From positions 23,828,527 to 23,892,526 of the forward strand of contig OX485808.1 of NCBI GenBank assembly GCA_950295325.1: a stretch of 64,000 nt of DNA. The letters run 5' to 3'. This DNA is from Polytrichum commune. Taxonomy: Eukaryota > Streptophyta > Polytrichopsida > Polytrichales > Polytrichaceae. Below, piece by piece: positions 1-64,000 of the stretch (position 1 is the first letter of the stretch; each line of letters starts with the position of its first letter). The notes beneath the pieces are model-generated. The model did no database searches. It was not told where the DNA came from and worked only from the letters and a program-made list of their open reading frames with translations. The position numbers were made by a program, and so were the translations under genes.

Positions 1-405
1 CATGTAGTGTGGTAACATGCCCTCAAGTGTAGTGTGAAGCCATATGTAATTGGGTCCTCAATCAAATGCTATTTCAATGAATTTCTATTCATGTGGGTCC
101 TCGCACATGATAAATCAAAATAAACCAACGATTGTGAGCATTCAAAGTGCCATGAACTCTTTGTTTTGTGTTAGGCCTACCTCCAAGAGATGGTTTTTGA
201 AAATAGTCCAAATGACCATGAAACATGATCCGTTCGATACCATATAGAAATCCATGTAGACTTTACATCCATCTCGCATTCACATAATCTGTCGGTCCCT
301 CAAGCGTAGTGTGAAGCGAACTTGAACCGGCTCCGCCTTTTCCACCAATGACAGTGCTTGAAGTGTAATGGTCACGGGCTCTCAGTCTCATGTATGAAGT
401 GGCCC
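1..405 (-). mobile_element. Harbinger/Tourist-like MITE (family M1), cut by window start
   Basis: This is the 3' part of a short non-coding element whose right end reads as an inverted form of GGGCCACTTCACACACGAG. Fuller copies lie at 23561-24042, 32913-33410 and 44091-44592. The internal sequence matches the 33007-33410 copy almost base for base and matches the 44 kb copy on the opposite strand. The best-preserved copy (44 kb) is flanked by TTA on both sides, which is the PIF/Harbinger target duplication. The small ORFs inside are not protein genes; they recur only because the repeat recurs. Confidence 0.6.
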
Positions 406-946
406 TAATACCCCACTCACACATGGGCAAATGTCGAATATTTTGTCATTTTAAAATTTAGCCTTGCTTGTGTGAGAGCAGAGAAGCTTTCAAGACACGC
501 AGCATTTGGGTAAAGTGTTATGGTAGAATGTCATGACTCATACACAAGAATGAGAAACCGGTATAATTGTCACCAATTGCAAGCCAAGATTTGTGATGAA
601 GATGGTAACTTGGTCTTTCACATTTTTATGTTTTAAGAGTTGTTTTGGTAGTTTGTCGAACATTGGAGTGCACAAGGTGGTTCCTCAAGTGGCGGGAGGG
701 TCCTTTAACGTTAGACAATTGCCATGTGCAAGTGGGTTGTAAACTAGGTGCATATATTTAGGTTTGTAGCCCACTTTGGAAATCTAAAACCAAGGACACA
801 GTAGACACATAGGATACTATGTTACATGGTCTGCCTTCGAATAAAAAACCAAGTGGAGACATAGCATAACCCATGTGCACGAACGGCAAGTATATAGTTT
901 AGTACACCATGACATAAATAATTGAATGGAGACTCCAACATAGATA
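406..946. other. Non-coding duplicated sequence
   Basis: Apart from short chance ORFs, no gene is visible. The stretch aligns with about 33411-33970 of copy 2 with scattered substitutions and small indels, and the ORFs are not preserved as reading frames between the copies. Confidence 0.6.
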
Positions 947-1104
947 AGGTTGTGGATACTATATAATTCAATCTCTTTTTTGTTCTCCACATGTGGGGAG
1001 CCTTCAAAGGATGTGAAGCAAGTGAATTGATCCACCTACACAATATAGCTCTTACAAATACGACACATGTGCACATTGAAATGAATCGTTATGTATTAAC
1101 CGCT
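947..1104 (+). repeat. Left target-site duplication of LINE-A (~158 bp)
   Basis: This segment begins AGGTTGTGGATACTATA and ends GTATTAACCGCT. It is repeated directly at 12009-12165 on the other side of LINE-A with few differences. Copy 2 of the segmental duplication has a single uninterrupted version at 33971-34128. That is the pattern of a long target-site duplication made by staggered cleavage during target-primed reverse transcription. Confidence 0.85.
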
Positions 1105-1500
1105 TGACCAAAAAGAACTACCATACCAACCACTTGACCAACTACTGCAAAAGCAACACCGAGGGAGCTAACCGAAAATCTCCCTCACTGCTGAAGAGCC
1201 GCTGCTGGAAGACAGAATCAAGTTGCGACCAAGATAATTCAAGAAACCGCTGCTGGAGTCAACCTAACTGTTCAAAACCATAGTTGGAGCTGCCACCTTG
1301 TAACAAAGTAGCAAGGAGCTGCTGGAGTACGAGAAGGAGAACGGGACGTGCAAAGCTGCTACATTTCAAGCCCGAAGATTTCTAGAAGAAGAAGTTGGTA
1401 AGTTTACACTTCAATTTGTTTTCTCATTATTTGCACATAGGCACACACATTGTCTTAGACACATCATAGCATTGATAGGTTTGTTAGGATAGTAAGCAAA
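1105..1500 (+). promoter_or_regulatory. LINE-A 5' untranslated region
   Basis: About 400 bp separate the target duplication from the first ORF1 ATG. The motif GCTGCTGGA recurs near 1192, 1249 and 1318, with a diverged GCTGCCACC near 1292, giving a loose repeat of the kind LINEs use in internal promoters. An in-frame TAG about 40 bases before the ATG at 1501 closes the reading frame, supporting 1501 as the first possible start. No canonical promoter can be named. Confidence 0.45.
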
Positions 1501-3678
1501 ATGAAGGTTGCATATGCAACCTACCTTGTTATCATTATGTGGCTAGTACTAGCCACACCATACTGGATATACTCTCATAGTGTCAACTCTCACACCACAT
1601 GGGAATGCCTTACAAACTCTTGCTTTAAAAACACATATAAGAACGTCATAAATCCAAAGGTATGGTATAACAGCCTTAATGTTCATATCATAAATGAATG
1701 GTCCATTAGAAATAATGGATCCGTGGTAGTAACGGTAGATGCTTGTGCTTTTAGTTATACTTGCCTCAAATGCTTAGGAGATGTATGGAATGCTAGAGTT
1801 GTGACAAATCATAATCTACATAAGAGCACTTACAACCAATTTGTAAATACTAATATGAAGATTCATATGAATAGGAAAAGGTGTTATCATATGATGCATG
1901 CAAGTTGTACTCATACTAGTACTCATATGATATTAGAACATGCAAATCATTTCTTCTTTCACTCTCAATTCCTAGGAGGCCCACAACTTAATTTGTGGAA
2001 AGGAATTAGAGGAAAGAAAATAAGAAGTATACCTCATTCAAAACTAAAGTACAAAACGTTTGTTTGCTTTGCTTATATCAGAATGGCAACCATCACTCCA
2101 ACCTCATCATCCCGTAAGTTGTTTGAAAATGAAAAAATAGATTCTACAAGTGGTAAACGTCCAGTGCTTGCTGTGGTATTGTCAAGTCAAAAAAAGGTTA
2201 AAGGAATAGCACCCATTGAGAGAACACGCCCCCCCTATTGGCTTGGTTTTCAAGCTATGAACACAATTGCAAAATTTGCCAACATGCCTCTCATTCAAAC
2301 ACCTTCTTTCACTGAGTTAGTCAAAAAATGTATGTGTGAGTCTGAAGCACATGAAATGGTGGAGTCATCTCCCTCCTTTCTGTTCGTTGCCCAAGAAGAG
2401 TGGCCTTCCATACGAACGGATGGTAAGGAGGGAATGCACTACAATCTCACCTAGATTCCTTCGGATGTGGAAGTGGGTGACCATGGATTTGCTTTGGACT
2501 ATCACATATCTATCCATTTTAAAATTGAAAGAACATAATTGGATAGAGATATGATATTCAACTTAACAAAGGATAGACTAAAAACAATGAGGATAGAGGT
2601 CGGGGAAGTCCTAGGAGAGCCCATAGCTATCCTTTGTTTTCATGGGACCAAAAGATGGAGTGGAATTATTAAACTCCACCTTAAAAACCCTGAAATGGAT
2701 GGATATGGCCTTCTATGTGGATTGAGACCTTTCATCCTCAAGCTTGGCCAATTTACACATGCTATAGGCAAAGTGTGTAAATCCTTTGATACCATTGCAA
2801 TTGCATCCATGCTCTCCGTCAAAGTCACAACCCCGTCAATCAAGGGTAAAAAATGGTATGATTTGTTTGTAGAAATAGTTGAGGATGGATTTCGACGAGG
2901 CCTTGACTTTGAAATAACGAATGTGCAAAAATCGGCGGATGCAGAGTTTGCTTGGATTAAAGCACCCTCTCCAGAAGAAGCCAAAAGAATTAAAGCACTC
3001 AAACTTTCGTTTTTTAATGAAATAGTAGATGTAAACTTTGCAAGTAACGAAAAACTCTCAGAAGATGATAAAGCCCGAAAGAATGTACTCATTCTAATTG
3101 CCCGTAACCTCAATAAGGTAAAAACAACCATGCAAATCGAAGAAGGAATCCAAAAATGCATGGGACAACTAAATGTTCTCGGTTTTTACTTTAGACTTGA
3201 GAACGGGAAGCATACGGGCTCATGCAATGTCCAATGCCTCAACTTGTTTGTCTACAAGAAATTTGTTAAGAAAAATGAAAAAATATTTGGTAAATATGTT
3301 GAATTTACCCCCCATCCAGAAAGTCTAGACGGGATAAATGCACCTAGTAAAGAAGAGCTAGTTAGACTTGGATTTTCAGACGTGAACACCGCACTTGCAA
3401 ACACCATCCAAGCTCTGGAGAATGGACCGCACCAAAACATCACCAACAAAGATCTCAACAAGATGGTAGAAGCAGCGGTAAAAAAAGGGACGGATGAAAT
3501 ACGAAAGGAAATGGTGAACCTTAAAGGTGAGATTGTGCAAGAGGCAAAGGTTTATGCCGACCATGTGCATAGCGGAGTCAAACAAGAATTCCAAGCTCCA
3601 AATACAACTCCTTCAAAGGCAAATGAAGATTACCTTGGATGCTATCGAAGCGGCTCATCCGGACATATCGGAAATTGA
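1501..3678 (+). pseudogene. LINE-A ORF1 (RNA-binding/chaperone-type protein), two in-frame stops
   Basis: One reading frame runs from the ATG at 1501 to the TGA at 3676-3678 and is broken only by TAG at 2452-2454 and TAA at 2536-2538. The first ~195 codons begin with a hydrophobic segment (YLVIIMWLVLATPYWIY) and are rich in Cys and His. An alternative start is the ATG at 2083 (MATITPTSSS). The part after 2539 is a mixed alpha/beta domain (IAILCFHGTKRWSGIIKLHL) with a charged, helical C-terminus, in the position where LINE ORF1 proteins sit. I recognise no Pfam-level motif such as a CCHC knuckle. It lies 5' of ORF2 on the same strand and would bind element RNA. The role is inferred from position; the hydrophobic leader is unusual for an ORF1. 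Confidence 0.6.
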
Positions 3679-4238
3679 AAACAATATGGACTTGACAAAC
3701 TAATTTTGACAAACATCCCGGTGGCGTACAATTATAAATTACTTATAGTATATTTATATACTAAAAACAAAAAATTATTAAATTATTAATATATACAAAA
3801 AATAAAACCCTACCTATAGTATTCATGAATACTATAACATAAAAAATTCACAAAGAAAACCCCCCCAACACCTCACAAAAACAAATCTATTTACTCACAA
3901 TACAACAATATCCTATCCAATACAACAAAGTACACAATACGACCTCGGCCTACTGGCCTCGCCACAAAATAAAACTAACAAGATATATACACTACCACTC
4001 CCTCAACCCCATCATTAACACAATCACAAAGCCTACCCAACAACATACTAAACCTATACACTATCTCCCAAAAACTACACAAAAAACAATAATTGCCTTA
4101 CCTAATCTATTTACAAAAAATATATATAAACTACTCACCTTAAATAAACCTCACCTCAACATCAAACACCATCCTAAACCCTATTTCAAACACCTATTAA
4201 ACCCTCATTCAAAATACCAACCTCACCGAAAAGGTACA
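3679..4238 (+). other. LINE-A ORF1-ORF2 spacer with 23-bp repeat
   Basis: This AT-rich spacer has a striking GC-rich block (CCTCGGCCTACTGGCCTCGC) at 3943-3965. The block is repeated with one mismatch at 4243-4265, exactly 300 bases downstream and over the presumed ORF2 start. The flanks of the two blocks are not similar, so this is not a simple tandem duplication. From here on the plus strand becomes strongly A/C rich and G poor. Confidence 0.5.
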
Positions 4239-5291
4239 ATGGCCTCGGCCTACCGGCCTCGCCACACAAATAATAACACATACCATTTCATAAATAACTG
4301 GAGACCTAACTCAATAACAAGCCAAAAATCTATAAAAAATACAAATTCACACTTCTCACCCAAACAAATGGAAAACATCATACCCGCTATACCTAACCTC
4401 TTTACCAAAACCAAGTTCACAATCATAATATATCTAAAACCAAACATGAAGAATAAAAAAATACTCCATTCCCACGGATACTACTTTATTAACAAACTAG
4501 AATTGCTAAAATGTGGGGACATAGAGCCCAACCCCGGACCAATGCCTAACATCCTACATACACACCCTATTACACACAAAAAAAGAGCCAACATCTACTT
4601 CATTCCAAACACTATAAAACTACAACCTGAATACCAACACATAGCAAACACATTTGACCCCATACTAAAAAACACACATCCACAATATCCTCAAGCAATA
4701 ACCACCTACCCGCATCTACATCAATATATCCAAACACAAAGGCAATCACCACTAACCCATATGCTATATGCTCTAATCGTCACCATCCACCCCTCAATAG
4801 ACACATGCAATAACATACTAGCCCAACCCCAAAATTATCAATTTAATAACATATGGACGAACACATTGATTATCAGACTGGCCAACCTCACCAACCCCCC
4901 CGAAAGGCATATATCAACACCTCACCCCTACACAATTTTTGTACAAAACAATCAAGATATAATATACCCAACAAATTCAATACACACACAGATATATGAA
5001 TTTATCCACAACCAAGATACTACACCAACACCAATCACCCTTCAAAATAAATTTCCCTTCCTCCCAAATCAATTTATCACCGAAGCACTCCGATGTCTAG
5101 AAAGCATCAACGAATATTCACACCCACCCCCACCCCCAGCTACTCCCACACCAACCCCAAGAATTAACACCGACACCGAGCACGAAACAAACATAATAAC
5201 ATGGAATGCGTCATCACTCAACACATCATTACCAAACCTACAAACCCTAATAAACAATTCGCTAAACAACACATCAATCATACATATCTAA
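4239..5291 (+). pseudogene. LINE-A ORF2 N-terminus with 2A-like ribosome-skipping motif
   Basis: The first open segment of ORF2 has residues 93-101 GDIEPNPGP (nt 4515-4541), preceded by LELLKC. This fits the 2A consensus D-x-E-x-N-P-G|P; skipping would release a ~100-residue leader from the enzymatic polyprotein. 2A-like motifs near the N-terminus are known in non-LTR elements of trypanosomes and marine invertebrates. Residues ~100-310 are Pro/Thr/Asn rich with no recognised fold. The last ~30 residues (NIITWNASSLNTSLPNL) begin the APE endonuclease. The segment ends at TAA 5289-5291, exactly where APE enzymes have Gln before the catalytic E-T, so the stop looks like a CAA to TAA change. The start codon is uncertain because the ORF2 initiation mode is unknown. 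Confidence 0.75.
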
Positions 5292-6005
5292 GAAACCAAA
5301 CTAACTACAAATAAATCTACAAAATACATACAAACCTATTTCCGGAATTTAAACTCATTTTCAACAACACACATGCACTCACAAGATGCATACAAGAAAG
5401 AATGCCATATACCCCTGGAAGAGGAGGCTTATTCACACTTATCCACAAGAAATATGCATTCCCTGGAAATATCACCAAAATTCCCACGCCAGTAAATATA
5501 TCCCCATACCTACAAATAATTAAAATAAACAACCATCCACTAATACCCTGGCTAATCATACACATGTACATGCCTACACACTTAAAAGACACATGCCTCA
5601 TTCCACACCTTAAGAATGAAATCACTAACCAAATCACTATACACCCCAATCACATTATGTGGGGACTTTAACCGAGATATCGCACTTAGAGGCAGACAAA
5701 ATAACAACATTAACACCCCTCCACAAGAAGAAGATTACCAATGGAAAATTTTCACCGAATCACTTTACCTAGAATATATCCCAACTAACACTAGCATCTC
5801 CAGACAAGGAGGCTATAATTACACATCAACAAGTCTAATAGATGGATTCTACATTCACTCACCAGACAACAACAAATTCATTTCTACCACAAACACAAAC
5901 ATGAATCTAAACTCAACCCACTATCCAGTTGTACTACATATTCCCCACAACACCCTTATAGCCAGATCCCCACCCCCACAAACACGTCACCAACTAGAAT
6001 ACTAA
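5292..6005 (+). pseudogene. LINE-A ORF2 APE-type endonuclease, frameshifted
   Basis: After the stop the frame continues with ETK, then shifts at about 5395-5402 to a frame reading GRGGLFTLIHKKY and HMYMPTH, and shifts again near 5650 to CGDFNRDIAL. These are successive landmarks of the exonuclease-endonuclease-phosphatase fold: the metal-binding Glu, the central strands and the GDFN loop. They are followed by STSLIDGFYI and the terminal STHYPVVL, which corresponds to the SDH catalytic His region. The domain nicks target DNA to prime reverse transcription. All landmarks survive, but at least one stop and two frameshifts make this copy non-functional. It ends with TAA at 6003-6005. Confidence 0.75.
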
Positions 6006-9000
6006 ACCCAATACCACCAGAAAACATCGAAAAATTCAACATAACATTCTTCGAAAAAAACTCTGCACAAATAAAAGCCCTTACCACCCTACTTGAAAAC
6101 CACCAACACTTAAGCCCGGATCAATGGGCGGAAGCCTGTACAACATTCGACCACATTGTATACAAAATTTCAAAAACAATTGAAGAAACATGTAAAGCAG
6201 ACCCACTACCCAACCTTACGAACAGAACATCACAACAAGGTGGGTTTTTGTCACGCAAACTTGCGAAAAAATGCAAAAGACACCTCAACACATATCACCT
6301 CATCAGGAAAACCATATATATTGCACAACACGATCCACTCTGGCAAGCACACCCCATCCTCACCGATACACAAAACCACCAACACACAAACATCCCACAC
6401 CCACATGTTACAACAGCACCTCATACTGAATGAATTGATGTCATAGCAACCATCGCAAAAAATGCAAATAAAGAAGCCAGGAAAATCCCCACAAAATACA
6501 CCAAAGACTGCATTCTAAAGGCCGTATCAAAATACCGTCAAATGTATGAAAAAAGCCCAAAAAGATAAATTGAAAAGTCTTCAAGAACACTGAAACCTCA
6601 CCCCTGGACTCCATCATTGATAGACAAAACAATATATTAACTAACCTAGAAGATATCGCAGCAGAAATATACACGCAACAATCCATCAGTAACCGCCCTA
6701 CAGTTCCCACATGCCAATATCAAAATACACACCCACTACACTGCACATGTGGAGTCCGGCAATATCCATGGCATGACTTAGACGGATACATCATTGACAA
6801 ACGAGGAGAACCCCAAACCCCCCTAAACACGTATTTTGACCAAGAAATATACGACTTTTGCCTTAAAAACCTAAGTAATAACAAAGCTCCAGGCCCAGAC
6901 AAAATACCCAATTCAATTCTAAAAAACATGCCTCCACGCTTCCATAAATTATTCTTCCTATTTTTTAAACATTGTTATAAATAAAAACAAATCCCTGCAT
7001 CATGAAGAACCAGTCTAACAGTTTTACTATACAAAAAAGGTAACCCATTACAACTAATAAACCATAGACATATTGCACTAGCTAACACCATATATAAATT
7101 CTACACGAGTACATTAACTTCTATCCTATCAGCGTATGGAGAAAAATACCAAATATTACACGATGGTCAAGAAGGGTTCAGAGCAGAGAGAAGCACTTCT
7201 AGACAAATCCAATTATTAATCGCAGCACTTGAAGACGCAAGACTCACGAACCAAGATATATATATCCTTTACATTGACTTCAAAAACGCCTTCGGCTCCA
7301 TTGATCACGCCAGACTTTTAGCCATAATGAAAGATCTGGGATATCCCACTGACTCCATAAATCTCATAGGAAACATATATTCACAATCCTCAATAATATT
7401 CACTGGTAAAACCTTACCAATTCCCATTCAAAGAGGTACAATACAAGGAGATACCCATAGCCCATATCTATTTATCACATTCCTTGAACCCCTCCTCAGA
7501 TGGCTACAACAAGAGAATAATGGATACACTTTTGGTACATCTAAAATTAAAATTTCATCAGCAGCATATGCAGATGACCTAGCAGCAATTGCCAATAAAC
7601 TAGAGACACTACAAACACAACTCAACAAACTAGACAAATTCTGCGAATGGGCAGGAATGGATCTTGGAATACCCAAGTACGCAATAACTGGGTGCCCAAA
7701 CAAATCCAAACTTCACCCCACAACCTTTAAAGCCCTAATCCAATCTACCAATATCAACTACAGAAACCAACCTATACCAGTCTTAAACCAACATGAACCA
7801 TACACGTATCTAGAAATAAATCTTGCACCATCACTCAAATGGAAAACGCAAATAAATACCACTACAGCTAAAGTAATAAAACAGTGTGAAGCCCTTGTAA
7901 CATGCCCAGCTACTATGAAACAAAAAATAAACATGGCAAATACAGTCATACGTGCTGTAATAGCATATAGCTTCTACGCAGTGCCATACTCCATACCAGC
8001 TATCAAAAAACTCGATAAAAAAATTATAGCACTTCACAAAACGGTATGCGGAATACCCAAATGCACATCTAACATCGCTACACAACTCCCACACAACCTA
8101 TTCGGAATCGAAGCATTCTCACTACAAAATGCCTATTTAAGATGCATTGGAGAACAACTACAAAACGCCCTCAATGATAAAGGTAGAATTGGGAAAATAT
8201 ATGTTGGTCTACTACAATTCATACTCGCCAAATACGGGGGCTCTAAGGAAACCACCCGCATTAAATATCTCCACTGTGTTAGATCACCCATCACTAGAAC
8301 ATTATTCTTGCTCAAACATAAAGCCGGAGTCCACCTAAAAAGTACAATAAACAATTTCCTACTAACCCCATCCCCACTTGAAACTGCATGGATGCAGGAA
8401 GCACAAATGCTTCATGGACTAAATTCCAACACCTCACTTAAATTACTCCACAAACTACTTGTACATAATATAATCACACTATACCAAATTACAATGTCTA
8501 ATGGTACCACTCTAATGAACCCGGACGAATTTAAAATCTACCACTCTACTCCTTCTAAACTTATCAAAAGCGCACTTAACATAGCTAATCAATTATTTTG
8601 CCACCCCCCTTGTAATCAATGCGCCCTACCATGCCAACAACACCATCCACCAAGATCCCTAAAAAATAAATATATAATAAGACACTACAATATCCTACCA
8701 CACCCACCAACCGCCCCCGTACACCCCCCTAACATCCCCATCCCCCCTCTACCCCCTCCTCCCAACAACATGCTTAAAGACCCCCGACAATTCCCTATAC
8801 ACAAAATAATCGATCATAAACAAAAACAATCCAATGACCATAACGGAATAAAAAGAACAGTCACGTCGTACTTATGTCAATGGACTACAACAAATAACAA
8901 TACATATAACAAATGGCGAACTCAAAGGGACCTATACCCCTACTGTGAAGCCAATACATGTAATCACAACACAGACCTACTTATCCATTACTACAAAGAA

Positions 9001-9309
9001 AGACAACACAAACATTTTTCAAACATAATTAATGCCTACTTCTCCACAGAACAACATAGTGATACAAGATACGTCACACCAACCACAATAATTCCACTAG
9101 CACATATCTCTATTAATGAATGCAACCCAGAAAACGACATCGAAACAAACTCTGATACCATCCAAACACAATGCGATGTCGCTCACATATACGAAGACAA
9201 TGGCCGACACCTCATTACCATCCCGAAAGCTAGACTAAAATGGCTATGGAAACAATACCAATTGGCAAAAAACAATACCAATTGGCAAAAAACAATACAA
9301 ACGGTCTAG
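6006..9309 (+). pseudogene. LINE-A ORF2 reverse transcriptase and C-terminal extension
   Basis: Up to about 6600 is a degraded linker. One frame then runs to the TAG at 9307-9309, interrupted by TAA 6982-6984 and TGA 7003-7005 (at a position where LINE RTs usually have Trp). RT blocks in order are NNKAPGPDKIPNSIL, LYKKGN, YIDFKNAFGSIDHA, RGTIQGDTHSPYLF and the catalytic AYADDL (YADD at 7567-7578). The part after ~8000 includes a Cys cluster (CHPPCNQCALPC, near 8600), conserved in LINE-B, and a Pro-rich stretch at ~8695-8765. Around 9246-9295 the 21-base unit CAATACCAATTGGCAAAAAA occurs in tandem, and coding moves into another frame there. The gene copies element RNA at the nicked target. Confidence 0.85.
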
Positions 9310-10094
9310 AACCATCTACCCAATCGTTTGAAACTGAAATTGTTTGGTTATACCAAAGATACAAATACCGTATCCCAAAAAATGACCCACTCAAACGAGC
9401 CCAATATACAATACCAACCCAAATATTAGATCTCCTGATTACAACATTCAATATTAACCACTCATATTTTTCATCCCCAGTTACATGCCCCACACAATTC
9501 ACCCAATTCTACTCACCATTCTCGCGAGACATAATATTTGGATTCCTAGGTAAAGCGTTTGACCATAAATGGCAAGGAATCGGTTACGCACACCCTCATA
9601 ATACAACAGACCTACAACAAGCTATTCACTGGGCGCGCATAGCGGCCCAAAATGATCCATATACAATCACTATACTTATATCTCCGGATACTAACTGGTA
9701 CCAAAACTCCAACCCACACACAGGCCCATTCCCAGACACACACGTCATTGCCCATTTCGCCGCTGATACGATCACGTATGAGGAACCCACAATACCCCCC
9801 GAGCTCAATATCACAAGAAAAGAACCATCTACCATGCAAATATTTTGTATCCATCACCAAAACAATAACATAGGCACCTACGAACAAATGAAATTAATAA
9901 ACGACACAGCAAATAACCTCCAAATACTACAAAGTCACACACAAACTGCACCACCCACCCCTCCAAACATCACCGTTAACCCTAGTAAAAAATGGGCCAA
10001 ATCAAACTACCCAAATACAATCCCACACAATAATACCCCTACCCCACAACTTCCAAACTACCACACTAATCTACCGCTAAAATTCCACCCCTAG
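9240..10094 (+). pseudogene. LINE-A ORF2 segment resembling an N6-adenine methyltransferase core
   Basis: This continues ORF2 in a new frame and lies between RT and RNase H. Visible order: a helical stretch ending FNINHSYFSSP (residues 70-80), then DIIFGFLGKAF (97-107), KWQGIGYAHPHN (110-121), AIHWARIAAQ (128-137), YTITILISPD (141-150), HVIAHF and MQIFCIHHQNN. The pattern FGxLG..F...W.G.GYxxPxx, a helix with WA, then a hydrophobic strand ending PD, is like PCIF1/Dam-type N6-adenine methyltransferases, in which the loop is N-P-P-F/Y. Here the loop reads AHPHN (nt 9588-9602), so activity is doubtful. LINE-B keeps the flanks but lacks this core. The match is by eye. TAG 10092-10094 replaces a codon that is Gln in LINE-B. 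Confidence 0.4.
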
Positions 10095-10106
10095 TTCAGC
10101 TACTAC

Positions 10107-11561
10107 ATGGATGGTTCCTTTATAAAACCCAAAGAAATTGCCCCTGGGGTATGGAGAAGAGAAAGAGCTGGATACGGTATCTATAGCCCCAAAGGCTTAA
10201 ATATCGCCAAAAGACTCCATGGGCATCAAAACATACTACGCGCAGAAATGATGGCTATACACAAAACACTAAGAATCATCAACACAAAATTCCCTAATGA
10301 ACCCGCATTCATATTCACGGACAGTCTAAACGTATTATACCTACTCAACACACAAATTAAACACCCCACTCTCCATAATAGTCACCCCGACCAAACCACA
10401 CTCAACTCCATGGTAAAAATCCTCCAAGATCGTACACAGCCAATCACACTATACAAAGTCAGAGCACATGTCAACATTGACGGTAATGAAAAAGCGGATA
10501 AACTAGCAAAAGACGGGTTAGAATTAGAACACAGAATTGCCATCCACCCATACGAACATGCCCACGCCACCCCGTACTATTACCAAAAGGACGTCTGGGC
10601 CTTGATGGCAGAAGTCCCAGACAAAGGCCCAGTAAGATTCTTAGAAAAAAAAATTAAAAAATATGATAAGGAAACCAATATAGCAATCATGGCCACACAA
10701 ACCCCCAACACGTGTAAATGGACAGAAAATATAGACATTGACAAAGAACTGTCCAACGAATTCTGGACAAATCCCTTAATCACAGACAAACAAAAATCCT
10801 GCCTTATTAAATTCCGCACAAGAACATACATGGGTAATGCTAGAAAACAAATGTTCTTCGGTCACCAGAGGTACCCCTCTATCACATGCCCTATATGCAA
10901 TTCAAACGATCCAGACACTTGGCTACATGTTCTACTGAAATGCAACCAACAACATATACACTCACTACGAATTAAAAGACATAACAAAGCAGTCGGAGAA
11001 ATTAGGAAGCTTCTAATCTCGTCCGAAAAATCCCGATGTTTTACTCTCATGAATGCCGGTACCTTCAATAATAACCCCCAAGAAAATACAGTCCCCAATT
11101 GGCTACTCCCCTGCACATGTAACACACAAAGATGTCATTGCAACGCAAGATTTCGACCTAATATACTCTGCGTTAAAGGATTACCATATCAAAATAAACC
11201 TCCCATTAACATTGACCCTAACCTCACCATACAATTTATTGAATTCACATATTGTAACGACAGATTCTCCCCGGAAACAATAGAAGCAAAAAACAACAAA
11301 TACAAACCTTTGATTGATAGTATCGCTTCCAGAGGATGGAAATTCGAACCACTTATTGTCATCACAGCTGGGGCCCAAGCTACGGCCCACATCCCATCTA
11401 TGAAAATACTAGAAGAAAATCTCAAAATACCCCTGGTTACCATCAAAAATACCTTTAAAAACATTAATACCATTGCAATACAATATGCCATGTCCATCCT
11501 CCTCCATAAGAGGAGAATTGAAAACCACCAACCGCTCCCCCAAAACTTAGACCCTCCATAA
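10107..11561 (+). pseudogene. LINE-A ORF2 C-terminus: RNase H, CCHC finger, restriction-like endonuclease
   Basis: This is in frame with the preceding segment. Residues 1-140 are type I RNase H with D2 (YMDGSF), E47 (RAEMMA), D72 (FTDSLN) and the VRAHVNIDGNEKADKLA block with D131. Residues 261-279 form a finger C261-C264-H274-C279 (CPICNSNDPDTWLHVLLKC). A Cys-rich turn (CTCNTQRCHC) follows. Residues ~350-470 match the restriction-like endonuclease of R2/NeSL/Dualen elements: RPN at 350-352 where the family has R/K-P-D, IEFTYC with E379, then EAKNNKYK with K395/K398. The P-D aspartate is Asn here (AAT for GAT), which should abolish cleavage. RNase H removes template RNA; the second endonuclease is the basis for the Dualen-like assignment. 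Stop at 11559-11561. Confidence 0.75.
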
Positions 11562-12008
11562 AACCCAAAAAACTTATATAATATTTAGTATCTATTTACA
11601 GCTCAGAATAAGGGATTGGTGCCGGTTGGTTGGTACAAATTTCCTGCCTTTTACCCACTTGCAGCACCAAGTCACGCGTTACATTTTAGACGATCATACG
11701 GACTCGACTGAAATCGAACCCGGAACGTCTTAACTCAAACATCCTCCCACAACCAACCGAGGAATCATGACTTGGCGTTCACTCTCATAACAAAAACACT
11801 AATTATACCTAAAAGGCATGCACCGCCGTCGGCCATGATCGGCCCACGTTATTTGTTTCTCGGTTACTATAGTGTCCATCCTCGAAAGAGGAGAGTAGTT
11901 TTGTCCCAGCTTCCCCATGTCCTGTGGGCATCGGGTTGTTGGCATTACGAACGGACACTCCATTCACGCCGGCCCTAAAAAGGGACCGGAGTTTCTATCT
12001 ATCTATCT
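11562..12008 (+). other. LINE-A 3'UTR with terminal hairpin and TATC tail
   Basis: The last part (from about 11868) aligns with a separate fragment at 24054-24196. Both end in a small hairpin followed by a short microsatellite: CCGGCCCTAAAAAGGGACCGG at 969-989 of the 11 kb block (11969-11989), then TTTC and TATC repeats to 12008. Hairpin plus microsatellite tail is a usual recognition signal for the reverse transcriptase in CR1/L2-like and related LINEs. The minus strand of about 11620-11790 also contains pol III-like A- and B-box words. Confidence 0.6.
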
Positions 12009-12165
12009 AGGTTGTGGATACTATATAATTGAATCTTTTGTTTGTTCTCCACATGTGGAAGCCTTCAAAGGATGTGAAGCAAGTGAATTGATCCACCTAC
12101 ACAATATAGCTCTTACAATTACGACACATGTGCACATTGAAATGAATCGTTATGTATTTACCGCT
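12009..12165 (+). repeat. Right target-site duplication of LINE-A (~157 bp)
   Basis: This is a direct repeat of 947-1104. It runs on without a break into CGTAAGTCTTCTTGC, which is the sequence following the empty site in copy 2 (from 34129). The left duplication instead runs into LINE sequence at 1105. Confidence 0.85.
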
Positions 12166-13713
12166 CGTAAGTCTTCTTGCTACTCTTGGGAGGTTTATTT
12201 GCTAACAAAGGACAAGGATTGAGAGTTGCATGAGATTGTATTAGGTAGATGGTAGAGATGCCGTCGATATCAAAATTGAGTGAGATGATGCCTAATTTTA
12301 TTTATGAAGTTGATGACTACTCTATATAAAAGGTCCAATCATACAAATGTGTCAATCGACTTTGTGTCAACAATTTTGCTTCGTGAATGTTTCGTAAAGC
12401 AAGGTTGCAAATCTCATTTTATAACTCATCTTGAAAATACAAAAGACATAGGGATAATATGGGTTATGGGTCAGTTCATTGATATCAAATTATGCTAAAT
12501 GATATGTACCCCCCTACTGTGAGTGGGCTTAGGGGACCCATTATTAGAATCAAAACGCATTCACCTCTCTTATTCCATCAAGAAAGAAGAAGAATCACAA
12601 CATTGCCATGGACTCCACTACATATTGCATTTATTGCCACTAATTCTATGTGTTTTGCTTATTACCAATTGTAAACAACCCATGGAGTGTCCACCAACAC
12701 TAAAAGTAAACCTAGCATTATTTGTTATTCCTTGTTAAAAAAGTTGGGCATTCTATATTTATGATATTGCAACTATTTTTACTTCCTAAGTGAACTTTCA
12801 CTCATATTTCAATCATCCATGATAATGTTTCAATGCTTGCATGTTAGGATGCTAAATAAACGTTGCTTCAATAATTGGCAATGATTTCATCCATGACCAA
12901 ACTTGTAAGCTTATCTGGTGACTTTAAACACAACATTTAGTGTAGTAAAACAAAGCATATAGAAATAGCAATACTAAAACAAAAATTAGGGTCTCATCCC
13001 AAAGTATGTAGAATTATCTACAAACATCATGTGAAGAAACACGTGAAGGTATGTGAGTCTTAATGCGTAGTCACTCCTCTTAAAGGGACACTAATATTTA
13101 AGTGGTATATGGATATATACCAAAAATGACATATGTCATGATGGAGTGTGTGCTTGACACATAGACATTGTTTTAAATTCATCGATTAACACATTTGGAT
13201 AGACCTATATGATCAATAAAAGAGAGTGAGATTCTTCACTATGACATTTCAGATTTGGTTGTAGAATTTGAAACGACAATCTTTATGATTCACAATTGCT
13301 AACATGACAAGACACTTCTTAGTCTAAATCAACCATTGACTTTTTGTGTGGAATGGGAAGTGCCCACAATAAGACCATATAGTTCATGTTCATATACTTC
13401 TAATACGTTCATGCTATTATGTACTTGTTCTTTATATTAGATGATATGAAATATTTGTCAAACTCTTTCCGAGTTACTTCGCATGTCAAGAAGAATAGAT
13501 AATCTTGCAAAACAACAATCTCTCATTAGTATCTATGAGAACCCGAAACGGACTTTAAAAATGTGTTGGGGTTATTCAATGATAAGTTAAAACAAGGAGG
13601 AGCCACGATCGCATACAAGTTGGGCAATGCTTTAAACTCTCAATTACAGCCAATATCATCTCCTAGTGATGTGGCAAAAAGCATGCCCCACCTCGTCACA
13701 AACACTTATCTTA
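12166..13713. other. Non-coding stretch, partly deleted in copy 2
   Basis: 12166 to about 12360 matches 34129-34330 of copy 2. After that copy 2 jumps directly to sequence equivalent to 15204, so about 2.8 kb here has no counterpart. I see no convincing gene; the ORF at 13563-13898 reads through the end of the repeat at 13714 and looks accidental. Confidence 0.5.
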
Positions 13714-15778
13714 GGGTTGGTTTGCACTATGGACCATGGCATTGTAAGAGCGTTGATTGGTTGCTGAACTCGTCCCAACACCACTTCGGTTTACAGTTAG
13801 GAAAGAATGGCAGAGGGACCATGGAGATCGAGGTCCCCAAAATACAATTTCCAAGGTCTAATAAATGCATTGACATGCTCCAATGGGTCTTGCGATGAGA
13901 GAGGTAAGAGAGATGGTTTGGTAGGAAAAGGCAAGGGCCCAAGGTAGAGAAATGTCATTTTAATATATATTTAATGAAACCTTTTTGGGGGCATGTATAC
14001 AACTCTTCCCACTAGGCAAGGCTCACACTTTTTAGCATCTATATGATGTAATGAATCTTGAAAAGCAAGTCCGCCCTCTATGTGCCTAGATCATATCATA
14101 GGCCATGAGACATATCATTTCTTCCATGCCCTACCCCTTGAACTTGCTCCCACATGTTTCATCAAATAATGTGGGACATCTAGAACTCAAGATGTTGAGT
14201 GGAAATTTGTTTTTCTGTTCTACCAGTTGAAATGTTTGAGATTTGGGGACTTGTAATATACCGTTGGAAAGGTCCTAAAAGTACCTTTTTGACGGTACAT
14301 TACACGCTCTAGAACTTTTAAAAATTACAGTTGCAAAACCAAAAAGAAAAAACTGTAGTCGGGTGCAAGCACAGTAAAGTGGATAGCTCCCGATCCCTAC
14401 CCAGTGTTCAGTGAAAGTGATTCAAAACTATACACTATCTTTGAATTTTGTGAAGAAAAAAATCATAGACATTTTAAAAACATACTAACCTACAAAGCCA
14501 AACAAATTCTGATGACAAAAGAAATTCCAAGGAAAGTCTACATATATTAGAAGACAATGCAAGTGGTGTGCAAGTAAGTGATATTGAACAAGTGATTGTC
14601 TAAAATTTGTTTAAAGTATGATAAAACTCCATTAAATTGATGGCTTTCTACAAAGTTTTGTGATGATGCCCTCAAGTAGATAATGAATTCAAGGAATATC
14701 AAAGAAAATTCCAATATCAAAATAGTTAAGGTCGTGAAATCTATGTCCAAAACCAGACTCAACCATTTGCTTTTGAGCATCACTTTTAATGATAAATATT
14801 GAAGATCTCAACTTGATTTTCTACATTTGAGTATTCTAAACAACAACAAAAGTCATCATGAAAAGAAATCCAAATTAGACAACGTTTTTCTACTACTTTT
14901 AAGCCTTTGACCAAAAATATTATGGTTCTAGTATACCGGAACACTTTTTGGGTCCACTTTACCATGCTTGCACCCAGTCATCTAGCGACTATAGATCAGG
15001 ATGATCAAAAGAATTGCAATGGGAAAACAATTGTGGTTTTTTATCACATAGTTTACTACTACACTAAACATGAAGTTTTGCGTTTTATACACAAAATAAG
15101 AATGCATACACTAAATATGAATAACCCTATGAAAGCAAGTAACATTAAATGCAAACTCAACACTAAATATCAACTATGGTAATATGTGGAAGTTACATGT
15201 TTAAATTTAGTGTTAGTAAGCATATGAAAAGAAAAGAAAAGAAATCGTAAAAGGAGATTTCCAACATATCTTCTAGCAAATCTTCTACCACTAATTATCA
15301 AAGAATTGAAAATTAGTGTTGAGCAAGATGTGGTGGTAACAACATTAAATTTAAACGAACACTTAATATCTTATTTAATAGTGACAACACAAGGTACATG
15401 TCACATGTAAATTACATGTCACATGTACAAATTAAATCGCTTGCTTTTTGTAAAAAACGTTGTGAAAAAATTTGCAAGCCACATCTTTGACACATTTAAC
15501 AAGAAGTGAAGCCCAAGAGAAGACAAGAGAATGGTCAAACTTGAATTTATACCAACACTGCCCTTTTTGGGCATGTATTAATAAACACCAGCACATTCAT
15601 TTTTTGGTGCATGGTCATTCTTCTTGTCCACATTTGGTTTACACCTACTGAGGGGCCCAAGGCTTTCAAAATTAGTTTTTCAAGAAGTTGGACCATGGAA
15701 GTCAAACCATGAACTCGGACCAATGACAAAGGCCCTCTTTCATGGTCCGACTTCATGGTCCATAGTGTAAACCAACCC
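13714..15778. mobile_element. Possible PIF/Harbinger-like non-autonomous element
   Basis: The left end GGGTTGGTTTGCACTATGG is preceded by TTA at 13711-13713. The right end is its inverted form (CCATAGTGTAAACCAACCC) followed by TTA at 15779-15781. About 25 terminal bases match with one mismatch. No transposase is visible in the ~2 kb interior, which is AT rich with short ORFs only. Copy 2 keeps only the right end (to ~37158), because its left part is missing. The two ends could belong to different elements. Confidence 0.4.
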
Positions 15779-15959
15779 TTAGATATATTAACATCCCACA
15801 AATTCTCCATTGACTAGAGTAGAGTAAAGTAGAGTAGAGTAACATGTGTTTCAGCTTAATCAAAATTGAGTCCCACCTTGATCGAAATGCATGTACCATG
15901 TAGATTGTTGATGGGAACCAGACCACGAATAGGCGCATCTAATATTAATACAATAATAA

Positions 15960-16933
15960 TGTCGTGCACCACTCCATGAGGAGTGCCCAAAACACCATGG
16001 GCACAAGGGGGACCCCAAAGTGACACCCGTGACTTGTTGCGCCGTTGGTGAGAGGGCCCAAGTGATCATAGTGTGGGAGAGGACCCCGGGCGTTGGGAAC
16101 GCCTCCCACCCACAAAGACTAGGAAGCACAAGGGTAGGGCCATCAGCTATGCGTAGCTTATGGCGTGTAGATTCTAGAATGCTCAAGAACATCTCAATCG
16201 GAGGTGTGAGCTAGGAGTTATGGCAATTTGAGTGTGGCGCTGTCTCGGGACAACGCCCTGGTACAACAGTGGCCTGGAAGTGGCTCCCGAGACTGCCAAG
16301 GTTTGAATAGGTATAGCTTCCTCAATACTTGCCCAAATGGGGCAAGTGAGGAGTCCATCGGAATCTACGTGAAGCGCAGATGAAGATGAAGTGGTTGCTT
16401 GTTAGCATCAGAGATCACAAAAGGAAGTTATGATGTTCTGAAGCTTCTAAGGGCTTCTAGGCCCAGCGGCTAAGGGAAAATGTCTACTTGGCCCCAACTC
16501 TTGGTACAGAGACAGAAGGTTTCTTGACGGTGGGGTAGGGGCCCCGCCGAAAGTCCTAGAGGCTTATATGGGTGAGGTGAAGTGGTCTCACCCACCCGAG
16601 GCCGAACGGCACGGCCTCCATGGGCATTGGCCCAATGTGAGGACATAGGTGCCTAGTATGCTTCGGGTTGTTATAGTGTTGCTCCGGCAACGCGATGATC
16701 AACATAAGATTGGACTTCCATGGATGGAAGTCCACATCTAAGAAATGGTTACCGATTAAGGGGTGAGTCCCAAAAGCAAAGTACGAGGGTTGGTTCCCCT
16801 CCTATGAACTATAAGGTCCGGGGTAGGAGGAGCTAACCATTGGCATGGCAGAATGCGAAGGCTTAGCGCTCATAACCTTTGCTAGAAATGAAAATTGGCA
16901 AGATTGTTAAGGGGGCTAGCAAGGGTTGCGACC
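15960..16933 (+). mobile_element. Family-B solo LTR, shared by both duplicated copies
   Basis: It starts TGTCGTGCACC and ends GGTTGCGACC, a mutated form of the TGTCGC...GCGACA ends seen at 18584-19555. Flanks are AATAA on the left and AATAG on the right, a slightly decayed 5-bp target duplication. The orthologous copy sits at the same place in copy 2 (37351-38317), so this insertion predates the segmental duplication. No internal retroviral genes are present. Confidence 0.7.
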
Positions 16934-17403
16934 AATAGTGCCATGACACATGTCCCTAGTTGCCAGTGCTAAACCTCCTTACGGAATGAGCGGTTATGGC
17001 AAACTCTAGACATTGGTAATATGTTCGGGCCAACTTATGACTTAGAAAATTCATAGTGATCTCAATTTAAAGAATAAAATTACCAACAAAAAATTTCAAT
17101 CCGCATGAATATTATATTTCCACACGGGAAATATTTACGTTGCCTTATACCTCTCTAGATCCGGCACATAATTTCTTCAATGATCAATTATGAGCGCCTC
17201 TACTATAGTGCGGTTTACGATTTGGAGTTACATAGTGTTATAACTTTTCATCAACATTTTTTTTTAAACCAAGTAAGTTACATCATGTTCTTTGATGTGC
17301 ATCATCCGTTAATCTGATAAGTATAGTTCTTGAATTAATTGGGCTATATTCGTATGGATTAGGATTATTTAGACTTAATTACATTTAATCAAACTTAATT
17401 ACT

Positions 17404-17750
17404 TTGAGTGTGTATGATTACTTTGTGAAAGAGGAAAGTATTAACTAAAATGTTATAAAATGAACACACTACAAATAAATCACTCATTTTAGTCCCATTT
17501 TAGAATGACAAAGACCCTTTGACCGGTAAGTCACAAAATTTATAACCTCAATGCTAATGAGGATTTTGTAATGTTTTTGACTTCCAAATTAATTACATGC
17601 TTTATTGACGGTTCCATTTCGAAAAGGAAATCCCAATCAATCATTTACTTACTCAATGGAAGTGAACATATATATTAGATTTTGAACCTTAAAAATGAAG
17701 TGCACTCAATATGGGTTATATGGACAAGCGTCCTTCAAGAATGCCAGGGT
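17404..17750 (+). repeat. Upstream block of the membrane-protein gene, repeat copy 1
   Basis: An AT-rich block with landmarks CATTTTAGAATGACAAAGAC, TAACCTCAATGCTAATGAGG and AAGTGCACTCAATATGGG. It occurs again at about 38935-39290 (copy 2) and, without the downstream gene, at 52430-52765. It lies immediately upstream of the gene remnant and may contain its promoter; that is inference from position. Confidence 0.5.
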
Positions 17751-20732
17751 CAGGCCACGGTCCAGAGGTCGAGGCTTTGGCTTTTTCGGTGCCGCCCCCG
17801 CCCGTTGTCCTAATGCGTCGGAGATATTTAGAAAGACCCCGGAATTGGGAGGCCCGATGCCCTTTACGACCACGTTTGCTAGCTTGTCTCGAGGTTGACA
17901 GATAGCCGTAGGATGTAGATACGATGGACGGCTGAGATACTCCCACCCCTCTCGTTAGTGAGGCCATTAGTGAAGGCTCCGTGCTCTTAAGCTGACGGCC
18001 TGCAAGGTTTCCATAGCCGACCCTCAGATAGCTGCAGTGCATTTGTTTCCATTGCACTCGTGGTATTGCGTTCGTGCCGGTGTTGGCGGAGTTGTTCACT
18101 ATAAGTCGGGGGTGGAGATGATGTTGGGCATGATGGCGTGAAGAAGGATGGCTGGCATAATAATCTAGGGTTTCAGTATATACCACATTGGCAAGAGCTT
18201 GTTGGAAATCGATCAAGTGTGACTTTTGTTTCTCAACATTCACAAACGATCTGGCATCGAAGAGTTGTAACCGGATGAGTACTCTCTCGTTCGAGTGAGG
18301 TAGATCGTTGTTTCTACATCGTCCGAACCAAGAGTGCATGGGCGAAGGCAATCACAAGGCAGCAGAAAGATGAGTGGCACTAACACGTGAGGCATTGACG
18401 GATGCTACTGCCGGCAGAATATGGACAAGGTCCAAAGGGAAGAACCCACTCTCAGTTCGAAGTGAAGTAACGTCGGTGGGGTAGAAATGAAGGTGGGTTT
18501 GGAATGGCCGCGCAGGTTGCGTTGGTGTGCGCGGTTGGATCCTCTGATTTTCTCGGTCATAGTCGTCAGTTTGTGGTCCGTTGTGTCGCGCACCTCTCCA
18601 TGAGGAGTGCCCGAAACACCATGGGCACAAGGGGGACCCCGGAGTGACACCCGGGACTTGTGGCGCCGTTGGTGAGAGGGCCCAAGTGATCCTAGTGTGG
18701 GTGAGGGCCCCGGGCGTTGGGAACGCCTCCCACCCACGAAGACTAGGAGACACAAGGGTAAGGCCATGAGTTATGCGTAGCTCATGGCGTGGTGATTCTA
18801 GAAAGCTCAAGAACACCTCAATCAGAGGTGTGAGCTAGGAGTTATGGCCATTTGAGTGGGGCGCTGTCCCGGGACAGCGCCCTGGTACAGCAGTGCCTGG
18901 TAGTGATTCCCGAGACTGCCAAGGTTCAAACAGGCATACCTTCCTCAAGACTTGCTCAAATTGGGCAAGTGAGGAGTCCATCGGCATCTACGTGAAGCGT
19001 AGATGAGGATGGAGTGGTTGGTTGTTATGATCAGACATCATACAAGGAAGTTATGATGGTCTGAAGCTGCTAGGGGGTTCTAGGCCCAGCAGCTAAAGGA
19101 AAATGTCCACTTGGCCCCAACTCTTGGTAGAGAGACAAGAGGTTGGTTGACGGTGGGGTAGGGGCCCTGCGTGAAGTCCTAGAGGCTTATATGGGTGAGG
19201 TGGTGTGGCCTCACCCACCCGAGGCCGAACGGCAAGGCCTCCATGGGCATTGGCCCATTGTGAGGCCATAGTTGCCTAGTATGGTTCGGGTTGTTGTAGT
19301 GTTGCTCCGGCAATGCGATGATCAACATGGGATTGGACTTCCATGGATGGAAGTCCACATCTAGGAATGGGTTACCGATTAAGGGGTGAGTCCCGAAAGC
19401 AAAGTAGGAGGGTTGGTTCCCTCCTATGAACTATAAGGTCCGGGGTAGGAGGAGCTAATCATTAGCATGGCGGAATGCGAATGGTTAGCGCTCGTAACCT
19501 TTGCTAGAAACGAAAATTGGCAAGATTGTTAAGGGACCTAGCAAGGGTTGCGACACGTTGTGTATGCTACTCAAACGTCGGGGATAGGCGAGTATGATCA
19601 ACAGCTAAGACAAGGGAGTTGGTGACAACTGTTTGGGGTGGTGCTGTCACCCTCTTTGTGATCTCCTTTGATTACTGGAGGACACTGAAGACAATAGTGT
19701 ATGCTGATGATGATTCTAGGCGGAAATTCGGTGAAGTTGTGCTAAGGTTCTCAATGGCAATTCTGTACATTATAAATCCGGTTTTCATGCTTCTTCTGAT
19801 CGTTGAGAGTGCGGCGTGGAGATATCACATTTGGCGGAGAACGCCTGGGTGTGCAGTTTTGTCCTTGTTGTCACCATGGACGAAAGATTCTGCAAAGATC
19901 GTATGCGGTTGTGATGTTGTCATCGCTGTGCCTAAGGTGATTTCTATTCCGCAGAGCTTTATTGGTTCGGACTTGCCGAGCCTTTCAGAAGCAGTGGTGA
20001 TTGGTCGTGGACTAGAAGAATCACGGGAGACCAAAAACATTACCCTTAATTACAAGGGAGTAGAAGTTTTGTTGCAAATGGGTGTTCTTCCTCCATACAA
20101 TCACCTCAAGGTCTTGCAAGGACGTTCTGGGTGGGCCTCAATTATATCCTCAGTGCAAAGTGTGGGATATATATATGGTGTTGTGCTTCGGACTGTACAA
20201 GGACTCCCGGTGAGTCCAATTGAAGTTGTTGCGTTAACGTTGAGCATACAAATCTTGATAAGGGCTCTCCTACACAATATTGTAAGTTTAAGTTATATGC
20301 CCCTTCATGTTTATTTGACAGATCACCAAGCACAAACTTTTGTAGATACGTGCAGAGAATACACTGCAGATGGAGTTCTAAGATTTGGTTTGCGGGCCCA
20401 TGCGTGGTTATAGTCTTGTTGATTTCAAGTGTGGCGATTTATTACGTCATACATGTGTGGCAAACCACAAGGATAATCATGGTTGTCCCAATAATGCTAA
20501 CACTTGTTGGATTATATTTACAACTAATCTTAATGATGGCATATATATATATATGGGTCGGCATACAATTATCCCAATAATTGGAATTTCATGTACAATC
20601 ATGTGCACCATGGTAAATGTAACATCGTACATTCTTGCATTAGTTGTTACAATTAAATATTGGAAGGTTGATAGGTTGAATGCGAAATCTTCTAGCATGC
20701 TAGCTCAAATATTTCCATACATTGGTCAATAA
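17695..20732 (+). pseudogene. Broken paralogue of the multi-pass membrane protein gene (copy 1)
   Basis: 19619-20413 encodes a product closely similar to the middle of the ORF at 40018-41283 (for example LPSLSEAVVIGRG, GRSGWASIIS and VSPIEVVALTLSIQILI). The frame is lost near 20390. The next transmembrane part continues in the 20350-20580 frame (VVIVLLISSVAIYYVIHVW) and the C-terminus in the 20385-20732 frame (NAKSSSMLAQIFPYIGQ), so there are at least two frameshifts. A family-B LTR (18584-19555) separates the upstream part (17695-18583) from the rest. The minus-strand ORFs at 17716-18816 are shadows preserved by the duplication. This copy cannot make the full protein. Confidence 0.75.
18584..19555 (+). 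mobile_element. Family-B solo LTR inserted in the membrane-protein gene copy 1
   Basis: It starts TGTCGCGCACC, ends GGGTTGCGACA, and is flanked by perfect 5-bp duplications CGTTG (18579-18583 and 19556-19560). Copy 2 shows the unoccupied site at about 40109-40116. TG...CA ends, 5-bp duplication and ~970 bp without genes indicate a solo LTR left by recombination. It contains a perfect 24-bp GC-rich palindrome at 18859-18882. It inserted after the segmental duplication and helped inactivate this gene copy. Confidence 0.85.
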
Positions 20733-23560
20733 AAATATTTGCAATATGATTTGCAAATGTAGTGTGTTTTTATTGGAATAAATTTCATTTCCATTTGTAC
20801 TAGGTTGGTCACTATAATAATCTCTCTATTTAGAAAAACAAAACAAAAAAAATTCTAAGGGAATGATCGTTGTCAAATGTATGTACATCAAATAAGAATT
20901 TGATGGTCATTCCAAGTTGGGTTTGATGGTGAATCTTGTCAAAATGTTATTCTACATTCTCACAATATATTGTAATAGGTGGACCCACCACATGGTGTCA
21001 TTGAGCCCATTTTTGGTAGCATGTTCTTTGCACATACAATCTCACCTCGATATATAACCACACCTCAGTTATTTGACATATTTCCCGTCAACCAAACTCT
21101 CTGGAGTTAATTTATCCCCATATTACGATTACGATGCTTGTAATATGACATGTTTTAGGCCAATTTGTCATGTTATACATGTAACTAATGTGTACACGTG
21201 GTGTACCCACACTAAGATAATGCTATGGGATTGAGGAGTTGTTCCGAGTACGACATTGGTTTGTTGGTGGGTTAACTTAACTTAACTCAAGTTATTGGTT
21301 TAATCTCGGTTCCAAAACATACGTTGCACTTTTGGGTGGAGGTTAAAGAATTTGAGGATTGTAATAGTTGAGACGAATCTCTGGATCCAGGATGTTGCGA
21401 GCATTGTAATTTAGTGAATCAATATGAGGTGAGAGGCATGCAAGTTGTTCATGAGTGTTGTTGCCACCCTTGCCCTCCTCATGAAGTAGAAAACAAATAA
21501 TGTATTATTTTAGGTTGAACGTTACGCTAGTGGTGCAACCAACATATTTGAAACTGACAACTTTCAAACGAGGTTTCTTGGAGATCCAAGGAAGGGCCAT
21601 ATCATACAACAAAGTTGTTCCATGGATGGCACATGAGAGCTTTTAATAATGCATCGCCTTTGAAGGTCATGTTTAACTTGGCATAACCCACATTTGAATC
21701 TTTTGAATCATGGAATCCTTTGAACCTTTGAATCTTGGAAGTGAAGAATATGTGTAGTTGATACACAACCTATCAAAGAATATGTGCAATTGGGGGGGGG
21801 GGGGAGTATTGTTGATGCAAAATACAACATGGTGTAGTTGATGAATTTGGGATGAGGTAGAGAAACCCTTTGGATTTTTATTTGAAGGAACAACCAATGA
21901 ACGTGACTGATGTGGATGACCAACCAACACCAACAGTCTATCCTACTCAAGCTCATGAGTGCGCCCAATTAGTATCAAGTTTTGCAATGGGCCATTCTTT
22001 GAAAATAACAATTGGAGATGTGATGAATATGTCAAATTTTACGGATAAATTGAATAGGACGTCAAATTCCAACATCAAAAAGCATTATGGGATGACTATA
22101 GACTTTTACTTTTGTAGTGTGTGGTATGGTGAAGGCATCATCATGGGACTACAATACTTTTAACTCCATATTGTGTGATGTTGGAAGCATATTTCTTTAA
22201 TAGAAAAGTTTGTTCAAACTTATGTATCTTCATTGTGTATACCAACTAACATCTTAAATTGAAATAGGCCATTTTCTTGAGAAAACTTGATAGTACAACA
22301 TTTGAGATTAAAATGTCATAATGTTGAGAATACAACATATGGAAGATATGATACTTTCTTGCACGACCAAACATGTCATCTCAAAGAAGCAGAAGAAAAG
22401 TCAACCTTGTCAAAGAATTACTCCCTTTTACCCTAAGAAATCGAAGTATCTTTATCGACCTTATAGTCTTCCCTCTACCCCATTAAGTTACCGATTATTC
22501 TATGACGGTTAGATTACTACATTCTATTGGTCACGTGACTAGTATATCCACCACTATTGAAACTGCCAATATCTATCTTTGGAAGCTCATCGGTTAGGGT
22601 CCCTATACCAGCTTGCCACCAGTCTAACTATACCATCAATATTGTCAGGGACTTCCTTATACACTATGGTTACCAGTTGGCTTGCTCTTTCCTCTCCTAT
22701 TAAGTCTTTCGGTTACCCATTACCCATGAGAATACCTAACTAGCTATTCCCAATTTTGAGTATTGGTAGCCCTTTTCCTACTGTTGGTAATACCATCCCT
22801 ATTACCAAAAGATAGTTTCCACATTGACCACCTATCACCTAGGAATCCCAATTGCCCAAATGTGTCGATACTCTTGTGTTAGGATTTGGTGCTACCGCCT
22901 ACCATTAACATATAAACATGCTACGTACTCTCTACCCCCGTTTGTATCCCAAACCTCTATTCTTGTGGACACACACTTTGTTAGCAATATTGATACTGTA
23001 GCTAGCTTAAGATCCATGATAGGGCCAACTCCACACAATTATCAACACACTACCTCCAACCATGCACCAAGTATGGAAGATGTTGTATGCAAAACAACCA
23101 ATTCCCCACCAAAACTTCCATTGAGTTAAAGGATACCTCTATTGAGCAAGGTTCAAGAGAATATACGAGTCAGTGTCTGAAGAGGATTTTGGGCATAAAT
23201 AGTCAAAGTCCTAGTGTTTCCAAGTCCAAATGGTGACATGTTGCAATGTGTGAGTTTCCTTCATCAATTTGAGATATATTCTATAGATGCCTCTAAAATG
23301 ATCGTATGTTACGTGGATGAAAAGTGTTATTATCGTTAAAAAGCTACAGCAATGTATAACTCCTAATACTAACCCACACTAATAGGACAATTTAGTGTAG
23401 TAGGAGAACCGTTGGATTAAAATACTAACACCACTCCCAATCTTTGCAAACGTCCTCCATGGGCATCTTAAAATTGGACTATCTTAGCATATGGGCCTAC
23501 CGTGCCCAACATCAACCTATGGTGTGGATCAGTGCCCGGGAAGTTTTTGGGCATGTCTTA
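20733..23560. other. Duplicated intergenic DNA with a small shared ORF
   Basis: It aligns throughout with 41284-44090. The only reading frame alike in both copies is at 21870-22163 (97 codons) and 42401-42685 (94 codons). Both read PTQAHECAQLVSS or close variants, and differ by conservative and non-conservative changes alike. It resembles no family I know and may be a gene remnant. A run of 13 G lies near 21788. Otherwise nothing recognisable. Confidence 0.4.
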
Positions 23561-24042
23561 GGGTCACTTCACACACGAGTACTGAGAGCCCATGTCCATT
23601 ACACTTCAAGCACTCTTATTGGTGGAAAAGGCACAGCCGGTCCAAGTTTGCTTCACACAATGCTTGAGGGACCAAATGAGTATATATGTGAATGCAAGAT
23701 GGATGTCAAGTCTACACGGATTCCTACATGGCATCAAATGGATCATGTTTCATGGTCACTTGGACTATTTTCAAAAACCACCTCTTGGAGGTAAGACAAT
23801 GGCACTCCGAACGCTCACAAACGTCGATTTGTTTGATTTTATCATGTGTGAGGACCCGCATGAATAGAATTTCATTGGAATAGCATTTGGTTGAGGGCAT
23901 GGTTGCATATGACTTCACACTGCACTTGAGGGTCCGTGACCACACTATATGATTTCGGAGGTGACTTGGGACGGTCTTTCCACACTTTCTTTTGGGCTCT
24001 CACAATTTCATGGTCACGGCATTTGGCTCGTGTGTGAAGTGG
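23561..24042 (+). mobile_element. Harbinger/Tourist-like MITE M1 (copy 1), 3' end lost
   Basis: It begins GGGTCACTTCACACACGAG after TTA and ends GGCTCGTGTGTGAAGTGG. The last bases of the terminal repeat and the right TTA are missing because the LINE 3' fragment begins there. The orthologue at 44091-44592 is complete. Confidence 0.7.
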
Positions 24043-24196
24043 ACATACCGCTACTAACATAGTGTCTACTCCCTGAAAAGGGTGAAGTAGTATTACATCC
24101 AACGCCACTACCCTGGGGTATGGCCAAGGATGTCCTACGAACATACACTCTATTCACTCCAGCCCCTCCTTTTGGGGTTGGAGTTCTTCTTCTTCT
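24043..24196 (+). mobile_element. LINE or SINE 3'-end fragment with hairpin and TTC tail
   Basis: From ATAGTGTC at 24059 on, this aligns loosely with the last ~140 bases of LINE-A. It shares the TACGAAC..ACACTC.ATTCAC block, a terminal hairpin (CCAGCCCC/GGGGTTGG) and a microsatellite tail, here TTC repeats. It is absent from copy 2, where 44593-44722 holds unrelated sequence. It is either a heavily 5'-truncated related LINE or a SINE borrowing a LINE tail. Confidence 0.5.
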
Positions 24197-25951
24197 ATTG
24201 ATTTAGATATTGGAGCTCTTGAAATGCAATGTAAGATTACGACTTATAAAAGCAAGATAAAAATTTAAAAATTAACACACTCCAACATACTAATTGGTTC
24301 AAATAATATAGATCACAAATTAAATGTGAAAGTTAATGTAGATATCATTATTCTGGGTTAATATGAAGAAATTGTCCACGGCATCATTTCAAGTATATCA
24401 TGCATGCATATTTTGTTGCGAGCTTATGTGAGGGTGTTGACTCCATTCAATGGTTGCCACTCCAATGTAAACTTTCCATGGACATAAAACGTGTTCATTT
24501 TGGTGAAAGTGGTATTTTGTGATGCTCATGCAAGAACGACATGTGTGCTCACATCAATTGTTTAATTTAATGTGTTCACACTCTTTGATTTTTAAGGAAT
24601 TATTTGCATATACATAGTTAGAAATATGGGATGATTTATATACTTCAAATGCAACGCAACCAGCCTATTATGGTTTGCAAGTTTTTGGCAAGAGAAATCG
24701 TGGAGTTGGTCAACTATTGAAGTTAACCATCTAGTGAATCACACAGGCATTCCACTCCCTTTTCATGTGAAATGGATTGGAGAAAGGTCTTTTATGGGGG
24801 ATAAAACAAGACATTTTTTTGTGCATCCCTCCATTCAATTATTATAATGTAAAAATACAAACAATTGTTCATGGCCATTCCACCTATGGATAGCTCATCT
24901 CCCACATTTCAAGAACCTACATATAAATTCCAATATAAGCTCATAACTTGTCCATGAAAATTCCACGATCAACATAGAACGAATTGCTCCCGAAATACCC
25001 TCCCCCCATAGGCTTGGGATGTTAGGGGTTAAATATACATCTTTTACTCTTTGCATTCATTTCGTGTAGAATATGAAACACGCAATTAGTGCGAGATGAT
25101 CAACAATTTGGACTCATGTCCTTAGCAACTTTCTTTGTAATTGTAGGAGCTCATATATACATCTTATTCATTGTCAAAGTGAAGATTCTCATGCTCACCG
25201 TATAGGCTCCCACCCCCCCAATTATGTTGCTTATTTCTTGATCAATAGATTTAGGCAAGAAGTCCATTATTTTCTCAACACATATATTTTTGGTGTTCGT
25301 TTTTAGATTCACACTCAACCATACACCACTCAAAATATAGGTGTTTGTTTATGAACGAGCACCATGTTAGGCACATCTACCTTATTCTTCATTGTGAGCA
25401 AAGAAGATTACCATAACACAACATTAGAGAATATATATAAGACTCTTGTTTTGTTGGGCTTGTAACCCAAAACTCACACATCACATGGAGCCAACATTGT
25501 GTATCAATGTTATACACTTGAAACCATTAAATGTATGATTGTGGTACATAGTGTTGGTTTTGGACTTCCCATTCTATTCATCTTCTCCAACTTCCACATG
25601 TATAATTTGGCCCTCTGTTTTTTTGACAATGAGTACAACGTATGTTCAATGTACACCAATGTGGTTGTTGCCCATGACATTGCAATAATTGGTGTGACCT
25701 TTGACCACAACTTTGAAGTCTTTGGTATAGTGTTTGGCATGCACCAAGTTGTATTCCATGGTACCATGGCAAGCCATACATTCAATGTTCACCAACGTTG
25801 GAGTGTAGTGTGTATGTGAGATTCAATTCCTAAAGGTTCGCAAAGCCCAAATTTTGGTTGTAATTTTTGTGTACATTTGGGGTGTTTGACAATGGAAATT
25901 AGATTTGGGACTCAAATGTACGAAATGTGGGTGTAAGTGCCACATGTGCTC
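24197..25951. other. Duplicated intergenic DNA
   Basis: It aligns with 44723-48284 once the LTR at 44927-46737 is removed. An ORF of 106 codons at 25499-25819 is preserved in copy 2 (47840-48160) with few changes. It has no start-proximal signal or recognised domain, and its antisense frames are equally open, so coding is doubtful. Confidence 0.35.
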
Positions 25952-26221
25952 CTCGGGGGGTTCACTCCCTCTTATATTTTGCATACACGTGCGTTTGGGA
26001 CCTATTTATTACGGGGCTAGTTACCTTGCAGGAAAGATTATAAGGTATGGTATTTTTCAAAATAAAGGTGTGATGGTATTTTACATGTAATCATTTTTCA
26101 CTATTTGAAAACCCCCTATATTATATGTAAGTTTTTTACAAAATTTATCTACAATGAATATATTAGACTCTATTTTTTATTGCGCGTTGTTCTACGATTT
26201 TTCGCCAGTGAACCCCCCGAG
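25952..26221. mobile_element. hAT-like MITE (family M2), 270 bp
   Basis: It has perfect 15-bp inverted ends, CTCGGGGGGTTCACT and AGTGAACCCCCCGAG. The flanking 8-bp duplication ATGTGCTC lies at 25944-25951 and 26222-26229. Copy 2 has the unoccupied site near 48282-48292. The 8-bp duplication is the hAT signature. It inserted after the segmental duplication and has no coding capacity. Confidence 0.85.
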
Positions 26222-26229
26222 ATGTGCTC

Positions 26230-29200
26230 CCAACATTCAAGGAAATTTGATAATTCGATACCCAACTTTTAGGCTTTCTATGACATAGTGTTTTACGCAT
26301 GAAACCGTATTAGAATTGGTTTGGGGTTCGTGGCGTCTATCTAACTCACTCATGATGGACAATAAGACTCCAATATAAACAAACCCCCTTCAATGTGAGT
26401 GCTGATTCATTCCAACTAAAACCCACTAGACTAATTTAGGGTCTTTGATGTTATTTATGGAGTGAAGACATCTTTAAAAGATGCGCATGCTTAGACGTAA
26501 TACCTCACTACGTTGTCACCTTCCTAATGATGAGGAGTTTACGCAAAAACAATGTATCCATAACCAATTGGTTTCTATTCATTATCATTTCATTTAAACA
26601 TGTGAATCATTGAAAGATGGGGGGGATGACATTTGTAAGGGAACAAGTTGAACTCACACATAGATAGTTGCCCATAACAAGTATGGGAAATGACTCCTAG
26701 GCATGTTAGTAATTGCTAGATTTAGATGCTTGTCAATGGTGAAGCATTTTCATTAAATAATGCCTACCTTAGATGTATAAAATTTAAAGCATTCTCATAT
26801 AAAATTTAGGGCATCGTTGATTTATAGTTATTGTCACTTACTACGTGATTTTTCATCCAAAACACAATCATCCTTGACAATGTTTCATTCACAAGGAGGG
26901 GGAGTGGACTCGTCATTCAACGTATGAAGTAATGAGAGTGTAAGAAGGGGTATTACTTGAGGCATTAATGTACATAGTATATGTACGGGAGATGTATTGT
27001 TTATCTTTAGTGTGTACATTTAGAAATGCTATCAAGAATTTGGAAGTGAATGTACAAAAGTTGGCTTTAAAGATTAGATCAAGATTTGTCAATAGACGCG
27101 TTAGTTTCATCGAATTCATGTTTTCGTATGTTATTGTCATATGGTAATGTCCGCAATGACTACCTTGTCGATTCTTGTTAAGGTTTGCATTTGGATTTTA
27201 GGTTTCACAAATTGAAGGCTCTTGGATCACTCATGTGCTCCCTTGAGTTTTCCTCTTTGAATTGTTTCTAAGTTATTGTGCTCCTGCCTTTGTTTGTTTG
27301 ATACAATTCTTGAGTTAAATGCTAAGGAGGAAAAAATGTTTAGCGACCTTCTCATTGGAAAGTGAAAGTGGGTTGTGTAAGTAATAAAGGTCTATTTAGT
27401 TCATGAATTTTGTTTTATACATGTAGGGAAGGCATTTATCATATTAAATTGAAGAGCTTAGTATAAATACATGAGTCTATATTTTCTAGCATACCATTAG
27501 TACGTATACATTTTGTTTTCTATATAAACTTGTCATATGTTGGGGTTTTTGATGTCATAGTGACCCATGCACGTCATTTAGGTTTCCAATGAAGAGTCCT
27601 CAACCGGAAATTTCATTACTTAATTGCTAGGATGCAAAAATACCAAACTTTGATTCAAGAATTGACATAAATATCATTGACATTTCAATCTTCCATGACA
27701 ATACTTGTAAACTTATTCATAGAAAACAACATTAGAAAAGTTATCATGATGACATAAAATATCATATGACACTGAATACAATATTTAGTGTACATCTTGA
27801 GCAATTTTATCATCTAGAGATTTTTACGTTTCTTCAAGAAACATTTATTGTAAATCAAGAAATTGGAACCGAGTCTTCAAACTTATTTGATATGTTTTGA
27901 GACATAATACAAATTAGTTATGAGTTTCAAAGTGTTATGCTAGGTTGATCTATGATGGACCTAATGACACGTCATATTAGATTTCAAGTAGACCCATTCA
28001 TAGAGAGTAGTGATTTGCCATTGGTGTATGTAACTATATGATATTCCACCTCCAAGTTTATCTTTAAACATTCATCACGTGTCTTCAAGGAACCGACTCC
28101 CAGTGAGCTTACTACACACTAACTTGGCTTCAAATACCATCACATAACATTACTCAATGACACGGGCCCTCAAAACATAATAGTGAGATCGTGGGGGTTT
28201 AGTGTGTATCCGAGTCTCCATGCACATCTTTTTGAGCACCTCACTGTCGTATTTTGAGGGCTCACGGAATGAGAGTTGTACACCGAGTAATGTAATGCAC
28301 CATTTGTCTTGAGTCTGACACCCTAGCCACCCATCATAGCAAAGGAGTAGGAAGGAACTATTTTGTCCATTAAATTATGCTTGTCAAAAGTAGAGATATT
28401 GTGTCCTTATTTCTTGTTCTTGCCTCTCCAATGTAAGTGCTTCTAGATTTCCTTCGTGGAGATGGGCTCCACCTAGCTTTGAAACCTCCCCCTCCCTCAT
28501 TACATTAAGAGCTGGTTCATGTGGGGTCCCAAGTCCCAAGTCCCAAATCCCAAATCCCACTCATGTTAGAGAGTCCCAAAATGGAGACCAAGTCCCAACT
28601 CTTGAGCTTCAAGAAACCATTCAATTATGATTAATTATCATTGGAGTTGGATCTCCATTATTTTATGCAAAAATAATTTGCAAGACGTGGGCTGAGAGTT
28701 GGGTCTAGCTTTTTGCTCGACCCAACACTCAACACATCTCCCAAGCCTCATCTCCAAGAAGTTGTTGCCATGTAGGCACCATGTCATTTTTGGGACTTAG
28801 AACTTCGGACACCGTGTGAAGTGGTAAGTCCCAACTTCCATGCTACCAACAGTTGAGATTGCACGGATTGACCTCAAGTGACTTGGGGACCTATGTCTAG
28901 GATGAATCGGTGGTTAGTTACAAATGAACCGCTTGAATTTAAGAATACTTCAATGCCTCTCAGGAGATTTTTTGTGCTTGCTATTTAGAAATCTCTATCC
29001 AAATTTGAATTAGTGACCAATGGAATTTTTTTTTGGCAGTTGAGTCTAATGCTAGCCTTGTTGGTGAGGTTGTTTACCGCATTGGACCAATGTGGGCAGT
29101 GGATTAATTGGATTAGTGTCTTGAAAATGAAGGCACCGAACAATCATTTTCAGAGTTAAGGGCTTAATAAGAGACTACCTTATGGCGTAGTCATCTTCAT

Positions 29201-29287
29201 TATGAGACATAATCCTTGTATGCAATAGTCTCATGTTGTACTAAGGTTTTTTTTTACTTTTGTATTTTTTCCTAAATTCAATTTGTT
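26230..29287. other. Intergenic DNA, end of duplicated block and single-copy spacer
   Basis: Homology with copy 2 stops at 26778. Beyond it I see no supported gene. 28157-28270 is a small imperfect foldback (GGCCCTCAAAACA near one end, TATTTTGAGGGCTC at the other). 28525-28560 is a run of AAGTCCC/AAATCCC heptamers. Confidence 0.4.
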
Positions 29288-29519
29288 ATGTCTGGCAAAG
29301 CTTCACAAGAAATATCTTATCTTGAAGGGGAGCTACTTGCCATGAGGAATCTTCTATCATCTCAAGCAACTCTAGACTGTAGTTTAGTAGAAAGTGGTGC
29401 TCCAAATTCTACAAGCAACACATCTAAGGTAGACACACAAGACAAGGATCATCCTCATAACAATATAGAACCTACAGAGGTTGTGAAGTTGGTTTGGGTA
29501 TTACCAAACATAATCTAGC

Positions 29520-30159
29520 CTTGGGGAGGTCCCTCCCTTTTATTTTAATGCATACAAGTACGCTCTGGACTCATTTATCGCCGGGGGCGGGGGGGGGGGG
29601 TATTTATCTTGTCGAAAAGATTATAAGGCATGGTATTTTTCAAAATAAAAGTAAATGCTTGTATTTTAATACACCCTATCAATAATTGTAATTTTGAGGG
29701 GAATTCATTTGGAATACTTTATTTCTCTTATACTACCAAAGAAAATTGGAAAGGAAATTGCAATTCAAACAACGCTTTGAAATTTTCCCTCCTGGCACGT
29801 AGGTAGAGAACATTTACACCACATTAGATATGTTGGTTCAGTAACGTTCAAGCCAACCAACCTGCGAAGTCATGCATCCAAGCATTTTCAATAGAAAATT
29901 ACCTCTTTTCAGCCACAAGCACATACCCTACCCTAAACCCACTACCCCTAGTAATTGTTTCCACGTTATTTTACATGTACTGACTAAATAAAATAGGCCA
30001 TTATATGTGATGGTGTTTTCCATGTAAACATGTTTCACTATTTTAAAAATCCCTATATTATATGTACATTTTTTGCCAAATTTATCTACAATGAATATAT
30101 TAGACCCTATTTTTGTATCGCATGTTGTTTATGCGATTTTTGCTAGTGACCTCCTTGAG
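29520..30159. mobile_element. hAT-like MITE related to M2, 640 bp
   Basis: The ends CTTGGGGAGGTCCCTCCC and AGTGACCTCCTTGAG are inverted and similar to those of 25952-26221. The perfect 8-bp duplication AATCTAGC lies at 29512-29519 and 30160-30167. Its left ~110 and right ~190 bases match the two halves of the 270-bp M2 copy; the middle is extra. A homopolymer of about 11 G lies near 29590. Confidence 0.8.
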
Positions 30160-30572
30160 AATCTAGCTACGAAAAAGGGTGATCAAGCACTTTCAACCCT
30201 TGATGAAGGGGATAGATTGGTTGCCGAGGGATTGAATTCAACCCGTTACAAAGGCACGATTAGTCGCGATGTAGCTTTAGATTTGCAGACAAGCTTTAAG
30301 GTAGAAATATCAGAACCCGGTAACCACCCTCTAGCCGTGCACTAGACGGCCGTCATAATGGTGAAGTGCCATTTCTAAAACCGATCAATGCCTCGGCGGC
30401 AACTTCAATGCGTGCACACTTAGTGTAGCCAATGGGAGTCAAGTGTTCATGTACTCATGCGGTAACCGATTTAGGCACTGTTCTGTATGGAAATGCGGAG
30501 TACCCTGTTCGGTGCAAGGAGAATGTAGTGAACGAGTAGTGGATTGGGACAACTTTCCACTTTGAAAAATTG

Positions 30573-30599
30573 TAGGTTTTTTTTTTTTTTTTTTTTTTT
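30573..30599 (+). repeat. Poly-T tract ending in a splice-acceptor-like TATAG
   Basis: An uninterrupted run of T precedes GTATAG and the coding-like patch at 30607-30750. It is either a polypyrimidine tract or the tail of a reverse-oriented retroelement; no second end of such an element is visible. Confidence 0.4.
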
Positions 30600-30753
30600 G
30601 TATAGGGCTGATTTAGACAAACTTGGTGATGGAATGCGTGCCCACACACTCTTGTTGCAGTCCTATCGTGAGGGACTTCAACATAACTTCAGAAGTTTAC
30701 GTCCTAGTGGGACATCATATGGTGGGGCTTACACTGATGCCCTCTCGTAGTTA

Positions 30754-31289
30754 GGGCCACTTTACACCTAGAGGCCGGGCCAATTCGTTGTGTAAGAGGC
30801 TTGAAATCCTCACTTGTGATTGGCCAAAAGGCTGAAATCGGCCCCAATCCCTTTACACCTAGAGGTCGGGCCGATTTGGTGATATGAAATTTTTAATAAA
30901 AAAATGCATGGTTTGACACGGCCCGACCTCATTGAATTGGGTGCACCCAAAATGGAAGGTCAATTCTTGGTCTTGGGGCCAATGTCAAATTTCAATATTA
31001 AAAAATAAAAATAAAAATAAAAGAATTTTTTAAGGGAACTAAATCCATTGGATTATGAGGAAATATGAATGGCTCCATGCTAGATTATGCTAGATCCGTT
31101 GGATTATGCTAGATTTATTGAATCGGCCTAGCTTCTTGGCCCTAAGGCCTTTACATATGGGAAAATTGGCCCCCATTATAATCTTCTTATAATGTGTAGT
31201 TGAGGCCGGCCTCCAACCCGAAAGGGGTTGAAATTTCATGCAATTGGCCTCAAGGGGAATTGGCCCGGCCTCTTGGTGTAAAGCGGCCC
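30754..31289. mobile_element. PIF/Harbinger-like MITE (family M3), 536 bp
   Basis: The inverted ends GGGCCACTTTACACCTAGAG and its complement (reading CTCTTGGTGTAAAGCGGCCC at the right) extend about 33 bases. TTA lies on both sides (30751-30753, 31290-31292). It has no ORF. The outer bases resemble M1 (GGGCCACTT.ACAC), suggesting that M1 and M3 use related transposases. Confidence 0.8.
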
Positions 31290-32909
31290 TTAGTGTATTC
31301 TGCCTGTAACGTGTATTACATATTTATTGTTTATTGTTTATTTACAACCCTCATTCAACTAGGACTCCTTTACTAGAAGACTAGAGGCGCTACCCTGAGT
31401 GCTCTAGCAGTCCTAAAGGTAAAGGGAGTTAACTAGTTGAAGCTATGGTCTTACACTTGGTTCTACCTCGTAAGTAACGACCATTAGTTAAGTGCACTTA
31501 GAGTTATCCTAAAGGCATGGAGGGAGAGCTTGTTAGCATATACTTAACTACTAGTTGAAGGTGGCCTCAACTCATAGTAGTATCTAGTATATAAGCTCTA
31601 AGGTTGGGTGGAACATGCCTCTTGAATCTCATAATTTCTGAGATACGTGACACTGCCATTGCCCAAGCATAATCTTTTAAGTGCCAATTTTGATGGCTAG
31701 TACAACTTATAGAGCTACGATGAACTTCTTGATTGAAAATTAAGATTAGGCTTTTGTAGTAATGGCTTTGGTGTTATAAATGCCACATATGATTACATGA
31801 GATCAAACTAGGTTCGTTTTGGAGTTCCAATAGACTAAATGACTCACAAATGCATGTTTAAGAATTAAGTTGTATGATCACGGTCTTGGGAATGTACCGT
31901 AAACTTATTCATTCTTAGTGATTGAGACGATAAGGAAAGTGTGTCTCTTTGGACATGGGAGTGGGAACATGTGAGTTGTGAGCGATGAGCGATGAGCGAT
32001 GAGCAGTAACTTGTGAGTGGTGAGGTTGGCAAAATATTTGGAAATACACCCACTGGTATCCTTTAACTGTGGTATTCTAGCGTAAATAACAACATCTTTG
32101 TTTATGATAGTATGAGTGGGGAGTTCACACATAATGTAATCAACCTAATGAGTGCTTTGCTTCACTTTTAAAATCAACAACCACAAGCTTGGAATGAGAG
32201 TTTGGAGACGATTTTTAACATTGTCGCTAGATTCAAAATTCAAATTCTTAAGATGAAATGCAAGCACATTCCAAACATAGCATTACTTGGCCATGTGAGT
32301 CGGTTCTGTGACCATTTAATATGTAATTTATATTCCATGGGCCCCCATAATAAAGTAAGAATATTTGTTTATTATTCGTACATTCAAGGTGAAGTTGGAA
32401 ATTTGAGTGGTATACTCTTAGCACTATGTGCGAAAATCATTATTCATCCCAATATTATTCATTGTAGCACTATCCATTGTTTGTACCGGTGTGAGTTTCT
32501 TCTAATTTTCTAAATTCTTCCCATGAAGGTAAGATAGTGAAGGCCCATGTCATGTGCTAAATATAGATTGTAACAAAATCATGCAACTGAAAAATGTCAT
32601 GAGTATCCAACATGTTCTAGACTATATTTTTGGAATTCATGTAAGTTTGAGAAATGAATTGATATTAGTGAATTAGATATATTGGTAAAATACGAGATGT
32701 ATTGTAAATAGATATAGCATTGCGTAATTTCAAAAAGTAAGTCACACTAAATATCATATTTAGTGTAGCTACAAATGGGCCGGTGAGTTTGAGAGATAAA
32801 AGGTTTAAGGTTGAGACTTTAAGCAAATCGTTCATCATTCTAGGACTCTATAGAATAAGTTTTAAAAGAGATCAACATGTAACCGATTTGACTTGGGAAT
32901 ACTTGGATC
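31290..32909. other. Intergenic DNA without recognised features
   Basis: AT-rich sequence with short ORFs only. A heptamer run GCGATGA (about four copies) lies at 31980-32005. The 103-codon ORF at 32202-32513 has no recognisable domain. Confidence 0.4.
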
Positions 32910-32912
32910 TTA

Positions 32913-33410
32913 GGGCCACTTCACACACGAGCCAAGAGCCGTGACCATGAAATTGTGAGAGCCCAAAAGAACTTGTTCAAAGGCCGTCTCAAGAGACCTC
33001 CAAAATCATGTAGTGTGGCAACATGCCCTCAAGTGTAGTGTGAAGCCATATGTGATTGGGCCCTCAATCAAATGCTATTTCAATGAATTTCTATTCATGT
33101 TGGTCCTCGCACATGATAAATCAAAATAAACCAACGATTGTGAGCATTCAAAGTGCCATGATCTCTTTGTTTTGTGTTAGGCCTACCTCCAAGAGATGGT
33201 TTTTGAAAATAGTCCAAGTCACCATGAAACATGATCCGTTCGATACCATATAAAATCCATGTAGACTTTACATCCATCTCGCATTCACATAATCCGTCGG
33301 TCCCTCAAGCGTAGTGTGAAGCGAACTTGGACCGCCTCCGCCTTTTCCACCAATGAGAGTGCTTGAAGTGAAATGGTCACGGGCTCTCAGTCTCGTGTAT
33401 GAAGTTGCCC
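32913..33410 (-). mobile_element. Harbinger/Tourist-like MITE M1
   Basis: It starts GGGCCACTTCACACACGAG after TTA (32910-32912) and ends CTCGTGTATGAAGTTGCCC followed by TAA. It is orthologous to 1-405, and its interior matches 44091-44592 in the opposite orientation. Confidence 0.75.
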
Positions 33411-33970
33411 TAATACCCCACTCACACATGGGCGAATGTCGAACATTTTGTCATTTTAAAAATTAGCCTCGCGTGTGTGAGTGCAGAGAAGCTTTCAAGA
33501 CACCCAGCATTTGGGTAAAGTGTTATGGTAGAAAGTCGTGACTCACACACAAGATTGAGAAACCGGTACAATTGTCACCAATTGCAAGCCAAGATTTGTG
33601 ATGAAGATGGTAACTTGGTCTTTCATTGTTTTATGTTTTAAGAGTTGTCAAATGTTTGGGTAGTTGAACGCTCTTGTTTGTCCAAATTGGAGTGCACAAG
33701 GTGGTTCCTCAACTTGCGGGAGGGTCCTTTAACGTTAGATAATTGCCATGTGCGAGTGGGCTGTAAACTAAGTGCATATATTTAGGTGTGTAGCCCACTT
33801 TGGAGATCTAAAACTAAGGACACAGTAGACACAGAGGATACTAAGTTACATGGTCTGTCTTCAAATAAAAAACCAAGTGGAGACATAGCATAACTTATGT
33901 GCACGAACGGCAAGTATATAGTTTAGGACACCATGACATAAATAATTGAATGGAGACTCCGGCATAGATA

Positions 33971-34128
33971 AGGTTGTGGATACTATAAAATTGAATCTCT
34001 TGTTTGTTCTCCACATGTGGGGAGCCTTCAAAGGATGTGAAGCAAGTGAATTGATCCACCTACACAATATAGCTCTTACAATTATGACACATGTGCACAT
34101 TGAAATGAAGCGTTATGTATTTACCGCT
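33971..34128 (+). repeat. Unoccupied LINE-A target site
   Basis: A single copy of the ~158 bp sequence that flanks LINE-A on both sides in copy 1. It is continuous with the upstream (33411-33970) and downstream (34129-34330) sequence seen around the LINE. Confidence 0.85.
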
Positions 34129-35126
34129 CGTAAGTCTTCTTGCTACTCTTGGGAGGTTTATTTGCTAACAAAGGACAAGGATTGAGAGTTGCATGAGATT
34201 GTATTAGGTAGATGGTAGAGATGCCGTCGATGTCAAAATTGAGTGAGATGATGCCGAATTTATTTATGAAGTTGATGACTATTGTATATAAAAGGTCCAA
34301 TCATACAAATGTGTCAATCGACTTAATGTGACAATTTAGTGTTAGTAAGGATATGAAAAGAAAAGAAAATAAATTACAAAAGGAGATTTCCAACATATCT
34401 TCTAGCAAATCTTCTAACACTAATTATCAAAGAATTGAAAATTAGTGTTGAGCAAGATGTGGTGGTAACAACATTAAATTTAAACAAACACTAAATATCT
34501 TATTTAGTGTAGTGACAACACAAGGTACATATCACATGTAAATTGCATTGAACATGTGCAAATTAAGTCGTTTGTTTTTTGTAAAAAATGTTGTGAGAAG
34601 ATTTGCAAGCCACATCTTTGACACATTTAACAAGAAGTGAAGCCCAAGAGAAGACAAGAGAATGGTCAAACTTGAATTTATATCAACATTGCCCTTTTTG
34701 GGCATGTATTAAAAAAAACCAGCACATTCATTTTTTGGTGCATGGTCATTGTTCTTGTCCACATCTGGTTTACAACTACTGAGGGGCCCAAGGCTTTCAA
34801 AACTATTTTTTCAAGAAGTTGGACCATGGAAGTCAAACCATGGAAGTCAGACCATGAACTTGGACCAATGACAAAGGCCCTCTTTGTGAGGCCAAACCAC
34901 CCACCCTTAAGCGTCATATTCTGGGTGAGGGAATGGGGATCACATTCACGTTTACATAACTCCTTCCCAACTTCGTAAACATCCATCACATTTCCCATCA
35001 ATCATTGCACACCAATCCATTCCACGATAATATTACAAGCGTTGACAAACGCTCTTCTCTATTATCACAATCATAACACCCCCTATTGCGACCCCAATAT
35101 CATTCACACCCCAAATTCAACCGCTA

Positions 35127-36061
35127 CCGTAGGTTCATAGCTGGTTCGACAAAAAATAATTCTAAAAATAGATGACGAAAAGTTTGGAATATTATTGGCA
35201 TTTTTTGCCGAATATGAAATTAATTATTTTTCAAAATTGCCGAAAAGTAAGAAATTTTTACTTCTCACTAGTGTTTTACTTACAGTGGAAGCATATGTGA
35301 ATTTTAAAAGAGAGAAGGTGCTCCTTTTGTAATCAAGCTCACTTACATTAGTCCACAAAGAATATGGGTTAAGAAGTAGCAAGACTCTAGGAGAGGCTTT
35401 TCAAATGTGTTGTACACAAATTTTTGAAGTCCAATTGAGCATAGAAGATGAAGTTTTATAGAATTTTGTCCAACTAACAAAAGTTGAGAAATCAATCCTT
35501 CTTCCACCTCCAACAAGTTTTGTGTCAAAATAAGTCTTTATGCAAAAGATATGGACAAAACATTGCAGCCGTGTAAAGATCAAAAAATTAAAATGCGTTC
35601 ATAACAGTTTTTTGGAGCTCATTTGTGCATAGAAGATCAACTTTTTTGGAATTTTGGTGGTCTACGAAAAGTTTAGAAATCAAGTAATATTTCACCTCCA
35701 AAATTTTTTATGTCATTTGAAGACTCTATGCAAAAGTTATGCGTGTTATAAAAACGAAGTCTAACTCGGTGCTTCACCTCAAAGTTTACATATCCCATAT
35801 GCATTGTTGAACACAACTCCACTCTACTTGCATAAAGCACAGAGCATTCTCAACTCTTCACTCACATCTTACTTGTCATTGAATGCAAGAGAGATGTACA
35901 AGATATAAGCTTAAATAGAAAATGAATTTAAGTTGAAATTTTAAAATTAAAAGAGAAAATTGCCGAAAATATGAATATTCTATTTTTAGGTGCTAAACCG
36001 ACTTTTTGAAATTTAATTAATTATTCGGCTAACATGTGTCGAACCAACTATGAACCTACGG
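35127..36061. mobile_element. Tc1/mariner-like non-autonomous element, 935 bp, nested
   Basis: The inverted ends CCGTAGGTTCATAGCTGG and its complement (right end CCAACTATGAACCTACGG) extend about 25 bases, with TA on both sides (35125-35126, 36062-36063). No transposase is visible. It lies inside a family-A LTR, so it is younger than that LTR. Confidence 0.65.
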
Positions 36062-36267
36062 TAATCCTACCATCCAATAATTCTTGTCCTCCTTGCTTAC
36101 TAATGAACTAATTATTTAAACTAATATTAAGTGACAACCTCATCACTATCTATCATCTAGTCTAATGTGGCACCACGGCTCCCCCCTTTATGTCACCTTG
36201 TCCCCCTTTTAGTCCTCTAACTAAATCCCTCAAGGTCTTCGAATCTGCTGCCTATGGCCGTCCTCGG

Positions 36268-36485
36268 CAGCTGCTGCCCAACAGGTTAATCTTCACTCTG
36301 CCCTTAGGCCAGTCTCGGCAGCTGCTGCCCAACAATTTAATCTTCACTCTGCCCTTAGGCCATTCTCGGCAGCTGCTGCCCAACAGGTTAATCTTCCCTC
36401 TGCCCTTAGGCCATTCTCGGCAGCTGATGCCCAACCAGGTGAATCTTCAACTCTGCTCCTAGGCCATTCTCGGCAGATGATGCCC
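36268..36485 (-). repeat. 51-bp minisatellite in family-A LTR, about 4.3 copies
   Basis: The unit is built around CAGCTGCTGCCCAACAGG and TGCCCTTAGGCC. Read on the LTR strand it contains GGGCAGCAGCTGCCGAGA. The ORFs that cross it (36190-36462 +, 36252-36434 -) are repeat artefacts. Confidence 0.75.
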
Positions 36486-37350
36486 AACCAATTTTCATAC
36501 TAAGCCCCTACCTGATCTCAATAATCTCTTCAAGACTTTCTTACTAACCTCCCTACCTAATTACACTAACTCCCCTAATACCCTCTTACTAATCTTCTTA
36601 CCTAATTACACTAACTCCCGTAATACCCTCTTACTAATTCACACACTTTCTTTCTAACTCTAAGAGCTCAAAATCCTAGAGAGGAGAGGGAGAGAGACGA
36701 GACGAGACGAGAGGAAGAAGGAGAGAAAAGAAGAGAAGGAGGAAGAGAGTAAGAGAGTGAGAGAGGAGAATAATGGAGGAAGGTGCACCCAACACCACAA
36801 CCCCTTAATCCTCTCCTACTTAGTAGGACCTTATCCTATCCACTAAACCCTCACCCCCTAAACCAACAAGAACATGTTCTAAATCAAACATTTAAATCCA
36901 AGGTCCTTCCCCTTGCTTCATCAAACACTACACACTTAACCAAAACACTCCCTAATGCCACTAAGCTTCTAATTAACCACACAAAATAGGCTTAAGGCCT
37001 AAAACATAAACCACACCAAGCCTCACTCTTTTTATACTTTTGATTGTTTCAATAACACTCCAAATGCAATTCTAAGCATAAAACAAATATCAGCCACCAT
37101 TTTGGGCTCATACTCTTCCATAGTCCAACTTCATGGTTCATAGTGTAAACCAACCCCCTTAGATATATTAACATCCCACAAATTCTCCATTGACTAGAGT
37201 AGAGTAAAGTACAGTAGAGCAAGTAGAGTAGAGTAAAGATGTGTTTCCGCTTAATCAAAATTGAGTCCCACCTTGATCGAAATGCATGTACCATGTAGAT
37301 TGTTGATGGGAACCATACCGGGAATAGGCGCATCTAATATACACTAATAA

Positions 37351-38317
37351 TGTCGTGCACCTCTCCATGAGGAGTGCCCAAAACACCATGGGGACAAGGG
37401 GGACCCCAAAGTGACCCTCGGGACTTGTTGCGAAATTGGTGAGAGGGCCCAAGTAATCCTAATGTGGGTGAGGGCCCCGGGTGTTGGGAACGCCTCCCAC
37501 CCACATAGACTAGGAAGCACAAGGGTAAGGCCATCAGCTATGCGTATCTTATGGATTGTAGATTCTAGAATACTCAAGAACACGTCAATCGGAGGTGTGA
37601 GCTAGGAGTTATGATAATTTGAGTGGGGCGCTGTCCCGGGACAGCGCCCTGGTTCAGTAGTGGCCTGGGAGTGGCTCCCGGGACTGCCAAGGTTTGAACA
37701 GGTATAACTTCCTCAATACTTGCCTGAATGGGGCAAGTGGGGAGTCCATCGGCATCTACGTGAAGTGCAGATGAAGATGAAGTGGTCCCTTGTTAGCATT
37801 AGAGATCACATAAGAAAGTTATGATGGTCTAAAGCTTCTCGGGGCTTCTAGGCCCAGTGGCTAAGGGAAAATGTCTACTTGGCCCCAACTCTTGGTACAC
37901 ACACAAAAGGTTTCTTGACGGTGGGGTAGGGGCCCCGCCTAGAGGCTTATATGGGTGAGGTGGTGTGGCCTCACCCACCCGAGGCCGAACGGCACGGCCT
38001 TCATGGGCATTGGCCCAATGTGAGGCCATAGTTGCCTAGTATGCTTCGAGTTGTTATAGTGTTGCTCCGGCAACGCGATGATCAACATAAGATTGGACTT
38101 CCATGGATGGAAGTCCACATCTAAGAAATGGGTTACCGATTAAGGGGTGAGTCCCAAAAGCAAAGTACGAGGGTTGGTTCCCCTCCTATGAACTATAAGG
38201 TCCGGGGTAGGAGGAGCTAACCATTAGCATGGCGGAATGCGAAGGGTTAGCACTCATTGCGTTTGCTAGAAATGAACATTGGCAAGCTTGTTAAGGGGGC
38301 TAGCAAGGGTTGCGATA
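37351..38317 (+). mobile_element. Family-B solo LTR (orthologue of 15960-16933)
   Basis: It starts TGTCGTGCACC and ends GGTTGCGATA, with AATAA/AATAG flanks as in copy 1. It keeps the perfect 24-bp palindrome (37626-37649) that is decayed in the 16 kb copy. Confidence 0.75.
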
Positions 38318-38536
38318 AATAGTGCCATGACACATGTCCTTAGTTGCCAATGCTAAAGCTCGTCACGGAATGAGCGGTTATGGCAAACTCTAGACATTGG
38401 TAATATGTTCGGACCAACTTATGACTTAGAAAATTCATAGTGATCTCAATTTAAAGAATAAAATTACCAATAAAAAATTACAATCCGCATGAATATTATA
38501 TTTCCACACAGGAAATATTTACGTTGCCTTATACCC

Positions 38537-38735
38537 CCGAGGAGGGCACTCCATTGTCAAGTTGAAACCATGTGCAACGGAAGTTTGCTACCCTTATATT
38601 ATATGCCATAGATAATTTTTAAAATTATGATAATTTTTCTATACATACATATCCATTGATAATAGTTTTTGTATATTTTTTTGAAATTTTTAGTCATCTC
38701 CATTTTTTCTAGTAATTTTTTTAGATCAATTCTAC
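38537..38735 (+). mobile_element. Partial copy of hAT-like MITE family M4
   Basis: It contains GGGCACTCCATTGTCAAG, then GTTTGCTACCC, ATAGATAATTTTTAAAATTA and TTTTTTTGAAATTTTTAGTC, which align with 63448-63857. It is absent from copy 1 (17155-17200). The right terminal repeat is missing. Confidence 0.55.
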
Positions 38736-39224
38736 TATAGTGCGGTTTACCATTTGGAGTTACATAGTGCTATAACTTTTCATCAACATTTTTTTTATCC
38801 AAGTAAGTTACACCATGTTCTTTGACGTGCATCACCCGTTAATCTGATAAGTATACTTCTTGAATTAATTGGGCTTTATTTGTATAAATTAGGATTATTT
38901 TGACTTAATTACATTTAATCACACTTAATTACTTTGAGTGTGTATGAATACTTTGTGAAAGAAGAAAGTATTAAATAAAATGTTATAAAATGAACACAGT
39001 AAAAATAAATTACTCATTTTAGTCCCATTTTAGAATGACAAAGACCCTTTGACCGGTAAGTCGCGAAATTTATAACCTCAATGCTAATGAGGATTTTGCA
39101 ATGTTTTTGACTTCCAAATTAATTACATGCTTTCTTGATGGTGTCACTTCGAAAAGGAAATCCCAATCAATCATTTACTTGCTCAATGGAAGTGAACATA
39201 TATATTAGATTTTGAACCTTAAAA

Positions 39225-40017
39225 ATGAAGTGCACTCAATATGGGTTATATGGACAAGCGGCCTTCAAGAATGCCAGGGTCAGGCCACGGTCCAGAGGTC
39301 GAGGCTTTGGCTTTTTCGGTGCCGCCCCCGCCCGCCGTCCTAGTGTGTCAGAGATATCTAGAAAGACCCCGGAATGGGGAGGCCCGATGCCCTTTACGAC
39401 CACGTTTGCCAGCTTGTCTCGAGGTTGACAGATAGCCGTAGGATGTAGATACGATGGACGGATGAGATACTCCCACCCCTCCCGTTAGTGAGGCCGTTAG
39501 TGAAGGCTCCGTGCTCTTAAGCCGACGGCCTGCAAGGTTTCCATAGCCGACCCTCGGATAGCTGCAGTGCATTTGTTTCCATTGCACTCGTGGTATTGCG
39601 TTCGTGCCGGTGTTGGCGGAGTTGTTCACTATAAGTTGGGGGTGGAGATGATGTTGGGCATGATGGCGTGAAGAAGGATGCATGGCATAATAATCCGGGG
39701 TTTCAGTTTATACCATATTGGCAAGAGCTTGTTGGAAATCGATCCAGTGTGACTTTTGTTTCTGAACATTCACAAATGATCTGGCATCGAAGAGCTGTAA
39801 CCGGATGAGTACTCTCTCGTTCGAGTGAGGTAGATCGTTGTTTCTACATCGTCCGAACCAAGAGTGCATGGGCGAACGCAATCGCAAGGCAGCGGAAAGA
39901 TCAGTGGCACTAACACGTGAGGCATTGACGGATGCTACTGCCGGCAGAATCTTGACAAGGTCCAAAGGGAAGAACGCATTCTCATTTTCGAAGTGAAGTA
40001 ATGTCGGTGGGGTAGAA
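39225..40017 (+). pseudogene. Upstream part of membrane-protein gene copy 2, interrupted
   Basis: This GC-richer stretch is well conserved with 17695-18583. 39868-39996 reads 42 plausible codons (MGERNRKAAERSVALTREAL) in the same frame as the ORF at 40018, closed by TGA at 39994-39996. Earlier frames have several stops, so it is either a decayed 5' coding region or contains introns not resolvable here. The minus-strand ORFs over it (39348-40091) have no independent support. Confidence 0.4.
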
Positions 40018-41283
40018 ATGAAGGGGGGTTTGGAATGGTCGCGCAAGTTGCGTTGGTCTGTGCGGTTGGATCGTCTGATTTTCTCGGCCATAGTGGTCAG
40101 TTTGTGGTCCGTTGTGTCTACTGCTCAAACGTCGGGGACATGCGAGTGTGATCAACAGTGCCCTAAGACAAGGGAGTTGGTGACAACTATTTGGGGCGGT
40201 GCCGTCACCCTCTTTGTGCTCTCCTTTGATTTCTGGAGGACAGTGAAGACATTTATGTATGCTGATGATGATTCTGGGTGGGAATTCGGTAAAGTTGTGG
40301 GAACGTTGGCATTGGCAATTCTGTTCATTATAAATCCGGGTTTTATGCTTCTTGCGATTGTTTACAAGGGGGCGTGGAGATATCACCTGAGGCGGAGAAT
40401 GCCTGGGTTTACAATTTTGTCCTTGGTGTCACCATGGACGAAAGATCCTGCAAAGATCGTAATTGGTTGTGAAGTTGTCATCACTGTGCCTAAGGTGATT
40501 TCTATTCCTGATAGATTTATTGCTTTGAACTTGCCTAGCCTTTCAGAAGCAGTGGTGATTGGTCGTGGACCAGATGAATCAGGGGAGACCAAAAACATTC
40601 ACCTTACTGACGAGGGAATAGAAGTTTTGTTGCAAATGGGTGTTCTTCCTCCATACGATCAACTCAAGGTCTTGCAAGGACGTTCTGGGTGGGCCTCAAT
40701 TATATCCTTAGTGCAGAGTATGGGATATATATATGGTGTTGTGCTTCGGATTATACAAGGACTCCCGGTGAGTCCAATTGAAGTTGTTGCGTTAACGTTG
40801 AGCATACAAATCTTGATCAAGGCTCTCCTACACAATATTGTAAGTTTATGTTATATGCCCCTTCATGTATATTTGACAGATCGCCAAGCACAAACTTTTG
40901 TAGATAGGTGCAAAGAATACATTGCACATGAAGTTCCTAAGAGTTGGGTTGCGGGCCCATCCGTGGTTATAGTCTTGTTGGTTTCAAGTGTCGCGATTTA
41001 TTACGTCATACATGTGTGGCAAACAACAAGGAGAATCATGGTTGTCCCAATAATGCTAACACTTGTTGGATTATATTTACAATTAATCTTCATAGTGGCA
41101 TATACATATGGGCAACTGCATACAATTCGCATAATAATTGGATGTATAATCATGTGCACCATGGTAAATGTAACATCGTACGTTCTTGCATTAGTTGTTA
41201 CAATTAAACATTGGAAGGTTGATAGGTTGAATGCGAAATCTTCTAGCATGCTAGCTCAAATATTTCCATACATTGGTCAATAA
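40018..41283 (+). CDS. Multi-pass membrane protein of unknown function (421 aa)
   Basis: It is the best preserved host-like ORF here. Hydrophobic segments lie near residues 20-37 (signal anchor or first helix), 57-75, 92-116, 230-250, 255-280, 316-340, 346-368 and 376-398, giving about seven to eight helices. A short Cys cluster (CECDQQC, 42-48) follows the first. A hydrophilic loop at 120-225 carries MPGFTILSLVSPWTKDP and LLQMGVLPPYDQLKVLQG; the C-terminus is short and basic (KHWKVDRLNAKSSSML). I know of no named family. In-frame coding-like sequence upstream ends at TGA 39994-39996, so the true gene may have been longer and the ATG at 40018 may not be the original start. The frameshifted paralogue is at 19619-20732. 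It probably acts in a membrane; which one cannot be said. Confidence 0.6.
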   Translation: MKGGLEWSRKLRWSVRLDRLIFSAIVVSLWSVVSTAQTSGTCECDQQCPKTRELVTTIWGGAVTLFVLSFDFWRTVKTFMYADDDSGWEFGKVVGTLALAILFIINPGFMLLAIVYKGAWRYHLRRRMPGFTILSLVSPWTKDPAKIVIGCEVVITVPKVISIPDRFIALNLPSLSEAVVIGRGPDESGETKNIHLTDEGIEVLLQMGVLPPYDQLKVLQGRSGWASIISLVQSMGYIYGVVLRIIQGLPVSPIEVVALTLSIQILIKALLHNIVSLCYMPLHVYLTDRQAQTFVDRCKEYIAHEVPKSWVAGPSVVIVLLVSSVAIYYVIHVWQTTRRIMVVPIMLTLVGLYLQLIFIVAYTYGQLHTIRIIIGCIIMCTMVNVTSYVLALVVTIKHWKVDRLNAKSSSMLAQIFPYIGQ

Positions 41284-44090
41284 CCATATTTCCAAAATGA
41301 TTTGCACATGTAGTGTGCTTTTATTGGAATAAATTTCATTTCCATTTGTACTAGGCTGGTCACTATAATAATCTCTCTATTTAGAAAAAAATTCTAATGG
41401 AATGATCGTTGTCAAATTTATGTACATCAAATAAGAATTTGATGGTCATTCCAGTTGGGTTTGATGGTGAATCTTGTCAAAATGTTATTCTACATTCTCA
41501 AAATATATTGTAATAGGTGGACCCACCACGTGGTGTCATCGAGCCCATAATTGGTAGCATGTTCCTTGCACGTACAATCTCACCTCGATATATAACGACA
41601 CCTCGGTTATTTGATGTGTTTCCCGTCAACCAAACTCTCTAGACTTAATTTAATCCCATATTACGATTACGATGCTTGTAATATGACATGTTTTAGGCCA
41701 ATTTGTCATGTTATAGAGGTAATTAATGTGTACACATGGTGTACCCACACTAAGATAATGCTATGGGATTGAGGAGTTGTTCCGAGTACGACATTGGTTT
41801 GTTGGTGGGTAAACATAACTTAACTCAATTTAATTGTTTAATCTTGGTTCCAAAACAAACGTTGCACTTTAGGGTGGAGGTGAAAGAATTTGAGGATTGT
41901 AACAATTGATACGAATCTTTGGATCCAGGATGTTGTCAGCATTGAAATTGAGTGAATCAATACGAGGTGAGAGACATGCAAGTTGTTCATGAGTGTTGTT
42001 GCCACCCTTGCCTCCTCATGAAGTAGAAAACAATTAATGTATTATTTTAGGTTCAACGTTACGCTAGTGGTGCAACCAACATATTTGAAGCTGACAACTT
42101 TGAAACGAGGTTTCTTGGAGATCCAAGGAAGGGCCATATCATACAACAAAGTTGTTCCATGGATGGCACATGAGAGCTTTTAATAATGCATCGCCTTTGA
42201 AGGTCATCTTTGACTTGGCATAACCCACATTTGAATCTTTTGAAAAATGGAATCCTTTGAACCTTTCAATTTGGAAGTGAAGAATATATGTAGTTGATAG
42301 ACAACCTATCGAAGAATATGTGCAATTGGGAGGGGAGTATTGTTGATGCAAAATACAACATGGTGTAGCTGATGAATTTGGGATGAGGTAGAGAAACCCT
42401 TTGGATTTTTATTTGAAAGACCAACCAATGAACATGACTGATGTGGATGACCAACCAACACCAACAGTCAATCTTACTCAAGCTCATGAGTGCGCCCAAT
42501 TAGTATCAAGTCTTGCAATGGGGCGTCCTTTGGAAATAACAATTGTAGATGTGATGAACATGTCAATCCTTACGGATAAATTGAATAGGACGTCAAATTC
42601 CAACATCAAAAAGCATTATTGGATGACTATAGATTTTTACTTTTGTAGTGTATGCTATAGTGAAGACATCATCATGGGATTGTAATACTTTTAACTCCAT
42701 ATTGTGTGATGTTGGAAGCATATTTCTTTAATAGAAATGTTTGTTCAAACTTATGTATCTTCATTGTGTATACCAACTAACATTTAAATTGAAATAGGCC
42801 ATTTTCTTGAGGAAACTTGATAGTACAACATTTGAGATTAAAATGTCATAATGTTGAGAATACAACATATGGAAGATATGATACTATCTTGCACGACCAA
42901 ACATGTCATCTCAAAGAAGCAGAAGAATAGTCAACCTTGTCAAAGAATTACTCCCTTTTACACCAAGAAATCGAAGTATCTTTATCGACCTTATAGTCTT
43001 CCCTCTACCCCATTAAGTTACCGATTATTCTATGACGGTTAGATTACTACATTCTATTGGTCACGTGACTAGTAGATCCACCACTATTGACACTGGCAAT
43101 ATCTATCTTTGGAAGCTCACTGGTTAGGGTCCCTATACCAGCTTGCCACCATTCTAACTATACCATCAATATTCTTAGGGACTTCCTTATACACTATGAT
43201 TACCAATCGGCTCGCTCTTTCCTCTCCTATTAAGTCTTTTGGTTACCCATAACCCATGAGAATACCTAACTAGCTATTCCCAACTTTGAGTATTGGTAGC
43301 CCCTTTCCTATTGTTACTAATACCATCCCTACTACCAAAAGATAGTTTCCACATTGACCACCTGTCACCTAGGAATGCCAATTGCCCAAATGTGTCGATA
43401 CTCATGTGTTAGGATTTGGTGCTACCGCCTACCATTAACATATAAACATGCTACGTACTCTCTACCCCCGTTTGTATCCCAAACCTCTATTCTTGTGGAC
43501 ACACACTTTGTTAGCAATATTGATCTTGTAGCTAGCTTAAGATCCATGATAGGGCCAACTCCACTCATTTATCAGCACACTACCTCCAACCATGCACCAA
43601 GTATGGAAGATGTTGTATGCAAAACAACCAATTCCCAACCAAAACTTCCATTGAGTTAAAGGATACCTCTATTGAGCAAGGTTCAAGAGAATATACGAGT
43701 CAGTGTCTGAAGAGGATTTTGGGCATAAATAGTCAAAGTCCTAGTGTTTCCAAGTCCAATTGGTTACATGTTGCAATCTGTGAGTTTCCTTCATCAATTT
43801 GAGGTATATTCTATAGATGCCTCTAAAATGATCGTATGTTACTTGTATGAAAAGTGTTATTATCGGTAAATAGTTATAGTAATGTATAACTCCTAATACT
43901 AACCCAAACTAATAGGGCAATTTAGTGTAGTACGAGAATCGTTGGATTGAAATACTAACACCACTCCCAATCTTTGCAACTGTCCTCCATGGGCAACTTA
44001 AAATTGGATTATCTTAGCATATGGGCCTACCGTGCCCAACATCAACCTATGGTGTGGATCAGTGCCCGGGAAGTTTTTGGGCATGTCTTA
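41284..44090. other. Duplicated intergenic DNA (copy 2)
   Basis: It aligns with 20733-23560. The small ORF at 42401-42685 is the counterpart of 21870-22163. No other feature is supported. Confidence 0.4.
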
Positions 44091-44592
44091 GGGTCACTTC
44101 ACACACGAGTACTGAGAGCCCGTTCCATGCCACTTCAAGCACGCTCATTGGTGGAAAAGGCGCAGCCGGTCCAAGTTCACTGCTTCACACTACGCTTGAG
44201 GGACCAACGGAGTATGTGAATGCAAGATGGATGTCAAGTCTACACGGATTCCTACATGGCATCAAATGGATCATGTTTCATGGTCACTTGGACTATTTTC
44301 AAAAACCAGTTCTTGGAGGTAAGCTTAACACAAAACCTGGAGACCATGGCACTCCGAATGTTCACAACTGTCGATTTGTTTGATTTTATCATGTGTGAGG
44401 ACCCGCATGAATAGAATTCCATTGGAATAGCATTTGGTTGAGGGCATGGTTGCATATGACTTCACATTGCACTTGAGGGTCCGTGATCACACTATATGAT
44501 TTCGGAGGTGTCTTGGGACGGCCTTTGGACACTTTCTTTTAGGCTCTCACAATTTCATGGTCACGGCTCTTGGCTCGTGTGTGAAGTGGCCC
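44091..44592 (+). mobile_element. Harbinger/Tourist-like MITE M1, complete copy
   Basis: It starts GGGTCACTTCACACACGAG and ends GGCTCGTGTGTGAAGTGGCCC, flanked by TTA on both sides (44088-44090, 44593-44595). At 502 bp it is the reference copy for family M1. Confidence 0.8.
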
Positions 44593-44926
44593 TTAGTGTA
44601 ACATGTCATAATTTACTGACCTGCAATAATCCACAAGAATCCACGTTCAAGATAAATCGCGGGTCCACAATGATCACACACTAGCCAGATCATTGACAAT
44701 AATAACGTAGACATAATAGTATTGATTTAGATATTGGAGCCCTTGAAATGCAATGTAAGATTACGACTTATAAAAGCAAGATAAAAAATTAAAAATTAAG
44801 ACACTGCAACATACTAATTGGTTCAAATAATAGAGATCACAAATAAAATGTGAAAGTTAATGTAGATATCATTCTTTTGGGTTAATATGAAGAAATTGTC
44901 CATGGCATCATTTCAAGTATATCATG

Positions 44927-46737
44927 TGTCAGCCCTAAACCCCCACCCGTAATGCGTCCTAGTCCGGGTGAGAGCTAAGGCCAACATGCACCTAAATCTT
45001 CTGGCTAACCTGGTGCCAGTGAGTCAAGCCCATTCCAATGCAAGGCTTCCGTACATCCTGTAACTTTTTATTTCAAAGAACACAAGGTAATCAATGTTTA
45101 ATAACACTCTAACACCTTGTGGTTGCTTAATCTTTGCATTACTCTCATGAAACTAACAAGGAATACACCCAAATGATAACACTTACTACAACTCCGCTAA
45201 TGTCCTTCTTCTTACCTAAGGAAAACACTAGTACTATTGATTAACCCTTCCTTTCCCTAATCTAACTACTCTCTTGGATGCGGGTAGCCTAGTCCCCAGT
45301 AAACATCCCCTTGCTCCTTCATTAAAACCTAATTGGCCAACTTCAGTCTCGGTGCTTTGTTCGGAAATCAACGTTGTTCACAGCTGCATGGTACCCGTCA
45401 TCTGCCCGTCATGAGCCGTCAAGGCCCGTCACCGAGATAGGTGGCCTTCCAGCAGCTTGCCATCGGATCCTCCTTAGCTCCCAGTCACCAGACAAGCTCT
45501 GTTCACTCCTAGGAAGAGCCTTCGCTGCTGCTCCACCTTCCCTCTGCTGATCTTCGATCAACCCTTCCTCAGCAGCAAGCTTTTGCTCAGGATCACTCAA
45601 GGATGCCCATTTCGGTGCAGAGGCGAATTCCAGCCTCCTTCCCAACTACCAGGAAATGCTCGACTTCGGCAACCTCACTCATCAGCTCAAATGCACCCTT
45701 ACACAATGCCCATACCCTGCTTTGGAAATTTCTAGAATGCCGGCAGCCCTTCGGAAATTCCAGGTTGACGAGTTAAGCCCACTCCTCTGATTGCCTGATC
45801 CCTCTTCGAACTGCCACTCATGCCTCAATGCTCATCGAGAATTTGACTTGGCACTGGCGAAACAAGGACGGAGCTGAACCCTTTTCAAATCCGAACTCCT
45901 CAAACTTTGGAATTAGCAACAACACTCACATTATGTGGACAGAGTGTCCGAATTTAATCGTAGCTTCTTCCCTGATTTCGAATGCTTGGAAGCAAGTGAA
46001 CTCTTTGATGACTGAATCCACATCCAGTAGGTTGCTCTCGCCCAAAACTCAGTTACCCATGCCCTTCAATGTCCCAGTTTTACATTGCCGCTTCTGGAAC
46101 CTCTGATCCCTCTCTTCCCTGGTGTCCAATCCTCCGAATCCCAGAGGCTCCAACCTTCCCAGTGAGGAGATCCCTCCTGGTCTTCGCCACCTTCTCCTCA
46201 AAATCCCGAGCGCCCTTTGCCGCTGCTAGCTCTACCATATTGTCCCTCGGCATTGTCTATTCCTGCACTCCTTCACTGAACATCCAATTCCCTGATTTCG
46301 GTCGGCCCCTTTGGGCAGACTCACTCCCGAAACCTCACGATCCAGCAAGCTCCGCCCTCCGCCATCCTCACCGCACAGAGAGAGAGAGAGAGCCGTCGTG
46401 CCTCCCGACTTCCAACTGCCTTGTCCACTGCCCCGGATTTCACTAGGGTGCAGTGGCCAACCTCCTTGAATGAACACTAATCGAGCCCTATTCGGCTACT
46501 TAATCCCAGCCTACAACCTTACAACTTAAGACCACAACTTAGCTAACTCTCCTATAATAATTAAATTCAAAACTTGAAAGCATCAAATCCCTACCTATCC
46601 TTCCTACAAGTAATTCAAACCCAAAACTAAAGCTTGCACTCTTTTTATATTTTATATAAATTGATGGAAGCATCAATACTAACTATTGTGTGATTACTAC
46701 AATAAAGCACATATGAGCATACCATTTTGGGCTCATA
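44927..46737 (-). mobile_element. Family-A solo LTR inserted in copy 2
   Basis: On the plus strand it runs TGTCAGCCCTAAACC...CATTTTGGGCTCATA, between perfect 5-bp duplications TCATG (44922-44926, 46738-46742). Copy 1 shows the uninterrupted site at about 24390-24400. It shares with the other family-A copies the TATGAGCCCAAAATGG start, the TATAAAAAGAGTG box and CACCCGGACTAGGACGC near the 3' end. Its GC-rich interior (45400-46450) differs from the other copies and lacks a clear minisatellite; the ORFs there are not recognisable proteins. Confidence 0.8.
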
Positions 46738-46742
46738 TCATG

Positions 46743-48838
46743 CATGCATATTTTGTTGCGAGCTTGTGTGAGGGTGTTGACTCCATTCGATGGTTGCCAC
46801 TCCAATGTAAACTTTCCATGGACATAAAATGTGTTTATTTTGGTAAAAGTGATATTTTGTGATGCTCATGCAAGAACGACATGTGTGCTCACATCAATTG
46901 TTTAATTTAATGTGTTCACACTCTTTGATTTTTAAGGAATTATTCGCATATACATAGTTAGAAATATGGGACGATTTACATACTTCAAATGCAACGCAAC
47001 TAGCCTATTATGGTTTGCAAATGTTTGGCAAGAGAAATCGTGGAGGTGGTCAACTATTGAAGTTGACCATCTAGTGAATCACACAAGCATTCCACTCCCT
47101 TTTCATGTGAAATGGATTGGACAAAGGTCTTTTATGGGGGATAAAACACGACATTTTCTTGTGCATCCCTCCCTTCAATTGTTATAATCTAAAATTAAAA
47201 ACAATTGTTCATGGCCATTCCACCTATAAATAGCTCATCTCCCACACTTCAAGAACCTACATATAAATTCCAATATAAGCTCATAACTTGTCCATGAAAA
47301 TTTCATGATCAACATAGAATGAAATGCTCCCAAAATACCCTCCCCCCATAGGCTTGGGATGTTAGGGGTTAAATATACATCTTTTACTTTATGCATTCAT
47401 TTCTTGTAAAATATGAAGCACGCAATTAGTGCGAGATGATCAACAATTCGGACTCATGTCCTTAGCAACTTTCTTTGTAATTGTAGGAGCTCATATATAC
47501 ATCTTATTCATTGTCAAAGTGAAGATTCTCATGCTCACCGTATAGGCTCCCACCCCCCAAATTATGTTGCTTATTTCTTGGTCAATAGATTTAGGCAAGA
47601 AGTCCATTATTTTCTCAACACATATATATTTTTGGTGTTCGTTCTTAGATTCACACTCAACCATACATCACTCAAAATATAGGTGTTTGTTATGAACGAG
47701 CACCATGTCAGGCACATCTACCTTATTCTTCATTGTGAGCAAAGAAGATTACCATAATACAACATTAGAGAATATATATAAGACTCTTGTTTTGTTGGGC
47801 TTGTAACCCAAAACTCACACATCACATGGAGCCAACATTGTGTATCAATGTTATACACTTGAAACCATTAAATATATGATTGTGGTACATAGTGTTGGTT
47901 TTGGACTTCCCATTCTATTCATCTTCTCCAACTTCCACATGTATAATTTGGCCCTCTGTTTTTTTGACAATGAGTACAACGTATGTTCAATGTACACCAA
48001 TGTGGTTGTTGCCCATGACATTGCAATAATTGGTGTGACCTTTGACCACAACTTTGAAGTCTTTGGTATAGTGTTTGGCATCCACCAAATTGTATTCCAT
48101 GGTACCATGGCAAGCCATACATTCAATGTTCACCAACGTTGGAGTGTAGTGTTTTGTTAGATTCAACGCCTAAAGGTTCGCAAAGCCCAAATTTTGGTTG
48201 TAATTTTTGTGTACATTTGGGGTGCATGACAATGGAAATTAGATTTGGGACTCAAATGTAGGAAATGTGAGTGTAAGTGCCACATTTCCTCCCAACATTC
48301 AAGGAAATTTGATAATTCGATACCCAACTTTTAGGCTTTCTATAACATAGTGTTTTACGCATGAAACCGTATTAGAATTGGTTTGGGGTTTGTGGCGTCT
48401 ATCTAACTCACTCATGATGGACAATAAGACTCCAATATAAACAAGCCCCCTTCAATGTGAGGGTTGATTCATTCCAACTAAAACCCACTAGACTAATTTA
48501 GGGTCTTTGATGTTATTTATGGAGTGAAGACATCTTAAAAAAATGCGCATGCTTAGACATAATACCTCACTACCTTGCCACCTTCCTAATGATGAGGAGT
48601 TTACGCAAAAACAATGTATCCGTAACCAATTGGTTTCTATTCATTATCATTTCATTTAAACATGTGAATCATTGAAAGGGGGGGGGTGACATTTGTAAGG
48701 GAACAAGTTGAACTCACACATAGATAGTTGCCCATAACAAGTATGGGAAATGACTCCTAGGCATGTTAGTAATTGCTAGATTTAGATGCTTGTCAATGGT
48801 GAAGCATTTTCATTAAAAAATGCCTACCTTAGATGTAT
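46743..48838. other. Duplicated intergenic DNA (copy 2, end)
   Basis: It aligns with 24396-26778, without the hAT-like MITE. The ORF at 47840-48160 is the counterpart of 25499-25819 and has no recognised domain. Confidence 0.4.
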
Positions 48839-49886
48839 CGGGGAACAACTGCACTAAATGATAAAGGCAAATTTGGAACAATCTACAAGGGTCTTACACA
48901 CTGTATACTTGCTAAACATGGAGTTGCAAAGAACATACCTAGAATCAAACACCACGACTGTAACCCATCACCCACCACTAGAACATATACCTTATAAAAG
49001 CAACAAGTGGAGCCCATCTCAAAAGTCGAATAGAGAAATTCCCTTTGGAAGCAACACCACTTGAAAAAGAATGGCATAAACTATCCACAACACCACCACC
49101 GCAGAAAATCTTTATTCAAAATCTAAAACACATACACAAACTACTCTTACAAAACATATATGACATAAAACAACTTACTCTAAGGAATGGCACACACTTG
49201 ATGTCCTATACTAAATATATAAACTTCTACAAAAAAACCAACACACGTGATAAAAACAAGCACTAGAAATAGAAGAACAATTATTTTGCCACCTAGGATG
49301 CAATGAAAATTGTCAAGAGCCATGCTAAAGTCATAACCCTCCACGCACACTAAAACAAGAATACATTATAACAAGACATAATATAGAACCTCTAAATAAT
49401 GATACCCACACACAACCACCAACTCTAACACCCTAACACATCTAATACACCAGCCCACACCAACACACATAATAAACAACCCAATAAAATACCCTATGCA
49501 CTCAACAATAGACCATTATACAATACCAATCAAAGACAAACATAAAATTATTAAAACAAACAATACACATACCTAGGCCATTGGATACTACCCGATGGTA
49601 CAATTTATAACAAAAAACCCCCACAAAGAGAATTGTTCCCCTATAACATCCCAAGAGTCATACAACACAATACAAATATAATACTCACATACTTTACCAA
49701 GAAACAACATACAATATATGAAAATATCATACGTGAAAATGATTTTCCTACCAATACAAAGGCCCAAGGCACATATCCCCGCCCCTAAACATCAACATCG
49801 TAAAAATTTCAACACACGAATGCAACCCCAAAAAAGATATCAATACTAACACAAACAAAATTCAAGTACAAGATGACATCGCCCAC
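48839..49886 (+). mobile_element. LINE-B, part 1: truncated relative of LINE-A ORF2
   Basis: It begins abruptly at a point equivalent to about 8146 of LINE-A (GGAACAACTGCACTAAATGA) and follows LINE-A through the post-RT extension, including the Cys cluster, to about 9190. It is full of stops and small indels and has the same A/C-rich composition. A family-A LTR at 49887-51088 splits it from part 2. It is a different, clearly diverged lineage rather than a recent copy of LINE-A. Confidence 0.8.
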
Positions 49887-49973
49887 TATGAGCCCAAAAT
49901 GGTGGCTCATATTTGTTTTATGCTTAGAATTTATTTAGAATTGCAATTGGAGTGTTATTGAAACAATCAAAAG

Positions 49974-49980
49974 TATAAAA
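49974..49980 (+). promoter_or_regulatory. TATA box of family-A LTR
   Basis: TATAAAA is followed by AGAGTGAGG and lies 88 bases inside the LTR. The same word is present at the equivalent place in the other family-A copies (for example CATAAAAAGAGTG at 54386, and on the minus strand near 46641). U3 is therefore very short if this is the start signal. Confidence 0.5.
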
Positions 49981-50436
49981 AGAGTGAGGCTTGGTGTGGT
50001 TTATGTTTTAGGCCTTAAGCCTATTTTGTGTGGTTAATTAGAAGCTTAGTGGCATTAGGGAGTGTTTTGGTTAAGTGAGTAGTGTTTGATGAAGCAAGGG
50101 GAAGGGCCTTGGATTTAAATGTTTGAATTAGAACATGTTCTTGTTGGTTTAGAGGGTGAGGATTTAGTGGATAGGATAAGGTCCTACTAAGTAGGAGAAT
50201 GTTAAGGGGTTTGTGGTCTTGGGTGGCCTCTCCTCCTCCTCCTCTTCTCTCTTCTTCTTCTTCCTCTCTTCCTCCCCTCTCTCTATCACTTCCTCCTCTC
50301 GAGGAATTTGAGCTCTTAGAGCTAGAAAGTGTGGGAATTAGGAAGGGGTTTAAGGGAATTAAGGGAGCTTGGTTAGGATAATTAGGTAGGGGGCTTGGTA
50401 GAGTTATATAGATAATTAGTTAAGCTGGGACTAATA

Positions 50437-50700
50437 CTGGTTTTCGGCTGGGAATACTGTTGGTTCAACTGGGATACATTACTGGTTCAGCTGGGATACA
50501 TTACTGGTTCAGCTGGGATACATTACTGGTTCGGCTGGGAATACTGTTGGTCTCGGCTGGGATACATTACTGGTTCGGTTGGGAATACTGCTGGTCTCGG
50601 CTGGGATACATTGCTGGCTCAGCTGGGATACATTATTAGTTCGGCTGGGAATACATTGTTGGTTCATCTGGGATACATACTACTGGTTCGGTTGTTGGAC
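50437..50700 (+). repeat. 22-bp minisatellite in family-A LTR, about 11 copies
   Basis: Units of the form GGTTCAGCTGGGATACATTACT, varying to TCGGCTGGGAATACTGTTGG. The spacing is irregular by a few bases. Confidence 0.8.
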
Positions 50701-51093
50701 GTGGAGACGGTGGCCGAGTTGGGAGCCGGGTATGAACCCTCAATGGGCCCGGTCGCGAACTCGATCGGGTATGACAACGGCCAAGGGCCAAGGTCCTAGA
50801 GCCTAAGGGAAATTTATTTTCACATAGATGAAGAAGGGCATAAAGGCATGAGTATTAGTTGGGATTTGATTATGGAGTTGAGAAGTAGGATAGGAGGAAA
50901 GGGATAAATAGAGAAGAGCATTTTTCAATGCTTGTACTCTTATTATGGAATAAAGTGGTGTGCAAGAATTGATGGGAATTGAGAGGGACTTTTATGGAAT
51001 TGGTAAGATGGAGTTATGTGAACACGAATGTGATACCCATTCCCTCACCCGAACTAGGACGCTTAAGGGTGGGTGGTTTGGCCTCACACCCAC

Positions 51094-52395
51094 ATATATG
51101 ACGAAACAAACTAACATCTTATAACCATTCCTTATAATAGACCTGCATGGTTTTGGACCCAATACAACCAAATGCTACACCAACCACACGACCTAATACC
51201 CCCCACCCAAACATTCGAAATAGAAATAACTTGGCTATATCAAAGACAAAAACATAGAATGAAAAAATGACCCATTCAAAAACTCACACCAACTCCTACC
51301 CAAAGTACTTTTTAGACTACATCACAACATCCTTTAACATTACCCATTCCTACTTCTCCTCACTAGTTACATGCTCCACTCAACTAACAAAATTCTTCTC
51401 GCCATTTCCCAGGCACACATGTAATCACTCATATATACCGGCAAATACTACTAAATACAAGGAACCAACTAAACCTCCAGAACTCACCGAGCCACGTATA
51501 GAACCACTTGCTATTAGAATCCTTTGCATACACCACCAAAATAACAACATCGGTACCATAGAACAAATGGGCACAATCAAAAATATATGTGATGACCTTA
51601 ACATAAACCGTACAACCACACAAATTGCTCCTCCTAGCCTGCAAAATATAAAAGGTAACAAAAGCAAAACATGGAATGCCCTCACTTACTCAAGTCCAAA
51701 CACCCACAATCATAACACAATCCCACCAATCCCAAACTACGAGAACAAAACACCCCTCAAATTCTCTCCCCAATATTGCCTCTACACAGACGGATCCTTC
51801 AACCCTCCAAAAAGATAAGATATACATGGCTACGGGAAGAAGTTGGTTACGGCATATATAACCAAGAAAAAAATATCAACCTTGCAATACGACTACCAGG
51901 CCTACAAAACTTTTTCAGAGCAGAATTAATGGCCATACACCACACCCTTACAATAATATATAAAGACTTCCCAAATGAACCCGCACATATCTTCACATAG
52001 TGCCTCAATGGCCTATATGTGATACAAAACCAAATAAAACACCCCACACTACATAACAACCACCCAAATAAAACTATTTTAGAAGAAATAATTAACTTCC
52101 TTATACAAAGGACCCAACTCACAACACTATATAAAGTAAGAGCACATGCAAACATCATGGGATTGCATTATTGCCTCAAGTATTAGATTAGACTAGGATT
52201 ATTTAGAACTACTAAAGCTTTATATTTTTGAAACCTTTGACACAAGTAGCCGACGGCATAAGGTAATGTCTAAAGTAGTTCATCTCATCCATAAAGATGA
52301 ATGAACTCTTATTAATGAGAATACATGAGTGCCACGAATCCCTGGCCTGGAGGGCCCTGACACATGGCTACACGTACTTCTAAAGTGCCCTCCGA
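51094..52395 (+). mobile_element. LINE-B, part 2: RNase H and finger remnants
   Basis: It resumes at a point equivalent to ~9190 of LINE-A. 51267-51818 matches the segment before RNase H but lacks the FGxLG...AHPHN core, which is deleted between two PF codons. It reaches YTDGSF (RNase H), where a Gln codon precedes the segment that is TAG in LINE-A. RNase H follows with several stops to about 52160. After ~190 bases of other sequence, 52355-52393 matches the finger (PDTWLHVLLKC). It was inactive long ago. Confidence 0.7.
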
Positions 52396-52423
52396 ACCAT
52401 TAGTATGCCTTTTGGTTCGGAGG
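52389..52423. repeat. Perfect 11-bp inverted repeat
   Basis: CCTCCGAACCA and its complement TGGTTCGGAGG surround 13 bases at the junction of LINE-B with the next repeat. It may be a junction scar or a small hairpin; nothing identifies a terminator. Confidence 0.5.
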
Positions 52424-52429
52424 ACATGT

Positions 52430-52765
52430 ATGTATGAATACTTGTGAAAGTAGACGGAATTACTAAAATATTATAAAATATACATACTAAATCAACACAC
52501 TGAATTTAAGTGTCATTTTAGAATGATAAAGACAATTTCAAATGGTAAGTCAAAAAAATTATAACCTCAATGTTAATGAGGATTTTGTAATTTTATTTGA
52601 CCTCCAAGTTGATTACATGCTTCGTTGATGGTTTCATTTCTGGAATGAAATCCCAATGAATTGCTTATTTACTAATTGGAAGTGCACATATATATTGGAA
52701 TTTAGACCTTGAAGGCGAAGTGCACTCAATATGGGATTTGTAGTCAAGCGGCCTTCAAGAATGCA
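52430..52765 (+). repeat. Third copy of the block upstream of the membrane-protein gene
   Basis: It shares CATTTTAGAATGATAAAGAC, TAACCTCAATGTTAATGAGG and AAGTGCACTCAATATGGG with 17404-17750 and 38935-39290. It is not followed by the gene: similarity ends at CTTCAAGAATGCAAGAG. It is more diverged than the other two are from each other. Confidence 0.65.
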
Positions 52766-54296
52766 AGAGCAATATTTTTTTGAAGTTGGGCGGGGTGGGT
52801 AGCAGTTTTCGGTCGGGTTCAGAAATTTCCCTGGAGGCTGCCCCCCTTTCTAAGGGGGGGCTTCCCCATAAAGAAGGATGAAGTTTTCAGTGTCATCCGC
52901 GAGGCCTTCATCCCCCGAGGGTACGAGTGTGGGAGTTGGTTCACCCCTATGATCGGGGAGAACCGACGGCTAGTTCATTATCAACCGATGGATTTCCCCT
53001 CATGGCCGGTCCAAATTTTCAACCATCGGATGGCAATCTGACTGTAATTTCAATCCTCCGGCAATTAGCCGATGGACCAGAAAATGTCCTGGAAATGTAG
53101 CTGATTCTTCTTGTGAGTTACTGGATTTCAGCCGGAAGAAGTATTCAAATTTCAAATATTGGCCGATACCCGTGTCTACATCTAACTTAGAAAGTATGAT
53201 GTGTGTTGCTATGGAAGGCCTAGACAATGATTTTGATGACATTCTAACAAGTGCTCTAGATCTTTGGAAGGATGCTGCTAAGTTTCGCTATTTGTAGAGC
53301 AATCCAGAGCGCTATTTGTCTGGGACATCTGATGATGCACTTGAGGAAGTACCCTAAACCTTAAACTTTTTGAATTATGCAACCTTTTCCATGACCAAAT
53401 CTATTTGCTTCTATGAAGAATTGGGGGACCCTTGGCCTTCAAGCGGTGAAGGCATTACTAGGTTCAATTCCTACCAAGGATATTAACTCTTCAAATTTAA
53501 AGTTTTGAACATGCCTTTCTTTTCACTTATTCAAGATTTTGTACTAAGAAATGATTTCTAATAACTTTTCATACATTTTTAAAACAATTAGTGCCGATAT
53601 GAATTCCATTTAATCGGATATTGGCCAATGAAAATATGAAAATATAGGCAACTGGCCGATTGATTTTACAAAAGACCGGCTCTTGCCGATGTAAATTGGA
53701 AAAAAACCGACCCTTCGTAGCAACTACCGGCAATTAGCCACTAAGGCTTCAAAAACTTCCCGAACTCTGGTTCACCCTAGCCCTTACTACTGGAGGGAGG
53801 CTGAGGCCTTGGAGGCAATCGACAACCCTCTGCCGCACGATGCAGACAGCCGAAGGCTGAATTTGGTGTAAGCAGTAGCCGGTTTGAGCGAATCTGGGAG
53901 AACAGGGTGGTCGATTTGCTCCGAAGAGCTGGACAAGCCAATGCTTACGAGGTTGCCATCAGATGCAGGGGTGTAAGGGCGGACGTTAAAGTACCCCCTA
54001 CGAACTTATAGGGGGGCATGTCAGATCAAAAAACAGGTTGCCCGCCCCCCCCACGGATGTCATTGTTCCGTCCATCGCGAAGGACACACAGGCGGATGTC
54101 ATTCAGGTTCGCGTCATTCTGGACATGTAATTCGTCATGCCGCAATAATCGGATCTAAGATCCTTAGATCTAGGGATTTAGATAATGGCGGCTAAGGTTG
54201 TGGCGGCCGTAAAGGCCAGCCGTTAGATGTAGGTATGACTTGATCTACAGCCAAGAAGACTTGGTGGTTGGAAAGGGTAGTCCTCCGAAGGGAGTG
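52766..54296 (+). other. Mostly unidentified sequence with a possible gene remnant
   Basis: 53120-53356 reads on the plus strand as a plausible coding patch (MCVAMEGLDNDFDDIL, ALDLWKDAAKFRYL), a TAG at about 53295-53297, and a further short patch (NPERYLSGTSDDALEEVP). The GCCGAT/GGCAATTAGCC words recur several times between 53050 and 53740. No family is recognised. Confidence 0.25.
54055..54163 (+). repeat. Dispersed repeat R1, partial copy
   Basis: It shares GTCCATCGCGAAGGACACA and TCATGCCGCAATAATCGGAT with the tandem pair at 56371-56827, from which it is separated by the family-A LTR. Confidence 0.7.
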
Positions 54297-55932
54297 TGTG
54301 AGCCCAAAATGGTGCCCACATGTGGTGATTAACTCTTCGAAACCAATTTTAGTTTGACTTTGAGGTGTTATGATTATTCACAAAACATAAAAAGAGTGAA
54401 GTGTGGTGTGGATTGAAGTTTAGGCATTAGAATGTGTTGTGTAGTTAATTCAAGGTTTGATTTCAATAAGAGGATGCCTTGATTATGTGAGTAAAGGGTA
54501 AGGTGAGGCAAGGTGAGCTCCGCGGGTTAAATGCCCACTTTTGGATCCACTTTGTTAGTTTAGGAAGAAGGAAGCTTGGTGGATGGGGATTAGTCCCTAC
54601 TTTGGAGGAGAGGGTTAAAGGCTTGTGATTGGAGGTGCTAATCCTCTCACCCTATCCTCACCTCTCTCTCCCTCTCTCCCTCTTTGCTACTTAAGGTGTT
54701 TTTTCTCTCACTTTGCCTCTCTCTCCATCAAACGCTCTCAAGGGAGCAAGCTCTTAAGAGCTTGAGCCACGTGTGTGTGACATTAGTTTTTAGTAGAGTT
54801 AATTAGTTAAGCTCTCTCTCAAGTCCCCAAGTGAGGGAGCTCTTGAGCTTAAGGTTGCATGTAGTGATTAGGTGGTAGTTAGTTAAAGTAGTGTGTTAGA
54901 TTAGCTCATGACTTAGAATCAAAAGAAAGAAAAGAGAAGAAGAATTTAGAAACCTTGATTAGTGATGGGAGAGGTTGTATTAAGGGTAGCCAAGACTAAA
55001 AGGTTTGAGGAGCGACTGCTGGAGGGACTTCGGCTGGGGCCTAAGGTTTGAAGGGCGACTGCTGGAAAGACTTCGGCTGGAGCCTAAGGTCTAAGCAGCT
55101 CGGCTGCTGGAATGTAATTTGGCTTGGGCTTAAGGTTTAAGGGCGACTGCTGGAAGGACTTCGGTTGGGGCCTAAGGTTTGAGGAGCGACTACTGGAGGG
55201 ACTTCGGCTGGGGCCTAAGGTCTAAGCAGCTCGGCTGCTGGAATGTAATTTGGCTTGGGCCTGAGGTTTGAAGGGCGACTGCTGGAAAGACTTCGGCTGG
55301 GGCCTAAGGTCTAAGGTTTAAGGGCGACTGCTGGAAGGACTTCGGCTGGGGCCTAAGGTTAAGCGGCTCAGCTGCTGGAATGTAATTTGGCTTGGGCCTA
55401 AGTTAGTTCATTAGCTCTAATTAGTTAGGCTACTGGGGGGGTTGTAGTTAGGATAATCCCTTTTAGGATTGCTAGACCATACTAGATTATTGCATGCCAT
55501 CTTGGTTTTAGGTAGAGTTGGATTTACTAGGAAAGTAGAAGTGTGTGGGACTTTTAAATGTGTGGATGGTTACCCATTGAGGCAAGTGTTTTTAAACACT
55601 CGTACTTTTTGGTTGGAATATATTACGTGCACAATTAATGGGGACTGTGGAGGATCCTAGCAAGGACAAGATAAAGGAAGTAAGAATCAAGAAGTCTAGA
55701 GGGATCTCTTTAAGGGCATGCGTGGCCAAGGCCGCGGGTTGGACCCTTGAGAAATCGAATTCCACTACGAGCAACGATGCTCACAATAATAAAGCAAGTG
55801 AGTTAAGATGAAGTTAGTGCCTTGGACATGAGAGCCATATAGCAATTCACGTTATGATATTAGGAATTGAATGTGATTCTCAAAGCCATCACCCGGACTA
55901 GGACGCCTAAGGGTGGTGGATTTGGCCTCACA
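54297..55932 (+). mobile_element. Family-A solo LTR, fourth copy
   Basis: It starts TGTGAGCCCAAAATGG and ends GGATTTGGCCTCACA. The flanks GAGTG (54292-54296) and TAGTG (55933-55937) differ at one base, so the target duplication is slightly decayed. It has CATAAAAAGAGTG, a pyrimidine tract (54640-54735), the palindrome AAGCTCTTAAGAGCTTGAG near 54750, and a minisatellite at 54995-55400. Confidence 0.75.
54995..55400 (+). repeat. Compound ~43-bp minisatellite in family-A LTR
   Basis: Alternating units are based on GGCGACTGCTGGAAGGACTT plus CGGCTGGGGCCTAAGG, and on CAGCTCGGCTGCTGGAATG plus TAATTTGGCTTGGGCC. About nine units with higher-order alternation are visible. Confidence 0.8.
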
Positions 55933-55970
55933 TAGTGCGGGGGCTCATTCTTTCTTTCTTTCTCTCTCTC

Positions 55971-56090
55971 ATTCTAGTGGTTAGGACTAGACTTCTCTCT
56001 CACACATTCTTGTAGTTAGGACTAGACTTCTCTCTCACACATTCTTGTAGTTAGGACTAGACTTCTCTCTCACACATTCTTGTGGTTAGC
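55971..56090 (+). repeat. 35-bp tandem repeat, ~3.4 copies
   Basis: The unit starts ATTCTTGTAGTTAGGACTAG and ends with TCTCTCTCACAC. Copies start at 55971, 56006, 56041 and 56076 (partial), and the repeat lies immediately outside the family-A LTR. Confidence 0.85.
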
Positions 56091-56176
56091 ACGACTCCTT
56101 TCTTTGCCCCCTCTCCATGTATGTAGATGTAATTAGTTGTTGAAGTATAGGAATAGAAATGAGGGACAAAGAGGTT

Positions 56177-56256
56177 TATGAGCCCTATGAATGTTGAATA
56201 ACAGGGTTTTTGAACCCTATGAATGTTGAATGATAGGATTTTGAACCCTATTGAAG
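56177..56256 (+). repeat. Short tandem repeat (~35 bp, 2+ copies)
   Basis: Units contain CCCTATGAATGTTGAAT followed by a GG.TTTTGAA spacer. Confidence 0.6.
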
Positions 56257-56370
56257 AGATGTGTTATTATCTAGTTGCATTAGCTTTTATATCTTAAGTT
56301 ATTGGATGTTACTTAATGATCACTTAATCTTTCCTTCCAGCAGTTCTTGCTTTAGTCTATACACTTTATA

Positions 56371-56827
56371 ATGAATTATATGTTCATCTATGTCATTCAT
56401 TGTTTTAGACAGTCATTCACTGTTTGGTTGTTTGAATAACAAACACTGATGTAATTTTGGATGTCATTATTCCCTCCATCGCAAACGACACATAACACAG
56501 GCGGATGTCATTCACGTTCGCGTCATTCATGACATGTATTTTATCATGCCGCAATAATCGGATCTGAGATCTGAAAGTTAGGTGCGTGCATTATTTATAA
56601 TGAAATACATGTCCATCTATGTCATTCAATGTTCCAGACCAGTCATTCACTGTTTGGTTATCTGAATGACAAACACTGATGTAATTTTGGATGTCACTGT
56701 TCCGTCCATCTCGAACGACGCATAACACAAGCGATGTCATTCACGACAGTGTCATTCATGACATGTATTTCGTCATGCCGCAATAATCGGATCTGAGATC
56801 TGAAAGTTAGATGCGACTATGTGCTCA
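56371..56827 (+). repeat. Tandem duplication, ~229-bp unit (repeat R1)
   Basis: Two head-to-tail units start AATGAATTATATGTTCATCT and AATGAAATACATGTCCATCT. Each is rich in GTCATTCA and its complement and ends in GCAATAATCGGATCTGAG. A third, partial copy is at 54055-54163. Confidence 0.8.
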
Positions 56828-57069
56828 TTTGTAGACCATAGAATAGTACACCCATCTGGCCAATGTTGTGGATTGTTACTTCATTTGGAATAACAATTGT
56901 CACCACACTTGTCGAGCAAATAAAACATAGAAGCTCCCATATGAGCATGCCTCTTAAACCTTAAACTTTCATCCCTAAAATATATGTTAAAAGTAAATGC
57001 AAATGAAATCTACAAATATAATACTCAAGATGCACATATCAATCAATTTACATAGAAAATTTAGAGTGA
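56828..57069. other. Unannotated AT-rich spacer
   Basis: Nothing recognised. Confidence 0.4.
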
Positions 57070-57385
57070 TGTGTCACCCTTTTTCGTAGCTAGATTCTCG
57101 GGGAGGTCACTAGCAAAAATCGCGTAAACAACATGCGATACAAAAATAGGGTCTAATATATTCATTGTAGATAAATTTGGCGAAAAATGTACATATATTA
57201 TAGGGAGTTTTAAAATAGTGAAACATGTTTACATGGAAAACACCATCACATATAATGGCTTCTTTTATTTAGTCAGTACATGTAAAACAACGTGGAAACA
57301 ATTACTAGGGGTAGTGGGTTTAGGATAGGGTTTGTGCTTGTGGATGAAAAGAGGTAATTTTTTGTTGAAAACGCTTGGATGGATG
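57070..57385 (-). repeat. Inverted copy of the 29868-30182 region
   Basis: The reverse complement matches the right half of the hAT-like MITE at 29520-30159 and also its right flank, including the AATCTAGC target site and the adjoining TACGAAAAAGGGTGA. Because flank is shared, this is a duplication of that locus rather than an independent insertion. Confidence 0.7.
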
Positions 57386-59317
57386 AGTTCCCCCAAGGCT
57401 ATGAGGTTGCTCAATCCGGAGGGAAACACTTCTGTCACGGTATGCGGCGTCGATGGCCGCACCTTATCCGTTGGGTTTCATCCATCTAGATTTGGATGGA
57501 TGAATCTAGATGTGGAGAGGAAGGCTCCTAAGTGAGGAGCCTCCTCCTTGGCTTGGCATTCTTGCCAAGTCAAGTCTTGTGAGTTAGTGTGTGGAGAGAG
57601 CTTGTGTGAGGTGTAGATTGCATGATTTTGCAATAAATCTTGAGTTCTTCTCCCTCTACTTACACTCTTGGATTCTCCCTTGGTGGAGTGAGAGATAGCT
57701 TGACTAATTGTGTGCATTTGAAGAGAGATTTAGAGCTATTATGAGTGTTCTACTTCTTCCTTCTCACTTGACAAGAATGCTTCATCTTTGATGTTTTCTA
57801 CTTCATTCTTGAGATGTAACGCGCAAGGGAGGGCGTGAAGACAAGGAGTGACGAAGTTGTGAAGCTCCGGAGGGAGAACACCGCGAATTTGCGAAGCAAC
57901 ATGAAGAATGTTTGCTTGTGAATGTCACTTCAAGGTGAATTGTGGTGATAAGGTGTTGCATTTTCCACGGAATTTCATGTTGTTTTGCTCACATTCAAGC
58001 TTGAATCCGTGACATTGAGCTTTGTAAGCGGAGTTTTGATTCTAAGTAGAAGAAACCTTGAATCAAATAAAAAAAAATCAAACTCAAATTCAAATAAAAT
58101 AAAAAAAACGGCCAAGAGCCGGCTCCGGGAGCCCCAGGTCCTGGCTCGCCCTAGTCTATACAGAAACGGCGGCTATCTGCGGCCGAAGCGGCGGCTAAGT
58201 GACGGCTGGGCTAAGTGACGGCTAAGTACTGGGCTAAGTGACTATTACAATCCTCAAATTCTTTAACCTCCACCCTTTAAGGTACTTGGGCTAAGTACTG
58301 GGCTAAGTGACGGCTGGGCTAAGTGACGGCTGCTGGTCAGGCTGTTCGTCTGCATGCGCTCCAACTGAGGGAAGACTATGTTGGGCATAATCAATTGAGA
58401 ACCGGGTGTTTGCAAGTTCAACCGGTTCGTGTTGACAAATTTTTTTTTTTTTTTTTGAATTAATCAATGCGTTAATGAATTAAAAGCGGACTTAATTTAA
58501 TTTAATTTAATAAATAAAAATTGGATTTTTAATTTTAATTAAATTAATTAATTAGTTTATGTTTCCTTTCAACTTTTAATTTTTCTGCTCTTTCTAAGAG
58601 GTTAATTTCTTGGGCTCATTAATCAAGGACACAAGGAAAAAAACCTAAGTTCTTATGAAATATTAAAAATACTTGGGATTCTTTTTAGGGGTTGTGTTGT
58701 ACAAAATTTCCGAGGGGAGTGTCATTGGGAATTGGGTGGCATGTGGAATTTTTGTTCGGCCTAAAATAAATTATTATTAGGGTCGAATTGTGTTTATCAA
58801 TACATAATCCTGGCATTGTTGTGAGGATAAATTCTTAGGTAGTGGTGGGAAAATGAGAGATGTGCAGTTTCTTTTCTTAAGCAACAGGGCCTCTTCATTT
58901 TGACCACCAACCGCAGGCGGGTGCCGGTTGGTCGCGGTTGCTTTCAATTTTTGTTTAAGTGTTGTTTTGGGGAAGATGATCCAGTGCTGTTATTGCATTG
59001 TTCCTTGTATTTTGTTGTGGTACCTTCCCCTGTTGCGGGCTATTGTGTTGGAGTCTTCCAACATTGCCCATTTTGTGTTGTCTTAGTTTGTGATAGGATA
59101 TTGTGGGGGTGAGGTCGGAGTAATGACCGACGAGACCCTTGTGTGTGCACCAAGTGGGCGGTGCTTGTATTCCCTTATGGTGAGGCTGAATTGATGACCA
59201 GCAGACCATAAGTTTGGTGGTGTTTGCAGGTGCAGGTTGCATTTCACCTTTTGACCTTTGTACCTGGATACTAATTCATTTGGGTTGTTGATTCGGTGAC
59301 CATCCCATTGTGGGTTT
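57386..59317 (+). other. Possible 5' LTR/leader of the Ty3-like element; tandem GGCTAAGTGACGGCT repeat
   Basis: No gene is recognised. 58183-58340 contains about six units of GGCTAAGTGACGGCT or GGGCTAAGTGACGG; inside it, 58236-58278 is a reverse complement of sequence at about 21335-21377. A poly-T run lies at 58440-58456, followed by AT-rich DNA to 58560. The 5' LTR of the following retrotransposon should lie here, but I could not place its ends or a tRNA primer site. Confidence 0.3.
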
Positions 59318-59880
59318 ATGGTTACAACTCGTAGTCAACATTATCGTTCTCCGTCCCCAGGAGCATCGGAAGGTCATCCCTCGGACCTCTCGGACGTTGA
59401 ACCAGTGGTAGCACCCAACGAGGCTTTTCAGCCTACTTCGGCGTAGGGGACTATCACTCGGTCTCACGTCCTGTGGGTGGGAACCTTTGACGATATGGAG
59501 GAGGAGACTAGGGGAGGGATATGAGACCGGTTTTCCGGTCAAGCAGGGACCATTTCTCTACAAGACTGGAAAATCCGGTTTCGTACGTGGATGCGAGAGA
59601 AACGCCAACGCAATACCAATTTTAACGATTGGTATGTGTTCGAGCTTCTACCTCAACATTTGGAGCATGAAGCTCTCCAAACTTATGAGCAGTGGACGGA
59701 GGCTCATTGGATGGAGGTGCGCCAGGTGGAGCGATACTGGGAGACTTGGGTTGAGTTGGTATCCGCATTGAAAGAAGGCGCAGCTTCCAGTTTCATGGCC
59801 GTCCCTGAGGTTAAGTCGGAGGTGTCGAGGGAGTATTTGTGGTGGACGTGGAGGGAGCTTCTCATGGTGAACCCAAGGAT
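59318..59880 (+). pseudogene. gag N-terminal region, two stops
   Basis: An ATG at 59318 (MVTTRSQHYRSPSPGASE) opens a frame with TAG near 59444 and TGA near 59522. It then reads ISLQDWKIRFRTWMREK, FELLPQHLEHEALQTY and ETWVELVSALKEGA, a helical pattern usual for Ty3-type capsid proteins. The frame shifts by one at about 59840-59885 into the next segment. It would form the virus-like particle that packages element RNA. Confidence 0.55.
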
Positions 59881-60501
59881 AAGGGTTCTGCTCCCGCTGT
59901 GGCGAGTACGTCGAGCCCCATTCTTCCACTCTCCCGTTATGCCCAGGCTACCCAGGCGGCTTTAGCTTCTTTGGGGGCTCCGCCAGTTTTTGAGCCGTTG
60001 CGGGCATTTGAGCTGCATCTACATGAGGAGTACGGAGGTTTCCGCCGGGACCAGATGCAGCGGATACAAGATTTTAGACGGGAGAAGGACGATACACCTC
60101 GTACCATGTATACGAGGTTGGCGAGGTTTGCCAGAGAATCTGGAGGTGTGTTTGCGGAAAGTCTATTGGTAAAGGTGTTTTTGTCCAAGATTGACAAACG
60201 CCTCCTTGACTTGGCGCTGCCCAGGATCATCATGGATTATGGTGGCCGGGCGACACTTGCAGAAGCTTTCGCTATTGTCGAGCAGTGTGATCGTGCATTG
60301 TGTCAACACGATGCCACTGATTTGGTGTCCTTGCTAGTAGATTCTAGCAAATCCCGAAGAGTTCCGGTTGCGGTTGCGGGATTGACGGAGGCCGAGGTGG
60401 ACAAGACCATGTATTGTTGGCCTTGTGGGCAGGCCGGCCACGCTAAGAAGGACTGTCCTTCGAAGCAAAGGCAAGCCCAGACCATCACTACTCCGAAGTG
60501 A
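59839..60501 (+). pseudogene. gag capsid and nucleocapsid with CCHC zinc knuckle
   Basis: 220 codons. The capsid-like part has FELHLHEEYGGFRRDQMQ, TPRTMYTRLARFARESG and LLVKVFLSKIDKRLLDL, typical of the retrotransposon gag domain. Residues 193-206 are a perfect CX2CX4HX4C knuckle, CWPCGQAGHAKKDC (nt 60415-60456), which binds element RNA. The first residues before ~59880 are probably read from the previous frame. It ends at TGA 60499-60501; the following sequence continues in the same frame. Confidence 0.75.
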
Positions 60502-61374
60502 AAACCATTTGTTCCCGCTAAGGAGTCGAAGAAGGGCACGGGTAAACATTTACCCAAGCAGTTGAAGTGTTCCCATTATGGGCGGAATAATCATGCGGTG
60601 GAGAACTGCTTTGCTCTCCATCCTGAGAAATGTCCTTCTTCCGACCGGGAGAAGACGTTGGAGGCAAAGGTTGGAGCCATGGAGGAGAGGTTCAAAAGCT
60701 TGTCGTCATCCGGCCAAATCTTGGCCTCACCGTCTTCCTCTGGAGCTCAGGCTAGTTCTTCTACTCCAGATTATTATATGTTCGGAGCCTTGGGCAAGGT
60801 GGTGAGTTCCGCAGCCGTAACACGTGCTCAAGCCGTGTCACAAGCTATACCTTCGACCACAAGTGAGTATGTGGCAAGCTTGCGAGCTCGGGACAATGCG
60901 CCCACGGACCAGATTGGTCAGGCACGACTACCATTATCTTTTGGATTGGCCGATGTCGTCCAATCTGTCAGTGGTCGTCATCCGAACGATGAAGTTTCAA
61001 ATTCAGCGACCGACGTGGCTCATACGTTGGCATCTAAGGTGTTGCACACACCTTTGTTCACGACACTAGAGTGGTCGTCGCCAGAGTTCCAACCTGCTAA
61101 GGTTTCTCGCTTAGCAGGTAGGATTTTGGAAGGGAAGGCATCCTTACCTTCTCTGACCATGGCTCAAGCCAATACGGACATCCCTGCTTCTGAAGATCCT
61201 GAGGAGGTGGCCAAACAGCGAGCGAGACTTGCGGCAAAGGCCATTGCGTCTTTTGACGCACACGCCTCAGATGACAGGGCACCGACCACGTCTTATGACT
61301 CACCAGTATCCGCGGGAGCAACTTATTTGTCTGATGTCGCTGCTAGACCTGCCCGCGAGCGCCGCGGCATTTGA
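60502..61374 (+). pseudogene. gag C-terminal part with damaged second knuckle
   Basis: It continues in the frame of the preceding segment. Near 60565 a second knuckle-like motif reads KCSHYGRNNHAVENC: the second Cys of a CX2CX4HX4C finger is Tyr. A Ser/Ala-rich linker follows (60700-61370) with one short helix. It ends at TGA 61372-61374, again with the frame continuing beyond. The linker has no other recognisable domain. Confidence 0.6.
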
Positions 61375-62124
61375 CCCGGCGTTGTGCGTATGGTAAATGA
61401 TATCGGCATTTTGGTGGTCAGTCGCACTGGGAGCAATGCTACTCGGGTTGCTCCTCGTTGTGTGATGATGGATTCAGGGGCACAACCAGTTATGATCGGC
61501 AAGAGGCTTGCCCAAGAGTTGGGGTTGGCGGCCGAGGATTTGGCTCCCTGTCCATTCATCATTGTCACATTCATTGATCACGTGGAACGGGCCACGGGTT
61601 ATACTCGCGAGCCATTACAGCTTAATTTCCAAGTGAAGCCTGGAGATTCACCCGCACCTCTTCTTCTTAGGTGTGTGGTGACGGATGCGACCAACTATGA
61701 CATTTTAGTTGGTCAACAAGCACTTTCTCCTCTTGGTTTTGGTTTGGACAACTGGACTGAGGAGGCGTGGATCCGACCAGGTTGGTCGGCTGGGGATGGC
61801 CGCAGGGAACTTATTCCCGTGGCTTTCGCGGCAGCCGCGACCATAGCACCATTATCTATGGTTTTTGGATGTGGTGCTATGGTGGACACATTGCCTTATG
61901 GTTCCGCATTGTTGGAGGAGTCATTAGCATTCATGGGAAGTACAGACGATCAACGGAATATGGCACCTAAAGGTGCATTAGTGCGCCATCCCAAGGATCC
62001 CCTTCCTCCTTGGCGTGATTCCGCCGAGCTATTTCGGAGGTGCGAGGATATTATTCACTCTTTCACTCCCAGAACACCGGTCATATCGGATGCCTTCTCG
62101 GCATTGGCACATCCCATTTTATAG
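61375..62124 (+). pseudogene. Retrotransposon aspartic protease (retropepsin)
   Basis: ORF 61384-62124. Residues 26-30 MMDSG contain the catalytic D-S-G (family D-S/T-G), followed by AQPVMIGKRLAQELGL. Residues 101-110 TNYDILVGQQ form the second hydrophobic signature (ILVG). A linker (residues ~115-245) follows, with no recognised fold. It would cleave the gag-pol polyprotein. It ends at TAG 62122-62124; the codons after it (CAG CCG CCA) stay in frame with the methyltransferase, so protease and methyltransferase were one polyprotein. Confidence 0.75.
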
Positions 62125-63260
62125 CAGCCGCCAGACGCGGGGATTACTTTGGTGGAACTATTTGGGGGCATCGGCACAGGCTTAGCGGCCGTATTGGAGG
62201 TTGGCCTCACGGTTAGACGGTATGTCTATGTGGACAACTCTCAAGTATCCACCCGTGTGGCTCGTCACCATCTTCACCATTTGATGGTATTGTACCCCCA
62301 GCAGTTACCTCCAACTGCCATTCGTGGGTGTTTTTCACGTCTTCCTCGTGATGTTACACTCATCAGTGAGGCCGACTTACGACACTTGGGTCCGGTGGAT
62401 ATGGTCATTGCGGGATGGCCATGCCAGGGCCATTCACGTACTGGAGCCGGCCGAGGTCTAGAGGATCCCAGGTCTAATTTATTTTGGGACCTCATCCGCC
62501 TCATGCAGTGGTGGTTTTCCCACCAACATACCCCTCCATGGTATATATTCGAGAATGTACCATTGTTGGGCGACTCTGGGGATAAGGTGTTGGAAGGTGA
62601 TCATTATGTTCGTCAACACCTTGGAGATCCCATTTTTGTGGATGCCGCGAGCATTGGTTCTTATGCCCACCGGCCTCGCTGGATTTGGACCAACCTCGCA
62701 CCGTCATCTACTTTAGCTGCAGCATTTTCTGCAGTACCTCCACCTTTGGATCAGAAGGTGGATGACATCTTGGATCAAACCGGACCTCTTTGCCGGTTGT
62801 TCGAGATGATTTACCCCCGTTGGCATTGGTCAACAAAGTGGGGGCACCACGGAAAGCATTTCCCACCTTTATGACGTTTCCACAGTCATTCGCCTTCCGC
62901 GATCGGGGGCCGGGTATGGTGTTGGATGCTAACACCAAGACCCACACTGAACCCTTGGCTGATGAACGAGAGCGTGCCATGGGCTTCCGCACTGGTACCA
63001 CCGCAGTTCCTGGCCTTCCTGAGGGCCAACGACGCTTCGTATTGGGCCAAGCCATGGATCTCCATACAATGGTGTGGACTGTTAGTTTATGCCTTGCATT
63101 GCAACGGCATCGTGGTGACCAGTTATTGTCTCTGGGGGAAGAGGATTCTGGTCAGGGGGCAGAGGATTCTGGTCAGGGGGCACAGCGATCCACATCCATG
63201 GAGGAGGGAATTGATGTCATGGTTGGAGAAGCCGAACGAATCTTTCGATTCGAGCAGTAG
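62125..63260 (+). pseudogene. C5 cytosine DNA methyltransferase domain within retrotransposon polyprotein
   Basis: Motifs lie in canonical order. I: VELFGGIGTGLAAV (~62152-62193); IV: AGWPCQGHS with catalytic Cys at 62422-62424; VI: FENV (~62551); VIII: YAHRPRW (~62662-62680); IX: FPTFMTFPQSFAF (~62859-62897); X: RRFVLGQAMDLHTM (~63031-63072), the family's G-N-A being G-Q-A here. Motifs I-VIII are in one frame and IX-X in another, so a one-base shift lies near 62780-62795. The order is not the rearranged order of plant DRM enzymes; VDAASIGSYAHRPRWIW resembles the DNMT3 group. It would methylate cytosine using S-adenosylmethionine. A 21-bp repeat (GAGGATTCTGGTCAGGGGGC) is doubled at ~63140-63181. 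TAG at 63258-63260. Confidence 0.85.
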
Positions 63261-63447
63261 GTAATGGAGGAGCTCCGAGCTCAACGAATTTATACTGCTT
63301 TGGCTTCTTTACCTCCGGTGGTGGCTTCATCATCACATATTGGTGGTGATGAAGAGGAGATGGACTCTATTGCTAGCACGGAGGTTGGGGGCATGGTTAA
63401 TGTCCCCTCCTCTCATTAGCAGTTAGAATCCGTGCCAGCACCAGGTG
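63261..63447 (+). pseudogene. Polyprotein continuation after methyltransferase
   Basis: The frame of motifs IX-X reads on past TAG 63258-63260 (MEELRAQRIYTALASLPPVV) to another TAG near 63418, then to the MITE at 63448. It is an acidic linker without recognised domain. Confidence 0.5.
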
Positions 63448-63857
63448 CACGGGGGGATCACACCCCCTTACATTTCATAACCACGTGCGATAAAAGTTTG
63501 CTACCCTATATTACATGTCATAGATAATTTTTAAAATTATGATATTTTTTTCTACATACACATAACCATTGATAATATCTTTTGTATATTTTTTTGAAAT
63601 TTTTAGTCATCTTCATTTTTTGTAGTAATTTGTTTAGTTCAATGTTGCGTCATTCTAGTTAGAAACGGTATGTTTTATAAAAAAAACAAATCATCAAATT
63701 TGGTTACCAATTTTTACTATGTAATAGATACTATGTATATCTACTCATGAAAAAAAATCATAAACTTTTGAACCATTTTGGTGATGCTTTTATGTAAAAG
63801 TAGATTTTGTTTTATCGCACGTGGTGTTCAACTTGACAATGAAGTGCACCCCCCGTG
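63448..63857 (+). mobile_element. hAT-like MITE (family M4), 410 bp
   Basis: It has CACGGGGGG at the left and CCCCCCGTG at the right, with imperfect inverted similarity reaching ~50 bases (CCACGTGCGATAAAA at both ends). It is flanked by the 8-bp duplication ACCAGGTG (63440-63447, 63858-63865). AT-rich interior without ORF. A partial relative is at 38537-38735. It interrupts the retrotransposon polyprotein. Confidence 0.8.
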
Positions 63858-63865
63858 ACCAGGTG

Positions 63866-63936
63866 GCTCTCTTCTAGTGGAAAGGGAGACCACAGAGTTT
63901 GATGATTGGCCATTGGAATTGGGCCCTCATCTCACT
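63866..63936 (+). pseudogene. Retrotransposon polyprotein fragment between MITE and LTR
   Basis: One frame reads GSLLVERETTEFDDWPLELG without stops, consistent with the polyprotein resuming after the MITE. Confidence 0.45.
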
Positions 63937-64000
63937 TGTCGCAACCCTTGCTAGTTTTCCTTCACTTAGCTTGACCGCCTTTCCAACCTAGCAAGTGCCA
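63937..64000 (-). mobile_element. Start of a family-B LTR, cut by window end
   Basis: TGTCGCAACCCTTGCTAG at 63937-63954 is the exact reverse complement of the 3' end of the family-B LTR at 18584-19555. Similarity then fades. It is either a diverged LTR or a longer element running out of the window. Confidence 0.55.

What the first reader, a model, noticed from the sequence alone, without database searches (positions are those of the whole stretch)
61384..63260. Ty3-like retrotransposon encoding its own cytosine-5 DNA methyltransferase
Seen: a gag knuckle, a D-S-G protease and, in the same frame after one TAG, a C5 methyltransferase with motifs I, IV (catalytic Cys 62422-62424), VI, VIII, then IX and X after a frameshift. 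Known: cytosine methyltransferases captured by retrotransposons have been reported in a few eukaryotes, including charophyte algae and dinoflagellates. Inference: the element could methylate its own DNA copies, an unusual host-element strategy. The motif order excludes the rearranged DRM type.
Basis: partly seen in the sequence, partly recalled or inferred. Interest (0 to 1): 0.95.

Follow-up and report, generated by a model that had tools for sequence, protein, structure and literature searches.

The report
Moss Ty3-like retrotransposon carrying DNMT3 methyltransferase
The window holds a decayed copy of a jumping gene that carries, as a fixed part of its own coding sequence, an enzyme of the kind that puts methyl marks on DNA; hundreds of copies, dozens with an open reading frame through the enzyme, sit in this moss-like plant genome, extending a phenomenon so far described in algae and dinoflagellates.

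Summary
Confirmed and extended. Window 57433-63936 is a broken copy of a Ty3-like retrotransposon with a C5 cytosine methyltransferase (MTase) built in. The genome holds about 250 MTase copies, at least 28 with an open gag-protease-MTase frame. Intact copies read: gag(CCHC)-protease-MTase, a conserved UAG-CARYYA leaky stop, then RT-RNaseH-integrase-PHD finger. The MTase lies inside element borders shown by 4-bp target duplications (18 of 21 copies exact). It is closest to DNMT3A/B, is not rearranged like DRM, and is under purifying selection (dN/dS 0.13 between subfamilies). A second organism's contig has the same architecture. The host looks like a moss (PsaB nearest Physcomitrium). Closest known: KnitGypsy-Dnmt3 of the charophyte Klebsormidium (2018), also with DIRS-like repeats. 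Not mentioned there: a self-priming PBS (13-nt duplex covarying in three lineages), the leaky stop placing the MTase at Gag dosage, a PHD finger, TSDs at split-repeat ends, and a U5|U3 junction inside most insertions, suggesting integration from circles. Most likely the enzyme methylates the element's own cDNA (inferred). Decayed copies show CG and CHG C-to-T decay, consistent with host methylation and not diagnostic of the element's enzyme. New variant of a known kind.

The parts
57433..57765 (+). 5' terminal repeat unit 'B' (TGTCACGG...CTTCTC); left end of the element
   Evidence: 96% identical to B of L041; in intact copies this unit starts at the target-site duplication
57558..57570 (+). 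self-priming target inside B (predicted RNA 5' end), one mismatch from perfect complement of the PBS in this decayed copy
57766..57778 (+). primer-binding site ACTTGACAAGAAT, immediately after B
   Evidence: 13-nt perfect complement inside B in most intact copies of three lineages, with compensatory changes
59318..63419 (+). ORF1 gag-protease-MTase, degraded here (two frameshifts, several stops); ends at the TAG 63417-63419
   Evidence: tblastn of the 1372-aa intact ORF1 of L041
60415..60456 (+). gag CCHC zinc knuckle CWPCGQAGHAKKDC
   Evidence: PF00098 match; position
61375..61745 (+). aspartic protease region, active-site DSG at 61471-61479
   Evidence: PF13975/PF13650 weak matches; E 0.0012 in intact copy
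62137..63065 (+). DNMT3-like C5 MTase, motifs I, IV, VI, VIII, then IX and X after a frameshift near 62770
   Evidence: PF00145 E 1.2e-12; DNMT3A nearest in PDB
63417..63425 (+). TAG CAGTTA: leaky-stop (UAG-CARYYA) context between ORF1 and ORF2
   Evidence: CARYYA after UAG in 37 of 38 genomic copies and in another organism
63448..63859 (.). later insertion, MITE-like: terminal inverted repeats CACGGGGGG/CCCCCCGTG, 8-bp duplication ACCAGGTG
63860..63936 (+). first 77 bp of ORF2 after the insertion; element then broken off by unrelated DNA

Best explanation
The window holds a decayed copy of an autonomous Ty3-like retrotransposon that carries a DNMT3-like C5 MTase as a selected, fixed domain. 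Shown: coding order gag-PR-MTase, a UAG in leaky context, RT-RH-IN-PHD; split terminal repeats B...PPT-A-gc-B-A; 4-bp TSDs; purifying selection on the MTase. Inferred replication: the RNA starts inside B, folds back on a 13-nt PBS behind B and primes its own minus strand. The replicative LTR is A-gc-B (U3 = A-gc-start of B; R-U5 = rest of B). Two-LTR circles are opened by the integrase at the internal GACA-gc-TGTC junction, giving B...A-gc-B-A insertions. Inferred role of the MTase: released at Gag dosage inside the particle, it methylates CG sites of the element's own cDNA before or at integration. The copy then lands already methylated, is maintained by the host's MET1, and is either tolerated as self or kept quiet. 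I put the element description at about 0.95, self-priming at 0.85, circular integration at 0.45 and cDNA self-methylation at 0.5.
For: MTase in one open frame with gag and PR in intact copies of 1366-1386 aa; at least 28 such frames in the lists. MTase at a fixed distance of about 4.6-5.0 kb upstream of the A-gc-B repeat junction in most of the 50 (of 64) junctions paired on C1-C3. TSDs exact in 18 of 21 copies. dN/dS of MTase 0.13 between subfamilies and 0.18-0.25 within, against 0.28-0.6 for flanking linker and tail between subfamilies. DNMT3A 47-49 bits, DRM 35 or less, HhaI 26 or less, DNMT1 none; a bacterial Dcm control gives HhaI first and no DNMT3; Foldseek of a partly confident model ranks DNMT3A/B first. 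UAG CARYYA in 37 of 38 copies. PBS complement with three covarying positions in three lineages. Same architecture in another organism, MTase 68-72% and RT about 90% identical. Host has MET1. Decayed copies show C-to-T at CG 3.9% and CHG 3.6% against CHH 1.8%.
Against: No activity or methylation data. The related KnitGypsy-Dnmt3 domain was inactive in yeast, though the authors call that inconclusive (PMC5890265). The CG plus CHG decay footprint is what host MET1/CMT silencing would leave, so it does not single out the element's enzyme. Motif IV is PCQ, where DNMT3 and DRM have PCN. The circle model rests on repeat anatomy only; a DIRS-like template-jump could make the same long form. No tree was built.
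Confidence: 0.8

Rival explanations
1. The MTase is kept for a role other than cDNA self-methylation: it methylates host DNA or RNA, protects cDNA from nucleases or deaminases, or limits its own transposition to spare the host.
For: Purifying selection shows a role but not which; decay footprint is host-like; PMC5890265 lists these options.
Against: Placement in the Gag-frame polyprotein upstream of the leaky stop points to action inside the particle, where element cDNA is the main DNA.
Confidence: 0.35
2. The MTase is a non-functional passenger captured once and carried along.
For: Many copies are broken, including the one in the window.
Against: dN/dS 0.13 with all catalytic motifs kept in three lineages; at least 28 open frames.
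Confidence: 0.04
3. The gag-protease belongs to one element and the MTase to a neighbouring gene that only abuts it.
For: In the window copy a TAG separates the two and no RT is seen.
Against: Single 1366-1386-aa open frames over gag, PR and MTase in other copies, within TSD-flanked borders.
Confidence: 0.01
4. The long B...A-gc-B-A insertions are made by a DIRS-like template-jump giving a linear or circular intermediate, not by 2-LTR circles; short B...A insertions come from later A-A recombination.
For: The repeat layout equals that of PAT/DIRS elements; KnitGypsy-Dnmt3 was described the same way (PMC5890265).
Against: PBS directly behind B and PPT directly before A make A-gc-B an ordinary LTR for reverse transcription, and the B|A junction is then exactly U5|U3.
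Confidence: 0.4

Closest known systems
KnitGypsy-Dnmt3 of Klebsormidium nitens (de Mendoza 2018, PMC5890265)
   Same: Gypsy-type domains with a non-rearranged Dnmt3-related MTase in the polyprotein; repeats reported as DIRS-like; purifying selection on the MTase
   Different: Reported in a charophyte with fewer copies than Symbiodinium. This host looks like a moss and has about 250 MTase copies. The passages read do not mention a UAG leaky stop, self-priming, TSDs or a PHD finger. Its sequence could not be compared here.
SymbioDIRS-Dnmt3 and SymbioLINE-Dnmt (dinoflagellates, PMC5890265)
   Same: Retrotransposons with captured C5 MTases; the DIRS ones methylate CG de novo in yeast
   Different: Tyrosine-recombinase or LINE elements, independent captures; this one has a DDE integrase with 4-bp TSDs
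Tf1/Sushi and plant Tcn1 LTR retrotransposons
   Same: Self-priming from the 5' end of the RNA onto a PBS just behind the 5' repeat (PMC6317226)
   Different: Those have chromodomains and ordinary LTRs and no MTase; this has a PHD finger and split repeats
DIRS/PAT-like elements
   Same: Split direct repeats A1-ORFs-B1-A2-B2
   Different: They use a tyrosine recombinase and leave no target-site duplication (general knowledge); here rve integrase and 4-bp TSDs
DNMT3A/B
   Same: Nearest solved structures by sequence and fold; motif VIII AHR.R..W.NL and the last motifs
   Different: Motif IV PCQ instead of PCN; no ADD or PWWP attached; a PHD finger lies on the integrase instead

Membership tests
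Ty3/Gypsy LTR retrotransposon | gag CCHC, aspartic protease, RT-RNaseH, DDE integrase in the order PR-RT-RH-IN | tested here: met
   Pfam matches in intact copies; order
Ty3/Gypsy LTR retrotransposon | identical long terminal repeats at both ends of the insertion | tested here: not met
   Ends are B (left) and A (right), with A-gc-B-A at the 3' side; split repeats
Ty3/Gypsy LTR retrotransposon | short target-site duplication | tested here: met
   4 bp, exact in 18 of 21 copies
Ty3/Gypsy LTR retrotransposon | RT phylogeny within Metaviridae | not tested
   No RT tree was built; only Pfam RVT_1, RT_RNaseH and rve matches
DIRS order | split direct repeats | tested here: met
   B...A-gc-B-A in 18 of 21 classified copies
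DIRS order | tyrosine recombinase instead of integrase, no TSD | tested here: not met
   rve and H2C2 integrase, 4-bp TSD
DNMT3 family MTase | nearest relatives DNMT3, unrearranged motif order I to X | tested here: met
   DNMT3A 47-49 bits, above DRM, HhaI, DNMT2; DNMT1 absent; control
DNMT3 family MTase | PCN in motif IV | tested here: not met
   PCQ in every copy aligned
DNMT3 family MTase | position inside DNMT3 in a tree | not tested
   profile ranking and Foldseek only
DRM (rearranged) MTase | motifs VI-X before I-IV | tested here: not met
   I, IV, VI, VIII, IX, X in order
KnitGypsy-Dnmt3 lineage | Gypsy domains plus Dnmt3-like MTase plus DIRS-like repeats | tested here: met
   against the description
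KnitGypsy-Dnmt3 lineage | common descent by sequence | not testable with these tools
   K. nitens genome not held

The most novel reading that the evidence does not exclude
A retrotransposon of a land plant that methylates its own cDNA and integrates it as a closed circle: the integrase opens 2-LTR circles at an internal GACA-gc-TGTC site, so that most genomic insertions carry the U5|U3 circle junction inside them.
Probability: 0.35. Interest if true: 0.85.

Novelty: new variant of a known kind. Interest (0 to 1): 0.62.

Why it matters
A mobile element carrying the enzyme that hosts use to silence mobile elements is a paradox noted in 2018 but not resolved. A review states that such elements are absent from land plants such as tracheophytes (PMC6338049); this host looks like a moss. 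With many copies, some with identical repeats and so recent, and at least 28 open frames, the question of what the enzyme does becomes testable. The repeat anatomy also suggests a DDE integrase acting on circular DNA, which the accepted picture of retroviral integration (linear DNA as the substrate) excludes.

Tried and rejected
Fold of the window MTase alone: pLDDT 34, discarded. A five-sequence alignment (soil-crust relative, window piece, three Streptomyces MTases) gave a partly confident model, pLDDT 50, usable only as a hint. Relatives in viral contigs: none. Streptomyces MTases with the same AGWPCQG motif: picked by that pattern, 23-25% identical to the soil-crust relative overall and HhaI-like, so not the likely source. 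Abutting-elements idea: refuted. Circular contig L106 as proof of a circle: not accepted, because a collapsed repeat graph gives the same 127-bp overlap. Host name: plastid genes say moss-like, no species found; seven large contigs suggest a moss with n=7, a guess. Identity of the organism behind L106: not found. tRNA primer: not needed once the self-complement was found.

Full report
Observation. The stated features are present at the stated places. PF00145 matches window 62125-62874 with 48.4 bits, E 1.2e-12; motifs I, IV, VI and VIII lie at 62149-62181, 62419-62427, 62551-62559 and 62665-62697, and the last two motifs at 62964-62987 and 63027-63062 in another frame. The protease DSG is at 61471-61479. 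The gag knuckle is at 60415-60456, upstream of the stated interval. A tblastn with an intact relative maps a degraded ORF1 from 59318 to the TAG at 63417-63419, with two frameshifts; a 412-bp MITE-like insertion follows, then 77 bp of ORF2, then unrelated DNA. So the copy in the window is a fossil, but a clear one.

The genome. The window lies in a 408-Mb assembly with seven large contigs. PF00145 alone gives 123 scored matches, nearly all of this family. Searches with the MTase of two subfamilies list 152 and 107 places, about 250 after overlap, with 11 and 17 uninterrupted frames of about 1350-1386 aa (my count from those lists). Both are lower bounds. PsaB of the plastid contig is nearest to the three Physcomitrium patens photosystem entries (1671.8 bits, against about 1600 for the best seed-plant entries and about 1514 for Chlamydomonas; species assignment of the entries is from memory). 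The host is therefore probably a moss. Two DNMT1-RFD matches side by side indicate a host MET1.

Anatomy of intact copies. ORF1 (1366-1386 aa) carries gag with CCHC, aspartic protease and the MTase; ORF2 (about 1045 aa) carries RT, RNase H, H2C2 and rve integrase and a C-terminal PHD finger (PF00628, E 2e-10 and 2e-8). The two ORFs are in the same frame, separated by a single UAG. In 37 of 38 copies UAG is followed by CARYYA (31 CAATTA, 3 CAGTTA, 3 CAATCA), and by CAATCA in the soil-crust relative. UAG-CARYYA is the classical readthrough context of tobamoviruses (general knowledge). Hence gag, PR and MTase are made at high dosage and RT-IN-PHD only by readthrough (inferred).

Borders. Let B be the 333-bp unit starting TGTCACGG and A the 106-bp unit ending ACACGACA (lengths for the window's subfamily). 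Most copies read TSD-B-coding-PPT-A-gc-B-A-TSD; 18 of 21 classified copies are of this long form, and three are short, B-coding-A, also with TSDs. The 4-bp duplication is exact in 18 of the 21 copies with both borders and 3 of 4 bases in the rest (tallies are mine). A seventeen-base junction A-gc-B occurs 212 times with at most one mismatch, against 2 for the reversed control; 50 of 64 junctions on three chromosomes have a listed MTase upstream on the same strand, mostly 4.6-5.0 kb away. The MTase is thus inside the element.

Age. The two B units of one insertion differ by 0 to 7 of about 333 bases; two insertions have identical B units, so some are recent.

Self-priming. Directly behind the 5' B unit lies a 13-mer whose exact complement lies inside B: ACTTGGCAAGAAT with ATTCTTGCCAAGT at B+123-125 (window subfamily), ACTTGACAACAAT with its complement at B+188 (second subfamily), ACTTGACAAAGAT with its complement at B+182 (soil-crust relative). 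Three positions differ between lineages and all are compensated. None of 100,000 shuffles of B contains the complement. A few copies, including the window's, have lost perfect pairing. This is the Tf1 mode of priming, which has been predicted for some plant lineages (PMC6317226).

Replication model. With PBS directly behind B and PPT directly before A, reverse transcription would treat A-gc-B as the LTR. Insertions nevertheless begin at B and end at A, so the integrase must use the internal GACA-gc-TGTC junction, the terminal motif conserved in all three lineages; the start of A and the end of B are not conserved. The B|A junction inside long insertions is then exactly U5|U3, as in a 2-LTR circle. 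This is inference from anatomy. The short form would come from 1-LTR circles or later A-A recombination. The soil-crust contig closes on itself with a 127-bp overlap and one A-gc-B, which fits a circle but also a collapsed repeat graph.

The enzyme. phmmer and a ten-sequence profile both rank DNMT3A/B first (47-49 bits), then DRM (30-35), HaeIII and HhaI (20-29) and DNMT2; DNMT1 is absent. A bacterial Dcm with the same local AGWPCQG motif, used as a control, ranks HhaI first and does not reach DNMT3. Foldseek on a partly confident model of the relative also puts DNMT3A/B first. Motif IV is PCQ, not PCN. Between subfamilies dN/dS of the MTase is 0.13, similar to protease 0.11, against 0.29 and 0.61 for the neighbouring linker and tail; RT is 0.03. 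dS is near saturation there, so values are rough; within the first subfamily the MTase gives 0.18-0.25.

Second organism. A 9,285-bp contig labelled as a cyanobacterial MAG (CADCWO010000201.1) carries the same element (MTase 68-72%, RT about 90%, integrase 91-93% identical). The same bin holds other open LTR-type RT frames, so I read it as eukaryotic contamination. That the sample is a soil crust is my reading of the isolate name. The three lineages are about equally distant in the MTase, so the MTase was there before they split.

Methylation footprint. At sites where three reference copies agree, 30 copies show C-to-T at 3.9% of CG, 3.6% of CHG, 1.8% of CHH, and transitions at 0.8% of A/T sites. 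Copies have most likely been methylated in the germ line, in the CG plus CHG pattern of plant silencing. This neither proves nor excludes self-methylation.

Known and new. KnitGypsy-Dnmt3 (PMC5890265) is the same kind: Gypsy, Dnmt3, DIRS-like repeats, purifying selection. Its enzyme was not active in yeast, though inconclusively. New here, as far as the held literature shows: a probable land-plant host, the high copy number with many open frames, the leaky stop downstream of the MTase, covarying self-priming, exact TSDs on split repeats, the circle-junction reading, and a PHD finger behind the integrase. A 2019 opinion states that transposon methylases are missing from land plants such as tracheophytes (PMC6338049).

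Noticed in passing
window 3843-11561 (+): LINE-like element with RT and RNase H frames; its first ORF carries a 2A-like peptide motif GDIEPNPGP at 4515-4541.
   Followed up: partly
window 63448-63859: MITE-like insertion with 9-bp terminal inverted repeats and an 8-bp duplication inside the start of ORF2.
   Followed up: partly
window 19598-20413 and 39997-41283 (+): Two similar predicted membrane-protein frames, about 20 kb apart, look like a duplicated host gene.
   Followed up: no
L098/L106 (CADCWO010000201.1): A GTDB cyanobacterial MAG appears contaminated with eukaryotic retrotransposon contigs; other RT frames lie on its contigs C91, C259, C16, C92 and C123.
   Followed up: partly
G000:C4, about 41-58 Mb: Many of the stop-ridden MTase copies lie on contig C4 between about 41 and 58 Mb, perhaps an old heterochromatic or non-recombining region.
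   Followed up: no
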